A stretch of 57,311 bases of DNA from a virus, in IMG/VR virus record IMGVR_UViG_3300047317_000481, positions 1 through 57,311 of that record, one strand, 5' to 3'. The notes under the pieces were generated by a model. That model was not told where the DNA came from. It saw nothing but the letters and a program-made list of their open reading frames with translations, and ran no database searches. Numbering within the stretch: position 1 is the first letter of the stretch; every line of letters starts with the position of its first letter. Positions 1 to 57,311 of the stretch are shown here, piece after piece. The position numbers and the translations under genes are program-made.

Positions 1-2712
1 GCTACTAACTCCGCTGTCATTGGGAACCAGGCCGGGGTCCTCGCCGCCAACGCCAGTTGCGCCTCGCTTCTACTCATGCAGTCAGACTTCGATATGACCT
101 GGGACTGCGTAGTTGCGCCGGGTGGCGGTGCGGGAGCGAACTTCTACGTCTGCTTGAGTAACTACGATCAGGGCACTTGGAACGGCATCGCTATTGGATA
201 CAATGCCGGTACTTGGTACGCGACCTCCTACACCGCAGGTAGCGGTTCTCCAGCAGGAAGCGCAGCCAGTGCCGCGATCCAAGCTGGTGAGACGTATCTC
301 ATCTCGAAGAGAGGGACAACTGTCTCTTTCTTCAAGTCAACTACTGGCGGACCATTCACGTTGATTATGAGTTTCGGCGTAGCGGGCACTTTCGGAGCTG
401 GCGCTTTCGGCACAGTCTTCACCGATACAACGCAGCGCTGGGACAACCTTCGCGGCGGGCCTCTAGCTCCCATTCCGATATCGAGTACGGATGCGAATGG
501 AGCGACGACCGAGAGTGCGTCCTTCGTTGCTCAATTGGTCGGGACCGACCCGACTGGTCCGGAGATTGAGCTAGCTACACTAGTCACGCAACTGTCGGCC
601 TCCGACTTGAACGGGACGACGACCGAGGCTGCGACGCCAAATACCCTGGTTGCCTCGACGGATACGAACGGAACGACAACCGAGTCTCAATCCGTCAATA
701 TAGTTCAGGCGGTCTCAGCAACCGACACGAATGGAACGACGACTGAGGCGCAGTCGGTCGTTGTTTCGATCTCGACCTCGGATGCGACTGGGACGGCGAC
801 CGAAGCGCAATCAGTCAAGGGCGTCGTCTCTACCGCTGATGTCAACGGGACTGTGACCGAAGTCGGGACGGCAGTCCAGGGAGTCGTCCCGATCAGCGGA
901 TCGGACTCGGGCTCAGGTTCTGAGACTGCGACGGTGAAGGCGGTTCTTGCCGTAGCCGACGGAATGGCGGGGGTATCGTACCACGACACAATTGTCGGTG
1001 GCGGGCCATACGCCTACTATCGCTTGGGTGAGTCCTCGGGAACGAGTGCCGCTGAAGAGATCAGCGGATACAGCGGTACCTTTGTCGGTAGTCATGGAGG
1101 CCCAACTCTCGGACAGGCGGGGATCCCCGGCGGGCAAGGGAGCACAGCGATAGGAGGAACGGGTGGCGACTCGGTAGCTCTAACCAATCTCCCGGTCGCT
1201 TGGACGTTCAATCAGAACTTCACCTTTGAGGCGTGGCACAAGCTGACATCCTCGGGCGATGTGGGTCTGAAAGACTACGGGATCGTCGGCGCTTGGCGTA
1301 ATACCATTGGCAACGACCTCAAGATGATGATCTGGGCCGACTTTTTCTCGTCAACCGGGAACTACGGAGTTGCGCATGATGACTCACCCACCTATCTGAC
1401 CTCGACGGTAGCTCCGACCCTCAACGTCTGGCACCATCTCGTTGCTACATATGAGTTCGCAGCCGGTGTTTACACCTGGCGCTTCTATGTGGATGGGATC
1501 CTTGCGGATACGAAGGTTCATCAGAACCCGTCTATCCCAAGTCCGACCAACTATTTTGAGATCGGTTCCTACGCGGGTGGCACCCAGAACTTCGTAGGAG
1601 TAATTGACGAGACTGCGTTTTACCAACGTGCCCTCGCGCCCGCAGAGATCCTCAATCACTACAACGTTGGTATGGGGCTCGTCTCCGGAGGGGCGAGCGA
1701 GACCGCCACCGTCAATACGAGCAACGCGATCTCGGCGAGCGACTCCGGCAGCGGTAGCGACTCCGCAACTCTCAAGGTCGCAGTCTCTTCCTCGGATGCC
1801 GGCCTCGGTTCCGAGTCTCAGAGCCTAGCGGCTGGCGGGCTAGTCTCGTCCTCCGATACGAACCTGCCCGTCACGGAATCTCCTGTTGTACGAGCCTTCC
1901 TCACGTCTTCGGAGGTCTCCGGGCCGACTACCGAGTTTGCGCTAGCTCCCGCAGGCTCTCTCCCCGGCTTCGACACAGGGACGGGATCCGACCTCGCATC
2001 TCTCATCGTCAAGGTAGCGGCGACCGACTTGAACGGGACGACGACCGAGACGGCTGCGCCTGCCGTCCCGGTCCTGACGATCGATGCGGGAACCAGCAGC
2101 GAGAGTACGAGCGTCAGCGTCAAGCTAACGGCGACCGACTCGGGGACAGACAGCGAGAGTGCGGCGACCGGTCAAGGCGCGGCGGTCTCCGGATCCGATT
2201 CTGGGTCGGCCGTGGAGGGCGCGTTTGTTCTCGTCCTGGTCACGTCGGTTGATCATAACGGTGTCGCCGTTGAGTCGGCCTCGCTTCTCTTCCTGACTCA
2301 AGGGTCCGATCTCGGGACAGGGATCGAATCTGCCTCGATATTGGCGCGGATATCTACTTTCGACGCCGGGATCGAGACTTCCAGCGGCTCGGTCGTTGTA
2401 CGAATCTTCGCGCTCGACAGCGGCACGGCAACCGAGATTGTCACCGGCCAGGCGTTTTCGACCGGCGACAGCGGGGCTGGTCTTGATCTAGAGACGCTTC
2501 GCGCGGCGATCAACGATAGCGACCTTGGTTACGCGAGCGACGATGAGACTCGCTGGCCTCCTTTGTCCATCTTTCCTTCCATCCCGGCAGGGTCTATACT
2601 CGGGATGGCGAGGGGAGAAGTCAGCTCCCCAACTCTTTGGCGAGACGGGAAGATTGTCGGGATGGCCAGGGGAGATCGTGAGTCCCCTGCCACAGGAAGG
2701 ATCCTCAAATGA
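1..2712 (+). CDS. LamG-like repeat virion protein (5' partial)
   Basis: The frame is open from base 1, so the N-terminus lies outside the window; about 903 residues are visible. Roughly residues 25-157 form a beta-rich, glycine-rich domain that resembles a concanavalin/LamG fold. Residues about 327-557 form a second, clearer LamG-like domain (FTFEAWHKL, NVWHHLVATYE, VIDETAFYQRAL). Both are followed by runs of a degenerate unit of about 20 residues with the core D-x-NGTTTE-x-xS. Such domains bind glycans or decorate capsids and fibres. It is the first structural gene seen and overlaps the next start (ATGA). I infer a capsid decoration or adhesion protein; a tail fibre part is the alternative. 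Confidence 0.6.
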   Translation, partial: ATNSAVIGNQAGVLAANASCASLLLMQSDFDMTWDCVVAPGGGAGANFYVCLSNYDQGTWNGIAIGYNAGTWYATSYTAGSGSPAGSAASAAIQAGETYLISKRGTTVSFFKSTTGGPFTLIMSFGVAGTFGAGAFGTVFTDTTQRWDNLRGGPLAPIPISSTDANGATTESASFVAQLVGTDPTGPEIELATLVTQLSASDLNGTTTEAATPNTLVASTDTNGTTTESQSVNIVQAVSATDTNGTTTEAQSVVVSISTSDATGTATEAQSVKGVVSTADVNGTVTEVGTAVQGVVPISGSDSGSGSETATVKAVLAVADGMAGVSYHDTIVGGGPYAYYRLGESSGTSAAEEISGYSGTFVGSHGGPTLGQAGIPGGQGSTAIGGTGGDSVALTNLPVAWTFNQNFTFEAWHKLTSSGDVGLKDYGIVGAWRNTIGNDLKMMIWADFFSSTGNYGVAHDDSPTYLTSTVAPTLNVWHHLVATYEFAAGVYTWRFYVDGILADTKVHQNPSIPSPTNYFEIGSYAGGTQNFVGVIDETAFYQRALAPAEILNHYNVGMGLVSGGASETATVNTSNAISASDSGSGSDSATLKVAVSSSDAGLGSESQSLAAGGLVSSSDTNLPVTESPVVRAFLTSSEVSGPTTEFALAPAGSLPGFDTGTGSDLASLIVKVAATDLNGTTTETAAPAVPVLTIDAGTSSESTSVSVKLTATDSGTDSESAATGQGAAVSGSDSGSAVEGAFVLVLVTSVDHNGVAVESASLLFLTQGSDLGTGIESASILARISTFDAGIETSSGSVVVRIFALDSGTATEIVTGQAFSTGDSGAGLDLETLRAAINDSDLGYASDDETRWPPLSIFPSIPAGSILGMARGEVSSPTLWRDGKIVGMARGDRESPATGRILK

Positions 2713-3431
2713 CAGTAGTTTCGTTCACAGACTACACACCGGTCCCAAGGTTCGATGACGTACCTTGGACAACCATCCTGATCGAGGAGAGCGCAGCTGA
2801 CACCGGTCCCTGGGATCTGATTGACACCCAGGCGATGGTCCCCATCGACGCCGATCCCTCTGACCCAATCTCTCGTTCGTTCACTACCGACCAGGCTACG
2901 CTCGACCACGGTTGGTACAAGGTCTCGTTCGCTGACTCCAATAACAACATCGTGGAGACGGTACCGACCTTCAACGGCGAGGCTATCGAGTGGGTCCCGA
3001 CCCTCACCGATGTCGCGGCCGTCAACTTGATCCGCACCCGGGATACGAACGGGACTCTGCAGAACACCTTCAACGATAACACGGTTCCGACTGATGATCA
3101 GGCGCGGATGTGTATCAATAAGGCGGTCAATAATGTCCGGCCGATGATTGGGACCGACGTTCCCGAGGACCTGATCCAGGAGGCGCAGGACGTCACGTCT
3201 CTCCGAGCGATGATGTACATCGAGTTGTCGTTTTACGGGAATGAGGTCGCCCAGCAGCGTTCGATCTACGCTCAGCTGAAAGTCCTGTTCGATGAGAAGA
3301 TCAAGACTTTGGCGCAAGCAATTGCAGCCGAAGAGTCCGGGCAGAGTCCGACCGACGCGCTCGCGGGCGCAGGAACTATGCCGTCCTACGGCTTCCCGCC
3401 TGACGACAATATGTACTGGAGACCCTGGTAG
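2709..3431 (+). CDS. Putative head-tail connector/adaptor
   Basis: 240 residues. The N-terminal half (about 1-95) is beta-rich and resembles a fibronectin-III-like module (WTTILIEESAADTGPWDLID, GWYKVSFADS). The C-terminal half is helical, with a WVPTLTDVAAVNLIRTR segment like the start of gp6/gp15-type head-tail adaptors, followed by long helices. It sits immediately before a Mu gpG-like morphogenesis gene and a tail-completion gene, the usual place for an adaptor. The start overlaps the LamG gene by 4 bases. Function is inferred mainly from position and helical content. Confidence 0.45.
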   Translation: MTVVSFTDYTPVPRFDDVPWTTILIEESAADTGPWDLIDTQAMVPIDADPSDPISRSFTTDQATLDHGWYKVSFADSNNNIVETVPTFNGEAIEWVPTLTDVAAVNLIRTRDTNGTLQNTFNDNTVPTDDQARMCINKAVNNVRPMIGTDVPEDLIQEAQDVTSLRAMMYIELSFYGNEVAQQRSIYAQLKVLFDEKIKTLAQAIAAEESGQSPTDALAGAGTMPSYGFPPDDNMYWRPW

Positions 3432-3916
3432 TGTCCGCCGCTGCTCCCAGATTTCTTGAAGTCAAGATCTTCGGAACCGAGAGGGTCAATCGCCAACTCT
3501 TCCGAGGTGCGTTAGCGGTCGGCAACATGCAGCCCGCTCTGGAAGAGGTCGCGGACGATATGATGTACGCGATTCAGCAGAACTTCAATAGTCAGGGTCG
3601 GCGCGGCGGTGGTAGTTGGAAGTTCCTCGACAAGAACACCATCAACGAGAAGGCGAGGAAGGGCCAGGAGCCGTTCATCCTGATCGCGACTGGCGCGCTC
3701 TACGACTCGATGACGCAGCGTGGGGATTCCAATCAGCGCCTGGAAGTCACCGATCATTACGTCAGCCTCTCGTCCGAGCTTTCGTACGCCGACATTCACG
3801 TGACCGGCGGCGAGCATATGCCCAAGCGCGACTACACTCAACTATTGACGAGCGACCGCCTGCGTTGGGTAGCAATCTGCGAGGGATACCTGGAGCGCGC
3901 GATGAGTGTCGAATGA
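3431..3916 (+). CDS. Phage virion morphogenesis protein (Mu gpG-like)
   Basis: 161 residues with a GTG start that shares its G with the preceding TAG. The RGGGSWKFLDKNTINEKARKG segment followed by ILIATGALYDSM and a histidine/glycine-rich stretch is typical of the virion morphogenesis/tail-completion family (Mu gpG, P2 gpS type). These proteins help join heads and tails. Neighbours on both sides are head-tail joining genes, with 4-base overlaps suggesting translational coupling. Family assignment is from remembered motif pattern. Confidence 0.7.
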   Translation: MSAAAPRFLEVKIFGTERVNRQLFRGALAVGNMQPALEEVADDMMYAIQQNFNSQGRRGGGSWKFLDKNTINEKARKGQEPFILIATGALYDSMTQRGDSNQRLEVTDHYVSLSSELSYADIHVTGGEHMPKRDYTQLLTSDRLRWVAICEGYLERAMSVE

Positions 3917-4542
3917 CCGACAGCATCTTCGGACCCATCTTTGACGGCAGCGTTCTCACGCGAGCCGTCTTGGCAACTCTGAAAAGTTGGTTCCCGACCT
4001 ACCTGCACGAGATCGAGCTTCAACGAGGTTACCCGGTCAGAAAGATCCCGCCGCCTCGTACGTATGTCGAGCGTTGGCGGTTCGACTCCTTCCCCGACGA
4101 GCAGATCCCCATAGTTGTAGCGGTCTGCCCTGGGATGGCCGCGCCGCCGACGGCGAGCGGGGATGGAGTAGTAGGCGGCTGGTGGGCGCTCGGAGTTGGC
4201 GTGATAGCCGCCGCGAACACGGAAGAGAACTCAGAGCGTCTCGCCAAGATCTACGGTGCGGCTGCCCGGGCGATCTTGGAGCAGAAGAGCTACCTGGACG
4301 ACAGTTGGGAGTTCAGCGGGATCAATGTCCTCAATGAGAGTTACGAGGATGTCCCCGACACGGAGCAGTCTCGGACTATGAGAGCGGCTCAAGTAATCTG
4401 TCGTGTCCGGGTAGAGAACATCGTCACCAAGGGAGCCGGTCCAGCTTCTCCGGACGGTCCCGACCAGGATACTCAGCCGGGATCAGTTTGGCCAGATGTC
4501 CAGAAGGTGTTCGTCGATATCGAACGAATGGAGGAGGGATAG
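3913..4542 (+). CDS. Putative tail terminator/completion protein
   Basis: 209 residues from the ATG at 3913, which overlaps the previous stop as ATGA. A longer in-frame extension upstream merely shadows the gpG-like gene. The sequence is mixed alpha/beta, with two tryptophan-rich strands (YVERWRFDSFPDEQIPIVV, GGWWALGVGVIA) and a helix of the kind seen in Mu gp37/tail-terminator proteins, then a disordered Pro/Gly/Asp tail. Its position directly before the sheath gene supports tail completion. No catalytic motif is visible. Confidence 0.45.
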   Translation: MTDSIFGPIFDGSVLTRAVLATLKSWFPTYLHEIELQRGYPVRKIPPPRTYVERWRFDSFPDEQIPIVVAVCPGMAAPPTASGDGVVGGWWALGVGVIAAANTEENSERLAKIYGAAARAILEQKSYLDDSWEFSGINVLNESYEDVPDTEQSRTMRAAQVICRVRVENIVTKGAGPASPDGPDQDTQPGSVWPDVQKVFVDIERMEEG

Positions 4543-4757
4543 TGCCAAAGCCCACGGGTTCAACTTCCTACCGGTTCATCGGTCCTCATGCCACTGTGCT
4601 GGAGGCCGGCACGCCGCTCGGTCCGGGCGACTTCATCGATCTGGATGAGACAACGGGTCACGACCAGCGATTGGTGGATGAGGGCTGGTTGATCGAAGTC
4701 GATTCAGTCAATCCTCAGGCCACTAAAGCCTCAACGAAGAAGGAGGACGACAAATGA
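4542..4757 (+). CDS. Small protein upstream of tail sheath
   Basis: 71 residues. The start is GTG at 4542, placed by the GAGGAGGGAT ribosome site just upstream and by sharing its G with the previous TAG. The middle reads ATVLEAGTPLGPGDFIDLDE, a small beta-barrel-like pattern common in phage tail-region proteins of this size. The C-terminus is lysine/aspartate rich. It overlaps the sheath start (ATGA). No family is recognised with certainty. Confidence 0.6.
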   Translation: MPKPTGSTSYRFIGPHATVLEAGTPLGPGDFIDLDETTGHDQRLVDEGWLIEVDSVNPQATKASTKKEDDK

Positions 4758-6202
4758 GTACAGTACTCGTTCGTCCTGGCGTCAACATCTCGCTGCGAAC
4801 CACGCCGCCGACTCGCAGCGCGCCGACCGATACCGGCGTCTGGTTCGTCGCCGGTCTCGCGGACTCAGGGCCGGTGGTCCCGACCCTCGTTCAGAACATG
4901 TCCGACTTCACCCGTATCTTCGGGCCGCGCGTCTCGTACAGCGTCCTGTACGATGCCCTGGATACCTACTTCCGCGAGGGCGGGGCATCGGCCTACGTCG
5001 CTCGCGTGGTCGGCCCTGCGGCCGTCACCGCCTCCCGCAACCTGCTCGACGCGGGTGCAGCAATCGCCCTCTCGGTCACAGCACTCGGGCCGGGAGCGAG
5101 TGGCAACAACATCAAGGTTGGCGTCCGGGCAGGCGGCGCGGGCGGCACGTTCGTGCTCTTCGTTCAGGACGTGAACAACACCGAGGTCGAGACCAGCCCG
5201 GATCTCGTCGACAACAACGCGGCGGTTCTCTGGGCGCAGGGATCCGCCTACATCCGAACAGCTCTCGGAGTCTCTCTCAACGATCCGGCCACCGTCGCCG
5301 CCTCTGCTCTGACCGGCGGAAACGACGACAAGGCGAACATCGTCGATGCTCAGTGGCTGACGGCGCTCAATGCTCTGACGAGCGATCTCGGTCCTGGCCA
5401 GGTCTCGGCCCCGGGCCGGACGACCGACGTGGGGCATCAGCAGTTGGTCGATCACGCTGGTTCTCATCGGCGCGTCGCACTTCTCGATGCTCCGGATACC
5501 TCGACCGTCGCAACGCTGACTGCGAGCGCCGTAGGGGCACGGACGGGATCACAGAAGTTCGCGGCGATGTTCTGGCCGTGGCTGATCGTCCCGGGCATTG
5601 TCTCCGGATCGACTCGCTCGGTTCCTCCGTCAGCTCTGATTGCCGGCCTGCTCGCGCGCAACGACTCGGCCGGGATCGGAACTGATCAGGCGGCAGCGGG
5701 GGACGCTGGTGTCTCTTCCTACACCGCCGCTCTCTCGCAGCCAGGTGTGAGCGATACCATCCGTGGTCAGCTCAACGTCGCCTGCGTCAACGTCATCCGT
5801 CAGCTGTACGGAGCGTTCAGGAACTACGGCTGGCGGTCTCTCGTGGATCCGAACGCAGAGCCGGACTGGGTCAACTTCGGCTGTGGTCGTCTCTACGTGA
5901 GCATCTCCGCGAACGCGCAGAACATCGCGGAAGGGTTCGTGTTCGACAAGATCGACGGGCAGGGGAGAACAATCAGCTCGTTCAACGGTGCGCTCTCCGG
6001 ACTCCTGCAGACCTACTACAACAACGGCGACCTCTACGGGGCGTCAGCCACGGAAGCCTTTTTCGTGGACACCGGCTCGCAGGTCAATACCCCGACCACC
6101 ATCTCGCGGCACGAACTGCACGCCGTCTTGAACGTCAAGATGAGTGAGTTCGCCGAGATGGTCCAGATCGAGATCTACAAAAAGGCGATCACGGAGGCAT
6201 GA
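4754..6202 (+). CDS. Contractile tail sheath protein
   Basis: 482 residues. The N-terminus VLVRPGVNISLRTTPPTRSAPTDTGVWFVAG and the following repeat of GP-containing strands (ADSGPVVPTLVQNMSDFTRIFG) are characteristic of phage tail sheath subunits. The C-terminal domain has YVSISANAQNIAEGFVFDK and a final helical hook. Sheath subunits polymerise around the tail tube and contract on infection. This gene, followed at once by a tube gene, is the best evidence that the phage is a myovirus. It sits in a tightly coupled operon. Confidence 0.9.
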   Translation: MSTVLVRPGVNISLRTTPPTRSAPTDTGVWFVAGLADSGPVVPTLVQNMSDFTRIFGPRVSYSVLYDALDTYFREGGASAYVARVVGPAAVTASRNLLDAGAAIALSVTALGPGASGNNIKVGVRAGGAGGTFVLFVQDVNNTEVETSPDLVDNNAAVLWAQGSAYIRTALGVSLNDPATVAASALTGGNDDKANIVDAQWLTALNALTSDLGPGQVSAPGRTTDVGHQQLVDHAGSHRRVALLDAPDTSTVATLTASAVGARTGSQKFAAMFWPWLIVPGIVSGSTRSVPPSALIAGLLARNDSAGIGTDQAAAGDAGVSSYTAALSQPGVSDTIRGQLNVACVNVIRQLYGAFRNYGWRSLVDPNAEPDWVNFGCGRLYVSISANAQNIAEGFVFDKIDGQGRTISSFNGALSGLLQTYYNNGDLYGASATEAFFVDTGSQVNTPTTISRHELHAVLNVKMSEFAEMVQIEIYKKAITEA

Positions 6203-6207
6203 GTTAG

Positions 6208-6684
6208 ATGAGCGCAAATATCCAAGGCACTCGTCTCGACACCTGGTTCGTTACGCTCCAGGTCGAGAATCCGAACAGTCCCGGCGATTACATCCACTAC
6301 GAGGTCTGGGACACCAGAACGGGCGGGGAGATCGACTCAGAGGAGCGGATCTACTATCCAGGCGGTATGGCACCTTCATACTCGCTCGGAGGCCGGAAGA
6401 CTCCCGGCCAGTTGACGCTCTCGCGCAACTACCGGCTCGGCCGTGATCACGACGGCTACCAGGCCAACCCGGGGATCCAGCAGCTGATCGATGCTGCCGG
6501 CGTCTCGCGGGTCATCATCTCGGCCACGCCGATGGACCGTTACAAGAAGCACCACGGGCGTCCGATTGTCTGGACGGGGACTCTCAAGACCGTGACGCTT
6601 CCGGAGCACAACTCCGAGAGCACGAGCGATCCGGGGATGATCACACTCGTCTGCACCATCGACGCCCCGCCGACCAGCACCTAG
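6208..6684 (+). CDS. Tail tube protein
   Basis: 158 residues with length and order typical of T4 gp19/P2 FII-type tube proteins. It lies directly after the sheath and before the tail assembly chaperone. The pattern of an extended N-terminal strand followed by beta strands (TWFVTLQVENP, YIHYEVWDTRTGG, LTLSRNYRLG) fits a hexameric tube subunit. GGAGG six or more bases upstream of the ATG serves as ribosome site. Assigned by size, position and fold pattern. Confidence 0.75.
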   Translation: MSANIQGTRLDTWFVTLQVENPNSPGDYIHYEVWDTRTGGEIDSEERIYYPGGMAPSYSLGGRKTPGQLTLSRNYRLGRDHDGYQANPGIQQLIDAAGVSRVIISATPMDRYKKHHGRPIVWTGTLKTVTLPEHNSESTSDPGMITLVCTIDAPPTST

Positions 6685-6704
6685 TAGGAAGAGGAGGGAG
6701 CAAA

Positions 6705-7256
6705 ATGGAACCATTCGACCAGCCGACTCTCATTCACGAGATCACCGAGGATGAGTCTGTGAAGCCTCCGACCCTCGCCGATCAACTGCGCGAGCGCCGG
6801 ACGGAGATCGCAGAATCGAAAACGGTCATGTTGCCTTTGACCGGGTACGAGAAGTACGGAGTGCAAGTGCAGCACCGGCTCGTAGACCGAACTGAGGTGG
6901 AGGACATCGGGCGCAGGATCCTGAACGAGACGCGAGATCGTGGCGAGCGGAACATGCGCATTCTGCTCGACACGATCATCACCTCGACCGTCGGCTTCTA
7001 TCACCAGATCGAGGTGGAAGAGCCGACGGAGATCCTCAACGATCTCGACGGGGACGCTCGTGTCACCAACTGGGGTCAGTTCGCTCAGTACCTCGGTTGG
7101 CGGGTGGCGGGCGAGGATTCGTACGCGCGGGCCGCGGTGTACTGGGTGTTCGGTGGGAATGAGTTCGCCATCGGACAGTACGGGATCATGCTCAACCGCT
7201 GGATGGGGAACACGGGGATCAAGGTGGACGAAGAGTTCTTGGGGGAAATACTGTAG
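6705..7256 (+). CDS. Tail assembly chaperone, short product (gpG-type)
   Basis: 183 residues between tube and tape measure, where lambda gpG/P2 gpE-type chaperones lie. The protein is helical and acidic. The stop at 7254-7256 lies just after a run GGGGGAA, and the -1 frame stays open for a further 65 codons, so the ORF probably makes a second, longer product by frameshifting. The ribosome site GGAGGGAGCAAA before the ATG is nearly identical to those of the genes at 27438 and 38117. Chaperones of this class recruit the tape measure during tail assembly. Confidence 0.75.
   Translation: MEPFDQPTLIHEITEDESVKPPTLADQLRERRTEIAESKTVMLPLTGYEKYGVQVQHRLVDRTEVEDIGRRILNETRDRGERNMRILLDTIITSTVGFYHQIEVEEPTEILNDLDGDARVTNWGQFAQYLGWRVAGEDSYARAAVYWVFGGNEFAIGQYGIMLNRWMGNTGIKVDEEFLGEIL
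7241..7247 (+). promoter_or_regulatory. Predicted -1 programmed frameshift site
   Basis: In the zero frame the bases read TTG GGG GAA ATA CTG TAG. After slipping back one base the P-site codon stays GGG, and the A-site GAA tRNA must accept GGA. The frame then continues AAT ACT GTA GGG into the downstream extension. The heptamer G GGG GAA is weaker than lambda's G GGA AAG, so the exact slip point could be elsewhere between 7163 and 7256. Confidence 0.55.
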
Positions 7257-7453
7257 GGGTCCCAGATGAGATTAAAGCAGCAGCCCAAATCGCTCTCTCC
7301 GGACAAGATCCATTCAAGTATCTGGAGGAGAACAACTCGGAGAAGAGATCGCAGATGCAAGCGATAGCCCGCGAATACCAGAACCTGCTGCTCACACTCA
7401 ACGAGGATCTCGCGATCAAAGTCATCAAAAAACTAGGAGAGGCAACGAAGTAG
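7241..7453 (+). CDS. Frameshift extension of tail assembly chaperone (gpGT-type)
   Basis: A -1 frame, open from 7163 to the stop at 7451-7453, encodes a helical segment beginning around VPDEIKAAAQIALSG and ending VIKKLGEATK, with coding-like codons. No ATG or GTG lies near its start; the first in-frame ATG is deep inside. It ends one base before the tape measure ATG. The simplest reading is that ribosomes slip at 7241-7247 and make a fused chaperone of about 249 residues (6705-7453), as in lambda G/GT and P2 E/E'. Confidence 0.7.
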   Translation, partial: GGNTVGVPDEIKAAAQIALSGQDPFKYLEENNSEKRSQMQAIAREYQNLLLTLNEDLAIKVIKKLGEATK

Positions 7454-9526
7454 ATGGCGTTTCTCTCTGAGATCCGTCTAGCCCTGACAGGCGAGCGTCC
7501 GGTCCAAGCCGGTCTGGACGCAACGCGGGGCGCGGTCGATAGGCTTCATGCTGCCGTCTCTAGATACGGGGGAGCAGCGGAAGAGAGTACCAAGCGGAGC
7601 TTCTTGATGAACCAGGCTCTCTTCACTATGCGCCGCTACGCCTACGCCGGGACGCTCGCTTTGACCAGCCTTGGCGCAGCGGCGGTTGTGATGGGATTCA
7701 AGTTCAATGCTTCGATGGAGACGAACACCGTCGCCTTCAAGCAGTTCTTGGGATCGACCGAGGCAGCGACGAAGGAACTGGATTACCTCTACAACCTCGC
7801 CAAGTACACCCCGTTTGAATTCACCAATGTGACGGATGCGGCGCGGCGCTTCCTGGCATTCGGTTATACCCTCCAGGACACGAACAAGTACCTGAAGACG
7901 ATTGGCGATACAGTCGCCGCCTTCGGTGGCGGTGGTTCCCAGATCGAGAGAATGGTCTTGGTCTTCGGGCAGATCCGCGCGAGCGGTCGTCTGCTCGGAC
8001 AGGACATGCTTCAGCTGGAGCAGCAGGGAATCCCCGTCATCGATATTCTCCTCAAGCAGCTCAAGCAGTACGGAGTTACGCGCAAGGACCTGTCAAAGGT
8101 CGGCGCGCTCGGGATCCCGGCCGACATCGGGATCCCGGCTCTTATGCGCGGCATGCAGGAACGGTTCGGCGGAATGAGCGCGGTTCAGGCGAAGACGTTC
8201 GCCGGTCAGATCTCTACTCTGCATGATAACCTAGCGCAGGTTATGGGAGCTATGACCTCCTCGCTCTTCAATCAGGCGAGGGGTGGAGTCCTCCCGAGTC
8301 TCAACAAGACCTTCTCGCAGATAGGGGCAATAGCGAAGAACAACAAGAACCAGATCTCGATTGGACAGGTCTTCGACGTTTTGGGAAAGAACTATCCAAA
8401 GGTCAAGCCGTTCCTCGATATCATCACTGTTTTGATATCGTCTTTCAAGGTCCTGGGCGGGATCGTAACGACCGTCGTTCTTCCGGCCTTCTACATCTTC
8501 GCTATGATCATCGACCACCTTTTGCTTCCTCCCTTGCGTCTGATCCTTTGGGTGATGGACAAGTTGAAGGGGATCAACTGGCTCCTCGCTGCCGCCGTTG
8601 GATTCATGACCAGCATGTGGATCTTGGAGACAGTATCAGTTAAGATCAACACGTTCTGGAAAGACATGAACAAGGGAGCCGACAAGTTCCTTACGAACTC
8701 AAAGTTGGGTCTAGCTAGGATGTCCCAGTTCTTGACATGGGTGATCAATCGTGAAAGTCTTGCCTTTCTCCGATTGCGGATCGCGACGCTTTTGTCTGCC
8801 ATCGCAATGGACGGTCTAATCTCGACGATGTGGGGTCTAGCGGTGGGCAACCCCATAGGTCTTATCATTACCGCGGTAGTCCTACTCATCGCCGGGATCG
8901 TCATCCTCTACTTCAAGTGGAAGTGGTTCCACAACCTCGTCAACGAAACGGCGAAGTTCCTCTGGAAGCAGTGGAAGCTCACCGCCCTCGCCCTTCTGAT
9001 AATCTTCGGGCCAATTGCCGCTATCGCCTTCGTCGTCGCGAAGCACTGGAAACTCGTCTGGGAATGGGTCCAGAAGGTATACCACGTCATCAAGGATATC
9101 GCCTCCTGGGCCAAAACGAACTGGCAGATCTTGGTCGGCCCGTTCTTGCCCCTCATCGCAGCGGCGATCACTATCGTGAAACTCTTCAAGTCGGCCATAC
9201 ATTACATCAAGGATCTTGCGCACTGGATCGGGAAACTCCATGCGCCAGGATGGCTCCAAGCTATTGGTCATGCTGCGGCCTGGGTTGGGGAACAAGCGAT
9301 CTCCCCGCTGTGGGTCGGGCAGAAGCCTTGGGCGACCGCCCCTGCTGCCGCTGGAGGCGGCGCGCTCCCCGTCATGGGAGCGAATCAGTTTGCGTCGAGC
9401 GTCGCTGCGGGCAAGGCGAGTTCGCAGCCCTTCAATGTGACCGTTCACAGTAACGTTCATATCGACGGGAAGAAGGTTGCAGAGAGTTCAGCGAAGCATA
9501 GACAGAATCAGGGGGCGAGAAGATGA
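7454..9526 (+). CDS. Tape measure protein
   Basis: 690 residues, the longest tail gene here. The N-terminal region carries the tape-measure pattern AATKELDYLYNLAKYTPFEF, GGGGSQIERMVLVFGQIRASG and AKTFAGQISTLHDNLAQVMG. Several hydrophobic segments follow (about residues 280-300, 445-480, 510-535), as usual for these proteins, which also enter the host envelope. The C-terminus is a histidine/glycine-containing tail. Family rule of thumb (about 1.5 angstrom per residue) suggests a tail of roughly 100 nm. The ATG follows the chaperone frameshift stop directly. Confidence 0.85.
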   Translation: MAFLSEIRLALTGERPVQAGLDATRGAVDRLHAAVSRYGGAAEESTKRSFLMNQALFTMRRYAYAGTLALTSLGAAAVVMGFKFNASMETNTVAFKQFLGSTEAATKELDYLYNLAKYTPFEFTNVTDAARRFLAFGYTLQDTNKYLKTIGDTVAAFGGGGSQIERMVLVFGQIRASGRLLGQDMLQLEQQGIPVIDILLKQLKQYGVTRKDLSKVGALGIPADIGIPALMRGMQERFGGMSAVQAKTFAGQISTLHDNLAQVMGAMTSSLFNQARGGVLPSLNKTFSQIGAIAKNNKNQISIGQVFDVLGKNYPKVKPFLDIITVLISSFKVLGGIVTTVVLPAFYIFAMIIDHLLLPPLRLILWVMDKLKGINWLLAAAVGFMTSMWILETVSVKINTFWKDMNKGADKFLTNSKLGLARMSQFLTWVINRESLAFLRLRIATLLSAIAMDGLISTMWGLAVGNPIGLIITAVVLLIAGIVILYFKWKWFHNLVNETAKFLWKQWKLTALALLIIFGPIAAIAFVVAKHWKLVWEWVQKVYHVIKDIASWAKTNWQILVGPFLPLIAAAITIVKLFKSAIHYIKDLAHWIGKLHAPGWLQAIGHAAAWVGEQAISPLWVGQKPWATAPAAAGGGALPVMGANQFASSVAAGKASSQPFNVTVHSNVHIDGKKVAESSAKHRQNQGARR

Positions 9527-10155
9527 CCCCGCCGAACAAATACTTCTACACCTTCAAGTCGAGCGACGGAGCGCAGGTCAAGGTTCTACGTGGAGATGGT
9601 CCGCCGAAGATCGTTGGCGGCCTCGGCGGCTGGAGCATGGTAGCCCGTCCGCGCCGGACTTCGATCACGCAATGGGCCGGACGCGAGCCGTATCAGATGG
9701 ATGTACCGGTTCTCTTCGACGGATGGCACGACGGCAACAGCGTCGAGACCGACATTCGAACGCTCAACAAGATGGCAATAGGAATGGACTACGATCCGCC
9801 TCCCACGGTCACGATCAGTGGCGCGCTTCCGGTCGGGGGAGCGACCTGGGTGATCAACGCGATTGACTGGGGCGATGACGTTTATTGGCAGCAGACCGAC
9901 CGTGGTCAGTTCTACCGTCTGCGTCAGGACGCTTTAGTTCACCTCATTCAATATCAGGCGGTCGAGCGGCTCCAGATTACCGTCACCAAGTCGTTGCCCA
10001 ACTCGTATACCGTCTTCCGCAAGGGTGAGACTCTTCGCAGCATCGCCAAGTCGATGTACGGGGACGGTAGTCGCTGGAAGGATATCCAAAAGGCCAATCC
10101 GAGCGTCCGCGATCCGAACAAGCTTCCGCTCAAGAAGAGTCTGAGGATCCCCTAG
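9523..10155 (+). CDS. LysM baseplate protein (gp53-like)
   Basis: 210 residues. An N-terminal beta domain (about 1-150) is followed by a LysM domain at about 160-210: YTVFRKGETLRSIAKSMYG, then a W-x-DIQKANP motif. Contractile-tail phages carry such a LysM protein between tape measure and hub, where it holds the baseplate to the tube. It overlaps the tape measure stop by 4 bases and the next GTG by one. Confidence 0.75.
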   Translation: MTPPNKYFYTFKSSDGAQVKVLRGDGPPKIVGGLGGWSMVARPRRTSITQWAGREPYQMDVPVLFDGWHDGNSVETDIRTLNKMAIGMDYDPPPTVTISGALPVGGATWVINAIDWGDDVYWQQTDRGQFYRLRQDALVHLIQYQAVERLQITVTKSLPNSYTVFRKGETLRSIAKSMYGDGSRWKDIQKANPSVRDPNKLPLKKSLRIP

Positions 10156-12284
10156 TGCCGTCCACCACCGCTCTCACAGCAATCAAGAAGCTGGAACTGT
10201 CGCAGCTCGATCCTACGCAGGTCCAGAGAGAGATGATGGGGAAGGATCTCGATCTTGAGAAGCTCAACGTCTATCTGAAGAGCGCGATCATCTTCGACTC
10301 GACCGACCGGGTAATTGACATCAACGTCAACAGAACGATTGACGGAGCTAGCTCGGTCGATGTCGATCTGAATGACTACGACCGCTCTCTACTACGCTCC
10401 GGGGCGATCAACACGAGACTCGATATCGAGATCGACGGTCTCTGGTTCCGGCTCGTCAAAGTCTCGCGGGACGCGGGCAGCGATATCTTGAAGCTGACAT
10501 TCGAGCAGCGCGAGATCGCAGTGTTGCGATCCTATCCGAAGAAGGGTGCTCCCCACAACGGAGTCAAGTTTGCGAACCGCGATAAGACGACGCGCGCCGA
10601 GTTCATCCTCAACCTGATCCGGGAGGTCAAGGAGTTCAAGATCCCGGTCGTTATGCCGCATCTGCGTCAGGTACAGGAGATCGCGAAGGCGACCGACTCG
10701 ACCTCAAACATGTTTACGATCAAGGGCGCTAACTCAACGAACGGAGATGGCGGAATCCCGCCCGACATCAATAGCCATGTCCCGGAGAAAGCGGCCGAGC
10801 GCCAGCTGCCCTCTTCAGCTTTGATCACGGTCAAGGGAGATCGGATCGCGAATGATCAGATTAACAATGCGAATATGATCATCTCCGCTGGCCTCGGGAT
10901 GAGCCCGACCCCGGCGAACCGCACCTGCCTCGTCTGCGCTATTATGACTGCGATCCAGGAATCGACTCTGCACAACCTCACGGGCGGCGATGGGACGAGC
11001 GTCGGTCTCTTCCAGCAGATTGATACGGGCTGGGGAAGCTACGCCGACCGTCATGATCCGGTAACGGCGTCCCGCTCTTTCTTCAAGATCTTGATCCCCT
11101 TGGAAGCGAAGGTGGGATCGTACACGAGCTATAACGATCTTTGCCAGGACGTTCAGCGCAGCGGCCATCCCGATCTCTACGGCCAGCATCGCGACGAGGC
11201 CGAGAAGATCGTCAGTGCCTACGGCTTGCCTCCGGGAGCGGGCGGGGATGCTGGTACTACGGGAGACAGCGCTACGGCGAACAATATGGCGCAGGACTGG
11301 GCCGGGGTCGATAGCGGCTACTACTATTGGAGAGGTCTCCCTCCCGTGGCTGGTGGAGTCTGGAAGAGAGAGGATAGCTGGACCTGCATCAAGCGACTCG
11401 CGGATGAGGTGGGCTGGCGTGCGTTCTTCATCAGCGGGGTGTTCTACTTCCTGACTGACGACGATCTCTTCAAGATGCAGCCGGTAACTACCATCACCGA
11501 GAGCACCAAGGGCGTCATGGGGATCGGCTTCGACTACGACATCGGCAAGAAGGCCGCGACCGTAGACATCCCCGCAATGGTCGGTCTCTGGCTCGCGCCT
11601 CCCGGGGCCATCGTCGTTCTTCAGGAGATGGGGCCGCTCGACGGTCGCTGGATCGTGAACACGTTCGCGCGGAGTCTCTTCAGCGACAATGCCGATATCA
11701 ACCTTTCGAAACCCCAGCCCAAGCTCAAGGAGCCGACGACCGAGAGCCAGCAGCCGCCGACTTGGGCTACTGGCAATCATTCTGATCCGATGACAGCCTC
11801 TTCGGATCAGGCTCAGTTCGGCGGTGCGATAGGGACAGACGGCTCGCGGCAGGCGGTCGTACAGGTAGCGAAACAAGCTGTTGAAGTCGAGAAGACCTCT
11901 CATTATCACTACCCCTCGGACGAGGGTGGCGCGGGAGGGGCATCGCGGCCGATCCCCGACTCTCTTTGGAGCGCAGATGCGCACAACGCAATCGACTGCT
12001 CGGCCTTCGCGACTCTCTGTTACAAGGAGGCAGGTTGCAAGGATCCGAACGGGAATGATTACAACGGTCAGGGGTATACCGAGACGCTCGCCGCTCACGG
12101 ATTGCCTGTCAACGTTCCCTCTCCGGGAGACTTGATCTTCTACGGAGCTGCGCCGACCTTCTCGCATGTGACCGTCTCTATCGGCGGCGGCCAGTGCGTC
12201 AGTATGGGGTCGGAGGATGGCGTCCATATCATCCCTGACAACTACCGTCCGTATAGCGCAGTCCGGAGCTACTTGCCGCTATGA
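10155..12284 (+). CDS. Tail hub with muramidase-like and NlpC/P60 domains
   Basis: 709 residues, GTG start sharing its G with the previous TAG. The N-terminal and central parts match late-control-D hub proteins. At about 240-350 a lysozyme/transglycosylase-like insertion reads MTAIQESTLHNL and GTSVGLFQQIDTGWG, a pattern common in actinobacterial hydrolases. The C-terminal 130 residues form an NlpC/P60 peptidase: DCSAF (nucleophile Cys about 614), then a GDLIFYG strand and FSHVTVSIGGG (His about 670). The protein likely plugs the tube at the baseplate and cleaves both glycan and peptide bonds during DNA entry. Confidence 0.8.
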   Translation: MPSTTALTAIKKLELSQLDPTQVQREMMGKDLDLEKLNVYLKSAIIFDSTDRVIDINVNRTIDGASSVDVDLNDYDRSLLRSGAINTRLDIEIDGLWFRLVKVSRDAGSDILKLTFEQREIAVLRSYPKKGAPHNGVKFANRDKTTRAEFILNLIREVKEFKIPVVMPHLRQVQEIAKATDSTSNMFTIKGANSTNGDGGIPPDINSHVPEKAAERQLPSSALITVKGDRIANDQINNANMIISAGLGMSPTPANRTCLVCAIMTAIQESTLHNLTGGDGTSVGLFQQIDTGWGSYADRHDPVTASRSFFKILIPLEAKVGSYTSYNDLCQDVQRSGHPDLYGQHRDEAEKIVSAYGLPPGAGGDAGTTGDSATANNMAQDWAGVDSGYYYWRGLPPVAGGVWKREDSWTCIKRLADEVGWRAFFISGVFYFLTDDDLFKMQPVTTITESTKGVMGIGFDYDIGKKAATVDIPAMVGLWLAPPGAIVVLQEMGPLDGRWIVNTFARSLFSDNADINLSKPQPKLKEPTTESQQPPTWATGNHSDPMTASSDQAQFGGAIGTDGSRQAVVQVAKQAVEVEKTSHYHYPSDEGGAGGASRPIPDSLWSADAHNAIDCSAFATLCYKEAGCKDPNGNDYNGQGYTETLAAHGLPVNVPSPGDLIFYGAAPTFSHVTVSIGGGQCVSMGSEDGVHIIPDNYRPYSAVRSYLPL

Positions 12285-13069
12285 GTCAAGTCGAACTCGA
12301 TACCAGACAGCCTGCCAATCCGTTCGGGCAGGTCTATCACGGCAAGGTCTCTCGCGCTCCGACCCTGCTGTCGGACCTGATCGGCGTCACCGTTCCCGAC
12401 ATTCACCCGGATCTACTTTTCAATAATGTCAACTGGCAGTCCCGCGATAACGTTACGTTGCCGGCGGTGGGAGACGACTGTGTTGTCATCTTCGACAACA
12501 ACCGTCAGCCTTGGGTAGTTACCTGGTGGCCGAGAGGGCAGAACCCCAAAGTCGTCAACGGGCAATGGCTCAAGGGCGTCAGCGGCTCCGTAGTCTGGTC
12601 TGCGATCACGTCGGCCGACGTAGGGGCGCAGCCGTTCGCGAAGTTCCACACGAACGGGACGCAGGCACTAGGGGCGGGCTGGAACGCGCTCATCTATGGC
12701 GTGGCTGACGTCGCGACTCCTGACCCGACTGCATGGCAGTCTCCCGGCTACTGGCTATGTCGTCAGGCGGGCACGTATTTGTTCGTAGCTCACTCGGCCG
12801 TCTCAGGTGCGGCTACTAGCTTGTACGGCTTGTTCACGAAGACCGCTGGCTCGTACGGCACACCGACCGGTGGCGACCCGAATGGGCGCGTTCAGTTCGG
12901 GCCGGTCGCGGTGGGCACCGACGCCCGTATCCCGACGATGACCGCGCTCTATCAGTGTCAACCGGGTGACTTCGTGCTGGCGTGGCTCTACTCCACCGCT
13001 GCGGGTGCCTCGACCGCCGCAGGGGAGGGGCAGGCGGCGACGCTCACCGTGACGCGGGTCTCGACATGA
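12281..13069 (+). CDS. Baseplate spike (gpV/gp5 OB-fold type)
   Basis: 262 residues. Residues about 12-88 form an OB-like barrel typical of gpV spikes (YHGKVSRAPTLLSDLIGVTV, NVTLPAVGDDCVVIFDN, PWVVTWWPRG). The remaining 170 residues form a beta-rich, glycine/alanine-rich domain with a C1q/jelly-roll flavour (YLFVAHSAVSGAATSLYG, FVLAWLYSTAAGAST), unlike the simple spike tip of P2. It overlaps the hub stop (ATGA). Confidence 0.7.
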   Translation: MSQVELDTRQPANPFGQVYHGKVSRAPTLLSDLIGVTVPDIHPDLLFNNVNWQSRDNVTLPAVGDDCVVIFDNNRQPWVVTWWPRGQNPKVVNGQWLKGVSGSVVWSAITSADVGAQPFAKFHTNGTQALGAGWNALIYGVADVATPDPTAWQSPGYWLCRQAGTYLFVAHSAVSGAATSLYGLFTKTAGSYGTPTGGDPNGRVQFGPVAVGTDARIPTMTALYQCQPGDFVLAWLYSTAAGASTAAGEGQAATLTVTRVST

Positions 13070-13081
13070 GAGGGGATCTCG

Positions 13082-13414
13082 ATGGCTGATGTAGACGTTC
13101 CGCACTTCGATCTGCCGTTCCAGCTCGGGCGAGACGGAGCTACGGTTGTCGAGCAAGATAGCATAGAGGATGTAGCCAACTGCGTCGTCGCTATCTTCCT
13201 CACTCATGTCGGCTGGCGGGATGAGGTTCCGGCTTTCGGCGTGCAAGACTTCGCGATGAGAAGACAGCCGATTGGTGAGGACGATATCAATAACCTGATC
13301 AGTGCGCAGGAGCCGCGCGCCGGGATCGTTGTCAATGAGCGTCGGGACTCAAGCGATAGAATGATCGATCATATCAACGTTGGAGTCTCAATCGTATCGA
13401 AGGGAGGCGTATGA
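13082..13414 (+). CDS. Baseplate wedge protein (gp25/gpW-like)
   Basis: 110 residues, the normal length for T4 gp25/P2 gpW. The pattern DLPFQLGRDGATVVEQDS, then DVANCVVAIFLTHVGWRDEVPAFG and a C-terminal ISAQEPRAGIVVNE match the family. It initiates sheath assembly at the baseplate. It stands between spike and gpJ-like genes in the canonical order V-W-J-I. Confidence 0.85.
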   Translation: MADVDVPHFDLPFQLGRDGATVVEQDSIEDVANCVVAIFLTHVGWRDEVPAFGVQDFAMRRQPIGEDDINNLISAQEPRAGIVVNERRDSSDRMIDHINVGVSIVSKGGV

Positions 13415-14610
13415 GTACATCAGGAGGGTATGTTTCGTACCCAATTACGTCGGATCCAACTGATCTGTTGAACAGCGCGTACGCCTTCCTCAAGACGAAG
13501 GTGCCGAGCTGGAACGAGAACGACGCGAACCTCGATGTCTGGATCATGCAGATCACTGCATCGCAGGCGTCCGATCTTCTCGGCCTTGCGGCTGACGTTC
13601 CGGATACGATCTTCAAATACTTCGGGGCCAAGCTTGCTGGCATCCCGCCGCTGGACGCTACTTCCGCCGTCGTCGGCTCGACTTGGACGATGATCAACAA
13701 CATCGGCTATACGATCCCGGCCGGTACGATGGTCTCGATCCGAGACGCTGTCGGGCAAGATCATGCATTCCAGACGACGCTGGACATAGTGATCCCGGTC
13801 GGATCAACAGCGACAGCGGCTGGAGCGGTGACGCTCACCTCAGTCGAGACCGGAGCGGTTTTGTCCGGATTGGGAGGAGTAGGATATGTGGCGACTCTGA
13901 TCGACACACTCTCCTACATCTCCTCGGTCGTGCTCACAGGTCTGACGTCCGGGAGTCAGGACGCGGAGCTATCGAGTGAGTACAACGACCGACTCGCGAA
14001 CAAGCTCCAGCGTCTCTCGCAGAGGCCTGTCCTGGCTTCGGACTACGCTTTGGCGGCGCTCGACATTGCCGGCGTAGCTCGCGCCGTCGCACTCGATGGC
14101 TACAATCCGGTCGCCAATACCATGAACAACGAGCGATACGTCGGAATCGCAGCAGTCGATGCCGCTGGCGTTCCGATTGCCTCCGGGATCAAGACTCAGC
14201 TTCAGACCTACCTCGACGGTCTCCGCGAGACCAACTTCATCGTCTCGGTCTTCGATCCGACTGTAACGCAGATCGACGTAACCTTCAACGTCAAGTGTCT
14301 GGTCGGCTATACGGCTGCGACCGTTCAGGCGAACGCGCTGGCTCGGTTGAACGCCTACCTCGATCCGTCCAACTGGGCGAAGGATCCAACGGTAACGGAC
14401 GCCGCGGCGCAGGCGGGTACCTGGGTAGAGACCAGCATCTTGTATTACTGGAAGGTAATCCAGCAGCTCAGCATCGCTGAAGGAGTAGACCGCGTCATCA
14501 GTATGACAATGTGCATTCACGGCGGTTCGCTCGGAACGGCCGACATCACTCTTCCTGGGCACGCGACTTTGACCGACCAGGGGACTCTGAACGCGACGGC
14601 GACTCCATGA
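13411..14610 (+). CDS. Baseplate protein J-like
   Basis: 399 residues, matching the usual length of Mu gp47/P2 gpJ. It shows the conserved start of the family (ANLDVWIMQITASQASDLLG), the strand TIPAGTMVSIRDAVGQDHAFQT, and the hallmark loop GSQDAELSSEYNDRL. The latter half carries AGVARAVALDGYNP and FNVKCLVGYTAATVQ. It forms the wedge ring of the baseplate. Start overlaps the gp25-like stop (ATGA). Confidence 0.85.
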   Translation: MSTSGGYVSYPITSDPTDLLNSAYAFLKTKVPSWNENDANLDVWIMQITASQASDLLGLAADVPDTIFKYFGAKLAGIPPLDATSAVVGSTWTMINNIGYTIPAGTMVSIRDAVGQDHAFQTTLDIVIPVGSTATAAGAVTLTSVETGAVLSGLGGVGYVATLIDTLSYISSVVLTGLTSGSQDAELSSEYNDRLANKLQRLSQRPVLASDYALAALDIAGVARAVALDGYNPVANTMNNERYVGIAAVDAAGVPIASGIKTQLQTYLDGLRETNFIVSVFDPTVTQIDVTFNVKCLVGYTAATVQANALARLNAYLDPSNWAKDPTVTDAAAQAGTWVETSILYYWKVIQQLSIAEGVDRVISMTMCIHGGSLGTADITLPGHATLTDQGTLNATATP

Positions 14611-15239
14611 ACACCGGCTGGCCCGTCAAAGACGTTTCGCAGAGGCTCTACGACGGCTTGGAGCCGGTCGCGGCTGCCGACCAGTCGCTCGGCTGGCCGC
14701 TACTCGCCTTTGTTGATACGCTCGGGCAGATGCTTCAAGGCGCAGCGGACCTCTGCGAGGACGGGCCGAACGGCGAGCCTGGTTGGTCGATCATCCTCGA
14801 CATCGACCGCGTACCGGACGCGGGTCTGGACTACCTCGGCCAGTTCATCGGTATGCACTTCTATACCGGCATCACTCCTAACCAGAAGCGGCAACAGATC
14901 CGGGATCGCGTCTCCTGGCAGCGAGGCACCCCAGCCTCGATCATCGCGGCGGTTCGTCTCTTCCTGACAGGAACGCAGACGGTCCAACTGAGTGAGCGGG
15001 ATTCTTCTCCCTATCACTTCAACGTTGCGATCTGGACGACGGAGGCTCCTACCGATACCTCATCGACCTCGCCCGTTGTTCGTTACGTCAATCAGTTCGC
15101 GAAGCCTGCCGGTCTTCAGTGGACCCTGACGGTTAACCCGGGATCGCCGCCTTCCATTACGTATGGAGGAATCTATACGCGTGGCGATACGTACAGCTCG
15201 ATCTATACCACTTTCCAGACGTACGCGGACATCCACTAA
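14607..15239 (+). CDS. Tail protein I-like (baseplate periphery)
   Basis: 210 residues from the ATG at 14607, which overlaps the gpJ-like stop. An upstream extension is an out-of-frame shadow. Matches the P2 gpI/Mu gp48 family: a compact N-terminal helical part, then LDYLGQFIGMHFYTGITPNQKRQQIRDRVSWQRGTPASI, a well-conserved motif of the family. It links the baseplate to fibres. The C-terminal TYGGIYTRGDTYSSIYTTF stretch is tyrosine rich. Confidence 0.8.
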   Translation: MNTGWPVKDVSQRLYDGLEPVAAADQSLGWPLLAFVDTLGQMLQGAADLCEDGPNGEPGWSIILDIDRVPDAGLDYLGQFIGMHFYTGITPNQKRQQIRDRVSWQRGTPASIIAAVRLFLTGTQTVQLSERDSSPYHFNVAIWTTEAPTDTSSTSPVVRYVNQFAKPAGLQWTLTVNPGSPPSITYGGIYTRGDTYSSIYTTFQTYADIH

Positions 15240-15248
15240 GGAGGCCCA

Positions 15249-16202
15249 GTGCTTACGACAACCAGACGTGGGATCTCATATCCCAACCCGGATCGTAGCG
15301 ACCGGGCCGACATCTCTCTGCACATCGGCAACATCGCTACGGCTGCCGACGCCGACGTCATCTTCAATCAGGGGACGGACGCGGCGCGGGTCGCGGCTGC
15401 GCATCAGTCCGGGGGCGGGCGCTTCTGGTGGGCTACCGATACCGGCCTGCTCTGGTACGACGATGGGACGACTTGGCGTTCGGTCGCTCCAACGTCTAGC
15501 TCGGTCGGGACGCTCGCACTTCGACCGGCGGCAACCTCGATGGTGGCCGGGTCTACCTATTTCGCATCAGATCAAATTGTCGATTACGTTACGGACGGGA
15601 CGAACTGGATCCGCAAGAGCGTCCCGGCTGGAGCGACTCAGGAGTGGTTCAAGCCGGACGCGGCCGTTCCGACAGGCTGGGTCCTGTACGACGGGAGTAA
15701 CCTGCCGGCTTCAACAGGGATCTACGCGGACCTCTACACGCATCTCGGCAATACTCTGACGAAGCCAGACACGCGCGGCCGGAATACCGTCGGCCTCGGT
15801 ACCCACGGAGACGTCAACGCTATCGGCGTCAACGAAGGCCAATCGGTGAACAACAGACGGCCGAGGCACAAGCATACAAAGAACGGAACCGTTTCTAAGA
15901 CAGGCTCGGCTACTCTTGCCGGCGCGGTTGGCTACTCCGATCCCGGCCATACCCATCTCACCTATGCCACCGATGGCCCTGGCAATCCAAATGATGCATT
16001 CGATCATGGTAACAACTATCATGGGCCAGGGGCTTGGACTGCGCTACAAGCGGCGTTCACCAATATCACCGTCAATAACGGTTCGCTGGCAGTCTCCGAT
16101 GGAATTGGAGTCAGCGATTCGATCACCGTCGGTCCCCAGACGGGCGCAGAGCCGACCGATAGCTCTGCATATATCGTCTGCGCTAAGATAGCGAAGCTCT
16201 AA
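15249..16202 (+). CDS. Tail fibre with collar-type tip domain
   Basis: 317 residues, GTG start preceded by AAGGAGG. About residues 135-200 form a tail-collar-like domain (WFKPDAAVPTGWVLYDGSNLP, LTKPDTRGRNTVGLGTHG), the repeated beta module found at receptor-binding tips of many phages. Several His-x-His pairs (HKHTKNG, GHTHLTY) follow and could bind metal ions, as in T4 gp37-type tips. It is the only clear fibre gene after the baseplate genes and is the best receptor-binding candidate. Confidence 0.75.
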   Translation: MLTTTRRGISYPNPDRSDRADISLHIGNIATAADADVIFNQGTDAARVAAAHQSGGGRFWWATDTGLLWYDDGTTWRSVAPTSSSVGTLALRPAATSMVAGSTYFASDQIVDYVTDGTNWIRKSVPAGATQEWFKPDAAVPTGWVLYDGSNLPASTGIYADLYTHLGNTLTKPDTRGRNTVGLGTHGDVNAIGVNEGQSVNNRRPRHKHTKNGTVSKTGSATLAGAVGYSDPGHTHLTYATDGPGNPNDAFDHGNNYHGPGAWTALQAAFTNITVNNGSLAVSDGIGVSDSITVGPQTGAEPTDSSAYIVCAKIAKL

Positions 16203-16345
16203 TGGAGCAGCAACCTTGGGGGTATTGGGTCCGAACATTCGCCGACGACATCATTCAGAGACTCGATAGGATGATCGAGATCTGGGAGCGGATCGCCGTC
16301 GTGGCAGAAGAAGATTTGAAAGATCAACAAGGGAGGGAATCATGA
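16202..16345 (+). CDS. Small acidic helical protein
   Basis: 47 residues (MEQQPWGYWVRTFADDIIQ... ending QQGRES). Its ATG overlaps the fibre stop (TAATG), and its stop overlaps the next ATG (ATGA), so it sits snugly in the operon. It is predicted as one long amphipathic helix, possibly a coiled coil, with no membrane segment. Placed just before a holin-like gene. Function unknown. Confidence 0.65.
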   Translation: MEQQPWGYWVRTFADDIIQRLDRMIEIWERIAVVAEEDLKDQQGRES

Positions 16346-16542
16346 TCGAGAAGGTAGCCCCATACGCCAAAGCGGTCATCGCTGCTCTGGTAGCGTTCCT
16401 GACCGCAATCGCGACCGCGCTCGACAGCAACGGGATCTCCGCGGCCGAATGGATTACTTCGGTGATCGCGTTCCTGGTTGCGTTCGGCGCTGTCTTCAGC
16501 ATCCCCAATAAGCCACCGTTCGTCGCGGGAGTGAAGAATTGA
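16342..16542 (+). CDS. Holin-like two-TM protein
   Basis: 66 residues with two hydrophobic segments (about 8-27 and 38-54) separated by a short polar loop DSNGISAAEW. This architecture and the ending PNKP resemble small putative holins of actinobacteriophages. Ribosome site GGGAGGG upstream of the ATG. It lies between the fibre and further membrane genes, where lysis genes often occur. Holin assignment is inference. Confidence 0.55.
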   Translation: MIEKVAPYAKAVIAALVAFLTAIATALDSNGISAAEWITSVIAFLVAFGAVFSIPNKPPFVAGVKN

Positions 16543-16545
16543 GTC

Positions 16546-16719
16546 ATGCTCTTCGTGACAAACGGAGCTTGGCTAGTAGGGGCGGGCGCGGCCTTGGCCG
16601 GGATCGGGAGCCTACTCAGCGGCGTGGCTGCGTTGCAGATAGCGAGACGTGGGAAGGAGAATGATGCCAAAGAGAGCGATCCTACTGATGGTGAGCGGAC
16701 TGATCCTGGCGGGGAGTAG
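16546..16719 (+). CDS. Small single-TM protein
   Basis: 57 residues: an N-terminal hydrophobic segment (GAWLVGAGAALAGIGSLLSG) followed by a charged tail (ARRGKENDAKESDPTDGE). It overlaps the next gene by 56 bases in another frame, as dual-reading lysis genes sometimes do. No strong ribosome site is visible. May be a holin partner or a spurious frame. Confidence 0.45.
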   Translation: MLFVTNGAWLVGAGAALAGIGSLLSGVAALQIARRGKENDAKESDPTDGERTDPGGE

Positions 16720-16963
16720 CGGATACCTTGCCTCCCAGGCTATTAGCGCGGGCGATGCTGGCACGCCGATAACGACTACTATTAACGTCGCGACCGGCGA
16801 GACCGGCCCCGCTGGCCCCGCAGGTCCTCCTGGTCCTGCTGGTCCGATTGGTCCGGCTGGAGCGGATGGAGGAACTATCTGTCCGACTGGTTACATTGAA
16901 GGGAGGCTCGTGATCAACCACCCGGGAGGACAGACGTCAATTTGGACATGCATCTTTCAATAG
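16664..16963 (+). CDS. Short collagen-like secreted/membrane protein
   Basis: 99 residues if the second ATG (16664) is used, with AAGGAG ten bases upstream; starts at 16661 or GTG 16649 are also possible. A signal or anchor helix (ILLMVSGLILAGSSGYLASQA) precedes about eight Gly-Pro-Ala-type triplets and a C-terminal domain with two cysteines (TICPTGYIEG, TSIWTCIFQ) that may form a disulfide. Likely exposed or exported. Confidence 0.6.
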   Translation: MPKRAILLMVSGLILAGSSGYLASQAISAGDAGTPITTTINVATGETGPAGPAGPPGPAGPIGPAGADGGTICPTGYIEGRLVINHPGGQTSIWTCIFQ

Positions 16964-16975
16964 CAAGGAGGAAAT

Positions 16976-17797
16976 ATGAACGGACGCTTTCTGTTGGCGG
17001 TGATCGTGCTCCTAGCTGTTCTGATTGTGAGCGCAGCAGGAGCTACGACGGGTGATCAGGGTCGGAGGCTCGCAGGGCCGTTCTGCGTAGGCAAGACGTT
17101 CCTGCAGCCAATCGACGGCACTCGTCTGACAACCAAGCCGGTCTTCAAGGTCGCAATTCTACGGGCGGGCGTCGTGCGCTCGGTCGCAGCGACGCAGCCT
17201 TGCCGTGCCTGGGAGAACCGCAAAGTTGGCCTCGCGATTCCCGACCCCGATCCGGTCACGCCTGGCCCCGCTGGGCCTCCTGGGATGCAAGGGCCGCAAG
17301 GAGTCTCTGGTCCCGCCGGTCCCGCTGGCCCGGTCGGCCCCGTTGGCCTCACTGGCCCCGTAGGTCCGAAGGGAGCGCCTGGCGATACAACCGGCACCCC
17401 AGGGCCGAAGGGCGACAAGGGAGACAAGGGCGACACCGGTCCTGCTGGTCCTCCCGGTCCGAAGGGTGATACCGGAGCCAAGGGCGATACCGGAGCGACT
17501 GGCCCGCCTGGGCCGAAGGGCGATACAGGGCCGGCAGGTCCTCCCGGGAAAGACGGCAAGGACGGCAAGGACGGCAACGGCTGTACCAGTCACGTCAACG
17601 GCCTCTCTAAGAGCGGCGGTACCGGCAACGTAAATGACTGCGACCCGGACTCGGCTGCGCATGTTTGGATCTGCGCTGACGGGAACACCGGTCACGGTCT
17701 CGCGTTCGGCGGCACCGATCCGAAGGGGCCTGACTGTAACAACGGCACGAAGTTCGCCTGGTTCGTCGAGGCAAGTCAGATGGTGACGCTGAAGTGA
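16976..17797 (+). CDS. Collagen-like protein with signal peptide
   Basis: 273 residues. An N-terminal hydrophobic segment ([19 protein letters not shown]) looks like a signal peptide or membrane anchor. A G-x-y repeat of about 35 triplets runs through residues 92-200, rich in [12 protein letters not shown] and GKDGKDG. The C-terminal 75 residues are globular with several cysteines. Phage collagen repeats usually form trimeric stalks on fibres. A leader peptide is unusual for a virion part, so surface display on the infected cell or membrane insertion is possible. AAGGAGG precedes the ATG. Confidence 0.75.
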
Positions 17798-18057
17798 GAA
17801 AGGATTACAAAGGTCTAGTTTCGCTCGTCTTCGCGCTGGGCCTTGTTATGTGTCTCTTGATCGGTCTGATAGGGATCATCTGGTACGGGGCGAAGATCTC
17901 CACCCAAGGCTCAGTCGTGATCGGAATGCTCACGGGAGCCATCGTGATCGTCGCCTCTGCGTACCTCGGGATCTATCTGACATATGTTCAGAATGGCACG
18001 CCGAGGCCGCGTTGGCCCGGCGAGCGAGATCGAGACGAAGACACGCTGGTGAAGTAA
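17794..18057 (+). CDS. Two-TM membrane protein
   Basis: 87 residues with a GTG start that overlaps the collagen-like gene's stop. Hydrophobic segments at about 7-30 and 38-63 are followed by a charged cytoplasmic-type tail ([16 protein letters not shown]). It is the last rightward gene before the convergent junction with the leftward operon at 18057/18059. Could act in lysis; no family recognised. Confidence 0.6.
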
Positions 18058-18058
18058 G

Positions 18059-18601
18059 CTAGTCCCTCATAGCGTAGTACATCCAGCGTAGCTCATTCTC
18101 AAGAGCCACGACCGCCGACCGGCCCCAGAGCCGGTCGTCGTTCATAATAGCCCAGGTCGCTATGGTACGCAGACTCGCCTCAACCTTGATGGTATGGTCC
18201 TCCTGGAACAGACTCCACTCCAGCTGAGCCCCTTCCCGCTTGAGCGCCTCGTCTACCAAGACCTTCGGCGGTTTCGGAGACCAAGTCACGAGCGATTGCT
18301 GTAGCACGTGAGCGACTCGCCGCGACCGTTTCTTGTCGATGGCTAGGTCCTCGTCGGTTGCGTCTCCTCCAAGGCGGCGCGGGATCGAGCCGGTAATCGT
18401 TACCAAGACAAGTGAATAGCCGATTCGCTTGGATTCGTCTCCACGCAGTGTTTTCCGGTCTAGGGCGTCCGGGAGCGAGATACCGGCATCGAACCAGCGT
18501 TCTAGGTAGCGGGGAACGTTCTCCGGCTTTGTAGGAGCATGTAGGAGGCTGTCGGAGGGATCGGATAAGGGATTCCGCCTATCGAGGTCTGAGGAGGGCA
18601 T
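18059..18601 (-). CDS. Hypothetical protein at end of leftward operon
   Basis: 180 residues, mixed helical, with a DDRLWGRSAVVALENELRW C-terminal region and no motif that I recognise. Ribosome site GGGAG lies nine bases upstream of the ATG, inside the end of the HNH gene. It is the last gene of the long leftward transcript and faces the rightward genes with only one base between stops. No terminator hairpin with a T-run is visible in the junction. Confidence 0.55.
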   Translation of the reverse strand: MPSSDLDRRNPLSDPSDSLLHAPTKPENVPRYLERWFDAGISLPDALDRKTLRGDESKRIGYSLVLVTITGSIPRRLGGDATDEDLAIDKKRSRRVAHVLQQSLVTWSPKPPKVLVDEALKREGAQLEWSLFQEDHTIKVEASLRTIATWAIMNDDRLWGRSAVVALENELRWMYYAMRD

Positions 18602-18602
18602 C

Positions 18603-19025
18603 CTACAAGCTCCCAGCGCGTTTCCGGACTTTCTGGTAATCGAGTCGGCAAGCGTAAGAGCAGAACCTTTGGCTTCTCACTCTTGGATGATATTCTCTTC
18701 CGCATTCAAGACAATTGTCAGTTCCGTTCAGCCATGGACCCGATTGAAGAACAGGGATAACGGTTTTCTTTGGAGGACTTGGGATTGGACGGTTTCTTTG
18801 CCGAGCCTCTAATCTCTTGCGAACATATCTCTTCCTTGCTGCGAACGTATTGAACATCTTGCTGGAAAGAATGCTGTTGCAAAGTCTGCAAGATGGAGTA
18901 ATAGGACCATGCGCCCTATACGACCACGGGATGATATGGTCCCAACAAGTTGCTGGAAATCCGCAGTACGAGCATTCCGTTCCCTCGGGAATTGGAGGGG
19001 CGTGCCATCCCTTCCTATTTGACAT
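18603..19025 (-). CDS. HNH-like endonuclease with C-terminal zinc motif
   Basis: About 140 residues from the internal ATG (MSNRKGWHAPP), which needs only an 11-base overlap with the upstream gene. CSYCG, then DHIIPWS, then CRLCN give the zinc-bound beta-beta-alpha core of HNH nucleases, with the catalytic His in DHI. A second Cys4-like motif (CLECGREYHP, CSYAC) near the C-terminus may bind zinc again. HNH proteins near the end of phage genomes act in packaging or as homing nucleases. Confidence 0.65.
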   Translation of the reverse strand: MSNRKGWHAPPIPEGTECSYCGFPATCWDHIIPWSYRAHGPITPSCRLCNSILSSKMFNTFAARKRYVRKRLEARQRNRPIPSPPKKTVIPVLQSGPWLNGTDNCLECGREYHPRVRSQRFCSYACRLDYQKVRKRAGSL

Positions 19026-19212
19026 TCGCCAACTCCCTCCTGATACGATCTCGGTCCTCAAGCAGATCGTGCGCGATCCGGTCTCGGAGAAGCAAGCCCG
19101 TCGCTGTGCAGAAGGGGCAGAAGTCTTCCGGGCTGATGAACATGACTACTCGGCAGCCCTCCGTCTGACACATATAGAGCTTGTGGTTCATCGATTTGTC
19201 GCTGAGTCCCAT
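19015..19212 (-). CDS. Small zinc-ribbon protein
   Basis: 65 residues from the ATG at 19212, which overlaps the previous stop (TAATG). Pairs MCQTEGC and CPFC suggest a zinc ribbon, followed by a basic/acidic helix (RDRIAHDLLEDRDRIRREL). Small proteins of this build often bind nucleic acid, but its role is unknown. Confidence 0.6.
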   Translation of the reverse strand: MGLSDKSMNHKLYMCQTEGCRVVMFISPEDFCPFCTATGLLLRDRIAHDLLEDRDRIRRELANVK

Positions 19213-19517
19213 TAGTACCCCGTTAGCCTTTCTTGGTTGTCTTCTAGCCAAGCCTGACGCTTCCTCGCCTCCGCGAGCTTGTGGTTGGTCGAGTAGTTGA
19301 CTCGATCTTCCTCGCGTCTGCGAACGAGGGCGTCCATTATCAGTTGGGCCGTAGCCATTCTAACTGTTCGGTTCTCTCGGTTGATGACTCGATGGAGCGT
19401 CGTCTTGCCTATACCGCAATACCTTGCCGTCTTCTCTAGGTCACCGCAGCGGTGTACCAGTTCCTCAAGATGAGGAACTATCTTGGAAACTTCGATGGTC
19501 CTTGGTTTGTATTTCAT
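19212..19517 (-). CDS. Helix-turn-helix DNA-binding protein
   Basis: 101 residues from the ATG at 19517, chosen because it overlaps the upstream stop (ATGA). The central LEKTARYCGIGKTTLHRVIN segment has the spacing of a helix-turn-helix (XRE/Cro-like), with a dimerising helix after it and a basic C-terminus (RKRQAWLEDNQER). Probably a transcriptional regulator, target unknown. Confidence 0.6.
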   Translation of the reverse strand: MKYKPRTIEVSKIVPHLEELVHRCGDLEKTARYCGIGKTTLHRVINRENRTVRMATAQLIMDALVRRREEDRVNYSTNHKLAEARKRQAWLEDNQERLTGY

Positions 19518-19630
19518 CCAGTGGCCCGACGCATATGTGCGCGAGCGTCCCTCTCGGCATCTTTCCGATTCCCGTGGCTGCGGGGCGCGAGCCAGCCGCA
19601 GGCGCACTCGGCCTGGTAGTGCCGACCCAT
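19514..19630 (-). CDS. Small Cys-x-Cys-GW protein
   Basis: 38 residues if the ATG at 19630 is used; a GTG twelve bases upstream is an alternative. The sequence CACGWLAP, then a basic helix ending AERDARAHMRR, resembles small putative zinc proteins found in actinophages (CxCGW...H). The ribosome site is weak. It lies between ThyX and the HTH gene, with an ATGA overlap to the latter. Confidence 0.5.
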   Translation of the reverse strand: MGRHYQAECACGWLAPRSHGNRKDAERDARAHMRRATG

Positions 19631-19661
19631 GAGGGTCGTCACTATGATATTCGTCCGGTGT

Positions 19662-20618
19662 TTACTTGGCACGTTCGATCCTGTGATGCTCGCTCCGGAA
19701 GCTCCGGTTGCTCTCCCGCGCCCAGGGGAACGGGCATTGGCCTTCGACGCTCTCCCAGCCCTGGAAGGTACAGGTATGAGCGAACGCTTCCGGTTCATCC
19801 TTGTACAATGGGGCGTTTGTGTCGCTGTGAGCGTCGAGAGCGCCCTTCGTCTTCTCGCAGCTGATCTTGATGTAGGGATCGAGCCATGGGTAGAGGCGGA
19901 CGAGGATCTCGCGGGCCATCCTCATGACCGTGACTATTTCCCACTGAAACATGGAGCAGCCCCGGTAGGCGTAGACGTTGATGAACTCGCGGAGCGGGTA
20001 CTCCATCATGATGTAGTTCGTCGTGCCCTCCGGGAGAATGTAGCGGGCGTCCTGGTAGGAGATGTTCGCTTCGCAGGCCGTGACGTAAGCCTCCCGGCAG
20101 GCCTCGATTGCAGCAGCCCATACCAGCCGAACCTCGTCCGGCGCTCGCCAGATCGACTCGGGCACCCGCTGCTCTGGACCGGATCCGTAGTAGCTCGCGC
20201 GCATCGACTGCTGATGGAACGCAGCCTTGCGGGTACGGACGATCTGGTGAGTACAGGCGCGCGATACTCCACTCACTTCGAAGACGAGAACCTGGGACTC
20301 CAGGGCGGTCTGGAGACCGCCCCGGAGCATTTCCTCCCAGTCTCGCGTATCTTCATCCGGACTGTACAGGTCGATCCCGATGGTAGCCCGGGTCGCTTTC
20401 GACAAGACCTTTTCGAACTCAGGGTTCAGACCTTGGACGAGGTTGACATGAATGCCGTCGTCGCCCACTTGTAGGAGGTCGTTGTCGTACGGCGATACGT
20501 GGTGGCCGTCGTTGATCGAGTGACGGTTGAACGCGACATCTCTGAGAAGCTCAGTCTCGCTGCGATCTTCCCACTCGCGAGATGCGCGGTACGGTGAAGG
20601 TTTGCGAGGGTCGTACAT
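19662..20618 (-). CDS. thyX: Flavin-dependent thymidylate synthase ThyX
   Basis: 318 residues. Makes dTMP from dUMP using FAD, NADPH and methylenetetrahydrofolate. The ThyX signature R-H-R-x7-S appears at about 127-137 as RTRKAAFHQQS, so the middle His is Thr. Other family patterns are SRACTHQIVRTR, QDARYILPEGTTNYI (substrate-binding ARxxLP) and the FQWEIVTVMRMA helix. The protein is longer than the usual 220-250 residues, mainly at the N-terminus (1-80). It lies with DNA replication genes, supporting a nucleotide-supply role. Confidence 0.85.
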   Translation of the reverse strand: MYDPRKPSPYRASREWEDRSETELLRDVAFNRHSINDGHHVSPYDNDLLQVGDDGIHVNLVQGLNPEFEKVLSKATRATIGIDLYSPDEDTRDWEEMLRGGLQTALESQVLVFEVSGVSRACTHQIVRTRKAAFHQQSMRASYYGSGPEQRVPESIWRAPDEVRLVWAAAIEACREAYVTACEANISYQDARYILPEGTTNYIMMEYPLREFINVYAYRGCSMFQWEIVTVMRMAREILVRLYPWLDPYIKISCEKTKGALDAHSDTNAPLYKDEPEAFAHTCTFQGWESVEGQCPFPWARESNRSFRSEHHRIERAK

Positions 20619-20619
20619 G

Positions 20620-20988
20620 TTACGCGACCTTCTCTTTCTTGGCCTTGATCTCCGCCAGGATGCTCTTCCCCACCGGACTGGTTGAAGACGGCGCGCTCTT
20701 CTTCAGACCGGAGAGAACCGTAGCCGTGACGCCGATCTTGGCAGGACGACCCGGCGATGGGCTCGACGTTCCGTTGAACGGATTACGGACCATCGTCCCC
20801 TTCTTGATCGCCGGGGAGATCCTGTGCTTGAACTTGACATAGGGGGTGATATGAACCGTGTTCCCCTCCGCCAGCTCTTCTTGGATGATCTCGAAGAACA
20901 CGTCGAGGACCAACCTGACTTCGGACTTCGACACGTTCAGTTCTTCGGCGACCTCGTTCACCAAGTATGGCAGTCTAACCGTTTCCAT
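20620..20988 (-). CDS. HU/IHF-like DNA-binding protein
   Basis: 122 residues from the ATG at 20988, fixed by the ribosome site GGAGGGAGC. The first 40 residues match the HU helical core (LVNEVAEELNVSKSEVRLVLDVFFEIIQEELAEG). The saddle strand and an arm-like stretch follow (IRPAIKKG-like, MVRNPFNGT). A lysine-rich C-terminal extension (GKSILAEIKAKKEKVA) is added. It probably bends or compacts phage DNA during replication or packaging. Confidence 0.75.
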   Translation of the reverse strand: METVRLPYLVNEVAEELNVSKSEVRLVLDVFFEIIQEELAEGNTVHITPYVKFKHRISPAIKKGTMVRNPFNGTSSPSPGRPAKIGVTATVLSGLKKSAPSSTSPVGKSILAEIKAKKEKVA

Positions 20989-21005
20989 GCTCCCTCCTCT
21001 TTCTG

Positions 21006-21533
21006 CTAGAGTAGTCCGCAATAACGAGCCGTATTCGGCCAAGGGCCGTAGCCCCGGCCGCTGTCCCGCGCCCGCCTAGCCGCCATAAGCTGCGCCCAGG
21101 GAGGCCAGTGATCCGCCGTGCCCCACCGACCCATGAAGTCCGAGCCGTACGACCTCATGAACCCGTAGTCCATCTGCAGACCGCCGTAGTACCCGTTCCC
21201 GGTGTTAGAGTCCCACGCTCCCTCATATCGATGGATACACATCCACGCTCCAAGGTCGCTCGCTTGGAGCGACCGCACCACGACTCTTGGTCGCAGCGTT
21301 CTCCTTGTTTCTCGTAACTCCTTGGCCAGCCATCTGACCGCTTGGCAACCCCATCGCTTCGTTACGTGCCTCCCATGATTGCAGAGATACTTGGCGTGCT
21401 TCAGGTTCAGCTTCTGCGAGACTTCCCGGCAGTGCATTGTGTCGCACTTCGGGTGAGTAATCAGTTGTGCGGACGCGGGAGCCGACCAAGTAAGGACGGC
21501 TGTTGCGACCAGTATGAGTGGTGCGGACTTCAC
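21006..21533 (-). CDS. Secreted Rpf-like transglycosylase
   Basis: 175 residues, GTG start with AAGGAG five bases upstream. A signal peptide (APLILVATAVLTWSAPASA) is followed by a charged linker and, from about 95, a domain with WMCIHRYEGAWDSNTGNGYY, GGLQMD, WGTADHWPPWAQLMAA and PWPNTARYCGLL. This matches the resuscitation-promoting-factor/lysozyme-like transglycosylase family of Actinobacteria, in which a Glu (here in HRYEG) is catalytic. Likely a secreted cell-wall hydrolase used in lysis. Its setting in the replication operon is unusual. Confidence 0.75.
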   Translation of the reverse strand: MKSAPLILVATAVLTWSAPASAQLITHPKCDTMHCREVSQKLNLKHAKYLCNHGRHVTKRWGCQAVRWLAKELRETRRTLRPRVVVRSLQASDLGAWMCIHRYEGAWDSNTGNGYYGGLQMDYGFMRSYGSDFMGRWGTADHWPPWAQLMAARRARDSGRGYGPWPNTARYCGLL

Positions 21534-21628
21534 AAAACTCCTTCTTTGGCTGACAGGGTGCGACGCCTACCCCGACGTCACTGCGCAGCTCCCACCGTGT
21601 CTCCATAGCTACGCTGCCCGCTTGCCGG

Positions 21629-21697
21629 TTACTCCGGCTTGTCGCCACCCTCGTCGGGCGGCGGATCGCCTGGCGTTGGCGGAGTCTCCCTGAACAT
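21629..21697 (-). CDS. Possible 22-residue proline-rich peptide
   Basis: A short frame (MFRETPPTPGDPPPDEGGDKPE) with a very good ribosome site (GAGGAGGGGAAAT) in the 183-base gap between dnaE and the transglycosylase. Too short for confident coding statistics. Could be a real micropeptide or a leader for translation of the lysin gene. Confidence 0.35.
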   Translation of the reverse strand: MFRETPPTPGDPPPDEGGDKPE

Positions 21698-21716
21698 ATT
21701 TCCCCTCCTCTCATTA

Positions 21717-24700
21717 TCACGGCTGGATTCCCCACATCTCGCTCACGTAGATCTCGCGAGCTGCTCGCCAGCCTGGCTTGACACCACGCACCAGGACGAT
21801 ATCCTCGTCCAGCGCGATCTTCCAAAGGGTCTTCTTGAACCTCTCGTACTTCCAGCGGGTGACTCGCAGACTGACGAGATCGCTCCCGTCGTAGCCCGCG
21901 AGTAGCATCCATTCGTTCTTCTCTGGATGCTTCACCAGCGCCGGGTCTAGCTCCTCACCGGTACGAGCGCGGTTCACTTCAAAGATGTCGCGAAGGTTGC
22001 GATGGACTATGACGCCGAGCCAGACTATCTCTTGGTCTTCGCCGCGCTCGTATGGGACCTCGACCGCCGTATGCGTAGGCATAGGAAGCTGCTGGCCCGA
22101 ACTGTCCTTCATTCCCGGGAGATCCTTCTTGACGGACGCGATCATATTGTCGAGCCTCTCGATGCCGAAAGGGTCTTCGGCTGTTGCAAAGTCTACGAGC
22201 TTCTCGATTGTCTTCTGTCCGATTCCCTTCACTTCGATCAGGGACGACCAGCCGATTCCCTTCCAACCGAGCGGACTCTTGAGGACCTCTTCACGCCACT
22301 CGACGATCTTCGCGGCCATTGCCGGTCCTACGCCGTCGATCTGATCGAAGCCAGGACGTAGCCCGCGTCCGCCGTCACGCCTCCAGGTGGTCTCGGAACG
22401 ACGGAGATCGTAGGGGAGGATTCGATAGCCATGATGAATGGCGTCGCGTAGCATGATAACCTGGCCGTCGATCTTAGCCTTTGTAGTGACGGTCGCTTTG
22501 ACGTTGTTCGCACGTCCGCTCTGCCCCTTCCTGTCGGCACGACGAAGCATCGCCGCGTAGAAGATTCCCGGGTAGTGTTGCTTGAACCACATAGTCCACC
22601 ATGCAATGTAACCGTAGCTTACGGAATGAGCCGCGTTGAAGGCGTAGGAGCCGCTGGTCGTGAGACCTCCCCAGATCGAGCGGGCCAACTCTTCATCGAT
22701 GGGCGGGTAGCTCGACCGCTCATGAAGCGTTCGCGCCCCCTCGTAGAACCGTTCCCATTGCCGGTTGAACTCCTGGTCTCCGAGCTTCCGTGAGATGATC
22801 TTGCGGATGTAGGCGGCGTGCGTCCAGTCGAAGTTGCCGATCTCTCGGACGATTTGAAGGATCTGCTCCTGGTAGACGATCTGGAACTGGGTGAACCCCG
22901 TAATGTGCTCTAGGGCTGGATGTTGCAGGTGCGGTTGCTTCTCCCCTCTTTTAATGTCAACATAATCCGCCACAGCTCCGTTATGGAGCGGCCCGGGACG
23001 AGCGAGAGCTGTAACGTGACATACCTCGTTGAAGTCGTCGGGTTTGACGGATCCGTTGACCATTCGCATGGCTCGCCCTTCGAACTGAAAGACTCCGACG
23101 ACATCATTCTCCTTGAATCCCTGGATGGTCTTCTCGTCCTCAATCGGGATCTCGTAGAGGAACGAGGCCGGTTTGCCGAGCATACGGCACATGGCTACGA
23201 GCGCGTCGAGCGCGGAGAGGCCGAGCAGGTCGATCTTGAGGACGCCGAGGTACTCTGCGTCGTACTTGTCAATAGCGATCACTTGGATCAGCTTCTTGTT
23301 AACCTCGCGCTCTAGGATCGCCGTGATCTCGACAATCGGCTCGTTCGATATGGCGACCCCGGCCGCGTGGACTCCGAACGACTTGACGTTGCCCTCTAGC
23401 TCGGTCGCGTCCATTAGATCGGGATGGCGCTCGATTACCGCCGCGGCCTGTTCGAACTGCTCGATGGTATCTACGATGGTCGCACTGGCGCGCAGGTCGC
23501 CGGACGACCGCTCCAGGAGGACATCCTTGATCTGGTCCACTTCGAACCGCGGGATCCGGTGAACGCGAGCGGCGTCATCGAGAGCTAGACGTGACTTGAA
23601 GGTCTGAAAGGTACCGATCTGATTGACGCATTCTCGCCCATACTTCGAAACCAGATAGTCAACAATCTCCCCGCGTCGCGCCGATTCGAAGTCAAGGTCA
23701 ATGTCCGGAAGATCAAGTCGAGTGATATCAATGAAACGTTCGAATACGAGATGCGGGAATTGCATGGGGTTAACCTCGGTGATACGGAGCAACCAACAGA
23801 CCAGGCTCGCCGCAGCGGACCCGCGCGCAGGACCAACTCCAATGTCGGTGTCTTTCGCGAACCGGACAGCGTCACTAACAATGAGGAAGTAATCATAGAA
23901 ATCCTTCTCCTCGATGATCGACATCTCATACTTGAGCTGTTTCCCGTAGCGGCGCTGCTCAGCCTTGGTCATACGGTCGCAGCCTCGATACTCCCAGCCT
24001 CTCTTCAGCCAGGCCCGGAAGGTCTCTATGCCCGTATCTCCGTTCCGGGTTGGGTACCGGACCATGGGCAAGCGCGGTAGCTCGACCGTACAATCGGTCG
24101 CCAGTTCCTCGGAGAGAAGGATGGCGTTGATCGCCTCCTGGCGCGTTAGGCCGGTCTCGATCAGTCGGCGCATTATGCTACGGTCGGAAGCAGGCGGACA
24201 GAGAGCCGCAGAGTACCCCCAGCTTTTGGCGAGATCCTCCGGGGTGGACTTGCCCCCGCTGCGGAGCGAATGGAGTACCTTCTGCAGCTCTTTCTCCGTC
24301 GGCAAAGTGTAGTGGCAATCGAGCGTCGCTACCATCGGGATCCCTAGCTCGCGAGAGATCCGCGCGATCATAGGGTTGGCCTGGCGCGTCTTCTCTAGCT
24401 CGGGGAACGCCTGCACCTCAAGCACATAGGACGAGCCCAGAGTACGTTTAAAGCGAGCTGCGACAGAACGACCTCGCCGGTAGCTGGCGTTCTCCTCAGC
24501 AATGTGTTTTCCGCCAACAAGCGAAGTGAAGAGCAGACCGCTCTGGCATCCGCTGAGCACAATAAGGCCACGTCTGTGTTCGCCCAGCATTGATCCAGAG
24601 ACAGTTGCCTCATAGTAGAAGCCCTCCTTGTAGGATCGAGAGACGAGTTGTAGGATGTTCCGGTACCCCTCCTGGTCACGAGCGAGGATCGTCAGGTGGT

Positions 24701-25127
24701 TCTTGAGCTGCCCTCTCCGCTCCTGGTCGATCTCGCCGGTGTACAGCTCGATGCCGAAGATCGGCTTGATGCTCTCCCGCTTCGCAGCCTGTTCGAACTT
24801 CACATGGGACATTACGTTCCCATGCTCGGTCATCGCGAGGGCGGATCCCTGAAGTTCAGCGATTCGGCGAGCATGAGCATCGGGCAGCTGAAAACCGTCA
24901 AGGAAGCTGTATGTGGAGTGGTGGTGTAGAGATACAAAACGCATAGGTCGCGTTGGTGGTCTCTCTCGATGGCGAAGATCTCGTACTGCGGTTGGCTGCT
25001 CGTGTCCGCACTCCTTCTTTCCAAACGCGCCGAGCTTCGCCTTGTCCGGAGACTCACCACGCTGGATACCAAACGCCGAAAGCTTGGCATGATCGGGACT
25101 CTCCCCTCTCTGGATTTCGTCGCTCAT
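21717..25127 (-). CDS. dnaE: DNA polymerase III alpha subunit (DnaE type)
   Basis: 1136 residues, a complete C-family polymerase. The PHP domain begins near residue 62 (SLHHHSTYSFLDG). The palm has GVGPARGSAAASLVCWLL (about 430) and the catalytic motif LPDIDLDFE (about 470). A helix-hairpin-helix (VKGIGQKTIEKLVDFA) and OB-like region follow. It begins with two tandem copies of IQRGESPD(H/K)AKL(S/G)AFG. The start overlaps the upstream stop (ATGA). No separate proofreading subunit or clamp is seen. It probably replicates the phage genome with the primase-helicase at 27450-30209. Confidence 0.9.
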   Translation of the reverse strand: MSDEIQRGESPDHAKLSAFGIQRGESPDKAKLGAFGKKECGHEQPTAVRDLRHRERPPTRPMRFVSLHHHSTYSFLDGFQLPDAHARRIAELQGSALAMTEHGNVMSHVKFEQAAKRESIKPIFGIELYTGEIDQERRGQLKNHLTILARDQEGYRNILQLVSRSYKEGFYYEATVSGSMLGEHRRGLIVLSGCQSGLLFTSLVGGKHIAEENASYRRGRSVAARFKRTLGSSYVLEVQAFPELEKTRQANPMIARISRELGIPMVATLDCHYTLPTEKELQKVLHSLRSGGKSTPEDLAKSWGYSAALCPPASDRSIMRRLIETGLTRQEAINAILLSEELATDCTVELPRLPMVRYPTRNGDTGIETFRAWLKRGWEYRGCDRMTKAEQRRYGKQLKYEMSIIEEKDFYDYFLIVSDAVRFAKDTDIGVGPARGSAAASLVCWLLRITEVNPMQFPHLVFERFIDITRLDLPDIDLDFESARRGEIVDYLVSKYGRECVNQIGTFQTFKSRLALDDAARVHRIPRFEVDQIKDVLLERSSGDLRASATIVDTIEQFEQAAAVIERHPDLMDATELEGNVKSFGVHAAGVAISNEPIVEITAILEREVNKKLIQVIAIDKYDAEYLGVLKIDLLGLSALDALVAMCRMLGKPASFLYEIPIEDEKTIQGFKENDVVGVFQFEGRAMRMVNGSVKPDDFNEVCHVTALARPGPLHNGAVADYVDIKRGEKQPHLQHPALEHITGFTQFQIVYQEQILQIVREIGNFDWTHAAYIRKIISRKLGDQEFNRQWERFYEGARTLHERSSYPPIDEELARSIWGGLTTSGSYAFNAAHSVSYGYIAWWTMWFKQHYPGIFYAAMLRRADRKGQSGRANNVKATVTTKAKIDGQVIMLRDAIHHGYRILPYDLRRSETTWRRDGGRGLRPGFDQIDGVGPAMAAKIVEWREEVLKSPLGWKGIGWSSLIEVKGIGQKTIEKLVDFATAEDPFGIERLDNMIASVKKDLPGMKDSSGQQLPMPTHTAVEVPYERGEDQEIVWLGVIVHRNLRDIFEVNRARTGEELDPALVKHPEKNEWMLLAGYDGSDLVSLRVTRWKYERFKKTLWKIALDEDIVLVRGVKPGWRAAREIYVSEMWGIQP

Positions 25128-25438
25128 CCGTACATCTCTCTTCTGATCTGCTTGACGAGGAAGTTCGCATAGTTGATGATATCGATGGCATCCTCGACCA
25201 GCGCGTCATCTAGGTTACTGTGATCGACTTCAGGCTGCGTCGTCCGGAGACGCTCGCGAGCGACATACGCCTGCTCGATCCGCATGATGCGCTCACGTAG
25301 CTCGCGGATCTTATCGGACGGCGGCCACTCTAGCCACATCTGTCCTCGGACCATGCTCCGATCTTTGAAGAGCTTCATGGCCTCGTAGAAGACGAGCGAG
25401 TGCTCGGCTTCGAAGTCAAAGATCTGATCAGGCTGCAT
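25124..25438 (-). CDS. DUF1599/Nmad1-like hypothetical protein
   Basis: 104 residues from the ATG at 25438, fixed by GGAGGGAGAGTT upstream. All-helical, with DIINYANFLVKQI at the C-terminus, a layout seen in small nucleotide-metabolism proteins such as DUF1599 (nucleotide-modification associated). No MazG-type EExxE motif is clear. Its neighbours are a HAD phosphatase and DNA polymerase. Assignment is tentative. Confidence 0.5.
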   Translation of the reverse strand: MQPDQIFDFEAEHSLVFYEAMKLFKDRSMVRGQMWLEWPPSDKIRELRERIMRIEQAYVARERLRTTQPEVDHSNLDDALVEDAIDIINYANFLVKQIRREMYG

Positions 25439-26084
25439 AACTCTCCCTCCACCAGTTGATTCGTTCCACAGCAAGCTCGGGCGCGGTCTCTAGCGTGCAC
25501 ATGTTCATCCAGGAGAGGTCCTGGTTGTAGTTGTTCAAGACGAGCACCGTCGTGTCGATCCCGAAGTGTAGAGTCTTTGCCGCCGCATCGCACATCTCTA
25601 CCAGGTCGTCGAAGATCGCGACGACCCGCCGACTGTCGATCCGATGAGCCAGCTGCTCGTACTTGTCCTCATCGAACAGCATGCCGTCGTACCTGATCCC
25701 ATGACGTCGGCACCACTCGACCGTATCAGGGACGATGTTGTCGAGCGAGAGGTAGGGACGGGTAGTGGTGATCCACAATTCCGCCCCGGCGCTTCGGATC
25801 ATCTGGCACAGATCCGCCGCTCCTTCGTAGATCGGCATCGTCCGCTTCATCCCGCCCTGCCGGTAGGCGAGCTTGACGTCGTGCCAGTCTTTCTCGCTCA
25901 TCTGGTACACGTCCATCCACCAGTCCTTGAACTTGATCCCACCGCTGTAGGTGTAGTCGTCGTCCGGCAGGTTGAAGTATTCGACGGCGAACCAGATGAA
26001 GTGACCGTGGTAGTCTCCGAGCGTGCCGTCGATATCGACCGCGACGACTGGCTTGATCTCCCTATAGCAGCTACTGCAACGCAT
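25428..26084 (-). CDS. HAD-superfamily phosphatase/5'-nucleotidase-like
   Basis: 218 residues from the ATG at 26084 with GGGAGG seven bases upstream. HAD motif I is VAVDIDGTLGDYH (nucleophile Asp), motif II is WITTTRP, and motif IV is IFDDLVEMCD. An N-terminal CSSC pair may bind zinc. Phage enzymes of this build act as 5'-deoxynucleotidases or polynucleotide phosphatases. It overlaps the oxidoreductase by 14 bases. Substrate unknown. Confidence 0.65.
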   Translation of the reverse strand: MRCSSCYREIKPVVAVDIDGTLGDYHGHFIWFAVEYFNLPDDDYTYSGGIKFKDWWMDVYQMSEKDWHDVKLAYRQGGMKRTMPIYEGAADLCQMIRSAGAELWITTTRPYLSLDNIVPDTVEWCRRHGIRYDGMLFDEDKYEQLAHRIDSRRVVAIFDDLVEMCDAAAKTLHFGIDTTVLVLNNYNQDLSWMNMCTLETAPELAVERINWWRESYAA

Positions 26085-26847
26085 CCGTAACCTCCCGATA
26101 GGCGTGGTGGGTGAAGACGTTCTTGTTCCACTTACCAAAACGGCCGAGACGGACGATCTCAGGATGACAATCGCAGTCTGTGTATAGCGGTTTGAACCCC
26201 TCGCTGACTTGAAGCCCTTCCGCGACTCTCTGAGCCTCTAGGTAATTGGACGGGTGACGACTGGAAAACTCCCATGACTGGTAGTCTCGGATCAGCGAGT
26301 AGCGATACCAGCTAGGCACGCCGGTCGGCGGCAGGCCGTTATAGACCATCATGTTCTTCCCCTTCACCGGTCCATGTATGACCCAGATCTTCGCCGAGGG
26401 GAAGGAGTGTTGCCAGTTGTCGCAGATGTTCTGAATGGGAACCGTCGAGAACGTTATGTCGTACTCCTTCGCGATCCCGCGTATGCTGGAAGACGTCAAC
26501 GAGACATCGTAGATCCGGCTCTCGTATTCCTTCCAGAGGGAGTCGTACACGTTGGCGAGATCCCAGCCGGGGGTCGGACCTTCCGCGAACTTGTCCCAGC
26601 TGACCGGAGCTGCCGCGTCTCCGTAGACGTTGAGAGCGTAGCCTTCGCGCGTCCCTAGTTTGGACACTTGAATCTCTAGCTCCGGCATCTCCGAGCTAAT
26701 CCCTGGAATTGGAGCATGTAGGTACATAGCCCCGAATATCTGGCTGGGACTCCTACGCGAAAAGATGCTCACGTTATGGCCAAGCTGCTCGGCCGCGTAC
26801 GCCGAGAGAAGGCCGGCAGGACCACAACCAAGGATCGCTACCCTCAC
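26071..26847 (-). CDS. Rossmann-fold FAD/NAD-dependent oxidoreductase-like
   Basis: 258 residues. Starts with MRVAILGCGPAGLLSAYA, a GxGxxG dinucleotide-binding loop, followed by VSIFSRR at the end of strand 2, as in FAD-dependent oxidoreductases and UDP-galactopyranose-mutase-like proteins. No second cofactor motif is obvious, and the protein is short for a full FAD enzyme. Rare in phages; could act in nucleotide or lipid modification. Downstream partner genes are of unknown function. Confidence 0.6.
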   Translation of the reverse strand: MRVAILGCGPAGLLSAYAAEQLGHNVSIFSRRSPSQIFGAMYLHAPIPGISSEMPELEIQVSKLGTREGYALNVYGDAAAPVSWDKFAEGPTPGWDLANVYDSLWKEYESRIYDVSLTSSSIRGIAKEYDITFSTVPIQNICDNWQHSFPSAKIWVIHGPVKGKNMMVYNGLPPTGVPSWYRYSLIRDYQSWEFSSRHPSNYLEAQRVAEGLQVSEGFKPLYTDCDCHPEIVRLGRFGKWNKNVFTHHAYREVTDALQ

Positions 26848-27161
26848 CCGATGACCTCGACATGCAGGCCGATTCCGTCGATCTTGAGCTGCTGCTCTCG
26901 GCCGTTGCTGTGCTGGAGAATGAACGTTAGGCTCTGGAGCGATCCCGCGCCGAGGTCTCCCACGACATCGGTGACGCCGGTGATGGTCCAGCCGATGATG
27001 CGCAGATTGCGTTCGGACGAGTTCAGGACCGACTGCTCGATGTCCTGCGCTCCCCCGCCCCAGATGGACTGCTCATGTTCTCCTTCCCGTTCGAAGCGTA
27101 CTCGGTCGCCGCCGGGAATGTCTCCGGGCGGACGTGTCGCCGGATCGTAGTCGTCAGTCAT
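26844..27161 (-). CDS. Hypothetical protein
   Basis: 105 residues, acidic and disordered for the first 30 (DDYDPATRPPGDIPGG), then beta-rich (NLRIIGWTITGVTDVVGD, LQSLTFILQH). GGAGGAAG lies just before the ATG, inside the previous gene's end. It overlaps the oxidoreductase start by 4 bases. No family recognised. Confidence 0.55.
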   Translation of the reverse strand: MTDDYDPATRPPGDIPGGDRVRFEREGEHEQSIWGGGAQDIEQSVLNSSERNLRIIGWTITGVTDVVGDLGAGSLQSLTFILQHSNGREQQLKIDGIGLHVEVIG

Positions 27162-27438
27162 TCTTCCTCCTATGGTCGAGTGCCGCAGTGATCACCTTTC
27201 CAATTTCCCGTCCGATCTCTTCGTTGGTTGCATCGTTCTTGAAGTACGGGAATCCCGGGAAGCTACGCCGCAAGAAGGTGACATCAGTTCCCACATCCAA
27301 CTCATAAAGAGCCGCTGGAGTATCTTCCGCTATGCTGAAGCCGAGCGCGAGACCGCCCTTGATCGCCCGCATCTGAAACACGTCGCAGTTCTCGTTCTCG
27401 CTCTCACCCGAGTGCGCTGAATACTTGATCTGTGCCAT
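27154..27438 (-). CDS. Hypothetical protein
   Basis: 94 residues from the ATG at 27438, set by GGAGGGAGCAAA, one of four near-identical ribosome sites in the window (also before 6705, 20988 and 38117). Mixed alpha/beta with a Lys/Arg C-terminus (HRRKND). The stop is embedded in the ribosome site of the next gene. No motif recognised. Confidence 0.55.
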   Translation of the reverse strand: MAQIKYSAHSGESENENCDVFQMRAIKGGLALGFSIAEDTPAALYELDVGTDVTFLRRSFPGFPYFKNDATNEEIGREIGKVITAALDHRRKND

Positions 27439-27449
27439 TTTGCTCCCTC

Positions 27450-30209
27450 CTACCATCGAACTTCTCTGAGTAAATCATGAAGCGTAGGCTCCACGATGTT
27501 GTCCTGTCCGCTCTTGTGGATCATGCGTGAATCGTAGAGCTTGTTGATCACGGCATTCGCGTTCTCTCGATCCATATTCATCACCTCCTCTATGTCCTGT
27601 CTCCGGAAGCGGCCTGTCTGGCGCAGTAGCTTGGCGAGGTTGCGACGCTCCAAGAGGTAGCGGCGGATCTCGTCCTTGTTCTCTTCGGCCTCTTGTACGT
27701 CCAGGATCCGCTCGCGAGAGCGGTCGCCGTAGCCGAGTGTTGGCATATCGTAGAGGACATCCATGAACTTCACCGCGTCTTGAACGTGTTCCTTCGTCAC
27801 GACGATCTTCTCGCAACTATCGTCCGTGCTGAACGTCCGTGCCGCGATAGCGATGGCTACGCGAGCTATCTTGATACGAGCGTTCGCTGCTTGGACCAGC
27901 GGCGGGTCTTCGATGTACCTCTGGCCCATCTCGTTCGCGAGCTTGTAGACCTGATCCTCCGCTCCTCGCATCCAGACGATCTGGTCTAGCCGCCGCGTCC
28001 ATACCCACATGAGGAGCGTATGGCAAGCTTCGCTCGTGTACTTTAGCTCGCCCGCCTCGCGCGGCTTGTTAATCTCTTCCGAGGCTACGTCATGCTTCGA
28101 CACGGCCATCGCGAGGTCGAAGCGGGCGATGTCCTCGGGATTCCCGATCAGTGGGCGTAGCGCGTCGATCCCGTACGTGAACTGCTCCATCCCTCCGGAG
28201 CGCGGGTTGCCGAGCCAGAGCAGCCGAGTCCTTGCGTAGGTAACCTCCGACTGGATCTTGGTCAGTCGAGCTATCCCGGACGCTCGCACGTCGGACATCT
28301 TCGCGATCTCTTCGGGATGTAGCCCGGATAGCTCATCGATCACGACGAGCCGCCGGTCGTTGAGCGGGATCACGCCCCAGGTAACGGCCCAGTCTTTCCC
28401 GGAGATTTGCTGGACCCCGCCTACCAGACCGGCGATGGTAGCTCCCTCACCGCCGACGATCTCCCCGGCTCCGAAGTGGCGCACGTATTGCTCGGCTGCC
28501 TCTGACTTCCCCGTCCGGGTATCTCCAACGATCAGGGACTCGATCCAGCCTCGGTGGACGATCTGCCCGCCGAACTTGAAGGCGAGCGGCGAGTGGAACG
28601 TCAGGTCGATCACGGCGTGCATCTCCGGGCGACCGATGATCTTCGTGACATGGTTCGCTAACTCGCGCTCGATCTCTCCAAGCTTGCGAAGGGGCCGCTG
28701 CCTACCGCGTACTCGGAATCGCTTCATGAGCTTCTTCGCTTCTGGCGTGATCTCGAAATGGTCTACACTCGTCTCTTGCTGGCGGATCTCCCAAGCGAGA
28801 AACTCGTTGTGTTGTCCTCGTGGTGAGGGGTAGAGCGCGCCGGTCGCGATGATCGTAGTGTTGGCCATCGTATCGTGCCGACCGACCGACGTGATCTTTA
28901 TGTTTTTATAATCCCGAGCCTGGGTTCCGTCAGCATGGTCGATGGAAGGGCGGGCGAAGAGATGCTCGACCGCTTGATGCTCCTCGATCTCGATATCCAG
29001 CTTCCCGCACTTCTGCGCTCCGTACTCAAGGCGGATCATCTCAAGTACCTGGGCCGTTGAGCTATCTATCATCCCGAGCGTGAGCGGGCTAGTCGCCGGG
29101 ATCTCCAGGGTAGCCTCGCCGTTGGCTGCGTTCATCGGGCAGATCTTACACTTCGGCCCCGCGTCCTGCGTACAGTGGAGCTTCGTCTTCCAGGGGATCG
29201 TGTAGCCCGGTTCCTTCTTCCCCTTGATGGTAACCTGGAGGTTGACCGGCTCTCCGACCCGCTGCGCGTCGAAGGAGTCGAGAACTGTGATGACCGCTGG
29301 CGTCGAATCCTTCCGCTTCTTCAGAGGCTGCGCCTCGGCAAGCAGGCTTTCGAAATCGTTGTTGTCGTGCTCCATCCAGAAGTCGGTAAGGTCCTTGCCG
29401 TGCTTCTCTTCGGCCTCGTATGGCAGCTCGACTATCCGGACATCAGCCGTCTTGGCGAGCTGGCGAGCGATCCGTTGAGCGCCGCGTATCCCGTCACGGT
29501 CGCGATCTTGCGCGACGAAGACGAGCTTGTCCTTAAAGTGAACGTTCCAGCGCGGGTACCAGGTCATCGCTCCCGCCGTCCGGGTGATCGCGGCATATCC
29601 GTGCTGGATGGTGAGGAGCGTATCCCATTCACCTTCGCAGATGATGATTCGATCAGAGTCGAGAACGCTCATCGGGTATAGCTCGGTTGTTCGCATTCCC
29701 GTGACATTCCAGATCTTCGTATGCGCTCCCTCGCGACGAGTGTACCGGCGGACGTTCCAGATCTCCCTCTTGGGCCCACGTATCGGAATCGTGTAGGCAT
29801 GCTTGACTCGATCCCAGCCTAGCTCGTAATCGACCATCGTCTTGGTGTGGATCCCGCGCTCGATCAGGTAATCGCAGACCGTCTCGTCATCGAGCAACGC
29901 GGCATGCCAACCTTTGATGTTTCCCTCTGTGACGATCTCTGCTCCTCCGCTGCGCCGGGGAGAGCTTCTTCCATTCAGTGCTGCTCTCCCCGGGTCAATC
30001 CAGCTGCTCTTCTGCGCTACTAGGTCGGTGATCCTCCCGCCGCCACAACCAGCGAAGCAAAACCAGTCACCCGTCAAGGTGTTGAGAGATGCTGACCGAT
30101 TCACGTCTTCGTGCAACGGACAGAACATGTCCCATTCCCCATTGGCTTTCGCGTTGCCAATTAGGTATGGCTTGAGTAGCCGGTAGTGACGAGCTGAGAT
30201 CTTCGACAC
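27450..30209 (-). CDS. Primase fused to MCM-like replicative helicase
   Basis: 919 residues. Residues about 25-60 hold a CHC2-type zinc finger (CPLHED, CFAGCGGG). A TOPRIM domain follows (IICEGEWDTLL, VAQDRDRDG), giving DnaG-type primase. After an OB-like section with a Cys4 zinc motif (CTQDAG, CKIC) comes an MCM-like AAA+ domain: Walker A GDTRTGKS (about 563), Walker B VVIDELSG (about 627), sensor WLGNPRSGG and arginine finger IARFDLA. A C-terminal winged helix is likely (RRQDIEEVMNMDRENANAVIN). It should lay RNA primers and unwind DNA for the DnaE polymerase. Confidence 0.8.
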   Translation of the reverse strand: MSKISARHYRLLKPYLIGNAKANGEWDMFCPLHEDVNRSASLNTLTGDWFCFAGCGGGRITDLVAQKSSWIDPGRAALNGRSSPRRSGGAEIVTEGNIKGWHAALLDDETVCDYLIERGIHTKTMVDYELGWDRVKHAYTIPIRGPKREIWNVRRYTRREGAHTKIWNVTGMRTTELYPMSVLDSDRIIICEGEWDTLLTIQHGYAAITRTAGAMTWYPRWNVHFKDKLVFVAQDRDRDGIRGAQRIARQLAKTADVRIVELPYEAEEKHGKDLTDFWMEHDNNDFESLLAEAQPLKKRKDSTPAVITVLDSFDAQRVGEPVNLQVTIKGKKEPGYTIPWKTKLHCTQDAGPKCKICPMNAANGEATLEIPATSPLTLGMIDSSTAQVLEMIRLEYGAQKCGKLDIEIEEHQAVEHLFARPSIDHADGTQARDYKNIKITSVGRHDTMANTTIIATGALYPSPRGQHNEFLAWEIRQQETSVDHFEITPEAKKLMKRFRVRGRQRPLRKLGEIERELANHVTKIIGRPEMHAVIDLTFHSPLAFKFGGQIVHRGWIESLIVGDTRTGKSEAAEQYVRHFGAGEIVGGEGATIAGLVGGVQQISGKDWAVTWGVIPLNDRRLVVIDELSGLHPEEIAKMSDVRASGIARLTKIQSEVTYARTRLLWLGNPRSGGMEQFTYGIDALRPLIGNPEDIARFDLAMAVSKHDVASEEINKPREAGELKYTSEACHTLLMWVWTRRLDQIVWMRGAEDQVYKLANEMGQRYIEDPPLVQAANARIKIARVAIAIAARTFSTDDSCEKIVVTKEHVQDAVKFMDVLYDMPTLGYGDRSRERILDVQEAEENKDEIRRYLLERRNLAKLLRQTGRFRRQDIEEVMNMDRENANAVINKLYDSRMIHKSGQDNIVEPTLHDLLREVRW

Positions 30210-30218
30210 TAGTGGCGC

Positions 30219-31226
30219 CTAGAACGGCTGCGCGTCTTTGTCGTCCGCCCGCAGGGCCTCGATGAGTCTCTCTTTCGTTTTGCGTCCCTTGATCTTGATG
30301 TCCGCCTCCTGCTCGTTGCGGGTGGCGACCTCTTCATTCAACTCTTCGAGCGTCCAGTCTTCGTACTCGTCGCCCTCTTCCTCACCTGACTCTTCGCCCG
30401 CTCCGTTCAGATGGATCTGTGCGGCCTCCGCGAGAGCGACGATGGCCTCGATGTACTTCTTCTTGTCCTTGCGACCGGTGACGTTCCCGGCGATGCCGAG
30501 GTCTTCGGCGTACGACTTGATATCGTCCGCGTTCCAGTCGTCGTAGAACGAGGCGTCAGTGCGGAGATCTTCCAGCAACTCCGCATCGAGACCGGCGACG
30601 GAGCCGTTGCTGTCGCCCGCCTCTTCCTCATCTTCCTCTGGTTCTTCCCCGCCCTGATCCGCTAGGATCGCGTCGATGGCCTTCTGGGTTCCGAAGCGCC
30701 CGGACAACGTGATCCCGCGCGCCTCCAGCTCCTCCTTGAGGTCGTCGCTCGACCACTCGCCCAACTCCTCGGCCGTCAGAGGCTCCTCGCCGCTGCCGCC
30801 TTCGGGCAGGTCCTCGCCATCTTCCTCGATCTTGCCGGGGGCGAAGAGGCTGCGGACGCGGCCACGATACTCGCCCTCCTGGTTCGTGTCAGCGACGACC
30901 TTGACGTTGACCTTCTTGCCGAGCTGCTTCGCCGTTTCGAACTGGCCCTTGGCCGGCAACTTGAGTGCGTCGGTCAGCTCGCGGAACTTCCAGCCGTGTG
31001 CGGCCTCGTTGTAGTTTGGATCGCCCGGGGTCTTGACGTAGGTCCAGAGATTGGTGTACTCCGGGCCGACGCTGACGACGACTTCCAGATCGTTGACAGC
31101 GCTGCCGTCCGCCTTCTTGTCGCGGTTCGTCATCGCGACAATGCTGCCCTGGTACAGTCCTGGCTGCGGAGCTTCTCCACCGCCGCCTGACTCGACGTTC
31201 GATACGTCATACTTTACTACGGCCAT
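30219..31226 (-). CDS. ssDNA-binding-like protein with three SAP-like repeats
   Basis: 335 residues. About 1-130 form a beta domain resembling the phage DUF669/SSB-like fold (PGLYQGSIVAMTNRDKKADG, VNVKVVADTN). Three similar helical units follow, separated by acidic linkers: near 155-190 (EWSSDDLKEELEARGI), 225-265 (DWNADDIKSYAEDLGI) and 295-330 (DWTLEELNEEVATRN). Each has the shape of a SAP or Rho-N DNA-binding motif. It lies between the primase-helicase and Sak4-like genes and probably coats ssDNA during replication or recombination. Confidence 0.6.
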   Translation of the reverse strand: MAVVKYDVSNVESGGGGEAPQPGLYQGSIVAMTNRDKKADGSAVNDLEVVVSVGPEYTNLWTYVKTPGDPNYNEAAHGWKFRELTDALKLPAKGQFETAKQLGKKVNVKVVADTNQEGEYRGRVRSLFAPGKIEEDGEDLPEGGSGEEPLTAEELGEWSSDDLKEELEARGITLSGRFGTQKAIDAILADQGGEEPEEDEEEAGDSNGSVAGLDAELLEDLRTDASFYDDWNADDIKSYAEDLGIAGNVTGRKDKKKYIEAIVALAEAAQIHLNGAGEESGEEEGDEYEDWTLEELNEEVATRNEQEADIKIKGRKTKERLIEALRADDKDAQPF

Positions 31227-31228
31227 TC

Positions 31229-32053
31229 TTATGTCTCCCTCCTGGTGCGTCTGCGCCGTCCCGCTCCATTCGCGGACGGCCTACATTTGTTGATCTCTTC
31301 CATCATACCCGGAAGAGTGGGGCTGACGATCTCGCCGGACGAGCCGAATGGAGAGGTCCCGTCCGGGAGCTTGAATTGGCATTTGGCGTACCAGTTCTCG
31401 GTCGCGTTCGTATGAAGGACACGCACCGTTCTCTTGCGTCCGCCGCGACCCTCGCGGGTCTCGATGGATCCGTAGGCGACGATGTTCATCATGCCGCAGA
31501 TCTTCTGGGGCATCATCTTCCCTTGGATCCAGGGCCAGATACAGGACGGCGTAACTCCGTTGTCGTTCGGATCCCACCAGAACGAGTGGGCCGTGATTCC
31601 GAGGTTGACGGTACCCGCGCCTACCATGTGGCGTACCCATTGTCCGAGTCGCCACATGTTGACGCGGTACTCACCTCGATCCGGGCCGTACTGCTCGCGA
31701 TCCTTGCGAGCAAGCGAGCCGACCGGCCCCTTGCGATCCAAGACGTTCTCGTACAGGTCATCTAGTCCGACGTCTTGGAGGAGCGAGATCGAGTCGAGCC
31801 AGATCCAGTCCCACTTCGGCCCTTCGTGTTGAGCGTACTCAAGGGCTTCGAAGGTTTCCTCCCAGTTACGCACGACCATCTCGTGCACACCTGACCCAAC
31901 GATGGGGTCAACGTGGTCTGTAGGAGGTCGCACAATGAGGATCTTTGCATCCTTTCCTCCCGTCCCGATGAAGGATGTTTTACCCCAACCGATGTCAGCA
32001 TGGATGAGCACACTGATCTTGGTCGAGGCTCCTGCCGGTTCGATCTTCGGCAT
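31229..32053 (-). CDS. Sak4-like RecA-fold ATPase
   Basis: About 274 residues; ATG at 32053, with a GTG one codon earlier also possible. Walker A is ADIGWGKTSF and Walker B is WDWIWLDSI, in the order and spacing of phage Sak4/RecA-like single-strand annealing ATPases. The C-terminus is arginine rich (GRRRRTRRE). Sak4 proteins promote annealing together with an SSB, and an SSB-like gene lies directly downstream while a RecB-like nuclease lies upstream. Confidence 0.7.
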   Translation of the reverse strand: MPKIEPAGASTKISVLIHADIGWGKTSFIGTGGKDAKILIVRPPTDHVDPIVGSGVHEMVVRNWEETFEALEYAQHEGPKWDWIWLDSISLLQDVGLDDLYENVLDRKGPVGSLARKDREQYGPDRGEYRVNMWRLGQWVRHMVGAGTVNLGITAHSFWWDPNDNGVTPSCIWPWIQGKMMPQKICGMMNIVAYGSIETREGRGGRKRTVRVLHTNATENWYAKCQFKLPDGTSPFGSSGEIVSPTLPGMMEEINKCRPSANGAGRRRRTRRET

Positions 32054-32056
32054 CAC

Positions 32057-33160
32057 CTACCTCGTTTCGTCTTGGTAGATTGTGTGGGCATCGTAAGGCT
32101 TCCAGCCGGTCGTCGCGTAGTCGCGCATCTGCTTCCAGTCCGCTCCGATCTCGTGAAGCTCGCAGAAGTCGAAGCACCAGCAACCGGGGCAAGTAAACTG
32201 TCCTTGGTTTTTATAGGCTCGGGGTGGCGGCGCGTCGGTGCGAGGACTACCGCGAAGGGCTTGCATGTCCCGGAACTCTTCAATGACCTGTTCTCTCGCT
32301 CGCTCGCGCTCGTTGAAGTCTCGCCAGATCGGTGTGCGGGTGAGGTAGGGTGCCGGCTGCTTCTTGCTTACAGTGCCATCTTTATTCAACGAGAAGCCGT
32401 CCCCATCCCTCGGCCGTTCATCGCGGAATGCCTTGCGGAGATGGTTGTAGATCATTCCGGCCGGACGCTCGCGAGGGGAGAGCAGCCCCTTCGCATAGAT
32501 CCAGTCGAGGCCAAATGTCCAATAGCCGGTCGCCTGGAGGTCGAGCGAGAGGTACATCACGTTGATCGACTTCGCAGTCTTGTGGTCCCAGATGTGCAAC
32601 TTCTTCGTGAGGCGGTTCCTCATGATGAGGTCGATGGTCCCGACGTACCAGAACCAAGGCAACCCAGTGACCGGATTAGGGACTAGTTGCTGGAACGCTT
32701 GCTCGGTAACGACGACCTCCCACTCATCGTCCTTCCCGTAGTGCTCGACGTAACCGTTGAGCATGTCTACGCCTAGCTCTCGTGCCTCGGCCCAAACCTC
32801 GTCCGCCTCCAAGTCGTCTACCCGGAAGCCGAACTCACCTTGAGCCTTGGCCTCCAGATCGTAATACTTGAGGAAGCTCTTGGCCGGATGAGGGCCGCGG
32901 CGGACCCCTTTCTTGTAGTAGTCCGCGAGGGCGAGATGGATCAGGCTGCCGAACCGTAGGGGCGGAACGGGAGTCTTGGGCTTGAGGACATCTTCGAACT
33001 CTTGCCACCACTTCCAGCGGCAGCGCTTGAACGTCGAGCGTTCTGAAGTCCGGAGCATAGGGAGACCGTCAAGCTGCGAGCTAGGACGGGTCGCTAACTT
33101 GACGATCTCCCCATGCTTCGGATCCGAACGACGTTTGCGGCGTACCACGTGCGTGGCCAA
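32057..33160 (-). CDS. PD-(D/E)XK exonuclease (RecB/Cas4-like)
   Basis: 367 residues; start TTG at 33160, placed by GGGAGGGAACA five bases upstream (no ATG is available). Nuclease motifs: GSLIHLALADYY, GTIDLIMR, then LHIWDHKTAK (D...HxK-type catalytic core) and QATGYW. A C-terminal cluster CPGCWCFDFCELH could ligate iron-sulfur, as in Cas4/AddB-like enzymes. Probably resects DNA ends for annealing by the Sak4-like protein next to it. It is the first gene after the 33.2-33.6 kb control region. Confidence 0.7.
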   Translation of the reverse strand: MATHVVRRKRRSDPKHGEIVKLATRPSSQLDGLPMLRTSERSTFKRCRWKWWQEFEDVLKPKTPVPPLRFGSLIHLALADYYKKGVRRGPHPAKSFLKYYDLEAKAQGEFGFRVDDLEADEVWAEARELGVDMLNGYVEHYGKDDEWEVVVTEQAFQQLVPNPVTGLPWFWYVGTIDLIMRNRLTKKLHIWDHKTAKSINVMYLSLDLQATGYWTFGLDWIYAKGLLSPRERPAGMIYNHLRKAFRDERPRDGDGFSLNKDGTVSKKQPAPYLTRTPIWRDFNERERAREQVIEEFRDMQALRGSPRTDAPPPRAYKNQGQFTCPGCWCFDFCELHEIGADWKQMRDYATTGWKPYDAHTIYQDETR

Positions 33161-33304
33161 TGTTCCCTCCCTTTCATTTGAGTTGCCGGATCGTAAGCCC
33201 GTCTGCTCTCCGGCCCCAGAGGGTGCGCGCCCCCGTCTCAACAACGGCAACCCCAGATGACATTGTCAAACCGGGGACGCGCACACCCTCCCCCTTCCCG
33301 GAGA

Positions 33305-33333
33305 AGCCTACCGGTTGGCTAGCCGAAAGTCTA
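33305..33333 (-). promoter_or_regulatory. Leftward promoter for recombination/replication genes
   Basis: Reading leftward: -35 TAGACT, a 17-bp spacer ending GCCAACCGG, -10 TAGGCT. The -35 element and the CCAAC(C/A)GG end of the spacer recur in the promoters at 49789-49817 and 50237-50265. It points at the TTG-start nuclease gene 145 bases away. The -10 match to TATAAT is poor (3 of 6), so strength is uncertain. Confidence 0.45.
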
Positions 33334-33435
33334 GTTCCTTCGATTAGCGGGGAAAACAACAGTTTCCCGTCAAAACTGCGCCTCTCGGGCCGTGTGACAG
33401 CATTTCAAACCATCCATTTTCCGGTCCCTTTATAA

Positions 33436-33535
33436 CGGACGCCCGCGAGGCAGTCTCCCGTCTACATCTCTCGCCTACGCGCGTACGTGCTCGCGCACGA
33501 GGCTTCAAGTAGGGAGTTCAGGTCGCGGGCGTCCG
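33436..33535. repeat. Inverted repeat pair with 13-bp perfect arms
   Basis: Arm CGGACGCCCGCGA at 33436-33448 and its exact reverse complement at 33523-33535. Similarity extends outward into AT-rich flanks (CCTTTATAA against TTAATATCC-like). The 74-base interior contains a further palindromic stretch rich in CGCG and ACGT. The whole could form a cruciform or a long RNA stem. Confidence 0.7.
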
Positions 33536-33550
33536 ATATTAAAGGATGGG

Positions 33551-33575
33551 CACCTTCCCCCTTCGGGGGAAGGTG
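33551..33575. terminator. Perfect hairpin with TTCG loop
   Basis: Eleven-base arms CACCTTCCCCC and GGGGGAAGGTG around TTCG. Very stable as RNA in either direction, but neither side has a run of T. It follows the stop of the 33617-33814 membrane gene (leftward sense), so it may end or stabilise that transcript. Confidence 0.5.
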
Positions 33576-33616
33576 AAAATAAATGGCACCCCCACTTTCA
33601 AGCCGTTTTGCGAACA

Positions 33617-33814
33617 TTAACCGCCTGAGAACCACTTTCCCATCGCCTTGAGTTCAGCCGGGGACATCGGTTCTACCTCGTCCAGCTCCTCATCGACCGC
33701 CCGAATCCGGGTGTTCAGAGGCTTGGTAGGACCCTCTCGGATCTTGGCTACGCCTGAAAGCAGACCGAAGAATCCCCCGGCTATGATCGAAATCGTTATG
33801 ATCACGCCGATCAT
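33617..33814 (-). CDS. Small single-TM protein
   Basis: 65 residues: an N-terminal membrane helix (IGVIITISIIAGGFFGLLSG), then a charged tail (RIRAVDEELDEVEPMSPAELK). The ATG overlaps the SNF2 helicase stop (ATGA). Type of anchor and role unknown. Confidence 0.6.
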   Translation of the reverse strand: MIGVIITISIIAGGFFGLLSGVAKIREGPTKPLNTRIRAVDEELDEVEPMSPAELKAMGKWFSGG

Positions 33815-35595
33815 TTCGATCCTACGGTCTGCTTGAGCATCTGCCGGCGCAGATCGAGGACGTTCTTGTTCACTTCGAACTTCTCGTCATTCACCTTTTT
33901 GATGTACTCCTCGACCGTTCCGCGGCTGCGATACACGAGGGCCGTCACTTGGTGTATTCTCGTTGTATCCACCGCTCGGTCTGTTACCTGCGTTTGATCG
34001 TCCGGGTTCCAGGTCTCATCGAGTACGTGTACGTCAGACGCCCGGTTCAGAGTGATCCCGACGCCTGCCGCAGCCGTGACGAGCACCGCGACCCGAACCT
34101 GACCGGACTGGAACTCTTCCATGATCCGGTTTCGTTCCTTCATTTCGACCGCTCCCGAGATGATCTCACAAGGGATCCCGTTGTTATTCAGGTACTTGTA
34201 GATCATCTCAGCGGTCTCGCGGAACTGAGACGCGATCAGAGCTTGGTCTTCACCTTCCGGGTCGTCCGGGTCGATGCCACGTTCTGCGAGGTTCTGTAGC
34301 AGATAGGGGATCTTGCCGCACTCTTCGGTAGCCTTGACCTTCATCTCGACGCGACCAGTCTCCTCGTCTACGCTGAGGATCTGGACGGCACACTTGTGGT
34401 TAGCGAACTGTTTCAACCGCGTGTACTCGGCCAGGATTGAGGTGGCAGAGAGGTGGTACTCGTCGATGCGAACCTCGGCCGCTGCTGCGAACTCCTTGTA
34501 CTGCGCAGCTTGCGGCGTCGTCATATCGCACCAAACGTCGATCCACTGAGTCTCCGGCAGCTGAGGCAGGACCTCAGAGCGGAGACGGCGGATCGCATGA
34601 GGCGCGAGTGCCTTGTAGAAGGCATCCTCGCGTCCCTTGATGATACCGCCAATCGTCCTGTAGTTGCCCCAACCGCTAACTATCACCAGCCACTGCTCAG
34701 CCCAACGCCACTTCGACGTATACTGCTGAGGTTCTAGCCAGTGCAGAGCGCCCCAGAGCTTGATTGGCTTACCACCCATCGGGGTACCGCTGAGTGCGTA
34801 CTTCCTCAGAGCCTTGACCTTCTTCGCCTCCTTGGAGAAGACGTTGGTAGAGACTGGCAGACCGGTCTTATGGAACTCATCGATCGTGAACGAGTTCCAT
34901 TGCTTCAACTGCGGATAGTTCCCACGATAGACCATGGACGCAGTTGTCACGAACCAGAAGGGCTTCTTGGCCTTCAGGCACCGTTCTACCGTATCCTCGG
35001 CTTTTGCTTTCTCCTGTGTAGTCAGGTCGCCCGAGAACGTCACTACCTCATGATCCGTCCATCGCTCGATCTCCATCCGCCAGATACTGTCGAGCGTAGA
35101 CTTCGGCGCAACGACGAGGTGAGGACCGTTCTCCAAGTCAGCCTCGAAGATCGCTCCAATCACTTCGGTCGTCTTGCCTAGCCTCGGCTCCAACAGGTTC
35201 AGGCAGCTAGTCGTCGCCATGAACTTCACATCGGCCCGCTGGTACGGACGGTACCACTTGGCGAGCTTCGGGAGCTTCTTCAGCAGCTTCAACTCCTTGA
35301 GCGGGACATCGTCCAGCACAGAGAGAGACTGCAACGTCAGCTCCTTCTTCACCGCCTTGCGACCCCAGGCCGAGACCGCAGCTCCGAGTTGAAGCCCGTC
35401 TCCGAACTCCTTGCGGAGCTGCCTCATGGTTTCGAGGTCGAGTGGTACCGTCCAAAGCGGTCCACCCTTGTCATACGGGGTGAACCTAGCTCCGAGGGGC
35501 TTGAGTCGATTCATCGCCGCGACGTGTTCGTCACTGAACTGGAAATGAATCGCACAACGATCACCCTTCTCCGTCAACTCGGCGAAGACCTTCAT
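33811..35595 (-). CDS. SNF2-family DEAD-like helicase
   Basis: 594 residues from the ATG at 35595 (ATGA overlap with the upstream gene). Motifs: EPRLGKTTEV (Walker A, about 138; the usual GLGKT reads RLGKT), VVAPKSTLDSIW (Ia), IDEFHKTG (Walker B/DExH, about 239), LSGTPMGGKP (III), and in the C-terminal half VLVTAAAGVGITLNRASDV and HVLDETWNPDDQTQVTDRA (V-VI). SNF2-like enzymes translocate on double-stranded DNA and in phages occur with replication and recombination genes. Confidence 0.85.
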   Translation of the reverse strand: MKVFAELTEKGDRCAIHFQFSDEHVAAMNRLKPLGARFTPYDKGGPLWTVPLDLETMRQLRKEFGDGLQLGAAVSAWGRKAVKKELTLQSLSVLDDVPLKELKLLKKLPKLAKWYRPYQRADVKFMATTSCLNLLEPRLGKTTEVIGAIFEADLENGPHLVVAPKSTLDSIWRMEIERWTDHEVVTFSGDLTTQEKAKAEDTVERCLKAKKPFWFVTTASMVYRGNYPQLKQWNSFTIDEFHKTGLPVSTNVFSKEAKKVKALRKYALSGTPMGGKPIKLWGALHWLEPQQYTSKWRWAEQWLVIVSGWGNYRTIGGIIKGREDAFYKALAPHAIRRLRSEVLPQLPETQWIDVWCDMTTPQAAQYKEFAAAAEVRIDEYHLSATSILAEYTRLKQFANHKCAVQILSVDEETGRVEMKVKATEECGKIPYLLQNLAERGIDPDDPEGEDQALIASQFRETAEMIYKYLNNNGIPCEIISGAVEMKERNRIMEEFQSGQVRVAVLVTAAAGVGITLNRASDVHVLDETWNPDDQTQVTDRAVDTTRIHQVTALVYRSRGTVEEYIKKVNDEKFEVNKNVLDLRRQMLKQTVGSK

Positions 35596-35867
35596 CGCTT
35601 CCCTCTGTAGACAGCGTACACCTCGCACCAGCGAGCAGCGAACTCCCATGTGTGCTTCGGTTCCGGGATGATCACCGCTCGTGAGTGCAAGTTCGATTGT
35701 GCTCTGTTCGCTGCTTCCGGAGTCTCACAGACGTAGATGAGAGCCCATTTCCCCGGATGTTGCATCAGGGGCAGCAAACGATTTGCCCAGCTGTGAGGAT
35801 CCCCTGAACCGCGTCTTGGGGCATCCTTACCTATGAACACTGGGAAGTTATCTTGCATGTTCGACAT
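35592..35867 (-). CDS. Hypothetical protein
   Basis: 91 residues; first gene after the tRNA-like leader, with ribosome box GGAGGGTACT five bases before the ATG. Mixed fold (WALIYVCETPEAANRAQSNL, RAVIIPEPKHTWEF); no family recognised. Translationally coupled to the SNF2 helicase that follows (ATGA), so it may assist it. Confidence 0.6.
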   Translation of the reverse strand: MSNMQDNFPVFIGKDAPRRGSGDPHSWANRLLPLMQHPGKWALIYVCETPEAANRAQSNLHSRAVIIPEPKHTWEFAARWCEVYAVYRGKR

Positions 35868-36056
35868 CAGTACCCTCCTTTATGTGACGGCCAGAAGCGC
35901 TGTGGGAATCGAACCCACTTGAACCATTGCGCTTGAAGTATAGGGGGATCCGGGTGGAGGGTACCAACCAGCCAGACCCGGATCCCCCGTCGTTCCCCGG
36001 TCGGCAGTCCGTTAGGACCGCGCCCGGGAGCTTGTAGGTGTTTGTAGGAGCTTGTA
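35868..36056 (-). promoter_or_regulatory. Leader 1: box, tRNA-like hairpin and 13-bp stem
   Basis: Leftward leader of the 35592-35867 gene. It ends in AAAGGAGGGTACT (box at 35869-35878). Farther upstream lies a tRNA-like hairpin (35895-35934), then a 13-bp perfect stem at 35943-35988 (GGGGGATCCGGGT and its complement). The loop of that stem carries an inverted copy of the box (35956-35965). A GGTCC-TAAC-GGAC stem lies near 36010. Confidence 0.6.
35895..35934 (-). ncRNA. tRNA-like minihelix: T-arm plus acceptor-like stem
   Basis: On the minus strand GTGGG-TTCGATT-CCCAC (35902-35918) is a perfect T-arm, including the invariant GGTTCGANTCC core. It is flanked by AAGCGC and GCGCTT, which pair as a 6-bp stem. 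Only about nine bases separate the acceptor-like strand from the T-arm, so no D or anticodon arm fits, and no CCA end is encoded. It may be a remnant of a tRNA gene, an attachment-site core or an RNA element of the leader. Confidence 0.5.
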
Positions 36057-36323
36057 CTAGCCCGCGGTAGGCTTCCGGGGAGGGATTCTACCTACCCGGA
36101 AGCAGTAGGGGCATGAGCGCCCCTTTAACACCGTGACTTTGCCTGTCGTACGCGATGTTACTCGCCTCGGGCGCAGCCACTCCTTTGCGCTGACCAGAAA
36201 CGGACGGTCAGCGGCAGTTCCAGGACAGTCTTTGTAGCCGCACGTGACGATCAAGAAGCTCGGGAAGTCCTTGCTCTTGTTCGTCTGGTACACTGGCAGC
36301 TTGCTAACAAACTCGTCGCTCAC
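36057..36323 (-). CDS. Small zinc-finger protein
   Basis: 88 residues, GTG start overlapping the upstream stop (GTGA). CGYKDC and CPYC pairs about 45 residues apart suggest one zinc site. A basic middle (RPRRVTSRTTGK) suggests nucleic-acid binding. No named family. Confidence 0.6.
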   Translation of the reverse strand: MSDEFVSKLPVYQTNKSKDFPSFLIVTCGYKDCPGTAADRPFLVSAKEWLRPRRVTSRTTGKVTVLKGRSCPYCFRVGRIPPRKPTAG

Positions 36324-36685
36324 TTGGAGATCACCGTGACCTTGATGCCGAGCTTGTCGAGCTTCCGCTTCATATCCGCCGATCCCTTCGACTTGGAGAG
36401 ATCAGCATGGAAGCAGAACGCCTCGTCAGGTTCTAGCGCCGCCATGACTGCGTTCCTCTGCGGACCAGCGCTTCGATGACGCGTGTCCCACAGAGCCTTT
36501 ACCTCAGCGACGTGGATGCCACTCGCCCGAGCGAGGTAGCCGGAGATCTGATCGGCTCCAATCGCCCCGCCCTCGATGATCAAGAGGTCGTCTGTCCCAT
36601 ACGTGGCCAGCAGCCTCTTGATCACCTTAGCGACGGACGCAGTAGCCATCCAATTGCGGTCGCCGAACATCAGGACCTTGTACAT
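36320..36685 (-). CDS. DUF2493/SLOG-family nucleotide-binding protein
   Basis: 121 residues with the DUF2493 pattern: VLMFGDRNW at the N-terminus, IIEGGAIGADQIS (the GGAxGAD loop), and HRSAGPQRNAVM near 75. SLOG proteins bind nucleotide-like ligands and appear in nucleotide-signalling and some defence systems, but also commonly in phages with no known role. Coupled to genes on both sides (TAATG, GTGA). Confidence 0.7.
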   Translation of the reverse strand: MYKVLMFGDRNWMATASVAKVIKRLLATYGTDDLLIIEGGAIGADQISGYLARASGIHVAEVKALWDTRHRSAGPQRNAVMAALEPDEAFCFHADLSKSKGSADMKRKLDKLGIKVTVISK

Positions 36686-37275
36686 TATGGGAGCCTTTCG
36701 AATGCGAGCCGGTAGGTGCAGAGGAAGTCTTCCACCTCATCCGGATCCTTGCGTCTCAGGATCGGCGGAAGTTCATTCATCCCAATCGTGAACTCTCCCG
36801 GCCTCGTCTTGATCCCGAGAGCCTTCAATCCCGCCGCAGTTCCGGCGTGAATATAGATCGTCTCGGGCTTCAATTCGAGCCAGGCACCGAACCGGACAGC
36901 TACGTCGTACACCGTCATCGGTCCAATCCCCTTCGTCTTCAAGATGTCAATCGTATGGTAGAGCTGTCCAAACGTCGCAGCCACCGTCAGAGCAGAGAGA
37001 TGCCGAAGTAGCTTCTCTTCCAATCCTGGCAGGGCTGGTGAGACCTTGGACTGATGATTGTGCATCTTCCCGTTCGGGCGGATACTGCGGACTGCTCGAC
37101 GTAGAGCAACCTGCCCCGAGAGGTCTTGAGCGCAGGCGTCGGGGATGTTATCCCTGAACCTACAGACTGGGCTTTTGGGATCATCTCGTCGCTTCTTGAA
37201 GTCGTGCCAGAGTGCAGGCATAGACTTCATCGGCTCAGAGGGTGGATCCCGCTCCCACTCCTTGAGGATGTTCAT
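36685..37275 (-). CDS. Helix-hairpin-helix protein
   Basis: 196 residues. A helix-hairpin-helix-like element lies near 112-135 (TKGIGPMTVYDVAVRFGAWL), followed by KPETIYIHAGTAAGLKALG. This pattern resembles bacterial hypothetical proteins related to the DNA-glycosylase fold, but no catalytic Asp/Lys signature is certain. First gene of its block, after a GGAGGGTACC box; the ATG has spacer GTTAA. Confidence 0.5.
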   Translation of the reverse strand: MNILKEWERDPPSEPMKSMPALWHDFKKRRDDPKSPVCRFRDNIPDACAQDLSGQVALRRAVRSIRPNGKMHNHQSKVSPALPGLEEKLLRHLSALTVAATFGQLYHTIDILKTKGIGPMTVYDVAVRFGAWLELKPETIYIHAGTAAGLKALGIKTRPGEFTIGMNELPPILRRKDPDEVEDFLCTYRLAFERLP

Positions 37276-37341
37276 TTAACGGTACCCTCCTTTTGTAGGG
37301 TGAATTGCAGACCACCCGACGCTACGCGGGTGATCTGCAAG
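37276..37341 (-). promoter_or_regulatory. Leader 2: hairpin and GGAGGGTACC box
   Basis: Box at 37281-37290. Upstream (leftward sense) is a long stem: TTGCAGATCACCCG pairs with CGGGTGGTCTGCAA around a short loop, with one non-Watson-Crick pair. ACCCT/AGGGT can also pair directly over the box, which could hide the ribosome site. Confidence 0.6.
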
Positions 37342-37593
37342 TCAACGTAACTCCCGGCTTGGATCCTTGAATCTGATCGTTGCGGCGGCCAGCACTCTGA
37401 CCCCACCGGGGTCGGTGTAGACCTTGATCAAAGACTTCTTCCGATCCACGATATGCCCGTCATGCTCAGTTATCCCTCTGGGAAGGAACTCCATGAAGTT
37501 GACAACGAGTAGCGGGCCTACAGCGAACGGGACCAAGCCTTCCATCCGGATGATCGTCCAGATCCGACGACCAGGGTGGAGGATTCTCTCCAA
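37342..37593 (-). CDS. Small hypothetical protein
   Basis: 83 residues from a TTG start at 37593; no ATG or GTG is available in frame. Beta-rich (GLVPFAVGPLLVVNFMEF, SLIKVYTDPGGVRVLAAATIRF). No family recognised. The ribosome site is weak (GGGTGAG), and the start is uncertain. Confidence 0.45.
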   Translation of the reverse strand: MERILHPGRRIWTIIRMEGLVPFAVGPLLVVNFMEFLPRGITEHDGHIVDRKKSLIKVYTDPGGVRVLAAATIRFKDPSRELR

Positions 37594-37634
37594 CTCACCC
37601 TGGTCGCCAGACTTCTGGGCCTCGATGACCGCCG

Positions 37635-38117
37635 CTAGGAAGGGTTACCCGACCGTGCCGCCTGCCGCTCTGCGCGGGTGCGGGCACGGCGAGTCGCGGG
37701 TGCCGCCTTGGCACTCGCCGTCTTGCTCTTCCTGCCGCTGGTCTTCGGTGCGGAGTCGCCGTTGCCCGTGGTCTTCTTGCTACCGCGGGTGACGGTGGAA
37801 GCCGCAGCCGCGTCGTCGCCGCCGAACAGCTCCTTGACGCGGGAGACGGACTCACCGGTGCGGGCTGCGATCAGCTCCCACCGGTTCTGCTCGACGTTGC
37901 GCGCCTTCTTGACGCTGGCCGAGGTCGCCGGGATCGTGTCGTACCGTCCGGCATCGACCATCGCCTGGCTCCAGGCCAGTGAGCTGATTGCGCTCACTGC
38001 GACGCCCAGCTCGGCAGCCGCAGCCGAGTGCCCCATCTCGGGGTCTCTTGCCAACTTGACGAGCTTCTCCGGCGTGACCGCCGGACCTTCCTCGCGTGGT
38101 GTGCGAGATCTTGCCAT
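37635..38117 (-). CDS. Helix-turn-helix regulator with basic tail
   Basis: 160 residues. The N-terminal third has a helix-turn-helix-like layout (AVTPEKLVKLARDPEMGH, SAAAAELGVAVSAISSL). The C-terminal 55 residues are a low-complexity lysine/alanine/arginine tail (TASAKAAPATRRARTRAERQ) that should bind DNA nonspecifically. Ribosome site GGAGGGAGCAAG. Its promoter overlaps a palindromic operator (38148-38168), so autorepression is the natural guess. It may control early transcription. Confidence 0.6.
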   Translation of the reverse strand: MARSRTPREEGPAVTPEKLVKLARDPEMGHSAAAAELGVAVSAISSLAWSQAMVDAGRYDTIPATSASVKKARNVEQNRWELIAARTGESVSRVKELFGGDDAAAASTVTRGSKKTTGNGDSAPKTSGRKSKTASAKAAPATRRARTRAERQAARSGNPS

Positions 38118-38147
38118 CTTGCTCCCTCCTAACGGTTGGTTGATACC

Positions 38148-38168
38148 GATACAGAAGTATACTGTATC
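38148..38168. promoter_or_regulatory. Palindromic operator GATACAG-N7-CTGTATC
   Basis: A 7+7+7 palindrome, 100% symmetric in the arms, that covers the -10 element and the expected start point of the adjacent promoter. Binding here would block RNA polymerase. The flanking CCGATACAG half repeats GATAC once more. The nearest candidate ligand is the helix-turn-helix protein encoded 31 bases downstream. Confidence 0.6.
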
Positions 38169-38184
38169 AGCGGTCGTACGTCTA
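38156..38184 (-). promoter_or_regulatory. Leftward promoter of the HTH gene
   Basis: Leftward sense: -35 TAGACG, 17-bp spacer, -10 TATACT. TAGACG is identical to the -35 of the 50237-50265 and 47859-47887 sites. The -10 matches TATAAT at five of six positions. It would start transcription near 38149, about 30 bases before the ribosome site. Confidence 0.6.
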
Positions 38185-38252
38185 CCCCAAATTAGCAGGG
38201 TAAATGGAGGATGGCCTCCGGAACACCCGGCGCTACCCGGGTGAACCGCAGT

Positions 38253-38546
38253 TCATCGGATCCGTAGAACGTCGTACTTGGGTTTGATCCGCTTCGCGAG
38301 ATAGCTGCCGCTGGACTCTGAGTACGCAGCCGCGACCGCCTTCTGACGGGTGACGCCGAAGTAGACGTAACGTGACCCGTCCATGAACTCAACGAACATC
38401 AGCGGGGTGCCGTCCGCGATCTCGCGCGGCCAGCCAATCCACTTAATGTTCGAAGAGAGGATCATCCGGATACGACAGGGGATGATCCCTTCAGGAGTCT
38501 GGATATCAAACTCCCATTCCTTCGGTTCATCCTTCTTCAGAGGCAC
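38253..38546 (-). CDS. KTSC-domain protein
   Basis: 97 residues, GTG start. The C-terminal 45 residues show the KTSC pattern: LMFVEFMDGSRYVYFGVTR, then AAYSESSGSYLAKRIKPKY (V-x-A-x-S-x-G-x-Y/F-x-x-x-I). KTSC domains are small beta barrels common in phages and sometimes fused to DNA enzymes; role unclear. Overlaps the next gene by 20 bases. Confidence 0.7.
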   Translation of the reverse strand: MPLKKDEPKEWEFDIQTPEGIIPCRIRMILSSNIKWIGWPREIADGTPLMFVEFMDGSRYVYFGVTRQKAVAAAYSESSGSYLAKRIKPKYDVLRIR

Positions 38547-38751
38547 GAGGTCTCCCGATCATCTTCTTCAGCTTCGTGAGATTCTCGATCAGGTCGTCGA
38601 GGTCTCCCGGTTGCATTTCGACTACCGCAATCGTCTGCGGATCTTCCATACTGAGGACGACGCTGTTCTTGTCGGTCGTGTTTCCGCCGACAGTACGCAG
38701 CGAGTCGATGACCTGGATGAACTCGGTCATCTCGTCGTTCCAGCCGTCCAT
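38527..38751 (-). CDS. Small hypothetical protein
   Basis: 74 residues; starts MDGWNDEMTEFIQVIDSLRT and ends with a helix (DLDDLIENLTKLKKMIG). Start overlaps the previous stop (TAATG), which fixes it. No family recognised. Confidence 0.6.
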   Translation of the reverse strand: MDGWNDEMTEFIQVIDSLRTVGGNTTDKNSVVLSMEDPQTIAVVEMQPGDLDDLIENLTKLKKMIGRPRASEEG

Positions 38752-39302
38752 TACTCGTCACCCCGGCAGACCGGACCGATGCCCAGTGCGCGGCTCGTCT
38801 CGTCCGTGAGAGTGCGACCGCAGACGTAACAGCGGCCAATCTCCCGTCCGAAGCGCGGGCCGGCATCCGGATCGGCCTTGATGGCCTTCAGGATCCTCGA
38901 CCGCTCAGACGAGCTATTGACGGGCCAGCGAGCGTCGGACGCCCAGACATCTACGAAGATCCGCGAGTGTCCGGCTTTCACCGAGTAGAACATCAGCGTG
39001 CCGTCGTCCTTCTCGACCGCATAACGGCCGTCAGGGACATCCGACTTGACGCTGCCTTTCGATCCGCTCTTGACCCAGTCCAACTCGACGAGCTTCTCGA
39101 TCACTTCGCTCATCCTCTGCTTCGGAAGCTGCGAGGGGAAGGTGTCGAAGTCTGTGTCCTGCAGCCAAGCGATCTGCTTGGGATCCAGGGGACTGAGATC
39201 CTTGCCGTCACGTAGCTTCCGCAAGTAATTGAGCTGAGGCTCAGTTGCCGTGGGACCGGTGGCGCCCCGGAATTCAGCCGGGACTTCTGTGCGTTCTAGC
39301 AT
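38751..39302 (-). CDS. DUF6011-type zinc-binding protein
   Basis: 183 residues. The C-terminal CYVCGRTLTDETSRALGIGP then VC is the DUF6011 motif (CxxCGRxLT...GIGPxC), a small zinc-binding domain in phage and bacterial proteins. The N-terminal half is a helical segment (TATEPQLNYLRKLRDGKDL, MSEVIEKLVEL). First gene of its block, with box GGAGGGTACC directly adjacent to the ATG. Biochemical role unknown. Confidence 0.7.
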   Translation of the reverse strand: MLERTEVPAEFRGATGPTATEPQLNYLRKLRDGKDLSPLDPKQIAWLQDTDFDTFPSQLPKQRMSEVIEKLVELDWVKSGSKGSVKSDVPDGRYAVEKDDGTLMFYSVKAGHSRIFVDVWASDARWPVNSSSERSRILKAIKADPDAGPRFGREIGRCYVCGRTLTDETSRALGIGPVCRGDE

Positions 39303-39370
39303 GGTACCCTCCTTGCTAATCGTCGTTATTGACGATTAGGAGGGGCTGGTTTCCCAGCCCTACCTGAACG
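39303..39370 (-). promoter_or_regulatory. Leader 3: two stems and GGAGGGTACC box
   Basis: Box 39303-39312. In the RNA, stem I is GGGCTGG-GAAA-CCAGCCC (a GNRA tetraloop), followed by CCTCC, which could pair with the box. Stem II is TAATCGTC-N6-GACGATTA. Stem I is preceded by GACGTTCAGGTA, a stretch repeated in leader 4. Confidence 0.7.
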
Positions 39371-39697
39371 TCAGTCCCGACCGAACCCTTGCGGTAGTTC
39401 GATGCCCTCTGCCTCATCAAGCAGGCTTTCGACGTCACCCCAGTTGTCCAGGGGATCGTTCGCTGCCGCCTCGATGTCGAGGTCCACGACCACTTCGAGC
39501 TTCTCACCCAGCGCCGAGGATTGCAGGTTCTCGGGCAGGTTGTCCTTCCAGTCCGCGTACTCGTCTTGGACCGACTTCAGCTCCATAAGAGCTGATGCCA
39601 GGTCGTCCGCAGTACCGTGTATGTGATCGTAGAGTTGCCGAGCTTCGCCAACCGCGTCGGCCCAGCGAGCAGAACGGCTTTTGGACTTCTTAGCCAT
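39371..39697 (-). CDS. Hypothetical protein
   Basis: 108 residues, lysine-rich start (AKKSKSRSARW) then acidic helices (LASALMELKSVQDEYADWKD, LEVVVDLDIEAAANDPLDN). The pattern of an EY-x-DW-x-DN helix is common in small phage proteins, but no function is known. Overlaps the upstream stop. Confidence 0.6.
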   Translation of the reverse strand: MAKKSKSRSARWADAVGEARQLYDHIHGTADDLASALMELKSVQDEYADWKDNLPENLQSSALGEKLEVVVDLDIEAAANDPLDNWGDVESLLDEAEGIELPQGFGRD

Positions 39698-40175
39698 TCT
39701 GTTCCACCTTCATGAGGTTCCGGGACAGCGCGTCGTTCACGATCTCGGTCGTGACCTCGTTGATATCAGCTTCGTGCCTGATATACACGTTCGTGTCCTT
39801 CCCTGAGATCGTCTCCCAGAAGACCCGCAAGTCTCCGTTGCGATTCGCACGGAAGTTCGCGACGGTTGTCCCGTTGAAGACCAGCCGCCGGTAGCCCTCG
39901 GTCTTGGTCGGCTTGGAGAGCCGAACCATCTGAGAGTCTACGATCTTCATGTCATAGGTAATCGCCTTGAACTCACTGACCACCTTATCCATGAAGCCGA
40001 GCGACTGCCGGAACAGAGCGGGGTTGGCCCCGTTCCTGGTCTTGTGCTTCTTGACGGGTGTCCCCATCAGCTTCTCACCGAGAACGCGGCCATCCACCTG
40101 AGCAGCGATGTTCATGATCGTCTCGCTGTCCAGATCCAGATAGGCCTGGATCAGATCCATGCCGCTATACGGCAT
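39690..40175 (-). CDS. Hypothetical protein
   Basis: 161 residues. The true start is the ATG at 40175, since the ribosome box ends one base before it; a longer frame starting at 40205 would run through the leader hairpins. Mixed fold (LRVFWETISGKDTNVYIRHE, NGTTVANFRANRNGD). No family recognised. Confidence 0.65.
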   Translation of the reverse strand: MPYSGMDLIQAYLDLDSETIMNIAAQVDGRVLGEKLMGTPVKKHKTRNGANPALFRQSLGFMDKVVSEFKAITYDMKIVDSQMVRLSKPTKTEGYRRLVFNGTTVANFRANRNGDLRVFWETISGKDTNVYIRHEADINEVTTEIVNDALSRNLMKVEQNG

Positions 40176-40245
40176 CGGTACCCTCCTTTTTTGGTTCCTC
40201 GCCAAGTGGCGATTAGGAGGGGCGCTTGCGCGCCCTACCTGAACG
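40176..40245 (-). promoter_or_regulatory. Leader 4: two stems and GGAGGGTACC box
   Basis: Box 40177-40186. Same layout as leader 3: GACGTTCAGGTA, stem I GGGCGC-GCAA-GCGCCC (also a GNRA loop), CCTCC, then stem II TCGCC-ACTT-GGCGA. Both stems differ in base identity from leader 3 but keep pairing. The box is preceded by a longer A-run (AAAAAAGGAGG). Confidence 0.7.
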
Positions 40246-41211
40246 TCACTTCGGCAACGCTCTGCCTCCGCTTCCCTTCACTCCCTTCGATGGGGAGATC
40301 GAGATGTTCGCCTTGTCTCCAGCCGCCCGACCGCCGCTGTACGCAGCCGAGTCGAACCTGCGGCTGTCCCTGACCATCGAGGTCCGGTTGCGACCGTCCT
40401 GCGGGAACTGCGCGAACATGAAGTCCGCATTCACCTTCCGCTGATCGCGGAGCGCGATCTCCATCCCAGTTCCCAGGTGCTGGCCGGTCTCGATCCGCAT
40501 CTCTCGCATACGAGCATCGACGCGACCCGCAAACCCAGCCGCGAAGTTCCTGCGGTAGGTCTTGAAGTTCGCATAGTTCTGCTCGATCCCGGCCTTCTTG
40601 CAGTAGCGCCGGTACGCGTGAGCTTCCTTGTGACGGGCTGCGCTCACGGTCATACCGCGGTCGTAGCCGGCATCTTGCATGACCTTCGCCACTTCGAGCC
40701 AGCCCCAGCCAGCCTCACGAAACGTCCTCAGGTTCTCCTCATAGAGCTTGTTCGGATCGACCTTCGGATGAGTCGCTTCGATCAGCTGGGTCATCAGCGA
40801 GGTGAAGAGCAGAGACAAGTAGCCGAGGTCGGCATCGGTCCCGATCACCGGGATCGTGTACGACTTATGCTGCTTCGTCTCTCCGCTGAAGTGCTGCTTG
40901 TGGAAGACAATCGAACAGGTTGCCTGACCAGCAGCCGACTGGAACATCGACCAAAGAGCGTCGCAGATCTCTGGGAATGGCCCAGAGCTGAACGCCCAGG
41001 AGTAGTCGAAGTCCATGATAATCGGCGTGCGCTCGCTCAGGTTGCCTGACTCGCGCTGGGAGAGTTCCCACAGCTCGATGCTGTACTTCATCATCAGCTC
41101 GTCGGCCTTCGCCATGAACACCTGGCGCTCACCTTCGAACTCAGACGACTCGGCCTTGGCCATCAGACCTGCAATCTTACGCAGTAGATCATCCTTTTTA
41201 CTGGATGTCAT
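40246..41211 (-). CDS. DUF2786-containing protein
   Basis: 321 residues. The N-terminal 45 residues match DUF2786 (LLRKIAGLMAKAESSEFEGE, FMAKADELMMKYSI), a domain frequent in phages of Gram-positive hosts. The rest is a helical region with GYDRGMTVSAARHKEAHAYRR and a low-complexity C-terminus. DUF2786 is not functionally defined. First gene of its block. Confidence 0.7.
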   Translation of the reverse strand: MTSSKKDDLLRKIAGLMAKAESSEFEGERQVFMAKADELMMKYSIELWELSQRESGNLSERTPIIMDFDYSWAFSSGPFPEICDALWSMFQSAAGQATCSIVFHKQHFSGETKQHKSYTIPVIGTDADLGYLSLLFTSLMTQLIEATHPKVDPNKLYEENLRTFREAGWGWLEVAKVMQDAGYDRGMTVSAARHKEAHAYRRYCKKAGIEQNYANFKTYRRNFAAGFAGRVDARMREMRIETGQHLGTGMEIALRDQRKVNADFMFAQFPQDGRNRTSMVRDSRRFDSAAYSGGRAAGDKANISISPSKGVKGSGGRALPK

Positions 41212-41297
41212 TTCGGTACCCTCCTTTTGGGTTTACAGAACGCATACTCTTATGCGCTCCCGCCCTGAAGCTAGTCAGGGCGGCAGAGCACTCCGCT
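41212..41297 (-). promoter_or_regulatory. Leader 5: hairpins and GGAGGGTACC box
   Basis: Box 41215-41224. Stem I CCGCCCTGA-N6-TCAGGGCGG (nine perfect pairs), then stem II GCGCATA-N4-TATGCGT, then AAACCCAAAAGGAGGG. Confidence 0.65.
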
Positions 41298-41561
41298 CTA
41301 CTTGCTCTTCTTCACCCGGTAACGATCACCGGATTCTGCTTCACAGGTGGAAGCGTACTTCTGAAGAGCTTCTTGCAGAAGGTCGAAGACAATCTCGGCA
41401 TCACAGTCAAAGATGCCGATAGCTTCGACCTTGACGACAACGACGGGTTCGTCATTGTCGGGGTAGTCGTCAGCGATCACTTCGATCTCTCCGAAGGGCC
41501 GCATATTCATGCGGGCTTCGTAGAATCGACGCTGACGTGGGCTTATCTTGCTAGCACTCAC
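41298..41561 (-). CDS. Hypothetical protein
   Basis: 87 residues, GTG start with AGGAGGGAACATCA upstream. Basic start (SASKISPRQRRFYEAR), acidic beta-rich middle (EIEVIADDYPDNDEPVVVVKVE). The start of the protein is close to the upstream stop without overlap. No family recognised. Confidence 0.55.
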   Translation of the reverse strand: MSASKISPRQRRFYEARMNMRPFGEIEVIADDYPDNDEPVVVVKVEAIGIFDCDAEIVFDLLQEALQKYASTCEAESGDRYRVKKSK

Positions 41562-41573
41562 TGATGTTCCCTC

Positions 41574-41849
41574 CTAGTAGTGACTCCGCAGGAACTCAGC
41601 AACCGCGTCCACTTGCCTTTTGTGGCTGCTGTAGACGAACGGGCTGTCAGGACCGGGCTTCAGGTAGAACTTGCCGTCACCACCCCAGCCACGCGGGACT
41701 TCGGTGATGTAGGCTTTTGAGCTTGGCCCTTCGATCACACGGTAGCAGGAAGTTGGCGCCTTCGGGAACTCCTTGTCCCCGTAGATGTACTCCAACTTCC
41801 CGACCGTGACTCCAGCCTTCGCGAGGGCATCGATCTGATAGCGTTTCAT
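41574..41849 (-). CDS. Hypothetical protein
   Basis: 91 residues from the ATG at 41849, set by its ATGA overlap with the upstream gene. Sequence MKRYQIDALAKAGVTVGKLE... with PTSCYRVIEGPSSKAYITE, a small mixed fold. Unknown function. Confidence 0.6.
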   Translation of the reverse strand: MKRYQIDALAKAGVTVGKLEYIYGDKEFPKAPTSCYRVIEGPSSKAYITEVPRGWGGDGKFYLKPGPDSPFVYSSHKRQVDAVAEFLRSHY

Positions 41850-42082
41850 CGCAGACCGATCGCTTCCAGATAAGCGGCGTACACAGACAACACCGCTTTC
41901 TTGGTTCGCGGGCCGTCGTACGGGACTCCAGCCTGCCTCAGCAGCTCGATTGCCTGGTTCATAGGGCTTTCGCGCCACTTCGGGCCGGTCGGAGCTTCGA
42001 CCTCCATCTTCAGCTTGTAGTACACCTGAAGGAGAAGAAAGGCCCTGATCTGATTCGGCTGGTCGAGGATGAAGTCAGTCAC
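41846..42082 (-). CDS. Hypothetical protein
   Basis: 78 residues, GTG start overlapping the upstream stop (GTGA). Helical (DQPNQIRAFLLLQVYYKLKM, MNQAIELLRQAGVPYDGP). No motif found. Confidence 0.6.
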   Translation of the reverse strand: MTDFILDQPNQIRAFLLLQVYYKLKMEVEAPTGPKWRESPMNQAIELLRQAGVPYDGPRTKKAVLSVYAAYLEAIGLR

Positions 42083-42327
42083 GAGTCTTCCCTCACGAGC
42101 ACGACTTCAGCGGCATGCACGATATGTTCCTTGCCGGCCGCTGGGCCGTTCGTCGCGATGAACTTGATCCACTCGAATCCCAGCTCATCCCGAAACACTT
42201 CCGCACCTGCCTTCGCGAACAGAACGGTCTCCATTGCGCTGAAGTAGACGCGGATCGAGTAGTTGAGCTTGATGTTGCCCCGCTGCTCCAGATCGGAGAA
42301 CGGAGGCTCATTCGAATAGGTGCTCAT
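42079..42327 (-). CDS. Hypothetical protein
   Basis: 82 residues, mostly beta strands (NIKLNYSIRVYFSAMETVLFA, HIVHAAEVVLVRED). Coupled to both neighbours by 4-base overlaps. No family recognised. Confidence 0.6.
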   Translation of the reverse strand: MSTYSNEPPFSDLEQRGNIKLNYSIRVYFSAMETVLFAKAGAEVFRDELGFEWIKFIATNGPAAGKEHIVHAAEVVLVREDS

Positions 42328-42539
42328 GACGCCTGCTTCCAGTACTCGCTCGGAGTCCTCATGATCGTCCAGGGATTGGACATCTTCATGATGAGGAACT
42401 TCGTCCGCTGCGGGTACTTCTTGTACTGGACCAACTTGACCCAGTCGTCAGCATCGTCTGAACTGTCAAACGGTCCCCAGACATCCGTCTCCTCATCGGG
42501 ATCCGGAAGCAAGAGGATTGTCGTTATGACGATCCACAT
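42324..42539 (-). CDS. Hypothetical protein
   Basis: 71 residues; starts MWIVITTILLLPDPDEETD, acidic middle with DDADDW. First gene of its block after box 42542-42551. Could be anchored by its first 11 residues, but the segment is short. Unknown. Confidence 0.55.
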   Translation of the reverse strand: MWIVITTILLLPDPDEETDVWGPFDSSDDADDWVKLVQYKKYPQRTKFLIMKMSNPWTIMRTPSEYWKQAS

Positions 42540-42623
42540 ACGGTACCCTCCTTTTCGTTTTGGAGCTTACACCACGTAGGCTCCAGACCCCATCCCCACC
42601 GCAGAAGGGATGAGATCTGCGGC
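42540..42623 (-). promoter_or_regulatory. Leader 6: hairpins and GGAGGGTACC box
   Basis: Box 42542-42551. Stem CCGCAG-N12-CTGCGG followed by a second stem with arms GGAGC and GCTCC, separated by about 13 bases containing CTACGTGG. Confidence 0.6.
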
Positions 42624-42764
42624 CTACTTGGCCGCGTTCTTGCAGTCCCGACAGAACCTCATCAGGCCTTCGATGAAGCCCAGTACTGCGCAGAATAACA
42701 AGAAGACCAGGATCACGACGACGAAGACGCCGCCGATCACCAGCCAACTCTGCCATACGTTCAT
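42624..42764 (-). CDS. Small single-TM protein
   Basis: 46 residues (MNVWQSWLVIGGVFVVVILV... ending CKNAAK), one strong membrane helix, then a Cys-containing basic tail (FCRDCKN). The ATG overlaps the upstream stop (ATGA), so I trust it. Unknown role. Confidence 0.65.
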   Translation of the reverse strand: MNVWQSWLVIGGVFVVVILVFLLFCAVLGFIEGLMRFCRDCKNAAK

Positions 42765-43423
42765 GCCTTCCCGCTCCAATCGGCGGGCTGGTAGGCAATC
42801 TGCATTCGCCGAATCTCGTCCGAGACGCCGGTGTCGAAGGCGTCGCAGTACACATCGTACAGATGCGCTTCGCCATCGTCACCGTAGTGCTCGATCTCCT
42901 CCATGCAGATCTCTTCCCAGTTCGGGTCGTCGGCAAACTCGCCGTTGACCCTGTAGTCTGGGAGCTTGTCGAGCACTTCGGGATCACCGTCCTCGATCCC
43001 CTGAACGAGGTCGCTCAGGACCTTGTACGGATCCTCGGTGTTCCCGTCAACGAGCCAGGAAGCCGCGGCTACGCCGTCGTCATGACCGCGCTGCCGGATG
43101 GCCTGCTCGTTCTGATTCGTGTGGGTGAAGTCTTCCAGACGAGACTCGTAATCGGCCATCGCCTCGGTGATCTGACGGTAGTAGTGTCCATAGGAACAGG
43201 ATTCCACCGTCTGCAGCCGATGAATACCATCAGCATCGGCTTCGAACGTCACCCAGCGGATCCATGTCACGAAGTGCTGACTTACGTACTCACTCGTCAA
43301 AGCGAGCACGATGGTCTTCACAGTCACCGTGTCATTGTCCTTGTCCTCGGTTGTCTCCAGGATCTCCTGACGGAGCATCGTGCAGCCGCCGTTGAACCTG
43401 TAGCCAGGTCTTCCAAGATACAT
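42761..43423 (-). CDS. Acidic hypothetical protein
   Basis: 220 residues, one of the largest proteins in this array. Beta/alpha N-terminus (VTVKTIVLALTSEYVSQHF), then an acidic helical region (DYESRLEDFTHTNQNEQAIRQ, EIEHYGDDGEAHLYDVYCDAF). No catalytic motif seen. First gene of its block, after box 43425-43434. Confidence 0.6.
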   Translation of the reverse strand: MYLGRPGYRFNGGCTMLRQEILETTEDKDNDTVTVKTIVLALTSEYVSQHFVTWIRWVTFEADADGIHRLQTVESCSYGHYYRQITEAMADYESRLEDFTHTNQNEQAIRQRGHDDGVAAASWLVDGNTEDPYKVLSDLVQGIEDGDPEVLDKLPDYRVNGEFADDPNWEEICMEEIEHYGDDGEAHLYDVYCDAFDTGVSDEIRRMQIAYQPADWSGKA

Positions 43424-43485
43424 CGGTACCCTCCTTTTCGTCAGAGCATTATCGCTCCGGCCCTCCTCACTGGGAGGGCCGCAAC
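43424..43485 (-). promoter_or_regulatory. Leader 7: hairpins and GGAGGGTACC box
   Basis: Box 43425-43434. Stem I GGCCCTCC-N6-GGAGGGCC (its 5' arm contains CCCTCC, complementary to the box), then a short stem GAGC-N6-GCTC. Confidence 0.65.
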
Positions 43486-43695
43486 CTACGCTCGGAAGTA
43501 GATGGGACGTTCTTCCTGCTTGAAGGTGCGTTTCACTTTCAGCCAGACGAGATCGTCCACGCTGATGTGCTCTTTCCTCGCGATCATCCAGTCGAGGAAG
43601 ATCTGGCGAGCTTGATTCAGCCCGTCAGCAACTACGAGGATCGAGTACGTGTTCTTGTACTGACAGGCGTAGATCTGCCCTTCGAGCACGGGCAT
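43486..43695 (-). CDS. Hypothetical protein
   Basis: 69 residues (GQIYACQYKNTYSILVVADG, QARQIFLDWMIARKEHI), one beta sheet plus a helix. One base from the next gene. No family recognised. Confidence 0.6.
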   Translation of the reverse strand: MPVLEGQIYACQYKNTYSILVVADGLNQARQIFLDWMIARKEHISVDDLVWLKVKRTFKQEERPIYFRA

Positions 43696-43696
43696 T

Positions 43697-43933
43697 CTAC
43701 TGCCCGTCCGGGAAGTTCAGACGCCACAGCTCCGCGCCAACCGATGCGTAGATCGTATCGAGTGGCCCGGTGACGGTGAGTTCCCTGCCTGACGGTTCCT
43801 GGTACATGCGCTTCTCGTACAGCTCAGCGATGTAATGTCCGTTCGGCCGTTTCTTGAGAGAGCGCAGCTTCCACCCCATAGCGGCAGCGGAGTTAGCAAC
43901 TCTTTCGCGAGTAGCTGAGGCGTCCAGGGCCAT
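43697..43933 (-). CDS. Hypothetical protein
   Basis: 78 residues. N-terminal helix (ALDASATRERVANSAAAMGW), then strands with a basic loop (LRSLKKRPNGHYIAELYEKR). Start overlaps the upstream stop (TAATG-like, shared base). No motif. Confidence 0.6.
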   Translation of the reverse strand: MALDASATRERVANSAAAMGWKLRSLKKRPNGHYIAELYEKRMYQEPSGRELTVTGPLDTIYASVGAELWRLNFPDGQ

Positions 43934-44220
43934 CAGTCCACCGTCCAGCCGTCGTCGAGCAGAGCGTCGATGTCCTGGTAGACGATGTTCTCGTCAACCA
44001 CGTTCGCGAAGATCAACGCCAGATAGACAATCGGCTGAACTGCGTCGTCGTGAGTGCTTCCGTTGAAGACGAAACCGCAGTTGGGACGGTCTCCTTGCGG
44101 AGTCCGCTTCAGCGGCAGTCTCGGCCACATCGGCCAACGATTGGGATCAAGGATCATATCCTTGTCCTGTTGACGGCGTTCGGGCGTTCCTGGGAAAGCC
44201 AGTTTGAACCCATTTTCCAT
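43933..44220 (-). CDS. Hypothetical protein
   Basis: 95 residues with WPMWPRLPLKRTPQGDRPNC and a C-terminal acidic helix. First gene of its block after box 44222-44231. No recognisable family. Confidence 0.6.
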   Translation of the reverse strand: MENGFKLAFPGTPERRQQDKDMILDPNRWPMWPRLPLKRTPQGDRPNCGFVFNGSTHDDAVQPIVYLALIFANVVDENIVYQDIDALLDDGWTVD

Positions 44221-44297
44221 CGGTACCCTCCTTCGGGTTGTTCGGTGTCAGTTTTCTGAGCACCGGATGGCCCGCAGTTACGCGGGGCCACCGCTAC
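44221..44297 (-). promoter_or_regulatory. Leader 8: hairpins and GGAGGGTACC box
   Basis: Box 44222-44231. A GC-rich stem (TGGCCC...GGGCCA around GCGTAACTGC) is followed by GGTG-C-TCAG-AAAA-CTGA-CACC, a stem with one bulged base. Confidence 0.65.
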
Positions 44298-44504
44298 TCA
44301 GTTCTTGGCGACGATCTGCACTGAGTCGAAGTCGATCTCGTCAGTGACGACGGTCATCTTGATGTCCCCGTCCTCGTCCTTCGTGAGGTTGAGAACGAAC
44401 TTCAGGGTGTCGTTGATGATCACGTCCACGACAATCGCTTCTGCGCCGGGTTGGTCCCAATGGATCATATCGAGTTCCAGCAGGTACTGATCGACAATCG
44501 CCAT
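44298..44504 (-). CDS. Hypothetical protein
   Basis: 68 residues from the ATG at 44504, overlapping the upstream stop (TAATG). Beta-rich (AEAIVVDVIINDTLKFVLNL, DIKMTVVTDEIDFDSVQIV). No family recognised. Confidence 0.6.
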   Translation of the reverse strand: MAIVDQYLLELDMIHWDQPGAEAIVVDVIINDTLKFVLNLTKDEDGDIKMTVVTDEIDFDSVQIVAKN

Positions 44505-44734
44505 TACTCGATGTCCAGCTGGTCGTCCGTGACCCAGAACTGGCCGAGGCCCATCCCGAGCGTCGGGGCTACGCGGTGAATCTTCCAATGTTCCACGCAA
44601 CCGTGAGCCCAGGGTCCCAGATTCGTCTTGAAGTCATACGGACCGAGATTGGTCTCACCTTCCAGAACGCAGAAGTCGCAGTTCGGGATGAAGTCCACCC
44701 GAATCACCTGATGTGGGATCAATTTTACTGCCAT
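44504..44734 (-). CDS. Hypothetical protein
   Basis: 76 residues. CDFC and a later GCVEHW could bind metal. First gene of its block after box 44737-44746. No family recognised. Confidence 0.55.
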   Translation of the reverse strand: MAVKLIPHQVIRVDFIPNCDFCVLEGETNLGPYDFKTNLGPWAHGCVEHWKIHRVAPTLGMGLGQFWVTDDQLDIE

Positions 44735-44816
44735 TCGGTACCCTCCTTTGTAGGGGTTTGGAATCCAGCTTATTCTGAACTCCGGGAAAGGTAGTTGCTA
44801 GCTACCCTCCCGCAAC
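44735..44816 (-). promoter_or_regulatory. Leader 9: hairpins and GGAGGGTACC box
   Basis: Box 44737-44746. Stem GGTAG-N7-CTACC near the upstream end; ACCCCT can pair with AGGGGT-like bases next to the box (ACCCCTACAAAGGAGGGT). Confidence 0.55.
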
Positions 44817-44921
44817 TCAGAGCTTCTTGACCTTCTTCGCGGCGTCCTTGAACGCCATCGCGATCCCGGTGTAGCTCTCGGTTGCGACGATTGCCGCTTG
44901 GATGAGCTTCTCACTCGCCAT
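44817..44921 (-). CDS. 34-residue basic peptide
   Basis: Short gene (MASEKLIQAAIVATESYTGI... KKVKKL), helical with a lysine-rich end. Its ATG overlaps the upstream stop (TAATG), so coupling to that gene is likely. Too short for a family call. Confidence 0.5.
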   Translation of the reverse strand: MASEKLIQAAIVATESYTGIAMAFKDAAKKVKKL

Positions 44922-45133
44922 TATTCCTCATCCTCCTTCCACATGATGTCCCAGCAAGGATCGCAGGTGCCGGTCATGAGGATTTCACGCTCGCTTGAGG
45001 TCAGACCAGGAAGCAAGTCCTGAATCTTTCCCTCGCGATTGAGCCAGGCACGGTAGGCGTCAATGTTCACCGTGACAAGGCTTACCTTCCCGCAAATCGG
45101 GCAGGTCTTGGAGACCGTTGTCTCTTCTTCCAT
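44921..45133 (-). CDS. Zinc-ribbon protein
   Basis: 70 residues from the ATG at 45133 (TAATG overlap). CPICG and CDPCW form a Cys4 zinc ribbon, with a helical middle (NIDAYRAWLNREGKIQDLLPG). Unknown target. Confidence 0.6.
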   Translation of the reverse strand: MEEETTVSKTCPICGKVSLVTVNIDAYRAWLNREGKIQDLLPGLTSSEREILMTGTCDPCWDIMWKEDEE

Positions 45134-45306
45134 TACGAGCGCCCCATCTCGAAGTCGGCGTACCAAGTGGGCATCGTCGTCCACTTGATCAGCATGAGGT
45201 GGTAGCACATCAGCCTGCCGTTCAGCACTCGCTTATTCAGCGGGGGCTGAGTTGCGACCCGGCGGCTCGCGAATGAGCCTTGCCGAGGCTTGTAGGCTTT
45301 TGGCAT
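45133..45306 (-). CDS. Small basic protein
   Basis: 57 residues from the ATG at 45306, placed by the box GGAGGGTACCGAA directly before it. Basic N-terminus (MPKAYKPRQGSFASRR). No family. Confidence 0.6.
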   Translation of the reverse strand: MPKAYKPRQGSFASRRVATQPPLNKRVLNGRLMCYHLMLIKWTTMPTWYADFEMGRS

Positions 45307-45384
45307 TTCGGTACCCTCCTTTATTGCTTTACCGCACCCAATTGGGTACGGGGAGACGAGCGTTTGCACGCTCGCACCCCCTAC
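45307..45384 (-). promoter_or_regulatory. Leader 10: hairpins and GGAGGGTACC box
   Basis: Box 45310-45319. Stem CGAGCGT-N5-GCTCG-like, then a perfect palindrome around ACCCAATTGGGT. AAAGCAATAAAGGAGG is shared almost unchanged with leader 11. Confidence 0.65.
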
Positions 45385-45714
45385 TCAGTTGGTCGGGAAA
45401 CTCCACTGCTCCGGAATTGCGCCGATCTTCTTGAGATCGAGCATCAGCCGGTAGGCAGCGCCGAGCAGGTCGTTGAAGTCGTCCATCGTCAGGCCGTCTT
45501 CTTCACTCAGACGCGACCTCTTGACCGTTCCGTGCCACTCTTCCATCGCTTCGTCAGGCGGCATCGCGAAGGGCGGCAGCTCCCACCAGGTATTGGTTCC
45601 TTTCACCCGGTATTGGACGCTTTCGCGGGTGCCTTCGCCGCCTTGCGGAACGTCGTAGTACATCTCCCAGACCGTTCCTTCGTCAGGATCAGTCCATTCG
45701 AAGTAGTTAGACAT
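45385..45714 (-). CDS. Hypothetical protein
   Basis: 109 residues with many aromatic residues (NYFEWTDPDEGTVWEMYYDV, NTWWELPPFAMPPDEAMEEW), then a C-terminal helix. No family recognised. Overlaps the upstream stop. Confidence 0.6.
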   Translation of the reverse strand: MSNYFEWTDPDEGTVWEMYYDVPQGGEGTRESVQYRVKGTNTWWELPPFAMPPDEAMEEWHGTVKRSRLSEEDGLTMDDFNDLLGAAYRLMLDLKKIGAIPEQWSFPTN

Positions 45715-45913
45715 TCTCGCTCACCCCGTCGTTCGTGAAGATCAGGTGAACGCTGTCCCCGGTTGAGAACTTCTGAACGAGACGGCAATCCTCGAACATC
45801 TCAACCGCCTGTTGCGGATCGTCCGTTTGCATCGCGACTTCTTCATCTTGATGCGAATCGGTGACGATCACTAGCCAACGTCCCTTGAGGACGCGCAGAT
45901 GATCGGCTTTCAC
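45707..45913 (-). CDS. Hypothetical protein
   Basis: 68 residues, GTG start at 45913 set by the GGAGGGTACCGAA box. Beta-rich (HLRVLKGRWLVIVTDSHQDEE), acidic. No family recognised. Confidence 0.6.
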   Translation of the reverse strand: MKADHLRVLKGRWLVIVTDSHQDEEVAMQTDDPQQAVEMFEDCRLVQKFSTGDSVHLIFTNDGVSENV

Positions 45914-45998
45914 TTCGGTACCCTCCTTTATTGCGTTTCAGTAGCCAGATGACTACCCGCCCCCTCTGTCATTCTTTTGAGGGGGCGGCTAGGCTCAG
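45914..45998 (-). promoter_or_regulatory. Leader 11: hairpins and GGAGGGTACC box
   Basis: Box 45917-45926. Ten-pair stem CCGCCCCCTC-N12-GAGGGGGCGG, then GTAG-N8-CTAC. The GGTAGTCATCTG and GCAATAAAGGAGG parts recur in leaders 10 and 12. Confidence 0.65.
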
Positions 45999-46619
45999 CT
46001 AGTCGAGCACGATCAACTGCGCGGGATCCACCGCCGAGTCAATCGCAGCCGCGTCCGATTCCAGATCGTACGCGACGGACAGCAAGTAGGTGCCGTCCTT
46101 CTCCATCTCAGCTGCTTCCTTCCCGATCACCGTTCCTTCCCACTTGAAGGTCAGGTGCGCGACCTTATCGCCCACCGAGATGAGCGTTCCGGTTGCGTCC
46201 GTCCCGACAGGACTATGAGCGTAACTCCACTCGTCGAAGTCCGCAAGGACCTGAGCGGCGTCGTAGCCATACGGGTGAACGTTGAGTTCCCACATCGAGT
46301 TGAACGCCTTCACGAGAACCGGCTCAAGTGCGTCGCAGCCGGCATACGCTTTCCAGGTCCGTCCTTCAGGATCAGGATCCTCGGTCTCACGAACGATCTC
46401 TGAAAGCCAGTGAATAATGGCCTTCAGCATATCGAGGTCGGCTTTCTTCAGACCACCTTCTCCGCGAATACTTGTCATATTGGAGAAGTGATACATCGAT
46501 GCGACTTCCAACCCGTTACCGGGTTGCGTATCGCGATACTGATCTGAGCCGACTTCGTTGTCGAGGTACGATTCAAGAGCGTGCCTCTTGACCTCCTCGG
46601 AAAGCTCGTTGAGCTTCAT
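45999..46619 (-). CDS. Hypothetical acidic protein
   Basis: 206 residues, the largest near the start of the array. N-terminal helix (KLNELSEEVKRHALESYLDN), GLKKADLDMLKAIIHWLSE, and a C-terminal strand-rich part (ISVGDKVAHLTFKWEGTVIG). No catalytic signature. After box 46622-46631. Confidence 0.6.
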   Translation of the reverse strand: MKLNELSEEVKRHALESYLDNEVGSDQYRDTQPGNGLEVASMYHFSNMTSIRGEGGLKKADLDMLKAIIHWLSEIVRETEDPDPEGRTWKAYAGCDALEPVLVKAFNSMWELNVHPYGYDAAQVLADFDEWSYAHSPVGTDATGTLISVGDKVAHLTFKWEGTVIGKEAAEMEKDGTYLLSVAYDLESDAAAIDSAVDPAQLIVLD

Positions 46620-46711
46620 TCGGTACCCTCCTTATTGGGTTATTGCTATTGCCTTTCAGCAGTCAGATGACTACCGGATGGGGTAGGTCGATTGCCTACC
46701 GCCACCGCTAG
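46620..46711 (-). promoter_or_regulatory. Leader 12: hairpins and GGAGGGTACC box
   Basis: Box 46622-46631. Stem GGTAGG-N7-CCTACC, then GGTAGTCATCTG and AGCAATAACCCAATAAGGAGG; the latter is shared with leader 13. Confidence 0.65.
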
Positions 46712-46858
46712 TCAAATGAAGCGTTCAGAGAGCGGGTAGCGCCGCGCCTGCTTTGCGCGGAACTTGCGCTCGTAGCCAATAACATTCCAGAGGTAAATCC
46801 GGAACATCATCGATTCGTGACGCCGCGGGTACATCTCGCGGATAGCTTCCATATACAT
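46712..46858 (-). CDS. Small basic protein
   Basis: 48 residues (MYMEAIREMYPRRHESMMFR... PLSERFI), helical with arginine/lysine patches. Placed by the box at 46861-46870, two bases from its ATG. Unknown function. Confidence 0.6.
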   Translation of the reverse strand: MYMEAIREMYPRRHESMMFRIYLWNVIGYERKFRAKQARRYPLSERFI

Positions 46859-46889
46859 GCGGTACCCTCCTTATTGGGTTATTGCTGGG
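46859..46889 (-). promoter_or_regulatory. Leader 13: minimal box leader
   Basis: Only 31 bases: AGCAATAACCCAATAAGGAGGGTACCGC, without the usual stems. Shows that the box plus the short A/T-rich lead is the minimal conserved part. Confidence 0.65.
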
Positions 46890-47159
46890 TTACGGCTTCT
46901 TGATCTTCGGGAGGCAGGTGAGGCAGAAATGCCCCGTACTTGTCCCGAAGCGCGTCTTGAACTTCACTTGTCCTAGCGCCGCGTTCCGGGGGCATCTCTG
47001 TTTGGATTCCGGGTCGCGGTAGTTGCACTGAACGTTAGGGAAGGTCACGTGCGGTTTTGCCTTCCGCCCGAGCCCTCTTGATTCGTAGGAGTTGCGCTCG
47101 CTCTTGGGTCCGGCTTGCGCTTTCATTCTCCTGCGATACGCCTTAGTTGCTTCGTCCAT
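46890..47159 (-). CDS. Small zinc-finger-like protein (first leftward gene)
   Basis: 89 residues from the ATG at 47159, fixed by AAAAAGGAGGGTACCGAA. A longer in-frame extension would cross the palindrome. Basic N-terminal helix (DEATKAYRRRMKAQAGPKSE), then cysteines in CNYRD, CPRN and FCLTCLP, suggesting a Cys4 zinc site. First gene expressed from the leftward side of the control region. Confidence 0.65.
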   Translation of the reverse strand: MDEATKAYRRRMKAQAGPKSERNSYESRGLGRKAKPHVTFPNVQCNYRDPESKQRCPRNAALGQVKFKTRFGTSTGHFCLTCLPKIKKP

Positions 47160-47340
47160 TTCGGTACCCTCCTTTTTGGGGGCGATTTGCCGCCCCATTG
47201 AGGGGAGCGCGCTCGCAACTGGGTCGCACCTCTTGCGAGTAGAGGACGGATTGCGGCCCGACGCGCCTCCCCTCAATGGGACGGACGTGACCTTTCTTTT
47301 GGTCGCGTCCGCCCCGGCCGTAAAGGAGGGGGTACCATTT
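47160..47340. promoter_or_regulatory. Leader 14: nested divergent palindrome with boxes on both strands
   Basis: The leftward box is at 47163-47172; a rightward copy AAAGGAGGGGGTACC is at 47322-47336. Between them lies an 18-19 bp inverted repeat (CCCATTGAGGGGAG... at 47194-47211, its partner at 47262-47280), with an inner 7-bp stem CTCGCAA/TTGCGAG. Another stem (GGACG..GACC with GGTC..CGTCC) sits near 47283-47310. After the rightward box comes ATT, not ATG, with no clear gene. Confidence 0.65.
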
Positions 47341-47858
47341 ATCCCCCAAGACCGCCCGTAGGATTTGTCCGTTACGCTAGCTCCTTTTGTCCGCTCGCCT
47401 CTAAGCATATACTCACGATCTCCGCGCCCTAGCGCATAACCGCCCCTAGCTATTTGGCGTCAGTACGGAACTGCGAGGTTCCGGACAATTCGTACGTCCG
47501 TTCTTGGGTTAAGGTTTTCAAAGGTCAGGTGAGCGTTTCGCGCGAGTCCATTTCGTCTCCGTCACCTCCCGGCGGTATCCATTGTCTAGGGGACAATTTC
47601 GATATTCCTCCTCAAGACGGCCTAATCATCGGTCGGCTCACATCTGAGGGATCCGGGGCGCAGTTTGCGAGCCGTAGGCTCGACTTACAAGTTATTGCCC
47701 CTACCGGGATCGGGGGACGCACGCGGTTGAAGCTCCCGAGCCGGGTTCGGCGGGGACTTCAACGCGACGCTCAATTTTCAAGGATCAGGTTAGGAGGGGC
47801 AAACTCGCGATTCAAACCTCTCGCAAACCCCCCGACCTCGCGAGGCGAGGTCCCCCGG
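47337..47858. other. Non-coding stretch left of leftward promoter
   Basis: No convincing gene. Hairpins: ATTGTC-TAGGG-GACAAT (47581-47597), CGAGCC-GTA-GGCTCG (47668-47682) and GACCTCG-CGAGG-CGAGGTC (47834-47852). The last one would be the 5' end of a transcript started from the promoter at 47859-47887, so it could stabilise that RNA. The 470-base leader before the first gene is long. Confidence 0.5.
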
Positions 47859-47887
47859 AGTCTACCCTATACAAACACTGACGTCTA
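47859..47887 (-). promoter_or_regulatory. Leftward promoter of the small-gene array
   Basis: Leftward sense: -35 TAGACG, spacer of 17, -10 TAGACT (4 of 6 to TATAAT). TAGACG is identical to the -35 of the HTH promoter and of the site at 50237-50265. It would start RNA near 47852. The first repeat of the TA-GGAGTC family overlaps the -35 side. Confidence 0.45.
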
Positions 47888-47937
47888 GGGAGTCATAAGA
47901 TGTTTCCTAAGGAGTCCTAAGTTGAAATAAGGAGTCG
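47886..47937 (+). repeat. Three direct repeats TA(G/A)GGAGTC
   Basis: Copies begin at 47886, 47908 and 47928 (22 and 20 bases apart), each TAxGGAGTC followed by xTAAG in the first two. Spaced at about two helical turns. Sits next to the leftward promoter, so may be a regulator site. Confidence 0.5.
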
Positions 47938-48038
47938 TGCTTTTCCTTTGAGGTGTTTTGAAAGTGTTGTTTTGGCACATGACAGGGGGATGGATATGAA
48001 CGGTTTGAACGGGGGTGAAAACCGGCCGTTTTGAGATG

Positions 48039-48428
48039 GGCTTACGTGCCCGATTGTATACGTACATGACGTGTATTGGTAAGTTACTACTTACCATCCA
48101 AGGCATACCAACGTACACGTCAGAGTTTTCGGTTTTTGGCTTGACTTGAGAAGGAGTTTTACGACTTACGAGCGGGAATTGCCTTGCCGAATCGTTCAGG
48201 CTTACGAGTTGGCTTGTATACGCAAGAGTTTTCACATGCTTTGACCGATTTTTCAGGCTTACGAGATGGCGTGTTTTGGAAGTTGGCTTGAGTTGCCGGG
48301 AACACTGTTCCTGTGTTGAGTTGAGCGTACAGCCGGCAGCCGAGCTGTACCCACGGATTTGGCTTGCCTTGACGGATTTTACAGGCTTACGAGATGGCAT
48401 GCTTTGCCGACTTTGAACGGCTTATGAG
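48039..48428 (+). repeat. Six copies of GGCTTACGAG-like motif
   Basis: Starts at 48039, 48163, 48199, 48256, 48384 and 48419, at most two mismatches each. Three carry longer shared sequence (TT(T/A)CAGGCTTACGAGATGGC, preceded by TTGAC(C/G)GATTTT). Irregular spacing (124, 36, 57, 128, 35). The region is rich in G and T on this strand. Confidence 0.65.
48068..48122. repeat. Nested dyad TGGTAAGT/ACTTACCA inside GACGTGTA/TACACGTC
   Basis: The inner eight-base arms TGGTAAGT and ACTTACCA lie four bases apart. They are enclosed by GACGTGTA and TACACGTC arms. Concentric symmetry of this type often marks a protein-binding operator or replication-initiator site. Further hairpins nearby: GTACAGC-N10-GCTGTAC (near 48328-48351). 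Confidence 0.55.
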
Positions 48429-48449
48429 TTGTCTTGACGTCGAAATGAG

Positions 48450-49205
48450 TTGACATGCGATTGTCGGGTGAGCCGACAATCTCAAGGCAAGACAGTCGGG
48501 GCGGCCGATGGTCGTGGCGTGAGACCGTCGGTCACGCCGACAGTCGGCACGGCCAATCGTAGGGAAAACAAGCTAAAATCCCCCGTTCGGGGGAGACGAA
48601 CCGCGCGGTGCGCCGGTACGCTACTACCGAAGACGAACGAGGGACGGGGCGAACGGATCGCCCGCGAATCGGTCGTCGGGAAGGAAGCTATACCGAAGCT
48701 CGAAACTATCCGGAGGGCCGCTACCGCCCTTTACCTCGCGGCCCTCGCGGCCGACGGCGGAGCGGGCTACCCGTACTCCCCCGCGAAGACGACCGCGACG
48801 CTCGCGAAGCGGTACGGGATCGACCCCCGCGGCTCTATCGTCGGGATCGTCGCGGCGGAGTACTACCGCGAAAACGGGACGCGCGCTCCGCTCTCGTTCG
48901 ACCGGCTCGCGAAGGACGGACGCCCGACCGAAGCGGGTATCGCCCGGAGCGTCCGTAAGGCCCGGGACGCCCGCGGACGGCTCGCGCGGTGGGAGGTACT
49001 CGCGTACCGCCTCGCGGCCGCTCTCGGTACCGAGACGATCCCGTCTCGCTCCGCGGTCGAAGGGTACTACCGGAAGGGCGGCGGCGACGTCGAGACGTCC
49101 TATACCGGGAAGGGTACGCGCGCCGGAGCGACCGCGACGCGCGGCGACGCTACCGTCGAGGTCTCCGCGTCGGATCCCGTCGCGGACGCGGCGGCCGCCG
49201 AGTAA
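48450..49205 (+). CDS. GC-rich open frame lacking Met/Cys/His/Gln; start unclear
   Basis: A frame of up to 251 codons. From about 48640 its codons look strongly selected (G/C in the third position), and a terminator follows the stop at 49205. The visible protein (LETIRRAATALYLAALAADG, SPAKTTATLAKRYGIDPRGS, VRKARDARGRLARWEVLAYR) has no recognised family. From 48571 on, no ATG, GTG or TTG occurs in frame; upstream starts (TTG 48450, GTG 48519) lie inside 16-bp repeats that are not multiples of three. It contains one Trp and, in this stretch, no Met, Cys, His or Gln. Possibly a pseudogene, a rare-start gene or a frameshifted gene. Confidence 0.45.
   Translation: MTCDCRVSRQSQGKTVGAADGRGVRPSVTPTVGTANRRENKLKSPVRGRRTARCAGTLLPKTNEGRGERIARESVVGKEAIPKLETIRRAATALYLAALAADGGAGYPYSPAKTTATLAKRYGIDPRGSIVGIVAAEYYRENGTRAPLSFDRLAKDGRPTEAGIARSVRKARDARGRLARWEVLAYRLAAALGTETIPSRSAVEGYYRKGGGDVETSYTGKGTRAGATATRGDATVEVSASDPVADAAAAE
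48459..48570 (+). repeat. Tandem 16-bp iteron array, consensus GACxGTCGGxxxGGCC
   Basis: Seven units begin exactly every 16 bases at 48459, 48475, 48491, 48507, 48523, 48539 and 48555. Copies 1, 3, 5 and 6 hold G-A-N-N-GTCGG perfectly; 2, 4 and 7 are degenerate. Unit 1 is a hairpin with 9-base arms GATTGTCGG/CCGACAATC. Sixteen is not a multiple of three, so it is not coding. Exact phasing suggests cooperative binding of a protein, as in replication or partition iterons. Confidence 0.7.
48580..48593. terminator. Short GC hairpin before the GC-rich frame
   Basis: CCCCC(G)-TTC-GGGGG hairpin directly after the 16-bp repeats. No T-run follows, so it is not a classic terminator; it lies where a ribosome site would be expected for the GC-rich frame (GGGGGAG). 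Confidence 0.4.
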
Positions 49206-49239
49206 CGGCGCACCGCGCGAGCGGTATCCGCGTTCGGCC

Positions 49240-49269
49240 GAGAGGCCCCCTACGGGGGGCCTCTCTTTT
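49240..49269 (+). terminator. Rho-independent terminator after the GC-rich frame
   Basis: Eleven-base arms GAGAGGCCCCC and GGGGGCCTCTC around TACG, followed by TTTTCGC. A typical strong intrinsic terminator for rightward RNA from 48.6-49.2 kb, 34 bases after the frame's stop. It supports that this frame is transcribed. Confidence 0.8.
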
Positions 49270-49309
49270 CGCGCCGGGACTCCGGGAGGTGGGGATCGGG
49301 GACTTCAGA

Positions 49310-49620
49310 TAGAAACTGGCTCGAAAAATATTCACACACGCCTAAAACCCCTGCTCACAAACACTTTCCTTCCACCAAACCCCCACCAAACTGCGCTCAA
49401 GAACCAGCCGAACACCCACCCAAGCGACACACGACCGGAAAAACGGAAAAATACACACGCGCAAAACGAACCAGCTGGAAACAAGCAACTTTCTTTCCAC
49501 CAAAGCATATCAAAACCCAGTTCAAACCCCCATCCAACCCAACCCAAAAAAAATCCAACAAAACCTCAAAAAAAATCACACAATCCAACAAATCAAAAAC
49601 CCAAATTCACTTACTACGCC
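49310..49620 (+). other. Strand-asymmetric A/C-rich tract
   Basis: Nearly all bases are A or C on this strand, with almost no G (two or so per 100 near 49500-49607). It contains runs such as AAAAAAAA and CCAACCCAACCC. The opposite strand has guanine tracts (GGGTTGGGTTGGATGGGGG) with G-quadruplex potential. No open frame with coding character is seen. Confidence 0.7.
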
Positions 49621-49625
49621 TCCGC

Positions 49626-49788
49626 GACCCCCCCCCCCCCTCCGTGGCATTTCTCGTCTCCGCGCATACGTATACGGGGGAAAGTCCGAAGGACTTTGGG
49701 CGGGCGCGCGCTCGGGCGCATACGTGCGCCTACGCGAGGCCGGAAGGTGGGGGTCTGCCCTCGCGGGCGAGAGCGTAGTAAGTGGAGC
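49626..49788. other. Poly-C tract and hairpins upstream of rightward promoter
   Basis: A run of about 14 C near 49627-49641. Then AAAGTCC-GAA-GGACTTT, a perfect hairpin, and a palindrome around GGCGCATACGTGCGCC. No gene. It could insulate the rightward promoter or be an assembly-prone homopolymer. Confidence 0.55.
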
Positions 49789-49817
49789 TAGACTTCACGT
49801 CCTCCAACAGGTAGGAT
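49789..49817 (+). promoter_or_regulatory. Rightward promoter for the 49867 gene
   Basis: -35 TAGACT, 17-bp spacer ending TCCAACAGG, -10 TAGGAT (4 of 6). The spacer end resembles the spacer of the 50237 site (TCCAACCGG) and of 33305-33333. Start of RNA near 49824, 43 bases before the next gene. Confidence 0.5.
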
Positions 49818-49866
49818 CGAGGAATCCCTAGAGACGCCCAACCAAGGGCAGAGAAAAGGAGGCACT

Positions 49867-50232
49867 ATGGCAAGGCCAAGGAAGCAACCACCGGTGAGTC
49901 TCACGAAGGATGAATTGATCTACCTCGCGGGGCTGTTTGACGGAACGATTGGCTTGCGTGGAACGAGCGACATCTACGCAGTCGCCATCTCCAAGAAACC
50001 GGATTGGCCCGAAGTCATGGCCAAGAAGTACGGCGGCGAGTCCAAGCCGTTCACGTCCAAGGGCGGCAAGGTTCTGTTTGGTTGGTTTGTCCCGCTCCAG
50101 CGCAGGCTGGAACTCTTCCTCATGCTGGAGAACGCCCAACTCATCCAGAGCCTGGACCCATACGACCGTGATGGAGTCCGTGGCAGGCTCCAGAAGTCCA
50201 TCAACTCGCTCAAGGAACGCGGCGGGGACTGA
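49867..50232 (+). CDS. LAGLIDADG-like protein, probably inactive
   Basis: 121 residues, AAAGGAGG six bases before the ATG. Residues 16-30 read DELIYLAGLFDGTIGLR, close to LAGLIDADG homing endonucleases, with KYGGESKPFTSKGGKVLFGW and QRRLELFLMLENAQLI matching the rest of a single-motif LAGLIDADG domain. The usual catalytic D/E of the motif is a Thr (FDGT), so cleavage is unlikely. It may be a domesticated DNA-binding relative. First gene of the rightward transcript. Confidence 0.6.
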   Translation: MARPRKQPPVSLTKDELIYLAGLFDGTIGLRGTSDIYAVAISKKPDWPEVMAKKYGGESKPFTSKGGKVLFGWFVPLQRRLELFLMLENAQLIQSLDPYDRDGVRGRLQKSINSLKERGGD

Positions 50233-50236
50233 CCTC

Positions 50237-50265
50237 TAGACGGCAAAAAGTCCAACCGGTATAAT
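50237..50265 (+). promoter_or_regulatory. Rightward promoter TAGACG-17-TATAAT
   Basis: -35 TAGACG, 17-bp spacer ending TCCAACCGG, perfect -10 TATAAT. It drives the operon of small genes, resolvase, terminase and portal. RNA would begin near 50272 with a long structured 5' end. Confidence 0.7.
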
Positions 50266-50399
50266 CCGGAGACGGCGGTCGGGGACCGGCGGTATCGGTG
50301 CCTGGGCGTCCGTTAGTGGCGGACCCTTGGGTTGCCCGGCCCTCGAACCAACCGGGCGTCCCCGCCTGGGGGTCCGCCACCCAACCGAGAAGGAGACAC
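50266..50399 (+). promoter_or_regulatory. Structured 5' UTR, riboswitch-like
   Basis: Between the promoter and the ATG at 50400: stem GGTC-GGGG-ACC, then a long stem with perfect 11-base arms GTGGCGGACCC and GGGTCCGCCAC, with an inner GCCCGG/CCGGGC pairing. GAGAAGGAG just before ATG is the ribosome site. Unusually elaborate for a small gene. I recognise no known riboswitch class. Confidence 0.55.
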
Positions 50400-50624
50400 A
50401 TGGACATCGACTTGTTCCACAGCCGCAAGGATGGCACAGCCGAGCCGAAGCCGCAGAAGGTCATGAACATTGCGCGGCTGGAGACGACCGTCGAGGCTGA
50501 TGATGGTCAGCAATTCCGCCTGATCGTACTAGACGCAGACGACAGCTTCGACCTCGTGATCCAATATCCCAACGACCAGCGCGAGATCGTCTGGTCTTTG
50601 ATCCGCGAGCGCCTGGGCCAGTGA
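50400..50624 (+). CDS. Hypothetical protein
   Basis: 74 residues; ATG at 50400 with GAAGGAG nine bases upstream. Acidic beta/alpha (DIDLFHSRKDGTAEPKPQKV, EADDGQQFRLIVLDADDSFD). First gene behind the structured 5' UTR. Unknown. Confidence 0.6.
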   Translation: MDIDLFHSRKDGTAEPKPQKVMNIARLETTVEADDGQQFRLIVLDADDSFDLVIQYPNDQREIVWSLIRERLGQ

Positions 50625-50812
50625 CCATGAGTCACGGGTCTTACCAGAGAGAGATCGAGGCCCTGCGCTCCCGGCTAGTCGCAGCCACAGCTCGCGTAGC
50701 GGAGCTAACCCAGGAGAACGTCGCTCTGCGAGAACGCTTGTACAACTTGGACATTGCCGAGACAAACGAGATGCTCGCCCGCCGGAACGAGAACCTCAAG
50801 AGGAAGGCGTGA
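50621..50812 (+). CDS. Short coiled-coil protein
   Basis: 61-63 residues; start is GTG at 50621 or ATG at 50627. The protein is one long heptad-like helix (YQREIEALRSRLVAATARVA, LTQENVALRERLYNLDIAET). Likely oligomeric. No family. Confidence 0.55.
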   Translation: MTMSHGSYQREIEALRSRLVAATARVAELTQENVALRERLYNLDIAETNEMLARRNENLKRKA

Positions 50813-50976
50813 GCGTTGTTCACGTCGAACCCGTGGCTGATCTTGTTACCCACGACTGCACGGGCGGCGCGCTCTGCGAGTGCGTATGCGGCCCCGATAT
50901 CGAATTTGTAGAGAACGGCGGCATACTCGTCATCCATCACTCGCTCGACGGACGAGAAACCAAGGAGACCACGTGA
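50809..50976 (+). CDS. Small Cys-rich protein
   Basis: 55 residues, GTG start overlapping the previous stop. Motif HDCTGGALCECVCGPDIEF, then GGILVIHHSLDGRE, a combination often seen in small actinophage proteins (C, C-x-C, HHSLDGRE). Probably zinc-binding. Function unknown. Confidence 0.65.
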   Translation: MSVVHVEPVADLVTHDCTGGALCECVCGPDIEFVENGGILVIHHSLDGRETKETT

Positions 50977-51098
50977 AGAGATACCGCTGCATGAACCGAC
51001 GCTGCTCCCGTTTCAACAGCACCACCACCGGCAAGCGCTGCGTCTGCGGCTCGACCGCCAGGTACCCGCGCTCGGACAAGCGCAGAACGGAGGAATGA
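50973..51098 (+). CDS. Small zinc-ribbon peptide
   Basis: 41 residues, GTG start (GTGA overlap). CMNRRC and CVCG give a Cys4 zinc knuckle in a basic background (MKRYRCMNRRCSRFN). Probably binds nucleic acid. Confidence 0.6.
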   Translation: MKRYRCMNRRCSRFNSTTTGKRCVCGSTARYPRSDKRRTEE

Positions 51099-51178
51099 TG
51101 GACACGGCCTGGGCAATCTTGATCGCGTTCCTGATCTTGCTCCCGTTCATCTATCTGTTCCTCTGGAGGATGAAGTGA
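51095..51178 (+). CDS. 27-residue single-TM peptide
   Basis: MMDTAWAILIAFLILLPFIYLFLWRMK: one membrane helix with a lysine/arginine end. ATG overlaps the previous stop (ATGA). Size and shape fit small membrane peptides; no family. Confidence 0.55.
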   Translation: MMDTAWAILIAFLILLPFIYLFLWRMK

Positions 51179-51477
51179 CAAACGAAGAACAGCCCAGCGC
51201 GTTCGTGCAGGCTTGGAACAAGTCCATCGAGCGCGAGCAGCGGCTACGTTCCCGTGTTGAGAAGGCAGAGGCGGCTCTGGCCCGTGTCTCTCAGGAGCGC
51301 GAGCAGTACCGCATCGAGGCCGACTGCGGGTTGCGCGACTACGACGCCTTGGAGTTGAAATATGGGACTCTCGAAACAGCGCTACAGGAGATAGCCGACG
51401 CTCGCGGCAACCAGGACTCCGGCTATGCGATGAAAGCAATTGCCCGTGTGGCGTTGGCGTCGGTGGCTGACAGGTGA
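51175..51477 (+). CDS. Coiled-coil protein
   Basis: 100 residues, GTG start. Long amphipathic helix (SIEREQRLRSRVEKAEAALA, RVSQEREQYRIEADCGLRDY). No domain. Coupled to neighbours by 4-base overlaps. Confidence 0.6.
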   Translation: MTNEEQPSAFVQAWNKSIEREQRLRSRVEKAEAALARVSQEREQYRIEADCGLRDYDALELKYGTLETALQEIADARGNQDSGYAMKAIARVALASVADR

Positions 51478-51620
51478 GCTGCGTCGTCTGGTTCTCGGTC
51501 GGCGCCATTGGAGGCGCAGCCTTCGAAGCGACCGCGCCGAACCATCCGGTGATCGCGGCCGGCAGCGCCGCCTGCCTCATAGCGGGGATTTTGCTGTTGG
51601 TCTATCTCGGGAGGCGGTGA
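51474..51620 (+). CDS. Small membrane protein
   Basis: 48 residues, GTG start (MSCVVWFSVGAIGGAAFEAT... YLGRR). Two weak hydrophobic stretches flank a polar loop ATAPNHP. May be a membrane protein. Unknown. Confidence 0.55.
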   Translation: MSCVVWFSVGAIGGAAFEATAPNHPVIAAGSAACLIAGILLLVYLGRR

Positions 51621-51624
51621 GAGC

Positions 51625-52176
51625 TTGCGAGGGATCTTCTGCGTAGACCCGGGAGAATCGACCGGTCTAGCCTGGGGAGTCGTGAACGACAGGGCGTACA
51701 CGGCCCTAGAGGCCGTCGCGGGGCGACTCGCCCCGGCGGGATCCGCGACCTTGATCGGGACGGAGGCGGAACAGATCCGCCTCTTGTACGTCTACTGGAC
51801 GGGGTTCAAGAAGCACTGCGTCAGCATCAACTTGCTCGACCCCAGCGAGGTCGATCTCGTGATCGAGGACTTTGTCCTCTTCCCGGGTGAGAAGCCGGGC
51901 AAGTCCACCACCGTGCCGGAGCGGATCTCTTGGGGCTTTGAGGGATATCGCATGGCCATGGCCGACTCCTGGCGCAGGTCTCTGCCCAAGCACTACAACG
52001 AGGTCATTTGGCAGAAGAGTGGCGCAGCTCACCGCTTCAAGAACCAAAAGATTCTCAAGAAAGCGGACGCTTGGGTTGTGGGAAGAGATCATGAGCGCAG
52101 CGCCTTCTCACATATGATCCTGCGAGTGAACGTCCTCATGGACGGCAAGCGCCCAGGAGCCCATCGCCCTTTATAA
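51625..52176 (+). CDS. RuvC-like Holliday-junction resolvase
   Basis: 183 residues, TTG start preceded by GGGAGG. Acidic motif I FCVDPGESTGLAWG, motif II LVIEDFVL (about 79), and the C-terminal DHERSAFSH (about 155) give the RNase H-fold acid/His set of RuvC-type resolvases. Phage resolvases cut branched DNA before packaging. It stands just upstream of the terminase genes, which supports this role. Confidence 0.75.
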   Translation: MRGIFCVDPGESTGLAWGVVNDRAYTALEAVAGRLAPAGSATLIGTEAEQIRLLYVYWTGFKKHCVSINLLDPSEVDLVIEDFVLFPGEKPGKSTTVPERISWGFEGYRMAMADSWRRSLPKHYNEVIWQKSGAAHRFKNQKILKKADAWVVGRDHERSAFSHMILRVNVLMDGKRPGAHRPL

Positions 52177-52260
52177 CGCGCGAGTAGGCGCGGGCGCGCG
52201 ACTAGGACCCATTATCTGTTGCCGCTTTACGTAGGGCGAGGGATGGGGTAGTCTTCCTCC

Positions 52261-52470
52261 GTGCCAGTAGATCCCAGCATTCGTGTCTTGCCTGTCCAAG
52301 ACACCTTGATCCGCGACCCCGAGTGGGAGGAGTTGCAGAGGACTCCAGGATCAGGACCCTCCGAGGGGCGGATTGTCTACTGGGATCCGATCCATGGATG
52401 GGTCTACAAGGACGGTCCCAAGATCGAAGTCGGCATCCGGGGACGTGCCGGACACGAGAGGCCGTACTGA
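52261..52470 (+). CDS. Hypothetical protein upstream of terminase
   Basis: 69 residues, GTG start in the gap after the resolvase. Beta-rich (DPSIRVLPVQDTLIRDPEWE, GRIVYWDPIHGWVYKDGPKI). TGA overlaps the next ATG. The preceding 84 bases hold a GCGC-rich stem but no clear promoter. Unknown. Confidence 0.6.
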   Translation: MPVDPSIRVLPVQDTLIRDPEWEELQRTPGSGPSEGRIVYWDPIHGWVYKDGPKIEVGIRGRAGHERPY

Positions 52471-53099
52471 TGCCACCTGCCATCCCACGCAAGCGCAGGT
52501 TACGCAGAAAGAGCGAGGTCTGCGGGGCCAAGACCAGGAAGGGCACCCTCTGCCAGATGCCGGCGGGGCATCGTACGGACCACCCGGGAGTGGGCACCTG
52601 CTTCTATCACGGTGGCAGGATGAAGTCGCATCGTGTATATGGCGTCAAGAAGCAGGCAATCAAGTTCATGGGGGCACCCAAGGACATCAATCCGCTGGAC
52701 GCGATTATCTGGTGCATTCGGATCACGGCGGGCGAGGTCGAGTGGCTCTCCATCAAGATCTCGGAGGTTGACGAGGATCTCTGGATCGAGCATACCCCGC
52801 TCGGAAAGCAGATGCACGTTCTCCAGCGGACGCGGGCGGACGCGCAGGACAGGCTCGTCCGCTACAGCTCCCAGGCAATCTCGCTCGGCTTGGCCGAACG
52901 CAGCATCCGGCTCGCGGAGCAATTCGGGGCGACGATTGCGCGCCTTCTGGAAAGCGTGGCAGGCGAATTGAACCTCAATGCAACACAGCAGAAGCAGTGG
53001 CCGCAGATCGTTCGGAAGAACTTGATCTTGCTGGAGGCGTCCGCCTCGCCTCCGGAGGACCTGCAGTTGATTGAGGGCAATGGCAACCGCAGAAAATAA
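52470..53099 (+). CDS. terS: Terminase small subunit (HGG-type)
   Basis: 209 residues from the ATG at 52470. Residues 15-50 carry CGAKTRKGTLCQMPAGH and CFYHGG, a zinc-binding motif common before large terminases in actinophages. A helical region with an amphipathic repeat follows (LGLAERSIRLAEQFGATIAR, VAGELNLNATQQKQW), probably for oligomerising. Small terminases bind the pac/cos site. Overlaps the large subunit gene. Confidence 0.65.
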   Translation: MPPAIPRKRRLRRKSEVCGAKTRKGTLCQMPAGHRTDHPGVGTCFYHGGRMKSHRVYGVKKQAIKFMGAPKDINPLDAIIWCIRITAGEVEWLSIKISEVDEDLWIEHTPLGKQMHVLQRTRADAQDRLVRYSSQAISLGLAERSIRLAEQFGATIARLLESVAGELNLNATQQKQWPQIVRKNLILLEASASPPEDLQLIEGNGNRRK

Positions 53100-54561
53100 C
53101 CTTCCGCTCAGCAACCTCCCGCCCGGGACGGCCAGCGCAGCTTTGCGCTACTTGTTCCCGGAGCCAGCCCCGTATCTGGACGACGCGAAGGGCTGGATCA
53201 AGGACAAGCTAGGCGAACAGATTTGGAGCAAGCAGGAGGACATCTGCGACTCCGTGGTGGCGAACCGCTACACAGCGGTCAAGGCCTGCCACGGACCTGG
53301 CAAGAGCTTTATTGCCTCGCGGATTGCCTGCTGGTGGCTCAATATCCATCCGCTCGGGGATGCTTTCGCGGTTACAACCGCCCCCTCCTGGCCGCAGGTG
53401 CAGGCGATCCTATGGCGCGAGATCAGGCGTGCTTGGCGGATCGGGAAGCTACCCGGGCGGATTACTCTTGAGTGCCAGTGGTATATGGGCGAGGGCAAGT
53501 CGGACGAGGAACTGATCGCGATGGGGCGCAAGCCCGCCGACTACAACGAGCAGGCGTTTCAGGGCTTGCACGCTCGCTACATTCTGATCATCCTCGATGA
53601 GGCCTGCGGGATCCCGGAGGTTCTCTGGACTGCCGTCATGACGCTGATGACGAACGAGAACGCTCGCGTCCTGGCGATTGGGAACCCAGACGACCCCGGC
53701 TCGCACTTCGCGCAGATCTGCAAGCCGGGGAGCGGCTGGAACGTCATCACGATCCCCGCTTTCGAGACCCCCAACTTCACGGGCGAGGAGATCACACCCC
53801 TGATGGCGGAGAATCTCGTCACTCCGATGTGGGTGGATGATCGCCGCCGGGACTGGGGCGAGGGATCTCCACTCTGGCAGGCGAAGGTCTTGGCCGAGTT
53901 CCCGGACATCTCCGACGAGTACCTGATCTCGCCGGGGATGATCCAGACGGGCATCATGACAGACCTGCCAGGGATCCAGAAGGGCCGTTACGGCGCAGAC
54001 GTATCTCGTATGGGCGAGGACAAGACAGTGGTCTACCGGAACCGCGGCGGCGTGATCCGCTACGTCGATTCCTGGGGCATGACCGATACGATGCGGACGA
54101 CCGGCAAGTTCAAGCTACTGCTCGACCAGCACCTCGCTATGCAGCGGCCTGACTTCGTAGTTGACATCGTCGGCCTCGGCTCGGGTGTCTACGACCGCCT
54201 GCGCGAGCAGGGATACCCGGCCATCGGCTTCAGCGGCGCGGAGCGCGCCTACCGTCCGGACAAGTTCAAGAATCGGCGGGCCGAGGTCTACTGGACATTC
54301 CGGAACGATCTGGAGGGTGGTCTGATAGACCTCGATCCCGCCGACCTGGAGCTTCAGTCACAGCTCCAGAACATCAAGTGGTGGGTGGACAGCGGCGGCA
54401 GGATTCAGATCGAGTCGAAGGACGACATGCGCGAACGGGGAGTCAAGTCCCCCGACCGCGCAGATGCTTGCGTGTATTCGACTGTTGCCTCGGCTGGGCA
54501 TATCTACCAGCCGATCCAGTCGGGCAGTATTGCCAGCGACCTTCTCACGATGGAGATGTAA
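53080..54561 (+). CDS. terL: Terminase large subunit
   Basis: 493 residues; ATG at 53080 (a TTG three codons earlier is less likely). Walker A AVKACHGPGKSFIA (about 72), Walker B YILIILDEACGIP (about 170), and C-terminal nuclease motifs RYGADVSRMGEDKT, DFVVDIVGLGSGVYDRL and DRADACVYS. It pumps and cuts DNA into the procapsid. Confidence 0.9.
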   Translation: MATAENNLPLSNLPPGTASAALRYLFPEPAPYLDDAKGWIKDKLGEQIWSKQEDICDSVVANRYTAVKACHGPGKSFIASRIACWWLNIHPLGDAFAVTTAPSWPQVQAILWREIRRAWRIGKLPGRITLECQWYMGEGKSDEELIAMGRKPADYNEQAFQGLHARYILIILDEACGIPEVLWTAVMTLMTNENARVLAIGNPDDPGSHFAQICKPGSGWNVITIPAFETPNFTGEEITPLMAENLVTPMWVDDRRRDWGEGSPLWQAKVLAEFPDISDEYLISPGMIQTGIMTDLPGIQKGRYGADVSRMGEDKTVVYRNRGGVIRYVDSWGMTDTMRTTGKFKLLLDQHLAMQRPDFVVDIVGLGSGVYDRLREQGYPAIGFSGAERAYRPDKFKNRRAEVYWTFRNDLEGGLIDLDPADLELQSQLQNIKWWVDSGGRIQIESKDDMRERGVKSPDRADACVYSTVASAGHIYQPIQSGSIASDLLTMEM

Positions 54562-55127
54562 TGGCTAGAGTAGCGATTAAGATCTACACGGTTCACGACT
54601 GGAACGCTCGCAGGCCGAAGCAGGGGATCCAGACGGTTGGCAGGGCATCGCGGATCATCTTCCACCACACAGCCGGCCATCATCGCGAGATCTCAGGCGC
54701 GGGCGAGAGCATTCAGGAGTCGATGCAGTACGCCCGCGACATCCAGAACTTCCACATGGACACGAATGGCTGGACCGACTCCGGGCACAACTTCCTCGTC
54801 TGCCGCAACGGCGCGATCCTGCAGGGGCGCTGGCTAACGGTCTCCGCGATCCAGGCCGGTCACATGGTCCTCTCCGCTCACTGCCCCGGCCAGAACGACC
54901 AGATCGGGATTGAGCACGAGCATTACGCCGCTGAGCCGATGACGAAGGAGCAGCGCGAAGCCTCTGCGCGGTTGCAGGCCTGGATCGCCTGGAAGTACAA
55001 CAAGGCGACGGTTCTGCCCGTCGGCCCGCATAGCGCCTACTACGCGACCGCATGTCCGGCGAACCTGAAGAACGAGATCCCGAATATCACTCGGATGGCT
55101 CAGCAGATCCTGAAGGGCGGCGTCTGA
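54561..55127 (+). CDS. N-acetylmuramoyl-L-alanine amidase (endolysin)
   Basis: 188 residues; ATG at 54561 overlaps the terminase stop. An amidase_2/PGRP-like domain: IIFHHTAG (first Zn-His), SGHNFLVCRNGAILQGR, DQIGIEHEHY, and PHSAYYATACPAN (Zn-His and Zn-Cys). It cuts the bond between muramic acid and L-Ala. Location between terminase and portal is unusual for an endolysin, so it could also be virion-associated. Confidence 0.8.
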   Translation: MARVAIKIYTVHDWNARRPKQGIQTVGRASRIIFHHTAGHHREISGAGESIQESMQYARDIQNFHMDTNGWTDSGHNFLVCRNGAILQGRWLTVSAIQAGHMVLSAHCPGQNDQIGIEHEHYAAEPMTKEQREASARLQAWIAWKYNKATVLPVGPHSAYYATACPANLKNEIPNITRMAQQILKGGV

Positions 55128-55204
55128 TGGGATACGGACTGATCGGCATCCTCGTCATCATCCTGCTGGTCGTGCTGATCTTCTATTTCGTCAGGAGAGC
55201 GTAA
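55127..55204 (+). CDS. 25-residue membrane peptide
   Basis: MGYGLIGILVIILLVVLIFY then FVRRA: one membrane helix. Start and stop share bases with both neighbours (TGATG, TAATG). It lies right after the amidase, so a holin-like or pinholin role is plausible. Confidence 0.55.
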   Translation: MGYGLIGILVIILLVVLIFYFVRRA

Positions 55205-56625
55205 TGGCGCGTCCGCGTAACACCATCGCGACTACCGGGTCCAAACCGCCCATCAACGAGATCGGGGCCGTCCTGAACGGCAACTTCACTCCGGCGGGGA
55301 TGGCGCCCTGGACGATGTGGGTGGACATCGAGGAGACGGTGCCGGAGCTGAGATGGCCCAACTCTGTCCGCACCTACTCGACCATGCGGAACGACTCGCA
55401 GATCGCCGCGCTCTACCAGGCGACGGTGCTCGCGCTCGGGAAGATGGAGTGGTTGATCGACCCGAACGGCGCGGACGACGCCATGGTGCAGAAGGTCGCT
55501 GAGGACTACGGTCTCTCGATCCTCGGTGATACTCAGGACGACCGGCCGGTGGGACGGTTGAAGAAACGGTTCTCCTTCCGCGAGCATCTGCGCAAGGCGT
55601 TCAAGGCCGGGATCTTCGGCCACTACTTCTTCGAGCAAGTAGGTTACATCGGCGACGGCACCCAAGGTCGGCCTGACGACGGTCTCTGGCATTTGCGGAA
55701 GCTCGCAGAGCGCCCGCCGAGTACCATTGAGCAGTTCAGGGTCGCGGACGATGGCGGGCTGGTCTCCATCATCCAGAACGTCACGACTCCCCGGAACAAC
55801 TCCTGGCAGCAGCCGCTCCCGGAGATCCCCGTGGATGTACTGGTCGGCTACGTCTGGGATCAGGAGGGCGCGAACTGGGCCGGACGTTCCTGGTTCCGCG
55901 AGTGCTACAAGAACTATCTGATCAAGGATCGCCTGCTGCGGATTGATGCTGTGAATCATGAACGCGCGGGCGGTGTTCCTTACATCGAGGCTCACCCCGG
56001 GGCTACGCAGGACGAGATCCGTTCCCTCAATCAGATGGCGCAGAGCTTCCGCGTTGGCGATACCGCCGGTGGGGCAGTCCCGGCCGGGGCGAAGTTCAAC
56101 ATTGCTCGTGGTCTGCAAAGCTCGGTGATCGACTCGGTGATCTATCACGACGAAGCGATGGCCCGGAAGTTCATGCTGATGATCATGCAGCTTGGACAGA
56201 CCAAGTCTGGATCCCGCGCGCTCGGAGCTACCTTCGTAGACTTCTGGGCTGCAGGGATGGAGGCAATCGCCTGGTGGTTCTGCGACACCTTCAATGAACA
56301 TGTGATCGAGGACGACATCGACTGGAACTGGGGTGAGGACGCATCTCCAGTTCCTCTCTTGACGTTCGACTTCGATCCCGAGTTGATAACGCAAGAGTTG
56401 ATCTCGCTCATCACCGCCGGAGCTGTCGTGGTAGATGATGAGCTGGAGGCGGCGATTCGTAAGGAGATGGGACTGCCGCCCGCTCAGTTCCATCACGAGG
56501 ATCCGAACAAAATACGCCAGGACGCTCTCGATGCTGCAGCTAAGCAGGACGCGCAGAGTCAGCCTCCCGGCAAGAGTGCGCCGCCGTCGGCGGGTAAGCC
56601 GCAGCCCACAGGTAAGGCGCAATGA
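55204..56625 (+). CDS. Portal protein (DUF935/Mu gp29-like)
   Basis: 473 residues. The DUF935 pattern is clear: YSTMRNDSQIAALYQATVLA, the loop HYFFEQVGYI, LVGYVWDQEGANWAGRSWF, and IYHDEAMARKFMLMIMQLGQ. The C-terminal 50 residues are a disordered Gln/Pro tail. The portal forms the ring through which DNA enters. Linked with a Mu-type protease and gpG-like gene, this gives a Mu-like head module. Confidence 0.85.
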   Translation: MARPRNTIATTGSKPPINEIGAVLNGNFTPAGMAPWTMWVDIEETVPELRWPNSVRTYSTMRNDSQIAALYQATVLALGKMEWLIDPNGADDAMVQKVAEDYGLSILGDTQDDRPVGRLKKRFSFREHLRKAFKAGIFGHYFFEQVGYIGDGTQGRPDDGLWHLRKLAERPPSTIEQFRVADDGGLVSIIQNVTTPRNNSWQQPLPEIPVDVLVGYVWDQEGANWAGRSWFRECYKNYLIKDRLLRIDAVNHERAGGVPYIEAHPGATQDEIRSLNQMAQSFRVGDTAGGAVPAGAKFNIARGLQSSVIDSVIYHDEAMARKFMLMIMQLGQTKSGSRALGATFVDFWAAGMEAIAWWFCDTFNEHVIEDDIDWNWGEDASPVPLLTFDFDPELITQELISLITAGAVVVDDELEAAIRKEMGLPPAQFHHEDPNKIRQDALDAAAKQDAQSQPPGKSAPPSAGKPQPTGKAQ

Positions 56626-56711
56626 CGGCGGCGACCAAACACCGCGGCTCCCTCCCGGCGGGAGGTCGTCGCCGTCCCTTCAACAAGGAGGTAGGTAGTG
56701 GCAAAGGATAG
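56622..56711 (+). CDS. Short basic peptide
   Basis: 29 residues (MTAATKHRGSLPAGGRRRPFNKEV...), ATGA overlap with the portal stop and a 14-base overlap with the next gene. Basic and glycine rich. Real or a translational coupling peptide. Confidence 0.4.
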   Translation: MTAATKHRGSLPAGGRRRPFNKEVGSGKG

Positions 56712-56889
56712 GATCGACACAGCCAACCCGAAGTTCAGGGGTGCGTTCAGCGGCCAGCAGGGTGTCGCTTCCGGGATGAACGTCGGCGGTCTGACCGACG
56801 CCCAGGTTCGCATCAACGCCTGGGGGCAGGGCAAGATGCTCCACGACCAGCTCGCCAAGGACAAGAGCGCGAGCAACCCGGTCCCGTAG
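56698..56889 (+). CDS. Small head-region protein
   Basis: 63 residues, GTG start with AAGGAGG upstream. Contains FSGQQGVASGMNVGGLTDAQ and an amphipathic helix. Unknown, but placed where small head accessory proteins occur. Confidence 0.55.
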   Translation: MAKDRIDTANPKFRGAFSGQQGVASGMNVGGLTDAQVRINAWGQGKMLHDQLAKDKSASNPVP

Positions 56890-57011
56890 TGCCAGCCAGA
56901 TCCCAAGCCCAGAGGAGATTCCTGAACGCGAAGTTCGGGCACAAGTGGGTCAAGAAACACCACTTTGCCAACAAAGGGAAACTCCCCAAGCGAGTCAAGG
57001 GGAAGAGATGA
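56889..57011 (+). CDS. Small basic protein (PARSQAQRRF type)
   Basis: 40 residues, GTG start sharing its G with the previous TAG. MPARSQAQRRFLNAKFGHKW then a lysine-rich end (KKHHFANKGKLPKRVKGKR). Similar tiny basic proteins lie next to portal or protease genes in several phages. Possibly DNA-binding. Confidence 0.6.
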   Translation: MPARSQAQRRFLNAKFGHKWVKKHHFANKGKLPKRVKGKR

Positions 57012-57311
57012 GATTCAAGTTACTACGCGATCCGCGTCTACTCAGAGCATCTGGACCAGAGATCAGCGTCCCTTACCAGGGTGACGACGGTCTTTGGCGG
57101 ATCGACAACGTTCCGATCTGCGAGACCGGGATCGAGTACCGGCTTGGCACCGGTCCTCACACGTTCACCGAGGCCGAGCTAGCGGACGCAGTCAAGGCCG
57201 CGTCGGGGAGCGACGTGGCGATCAACTCTCCGCGGATCAAGCTTGGCCACACATCGAAGACCAACGAGCTGTTCCTTGGTGAGGACGAGCCTGCTTTCGG
57301 CCGAGTCGAGA
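57008..57311 (+). CDS. Prohead protease (Mu gpI-like), 3' partial
   Basis: The first 101 residues are visible; the gene runs off the right end. IKLGHTSKTNELFLGEDEPAFGRVE matches the active-site region of Mu gpI-type prohead proteases (KLGH...PAFGxV), with ADAVKAASGSDVAINSP before it. It should cut scaffold and capsid proteins during maturation. ATG overlaps the previous stop (ATGA). Confidence 0.65.
   Translation, partial: MRFKLLRDPRLLRASGPEISVPYQGDDGLWRIDNVPICETGIEYRLGTGPHTFTEAELADAVKAASGSDVAINSPRIKLGHTSKTNELFLGEDEPAFGRVE

Follow-up and report, generated by a model that had tools for sequence, protein, structure and literature searches.

Near-complete loss of TpG and CpA from one small putative transcription unit of related uncultured soil phages

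Selective loss of short motifs is familiar from phages, in which avoidance of restriction sites removes sequences of 4-8 bp genome-wide. The zone described here shares the selective loss of short motifs with that case but differs in scale, since it concerns every copy of a dinucleotide within a single unit: in an uncultured soil phage group, nearly all TpG and CpA (hereafter TG and CA) are gone from the gene, leader, and terminator of one small transcription unit, and from hardly any other part of the genome. We know of no natural gene from which a dinucleotide and its complement have been purged so fully, with the loss of four amino acids and sometimes of the start codon, in a family that nevertheless persists, and the literature that we searched held no natural gene with a comparably complete purge of a dinucleotide and its complement. 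The dinucleotide-level rule of self and non-self that we propose for this phage unit has a logic comparable to that of vertebrate CpG sensing. Another likeness is with the endoribonuclease MazF, which ACA-less mRNAs survive, as exploited for single-protein production: mRNAs without a short cleavage motif can still be translated while the enzyme cuts the rest (PMC5408214, PMC9102682). That system is engineered, depends on a trinucleotide in one RNA strand, and has an identified enzyme, whereas the phage zone is natural, involves a dinucleotide and its complement in both mRNA and non-coding segments, and has an enzyme that is only postulated. At the DNA level, effectors of the Cas12c family (type V-C) recognize, on either strand, exactly the dinucleotide missing from the zone: the PAM of Cas12c1 and of OspCas12c is TG, and in vitro neither OspCas12c nor Cas12c2 cuts DNA (PMC9522604). 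The difference here is that no host, CRISPR array, or spacer is linked to these phages. Fungal repeat-induced point mutation (RIP) likewise yields low CpA and TpG and raised TpA (PMC2621366), but it inactivates genes by C-to-T changes, whereas the phage gene is intact, conserved, and richer in GC than its genome.

The window, that is, the whole 57,311-nucleotide stretch of the virus record IMGVR_UViG_3300047317_000481 that we analyzed, had been described from its letters as carrying only two TG and one CA, with frequent CG, between 48571 and 49260, and this count proved exact: TG 2 (odds 0.07), CA 1 (0.02), CG 141 (1.60), and TA 29 (2.15). The zone is in fact slightly wider (48570-49289, bounded by CA at 48569 and TG at 49290), and its three residual dinucleotides, TG at 48609, TG at 48990, and CA at 49211, each lie within the motif CGCGCGGTG or its complement. 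Against 64.1 occurrences expected from the segment's own composition and the dinucleotide odds of the genome, the observed 2 TG and 1 CA give a Poisson log10 P of -23.2, and the longest TG/CA-free runs in the zone measure 381 and 221 bases, compared with at most 53 elsewhere in the window. The original claim was to fall if other GC-rich segments were similarly depleted; 635 other 300-bp segments with a GC content of at least 68%, taken from related phage contigs, contain at least 17 TG and CA each, and the zones have a median of 2.

That the zone is a by-product of composition, a chance event, or an assembly error has next to no probability. It has a high GC content and is difficult to assemble, and a related contig (G008) begins inside its A/C-rich flank, either of which could speak for an error, but P is about 1e-23, no comparable case occurs among the GC-rich segments, and a second contig, IMGVR 3300046642_000545, has an identical zone (12 differences over 12.6 kb, none of them in the zone). 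With this contig and the homologous loci of nine phages, misassembly as the source of the zone is excluded, and chance, composition, and assembly error are refuted as causes. A long run of C lies in the right flank at about 49629-49642 of the window, and contig G008 opens with 17 A in that same flank (L052 1-17), so assemblies tend to break there.

The open frame at 48612-49205 contains no Met, His, Gln, or Cys and one Trp, as originally reported. It is a genuine gene, and its synonymous codon choices follow the next base: the third position is filled by T (11 cases, no C) when the next codon begins with A and by C (64 cases, no T) when it begins with G. The synonymous choices alone have a log10 P of -23 and the amino acids one of -9. 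Translation most likely starts at an ATA at 48690, a few bases 3' of a Shine-Dalgarno-like GGAAGGA (48679-48685, plus strand) that is placed by alignment to homologs starting with ATG or GTG. The start codon of one relative seems to be ATC, so that in two members of the family ATA or ATC seems to have replaced ATG. The resulting frame of 171 codons (48690-49205, plus strand) would encode a small, basic protein that is modeled as helical (AF2, pLDDT 79.9). This protein has no significant sequence or fold match in Pfam, PHROGs, PDB, or BFVD, and searches of phage records, plasmids, and bacterial genomes yielded no relative outside the nine-phage group. Upstream of it lies a structured, TG/CA-poor leader (48598-48678, plus strand), which measures about 100 nt at most of the nine loci, and the left boundary is marked by a hairpin, CCCCCGTTCGGGGG (48578-48597), that on the minus strand has the sequence of a leftward-facing intrinsic terminator (TCCCCCGAACGGGGGA TTTTAG). 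The right boundary is an intrinsic terminator on the plus strand (49240-49269) with an 11-bp stem, GAGAGGCCCCC/GGGGGCCTCTC, and a T-run. A 14-bp perfect complement between the leader (48602-48619) and the 3' end (49202-49219) holds the only TG of the leader and the only CA; this closing stem was not matched in strength by any of 100 shuffles, and it is strong in the window but not a general feature of the relatives.

Contigs of relatives were retrieved through their terminase, and the zone was found at the matching place, a few kb upstream of the terminase gene. Eight further phages carry the same gene in the same place, with 37-50% protein identity to that of the window, giving nine homologs (the window, L011/G002, L016/G007, L018/G009, L021/G012, L022/G013, L033/G015, L058/G016, and L070/G027). 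All are TG/CA-free but for 13 TG (7 in Trp codons, 2 in Met codons, and 4 at codon junctions) and 1 CA in 4,428 coding nucleotides. C|A codon junctions number 0 of 251 and T|G junctions 4 of 694; His, Gln, and Cys are absent throughout, and an internal Met occurs only in L058. The non-coding parts follow suit, with one TG or CA in 720 nt of leader and one in 360 nt after the stop. Most pairs of homologs share only about 45% of their four-fold third positions, which is near saturation, so the rule must be actively kept and recent descent from a TG/CA-free ancestor cannot explain the exclusion. Purifying selection for absence of the TpG/CpA step is the reading that these comparisons support best. 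Whole-contig scans gave a single such zone in each, except for two extra low stretches in G007, and phage records at 39-49% terminase identity (Arthrobacter phage Amigo, a faecal phage, and the examined part of Streptomyces phage Satis) have no such zone.

Once opportunities are counted, TG and CA are avoided about equally on the coding strand, which does not separate an RNA-level from a DNA-level reading. The GC content of the zone is 70-76% in the nine homologs, above that of the genome, and its TA excess is 1.61 where a maximum-entropy model predicts 2.15 from the exclusion alone; the excess therefore needs no mutational source, and at the composition of the zone the enrichment of both TA and CG largely follows from the exclusion of TG and CA. 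These comparisons divide the interpretations first offered for the zone. Escape from a TG/CA-centered nuclease or modification, or selection on a DNA- or RNA-level signal, is still the best class, strengthened by nine divergent phages that keep the rule. Acquisition from a source with extreme CpG enrichment is not supported: all nine phages carry the gene in synteny, its CpG excess has the explanation just given, and the searches of phage records, plasmids, and bacterial genomes revealed no relative.

On the right, the zone stops at the intrinsic terminator in most loci, and in G012, G013, and L058 TG reappears immediately after the T-run; the G007 zone, which contains one TG, extends as far as a more distal terminator. 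On the left, outward-facing antisense terminators are present in four of the nine loci (the window and three of the eight homologous loci). TG is nearest at the right edge in 7/9 loci and CA at the left edge in 6/9, a tally that has counterexamples and is confounded by a conserved motif. A motif, CGGGACTCC (49275-49283, plus strand, in the window), directly follows the terminator in 7/7 contigs tested and also in L058 and L070, and is nearly unique in each genome. The flanks are skewed in all loci: the left flank (47900-48569 in the window) is T/G-rich and the right flank (49290-49610) A/C-rich, hence CA-rich, on the plus strand. The left flank also carries TTGAGTTG, at 48288 and 48316 in the window and in 2-8 copies, mostly in one orientation, in the relatives; these arrays, which are concentrated on this side of the zone, are possible sites of a regulator or a replication origin. 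Pairing of the left flank with the right flank in a closing stem does not exceed that of dinucleotide shuffles in 7/9 loci, being above it only in G013 and, marginally, G012.

More distant relatives have, close to the corresponding position, zones with other content: a different gene together with non-coding sequence, or non-coding sequence alone. Contig G021 comprises two related phage genomes, each about 65 kb long and with a single TG/CA-free zone of roughly 1 kb. The zone gene there is unrelated to the nine-phage gene and lies on the other strand (MSVSK...), and its protein has no Pfam match. A structured non-coding segment of 264 bp is 93% identical between the two genomes (L063 4111-4503, L071 1-424). 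Pattern searches for further copies of this gene and of this segment returned only the contig already known, and Rfam gave no match at the gathering threshold for the non-coding segments of the zone. G023 has a TG/CA-free, strongly structured non-coding segment of about 230 bp (L065 1228-1457) closed by the stem GGCGCCCTAT/ATAGGGCGCC, and a comparable segment at L016 3607-3794 has the closing stem GCGCTCTA/TAGAGCGC. Since zones with an unrelated gene or with non-coding content obey the same rule, it belongs to the nucleic acid, that is, to the locus and its transcripts, and not to one protein. G024, at 62% terminase identity, has no TG/CA-free zone, so the wider lineage does not require one.

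Loss of TG and CA even at the cost of a start codon suggests a cell factor that attacks or silences nucleic acid at a two-base step. Tentatively, and with somewhat less than even confidence, we favor the view that the zone is one terminator-insulated transcription unit, kept free of TpG and CpA on both strands by selection because it thereby escapes an attack that depends on TG/CA (UG/CA) and is probably directed at RNA. Some factor in the infected cell would recognize the TpG/CpA step and destroy or silence nucleic acid containing it, while the products of the unit, be they the small protein or a structured RNA, would have to be made despite that factor. A transcript without UG or CA would survive such an endoribonuclease much as ACA-less mRNAs survive MazF, and if both strands were transcribed, a single forbidden RNA dinucleotide would account for the absence of TG as well as CA from the DNA; there are only hints that both strands are transcribed. 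We consider RNA a likelier target than DNA because the zone fits the likely limits of a transcript and includes non-coding segments: the proposed cleavage motif is nearly absent over the frame, the leader, and the 3' end, as far as the presumed RNA ends define them, and abundant in the rest of the genome. The genome outside the zone carries about 110 TG and CA per kb, so a DNA-cutting factor would destroy the phage anyway, and a local exemption is sensible only if transcripts are attacked or DNA is silenced uncut. Against RNA as the target, equal avoidance of TG and CA on the coding strand is also expected of a DNA-level target, and the relative G024 lacks a zone. We know of no enzyme that cuts RNA at UpG and CpA while sparing UpA and CpG, our literature searches found none, and the annotated genes of the window include no endoribonuclease of UG/CA specificity. 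The broader proposition, that a dedicated phage unit in protein- and RNA-coding versions stays expressible while a TpG/CpA-specific prokaryotic or phage factor silences or destroys all else, strikes us as a serious possibility that still falls short of an even chance. The zone suggests an agent of two-base specificity in bacteria-phage conflict or in phage gene control, and makes this postulated agent findable.

The main rival places the escape at the DNA level, from a factor that recognizes 5'-TG on either strand without cutting, such as a Cas12c-type effector with a TG PAM; the unit would then be a PAM-less anti-defence locus, encoding a protein or an RNA, that is always expressible and switches the defence off. 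Although we judge it unlikely, it explains the strand symmetry directly, as both strands are equally TG-free, effectors with this PAM exist and some do not cut DNA in vitro (PMC9522604), and the content of the locus varies between relatives (an unrelated protein, non-coding RNA), a feature also of anti-defence loci. It is weakened by a putative promoter side that lies in the TG/CA-containing flank at most loci and by inconsistency of the directional exclusion expected at the edges; no similarity to known anti-CRISPRs was found, and the literature searched yielded no PAM-free gene of comparable extent. Distinctly improbable, in our estimate, is a zone that excludes a protein of phage or host origin: the protein would bind, coat, or modify DNA at TG/CA-containing sites, and the unit, for example as an origin, transcription start, or packaging signal, would have to stay unbound or unmodified. 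The TTGAGTTG arrays and near-unique CGGGACTCC that flank the zone, and the skewed flanks of all loci, would suit such a protein, but avoiding an 8-mer does not require the loss of every dinucleotide, a whole frame is kept inside the zone, and C5 and N6/N4 DNA methylase families are absent from the phages.

We give very little credence to context-dependent mutation targeted to the unit (CpA to TpA in the manner of RIP, or A-to-G editing of CpA), with selection acting only to keep the frame open. High TpA with low CpA and TpG does resemble the fungal signature (PMC2621366), and the retained TGs are mostly Trp codons, where a change would be costly; yet the zone is richer in GC than the genome, its TA falls below the maximum-entropy expectation, its frames are intact, its non-coding edges stop at terminators, and synonymous T|A choices take the place of C|A junctions. 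If only start codons (NTG) were avoided, the equally strict loss of CA would be left unexplained, and general avoidance of pyrimidine-purine steps is ruled out by the abundance of TA and CG.

The nearest downstream neighbour of the unit, a 121-aa protein (49867-50232, plus strand) seen in the seven phages checked, contains a LAGLIDADG-like string, YLAGLFDG, that is motif-like only: its Foldseek matches are not significant (I-MsoI, TM about 0.3). A DUF2786 protein (window 40246-41211, minus strand) has no match in G021 and G024 and is present in the six relatives carrying the nine-phage gene that were compared. The 129,757-bp contig IMGVR_UViG_3300046533_000294 (L063/L071/L072-L078) joins two phage genomes of about 65 kb head to tail, with blocks 76-89% identical; it is probably an assembly chimera, and its two genomes form a usable natural comparison pair.
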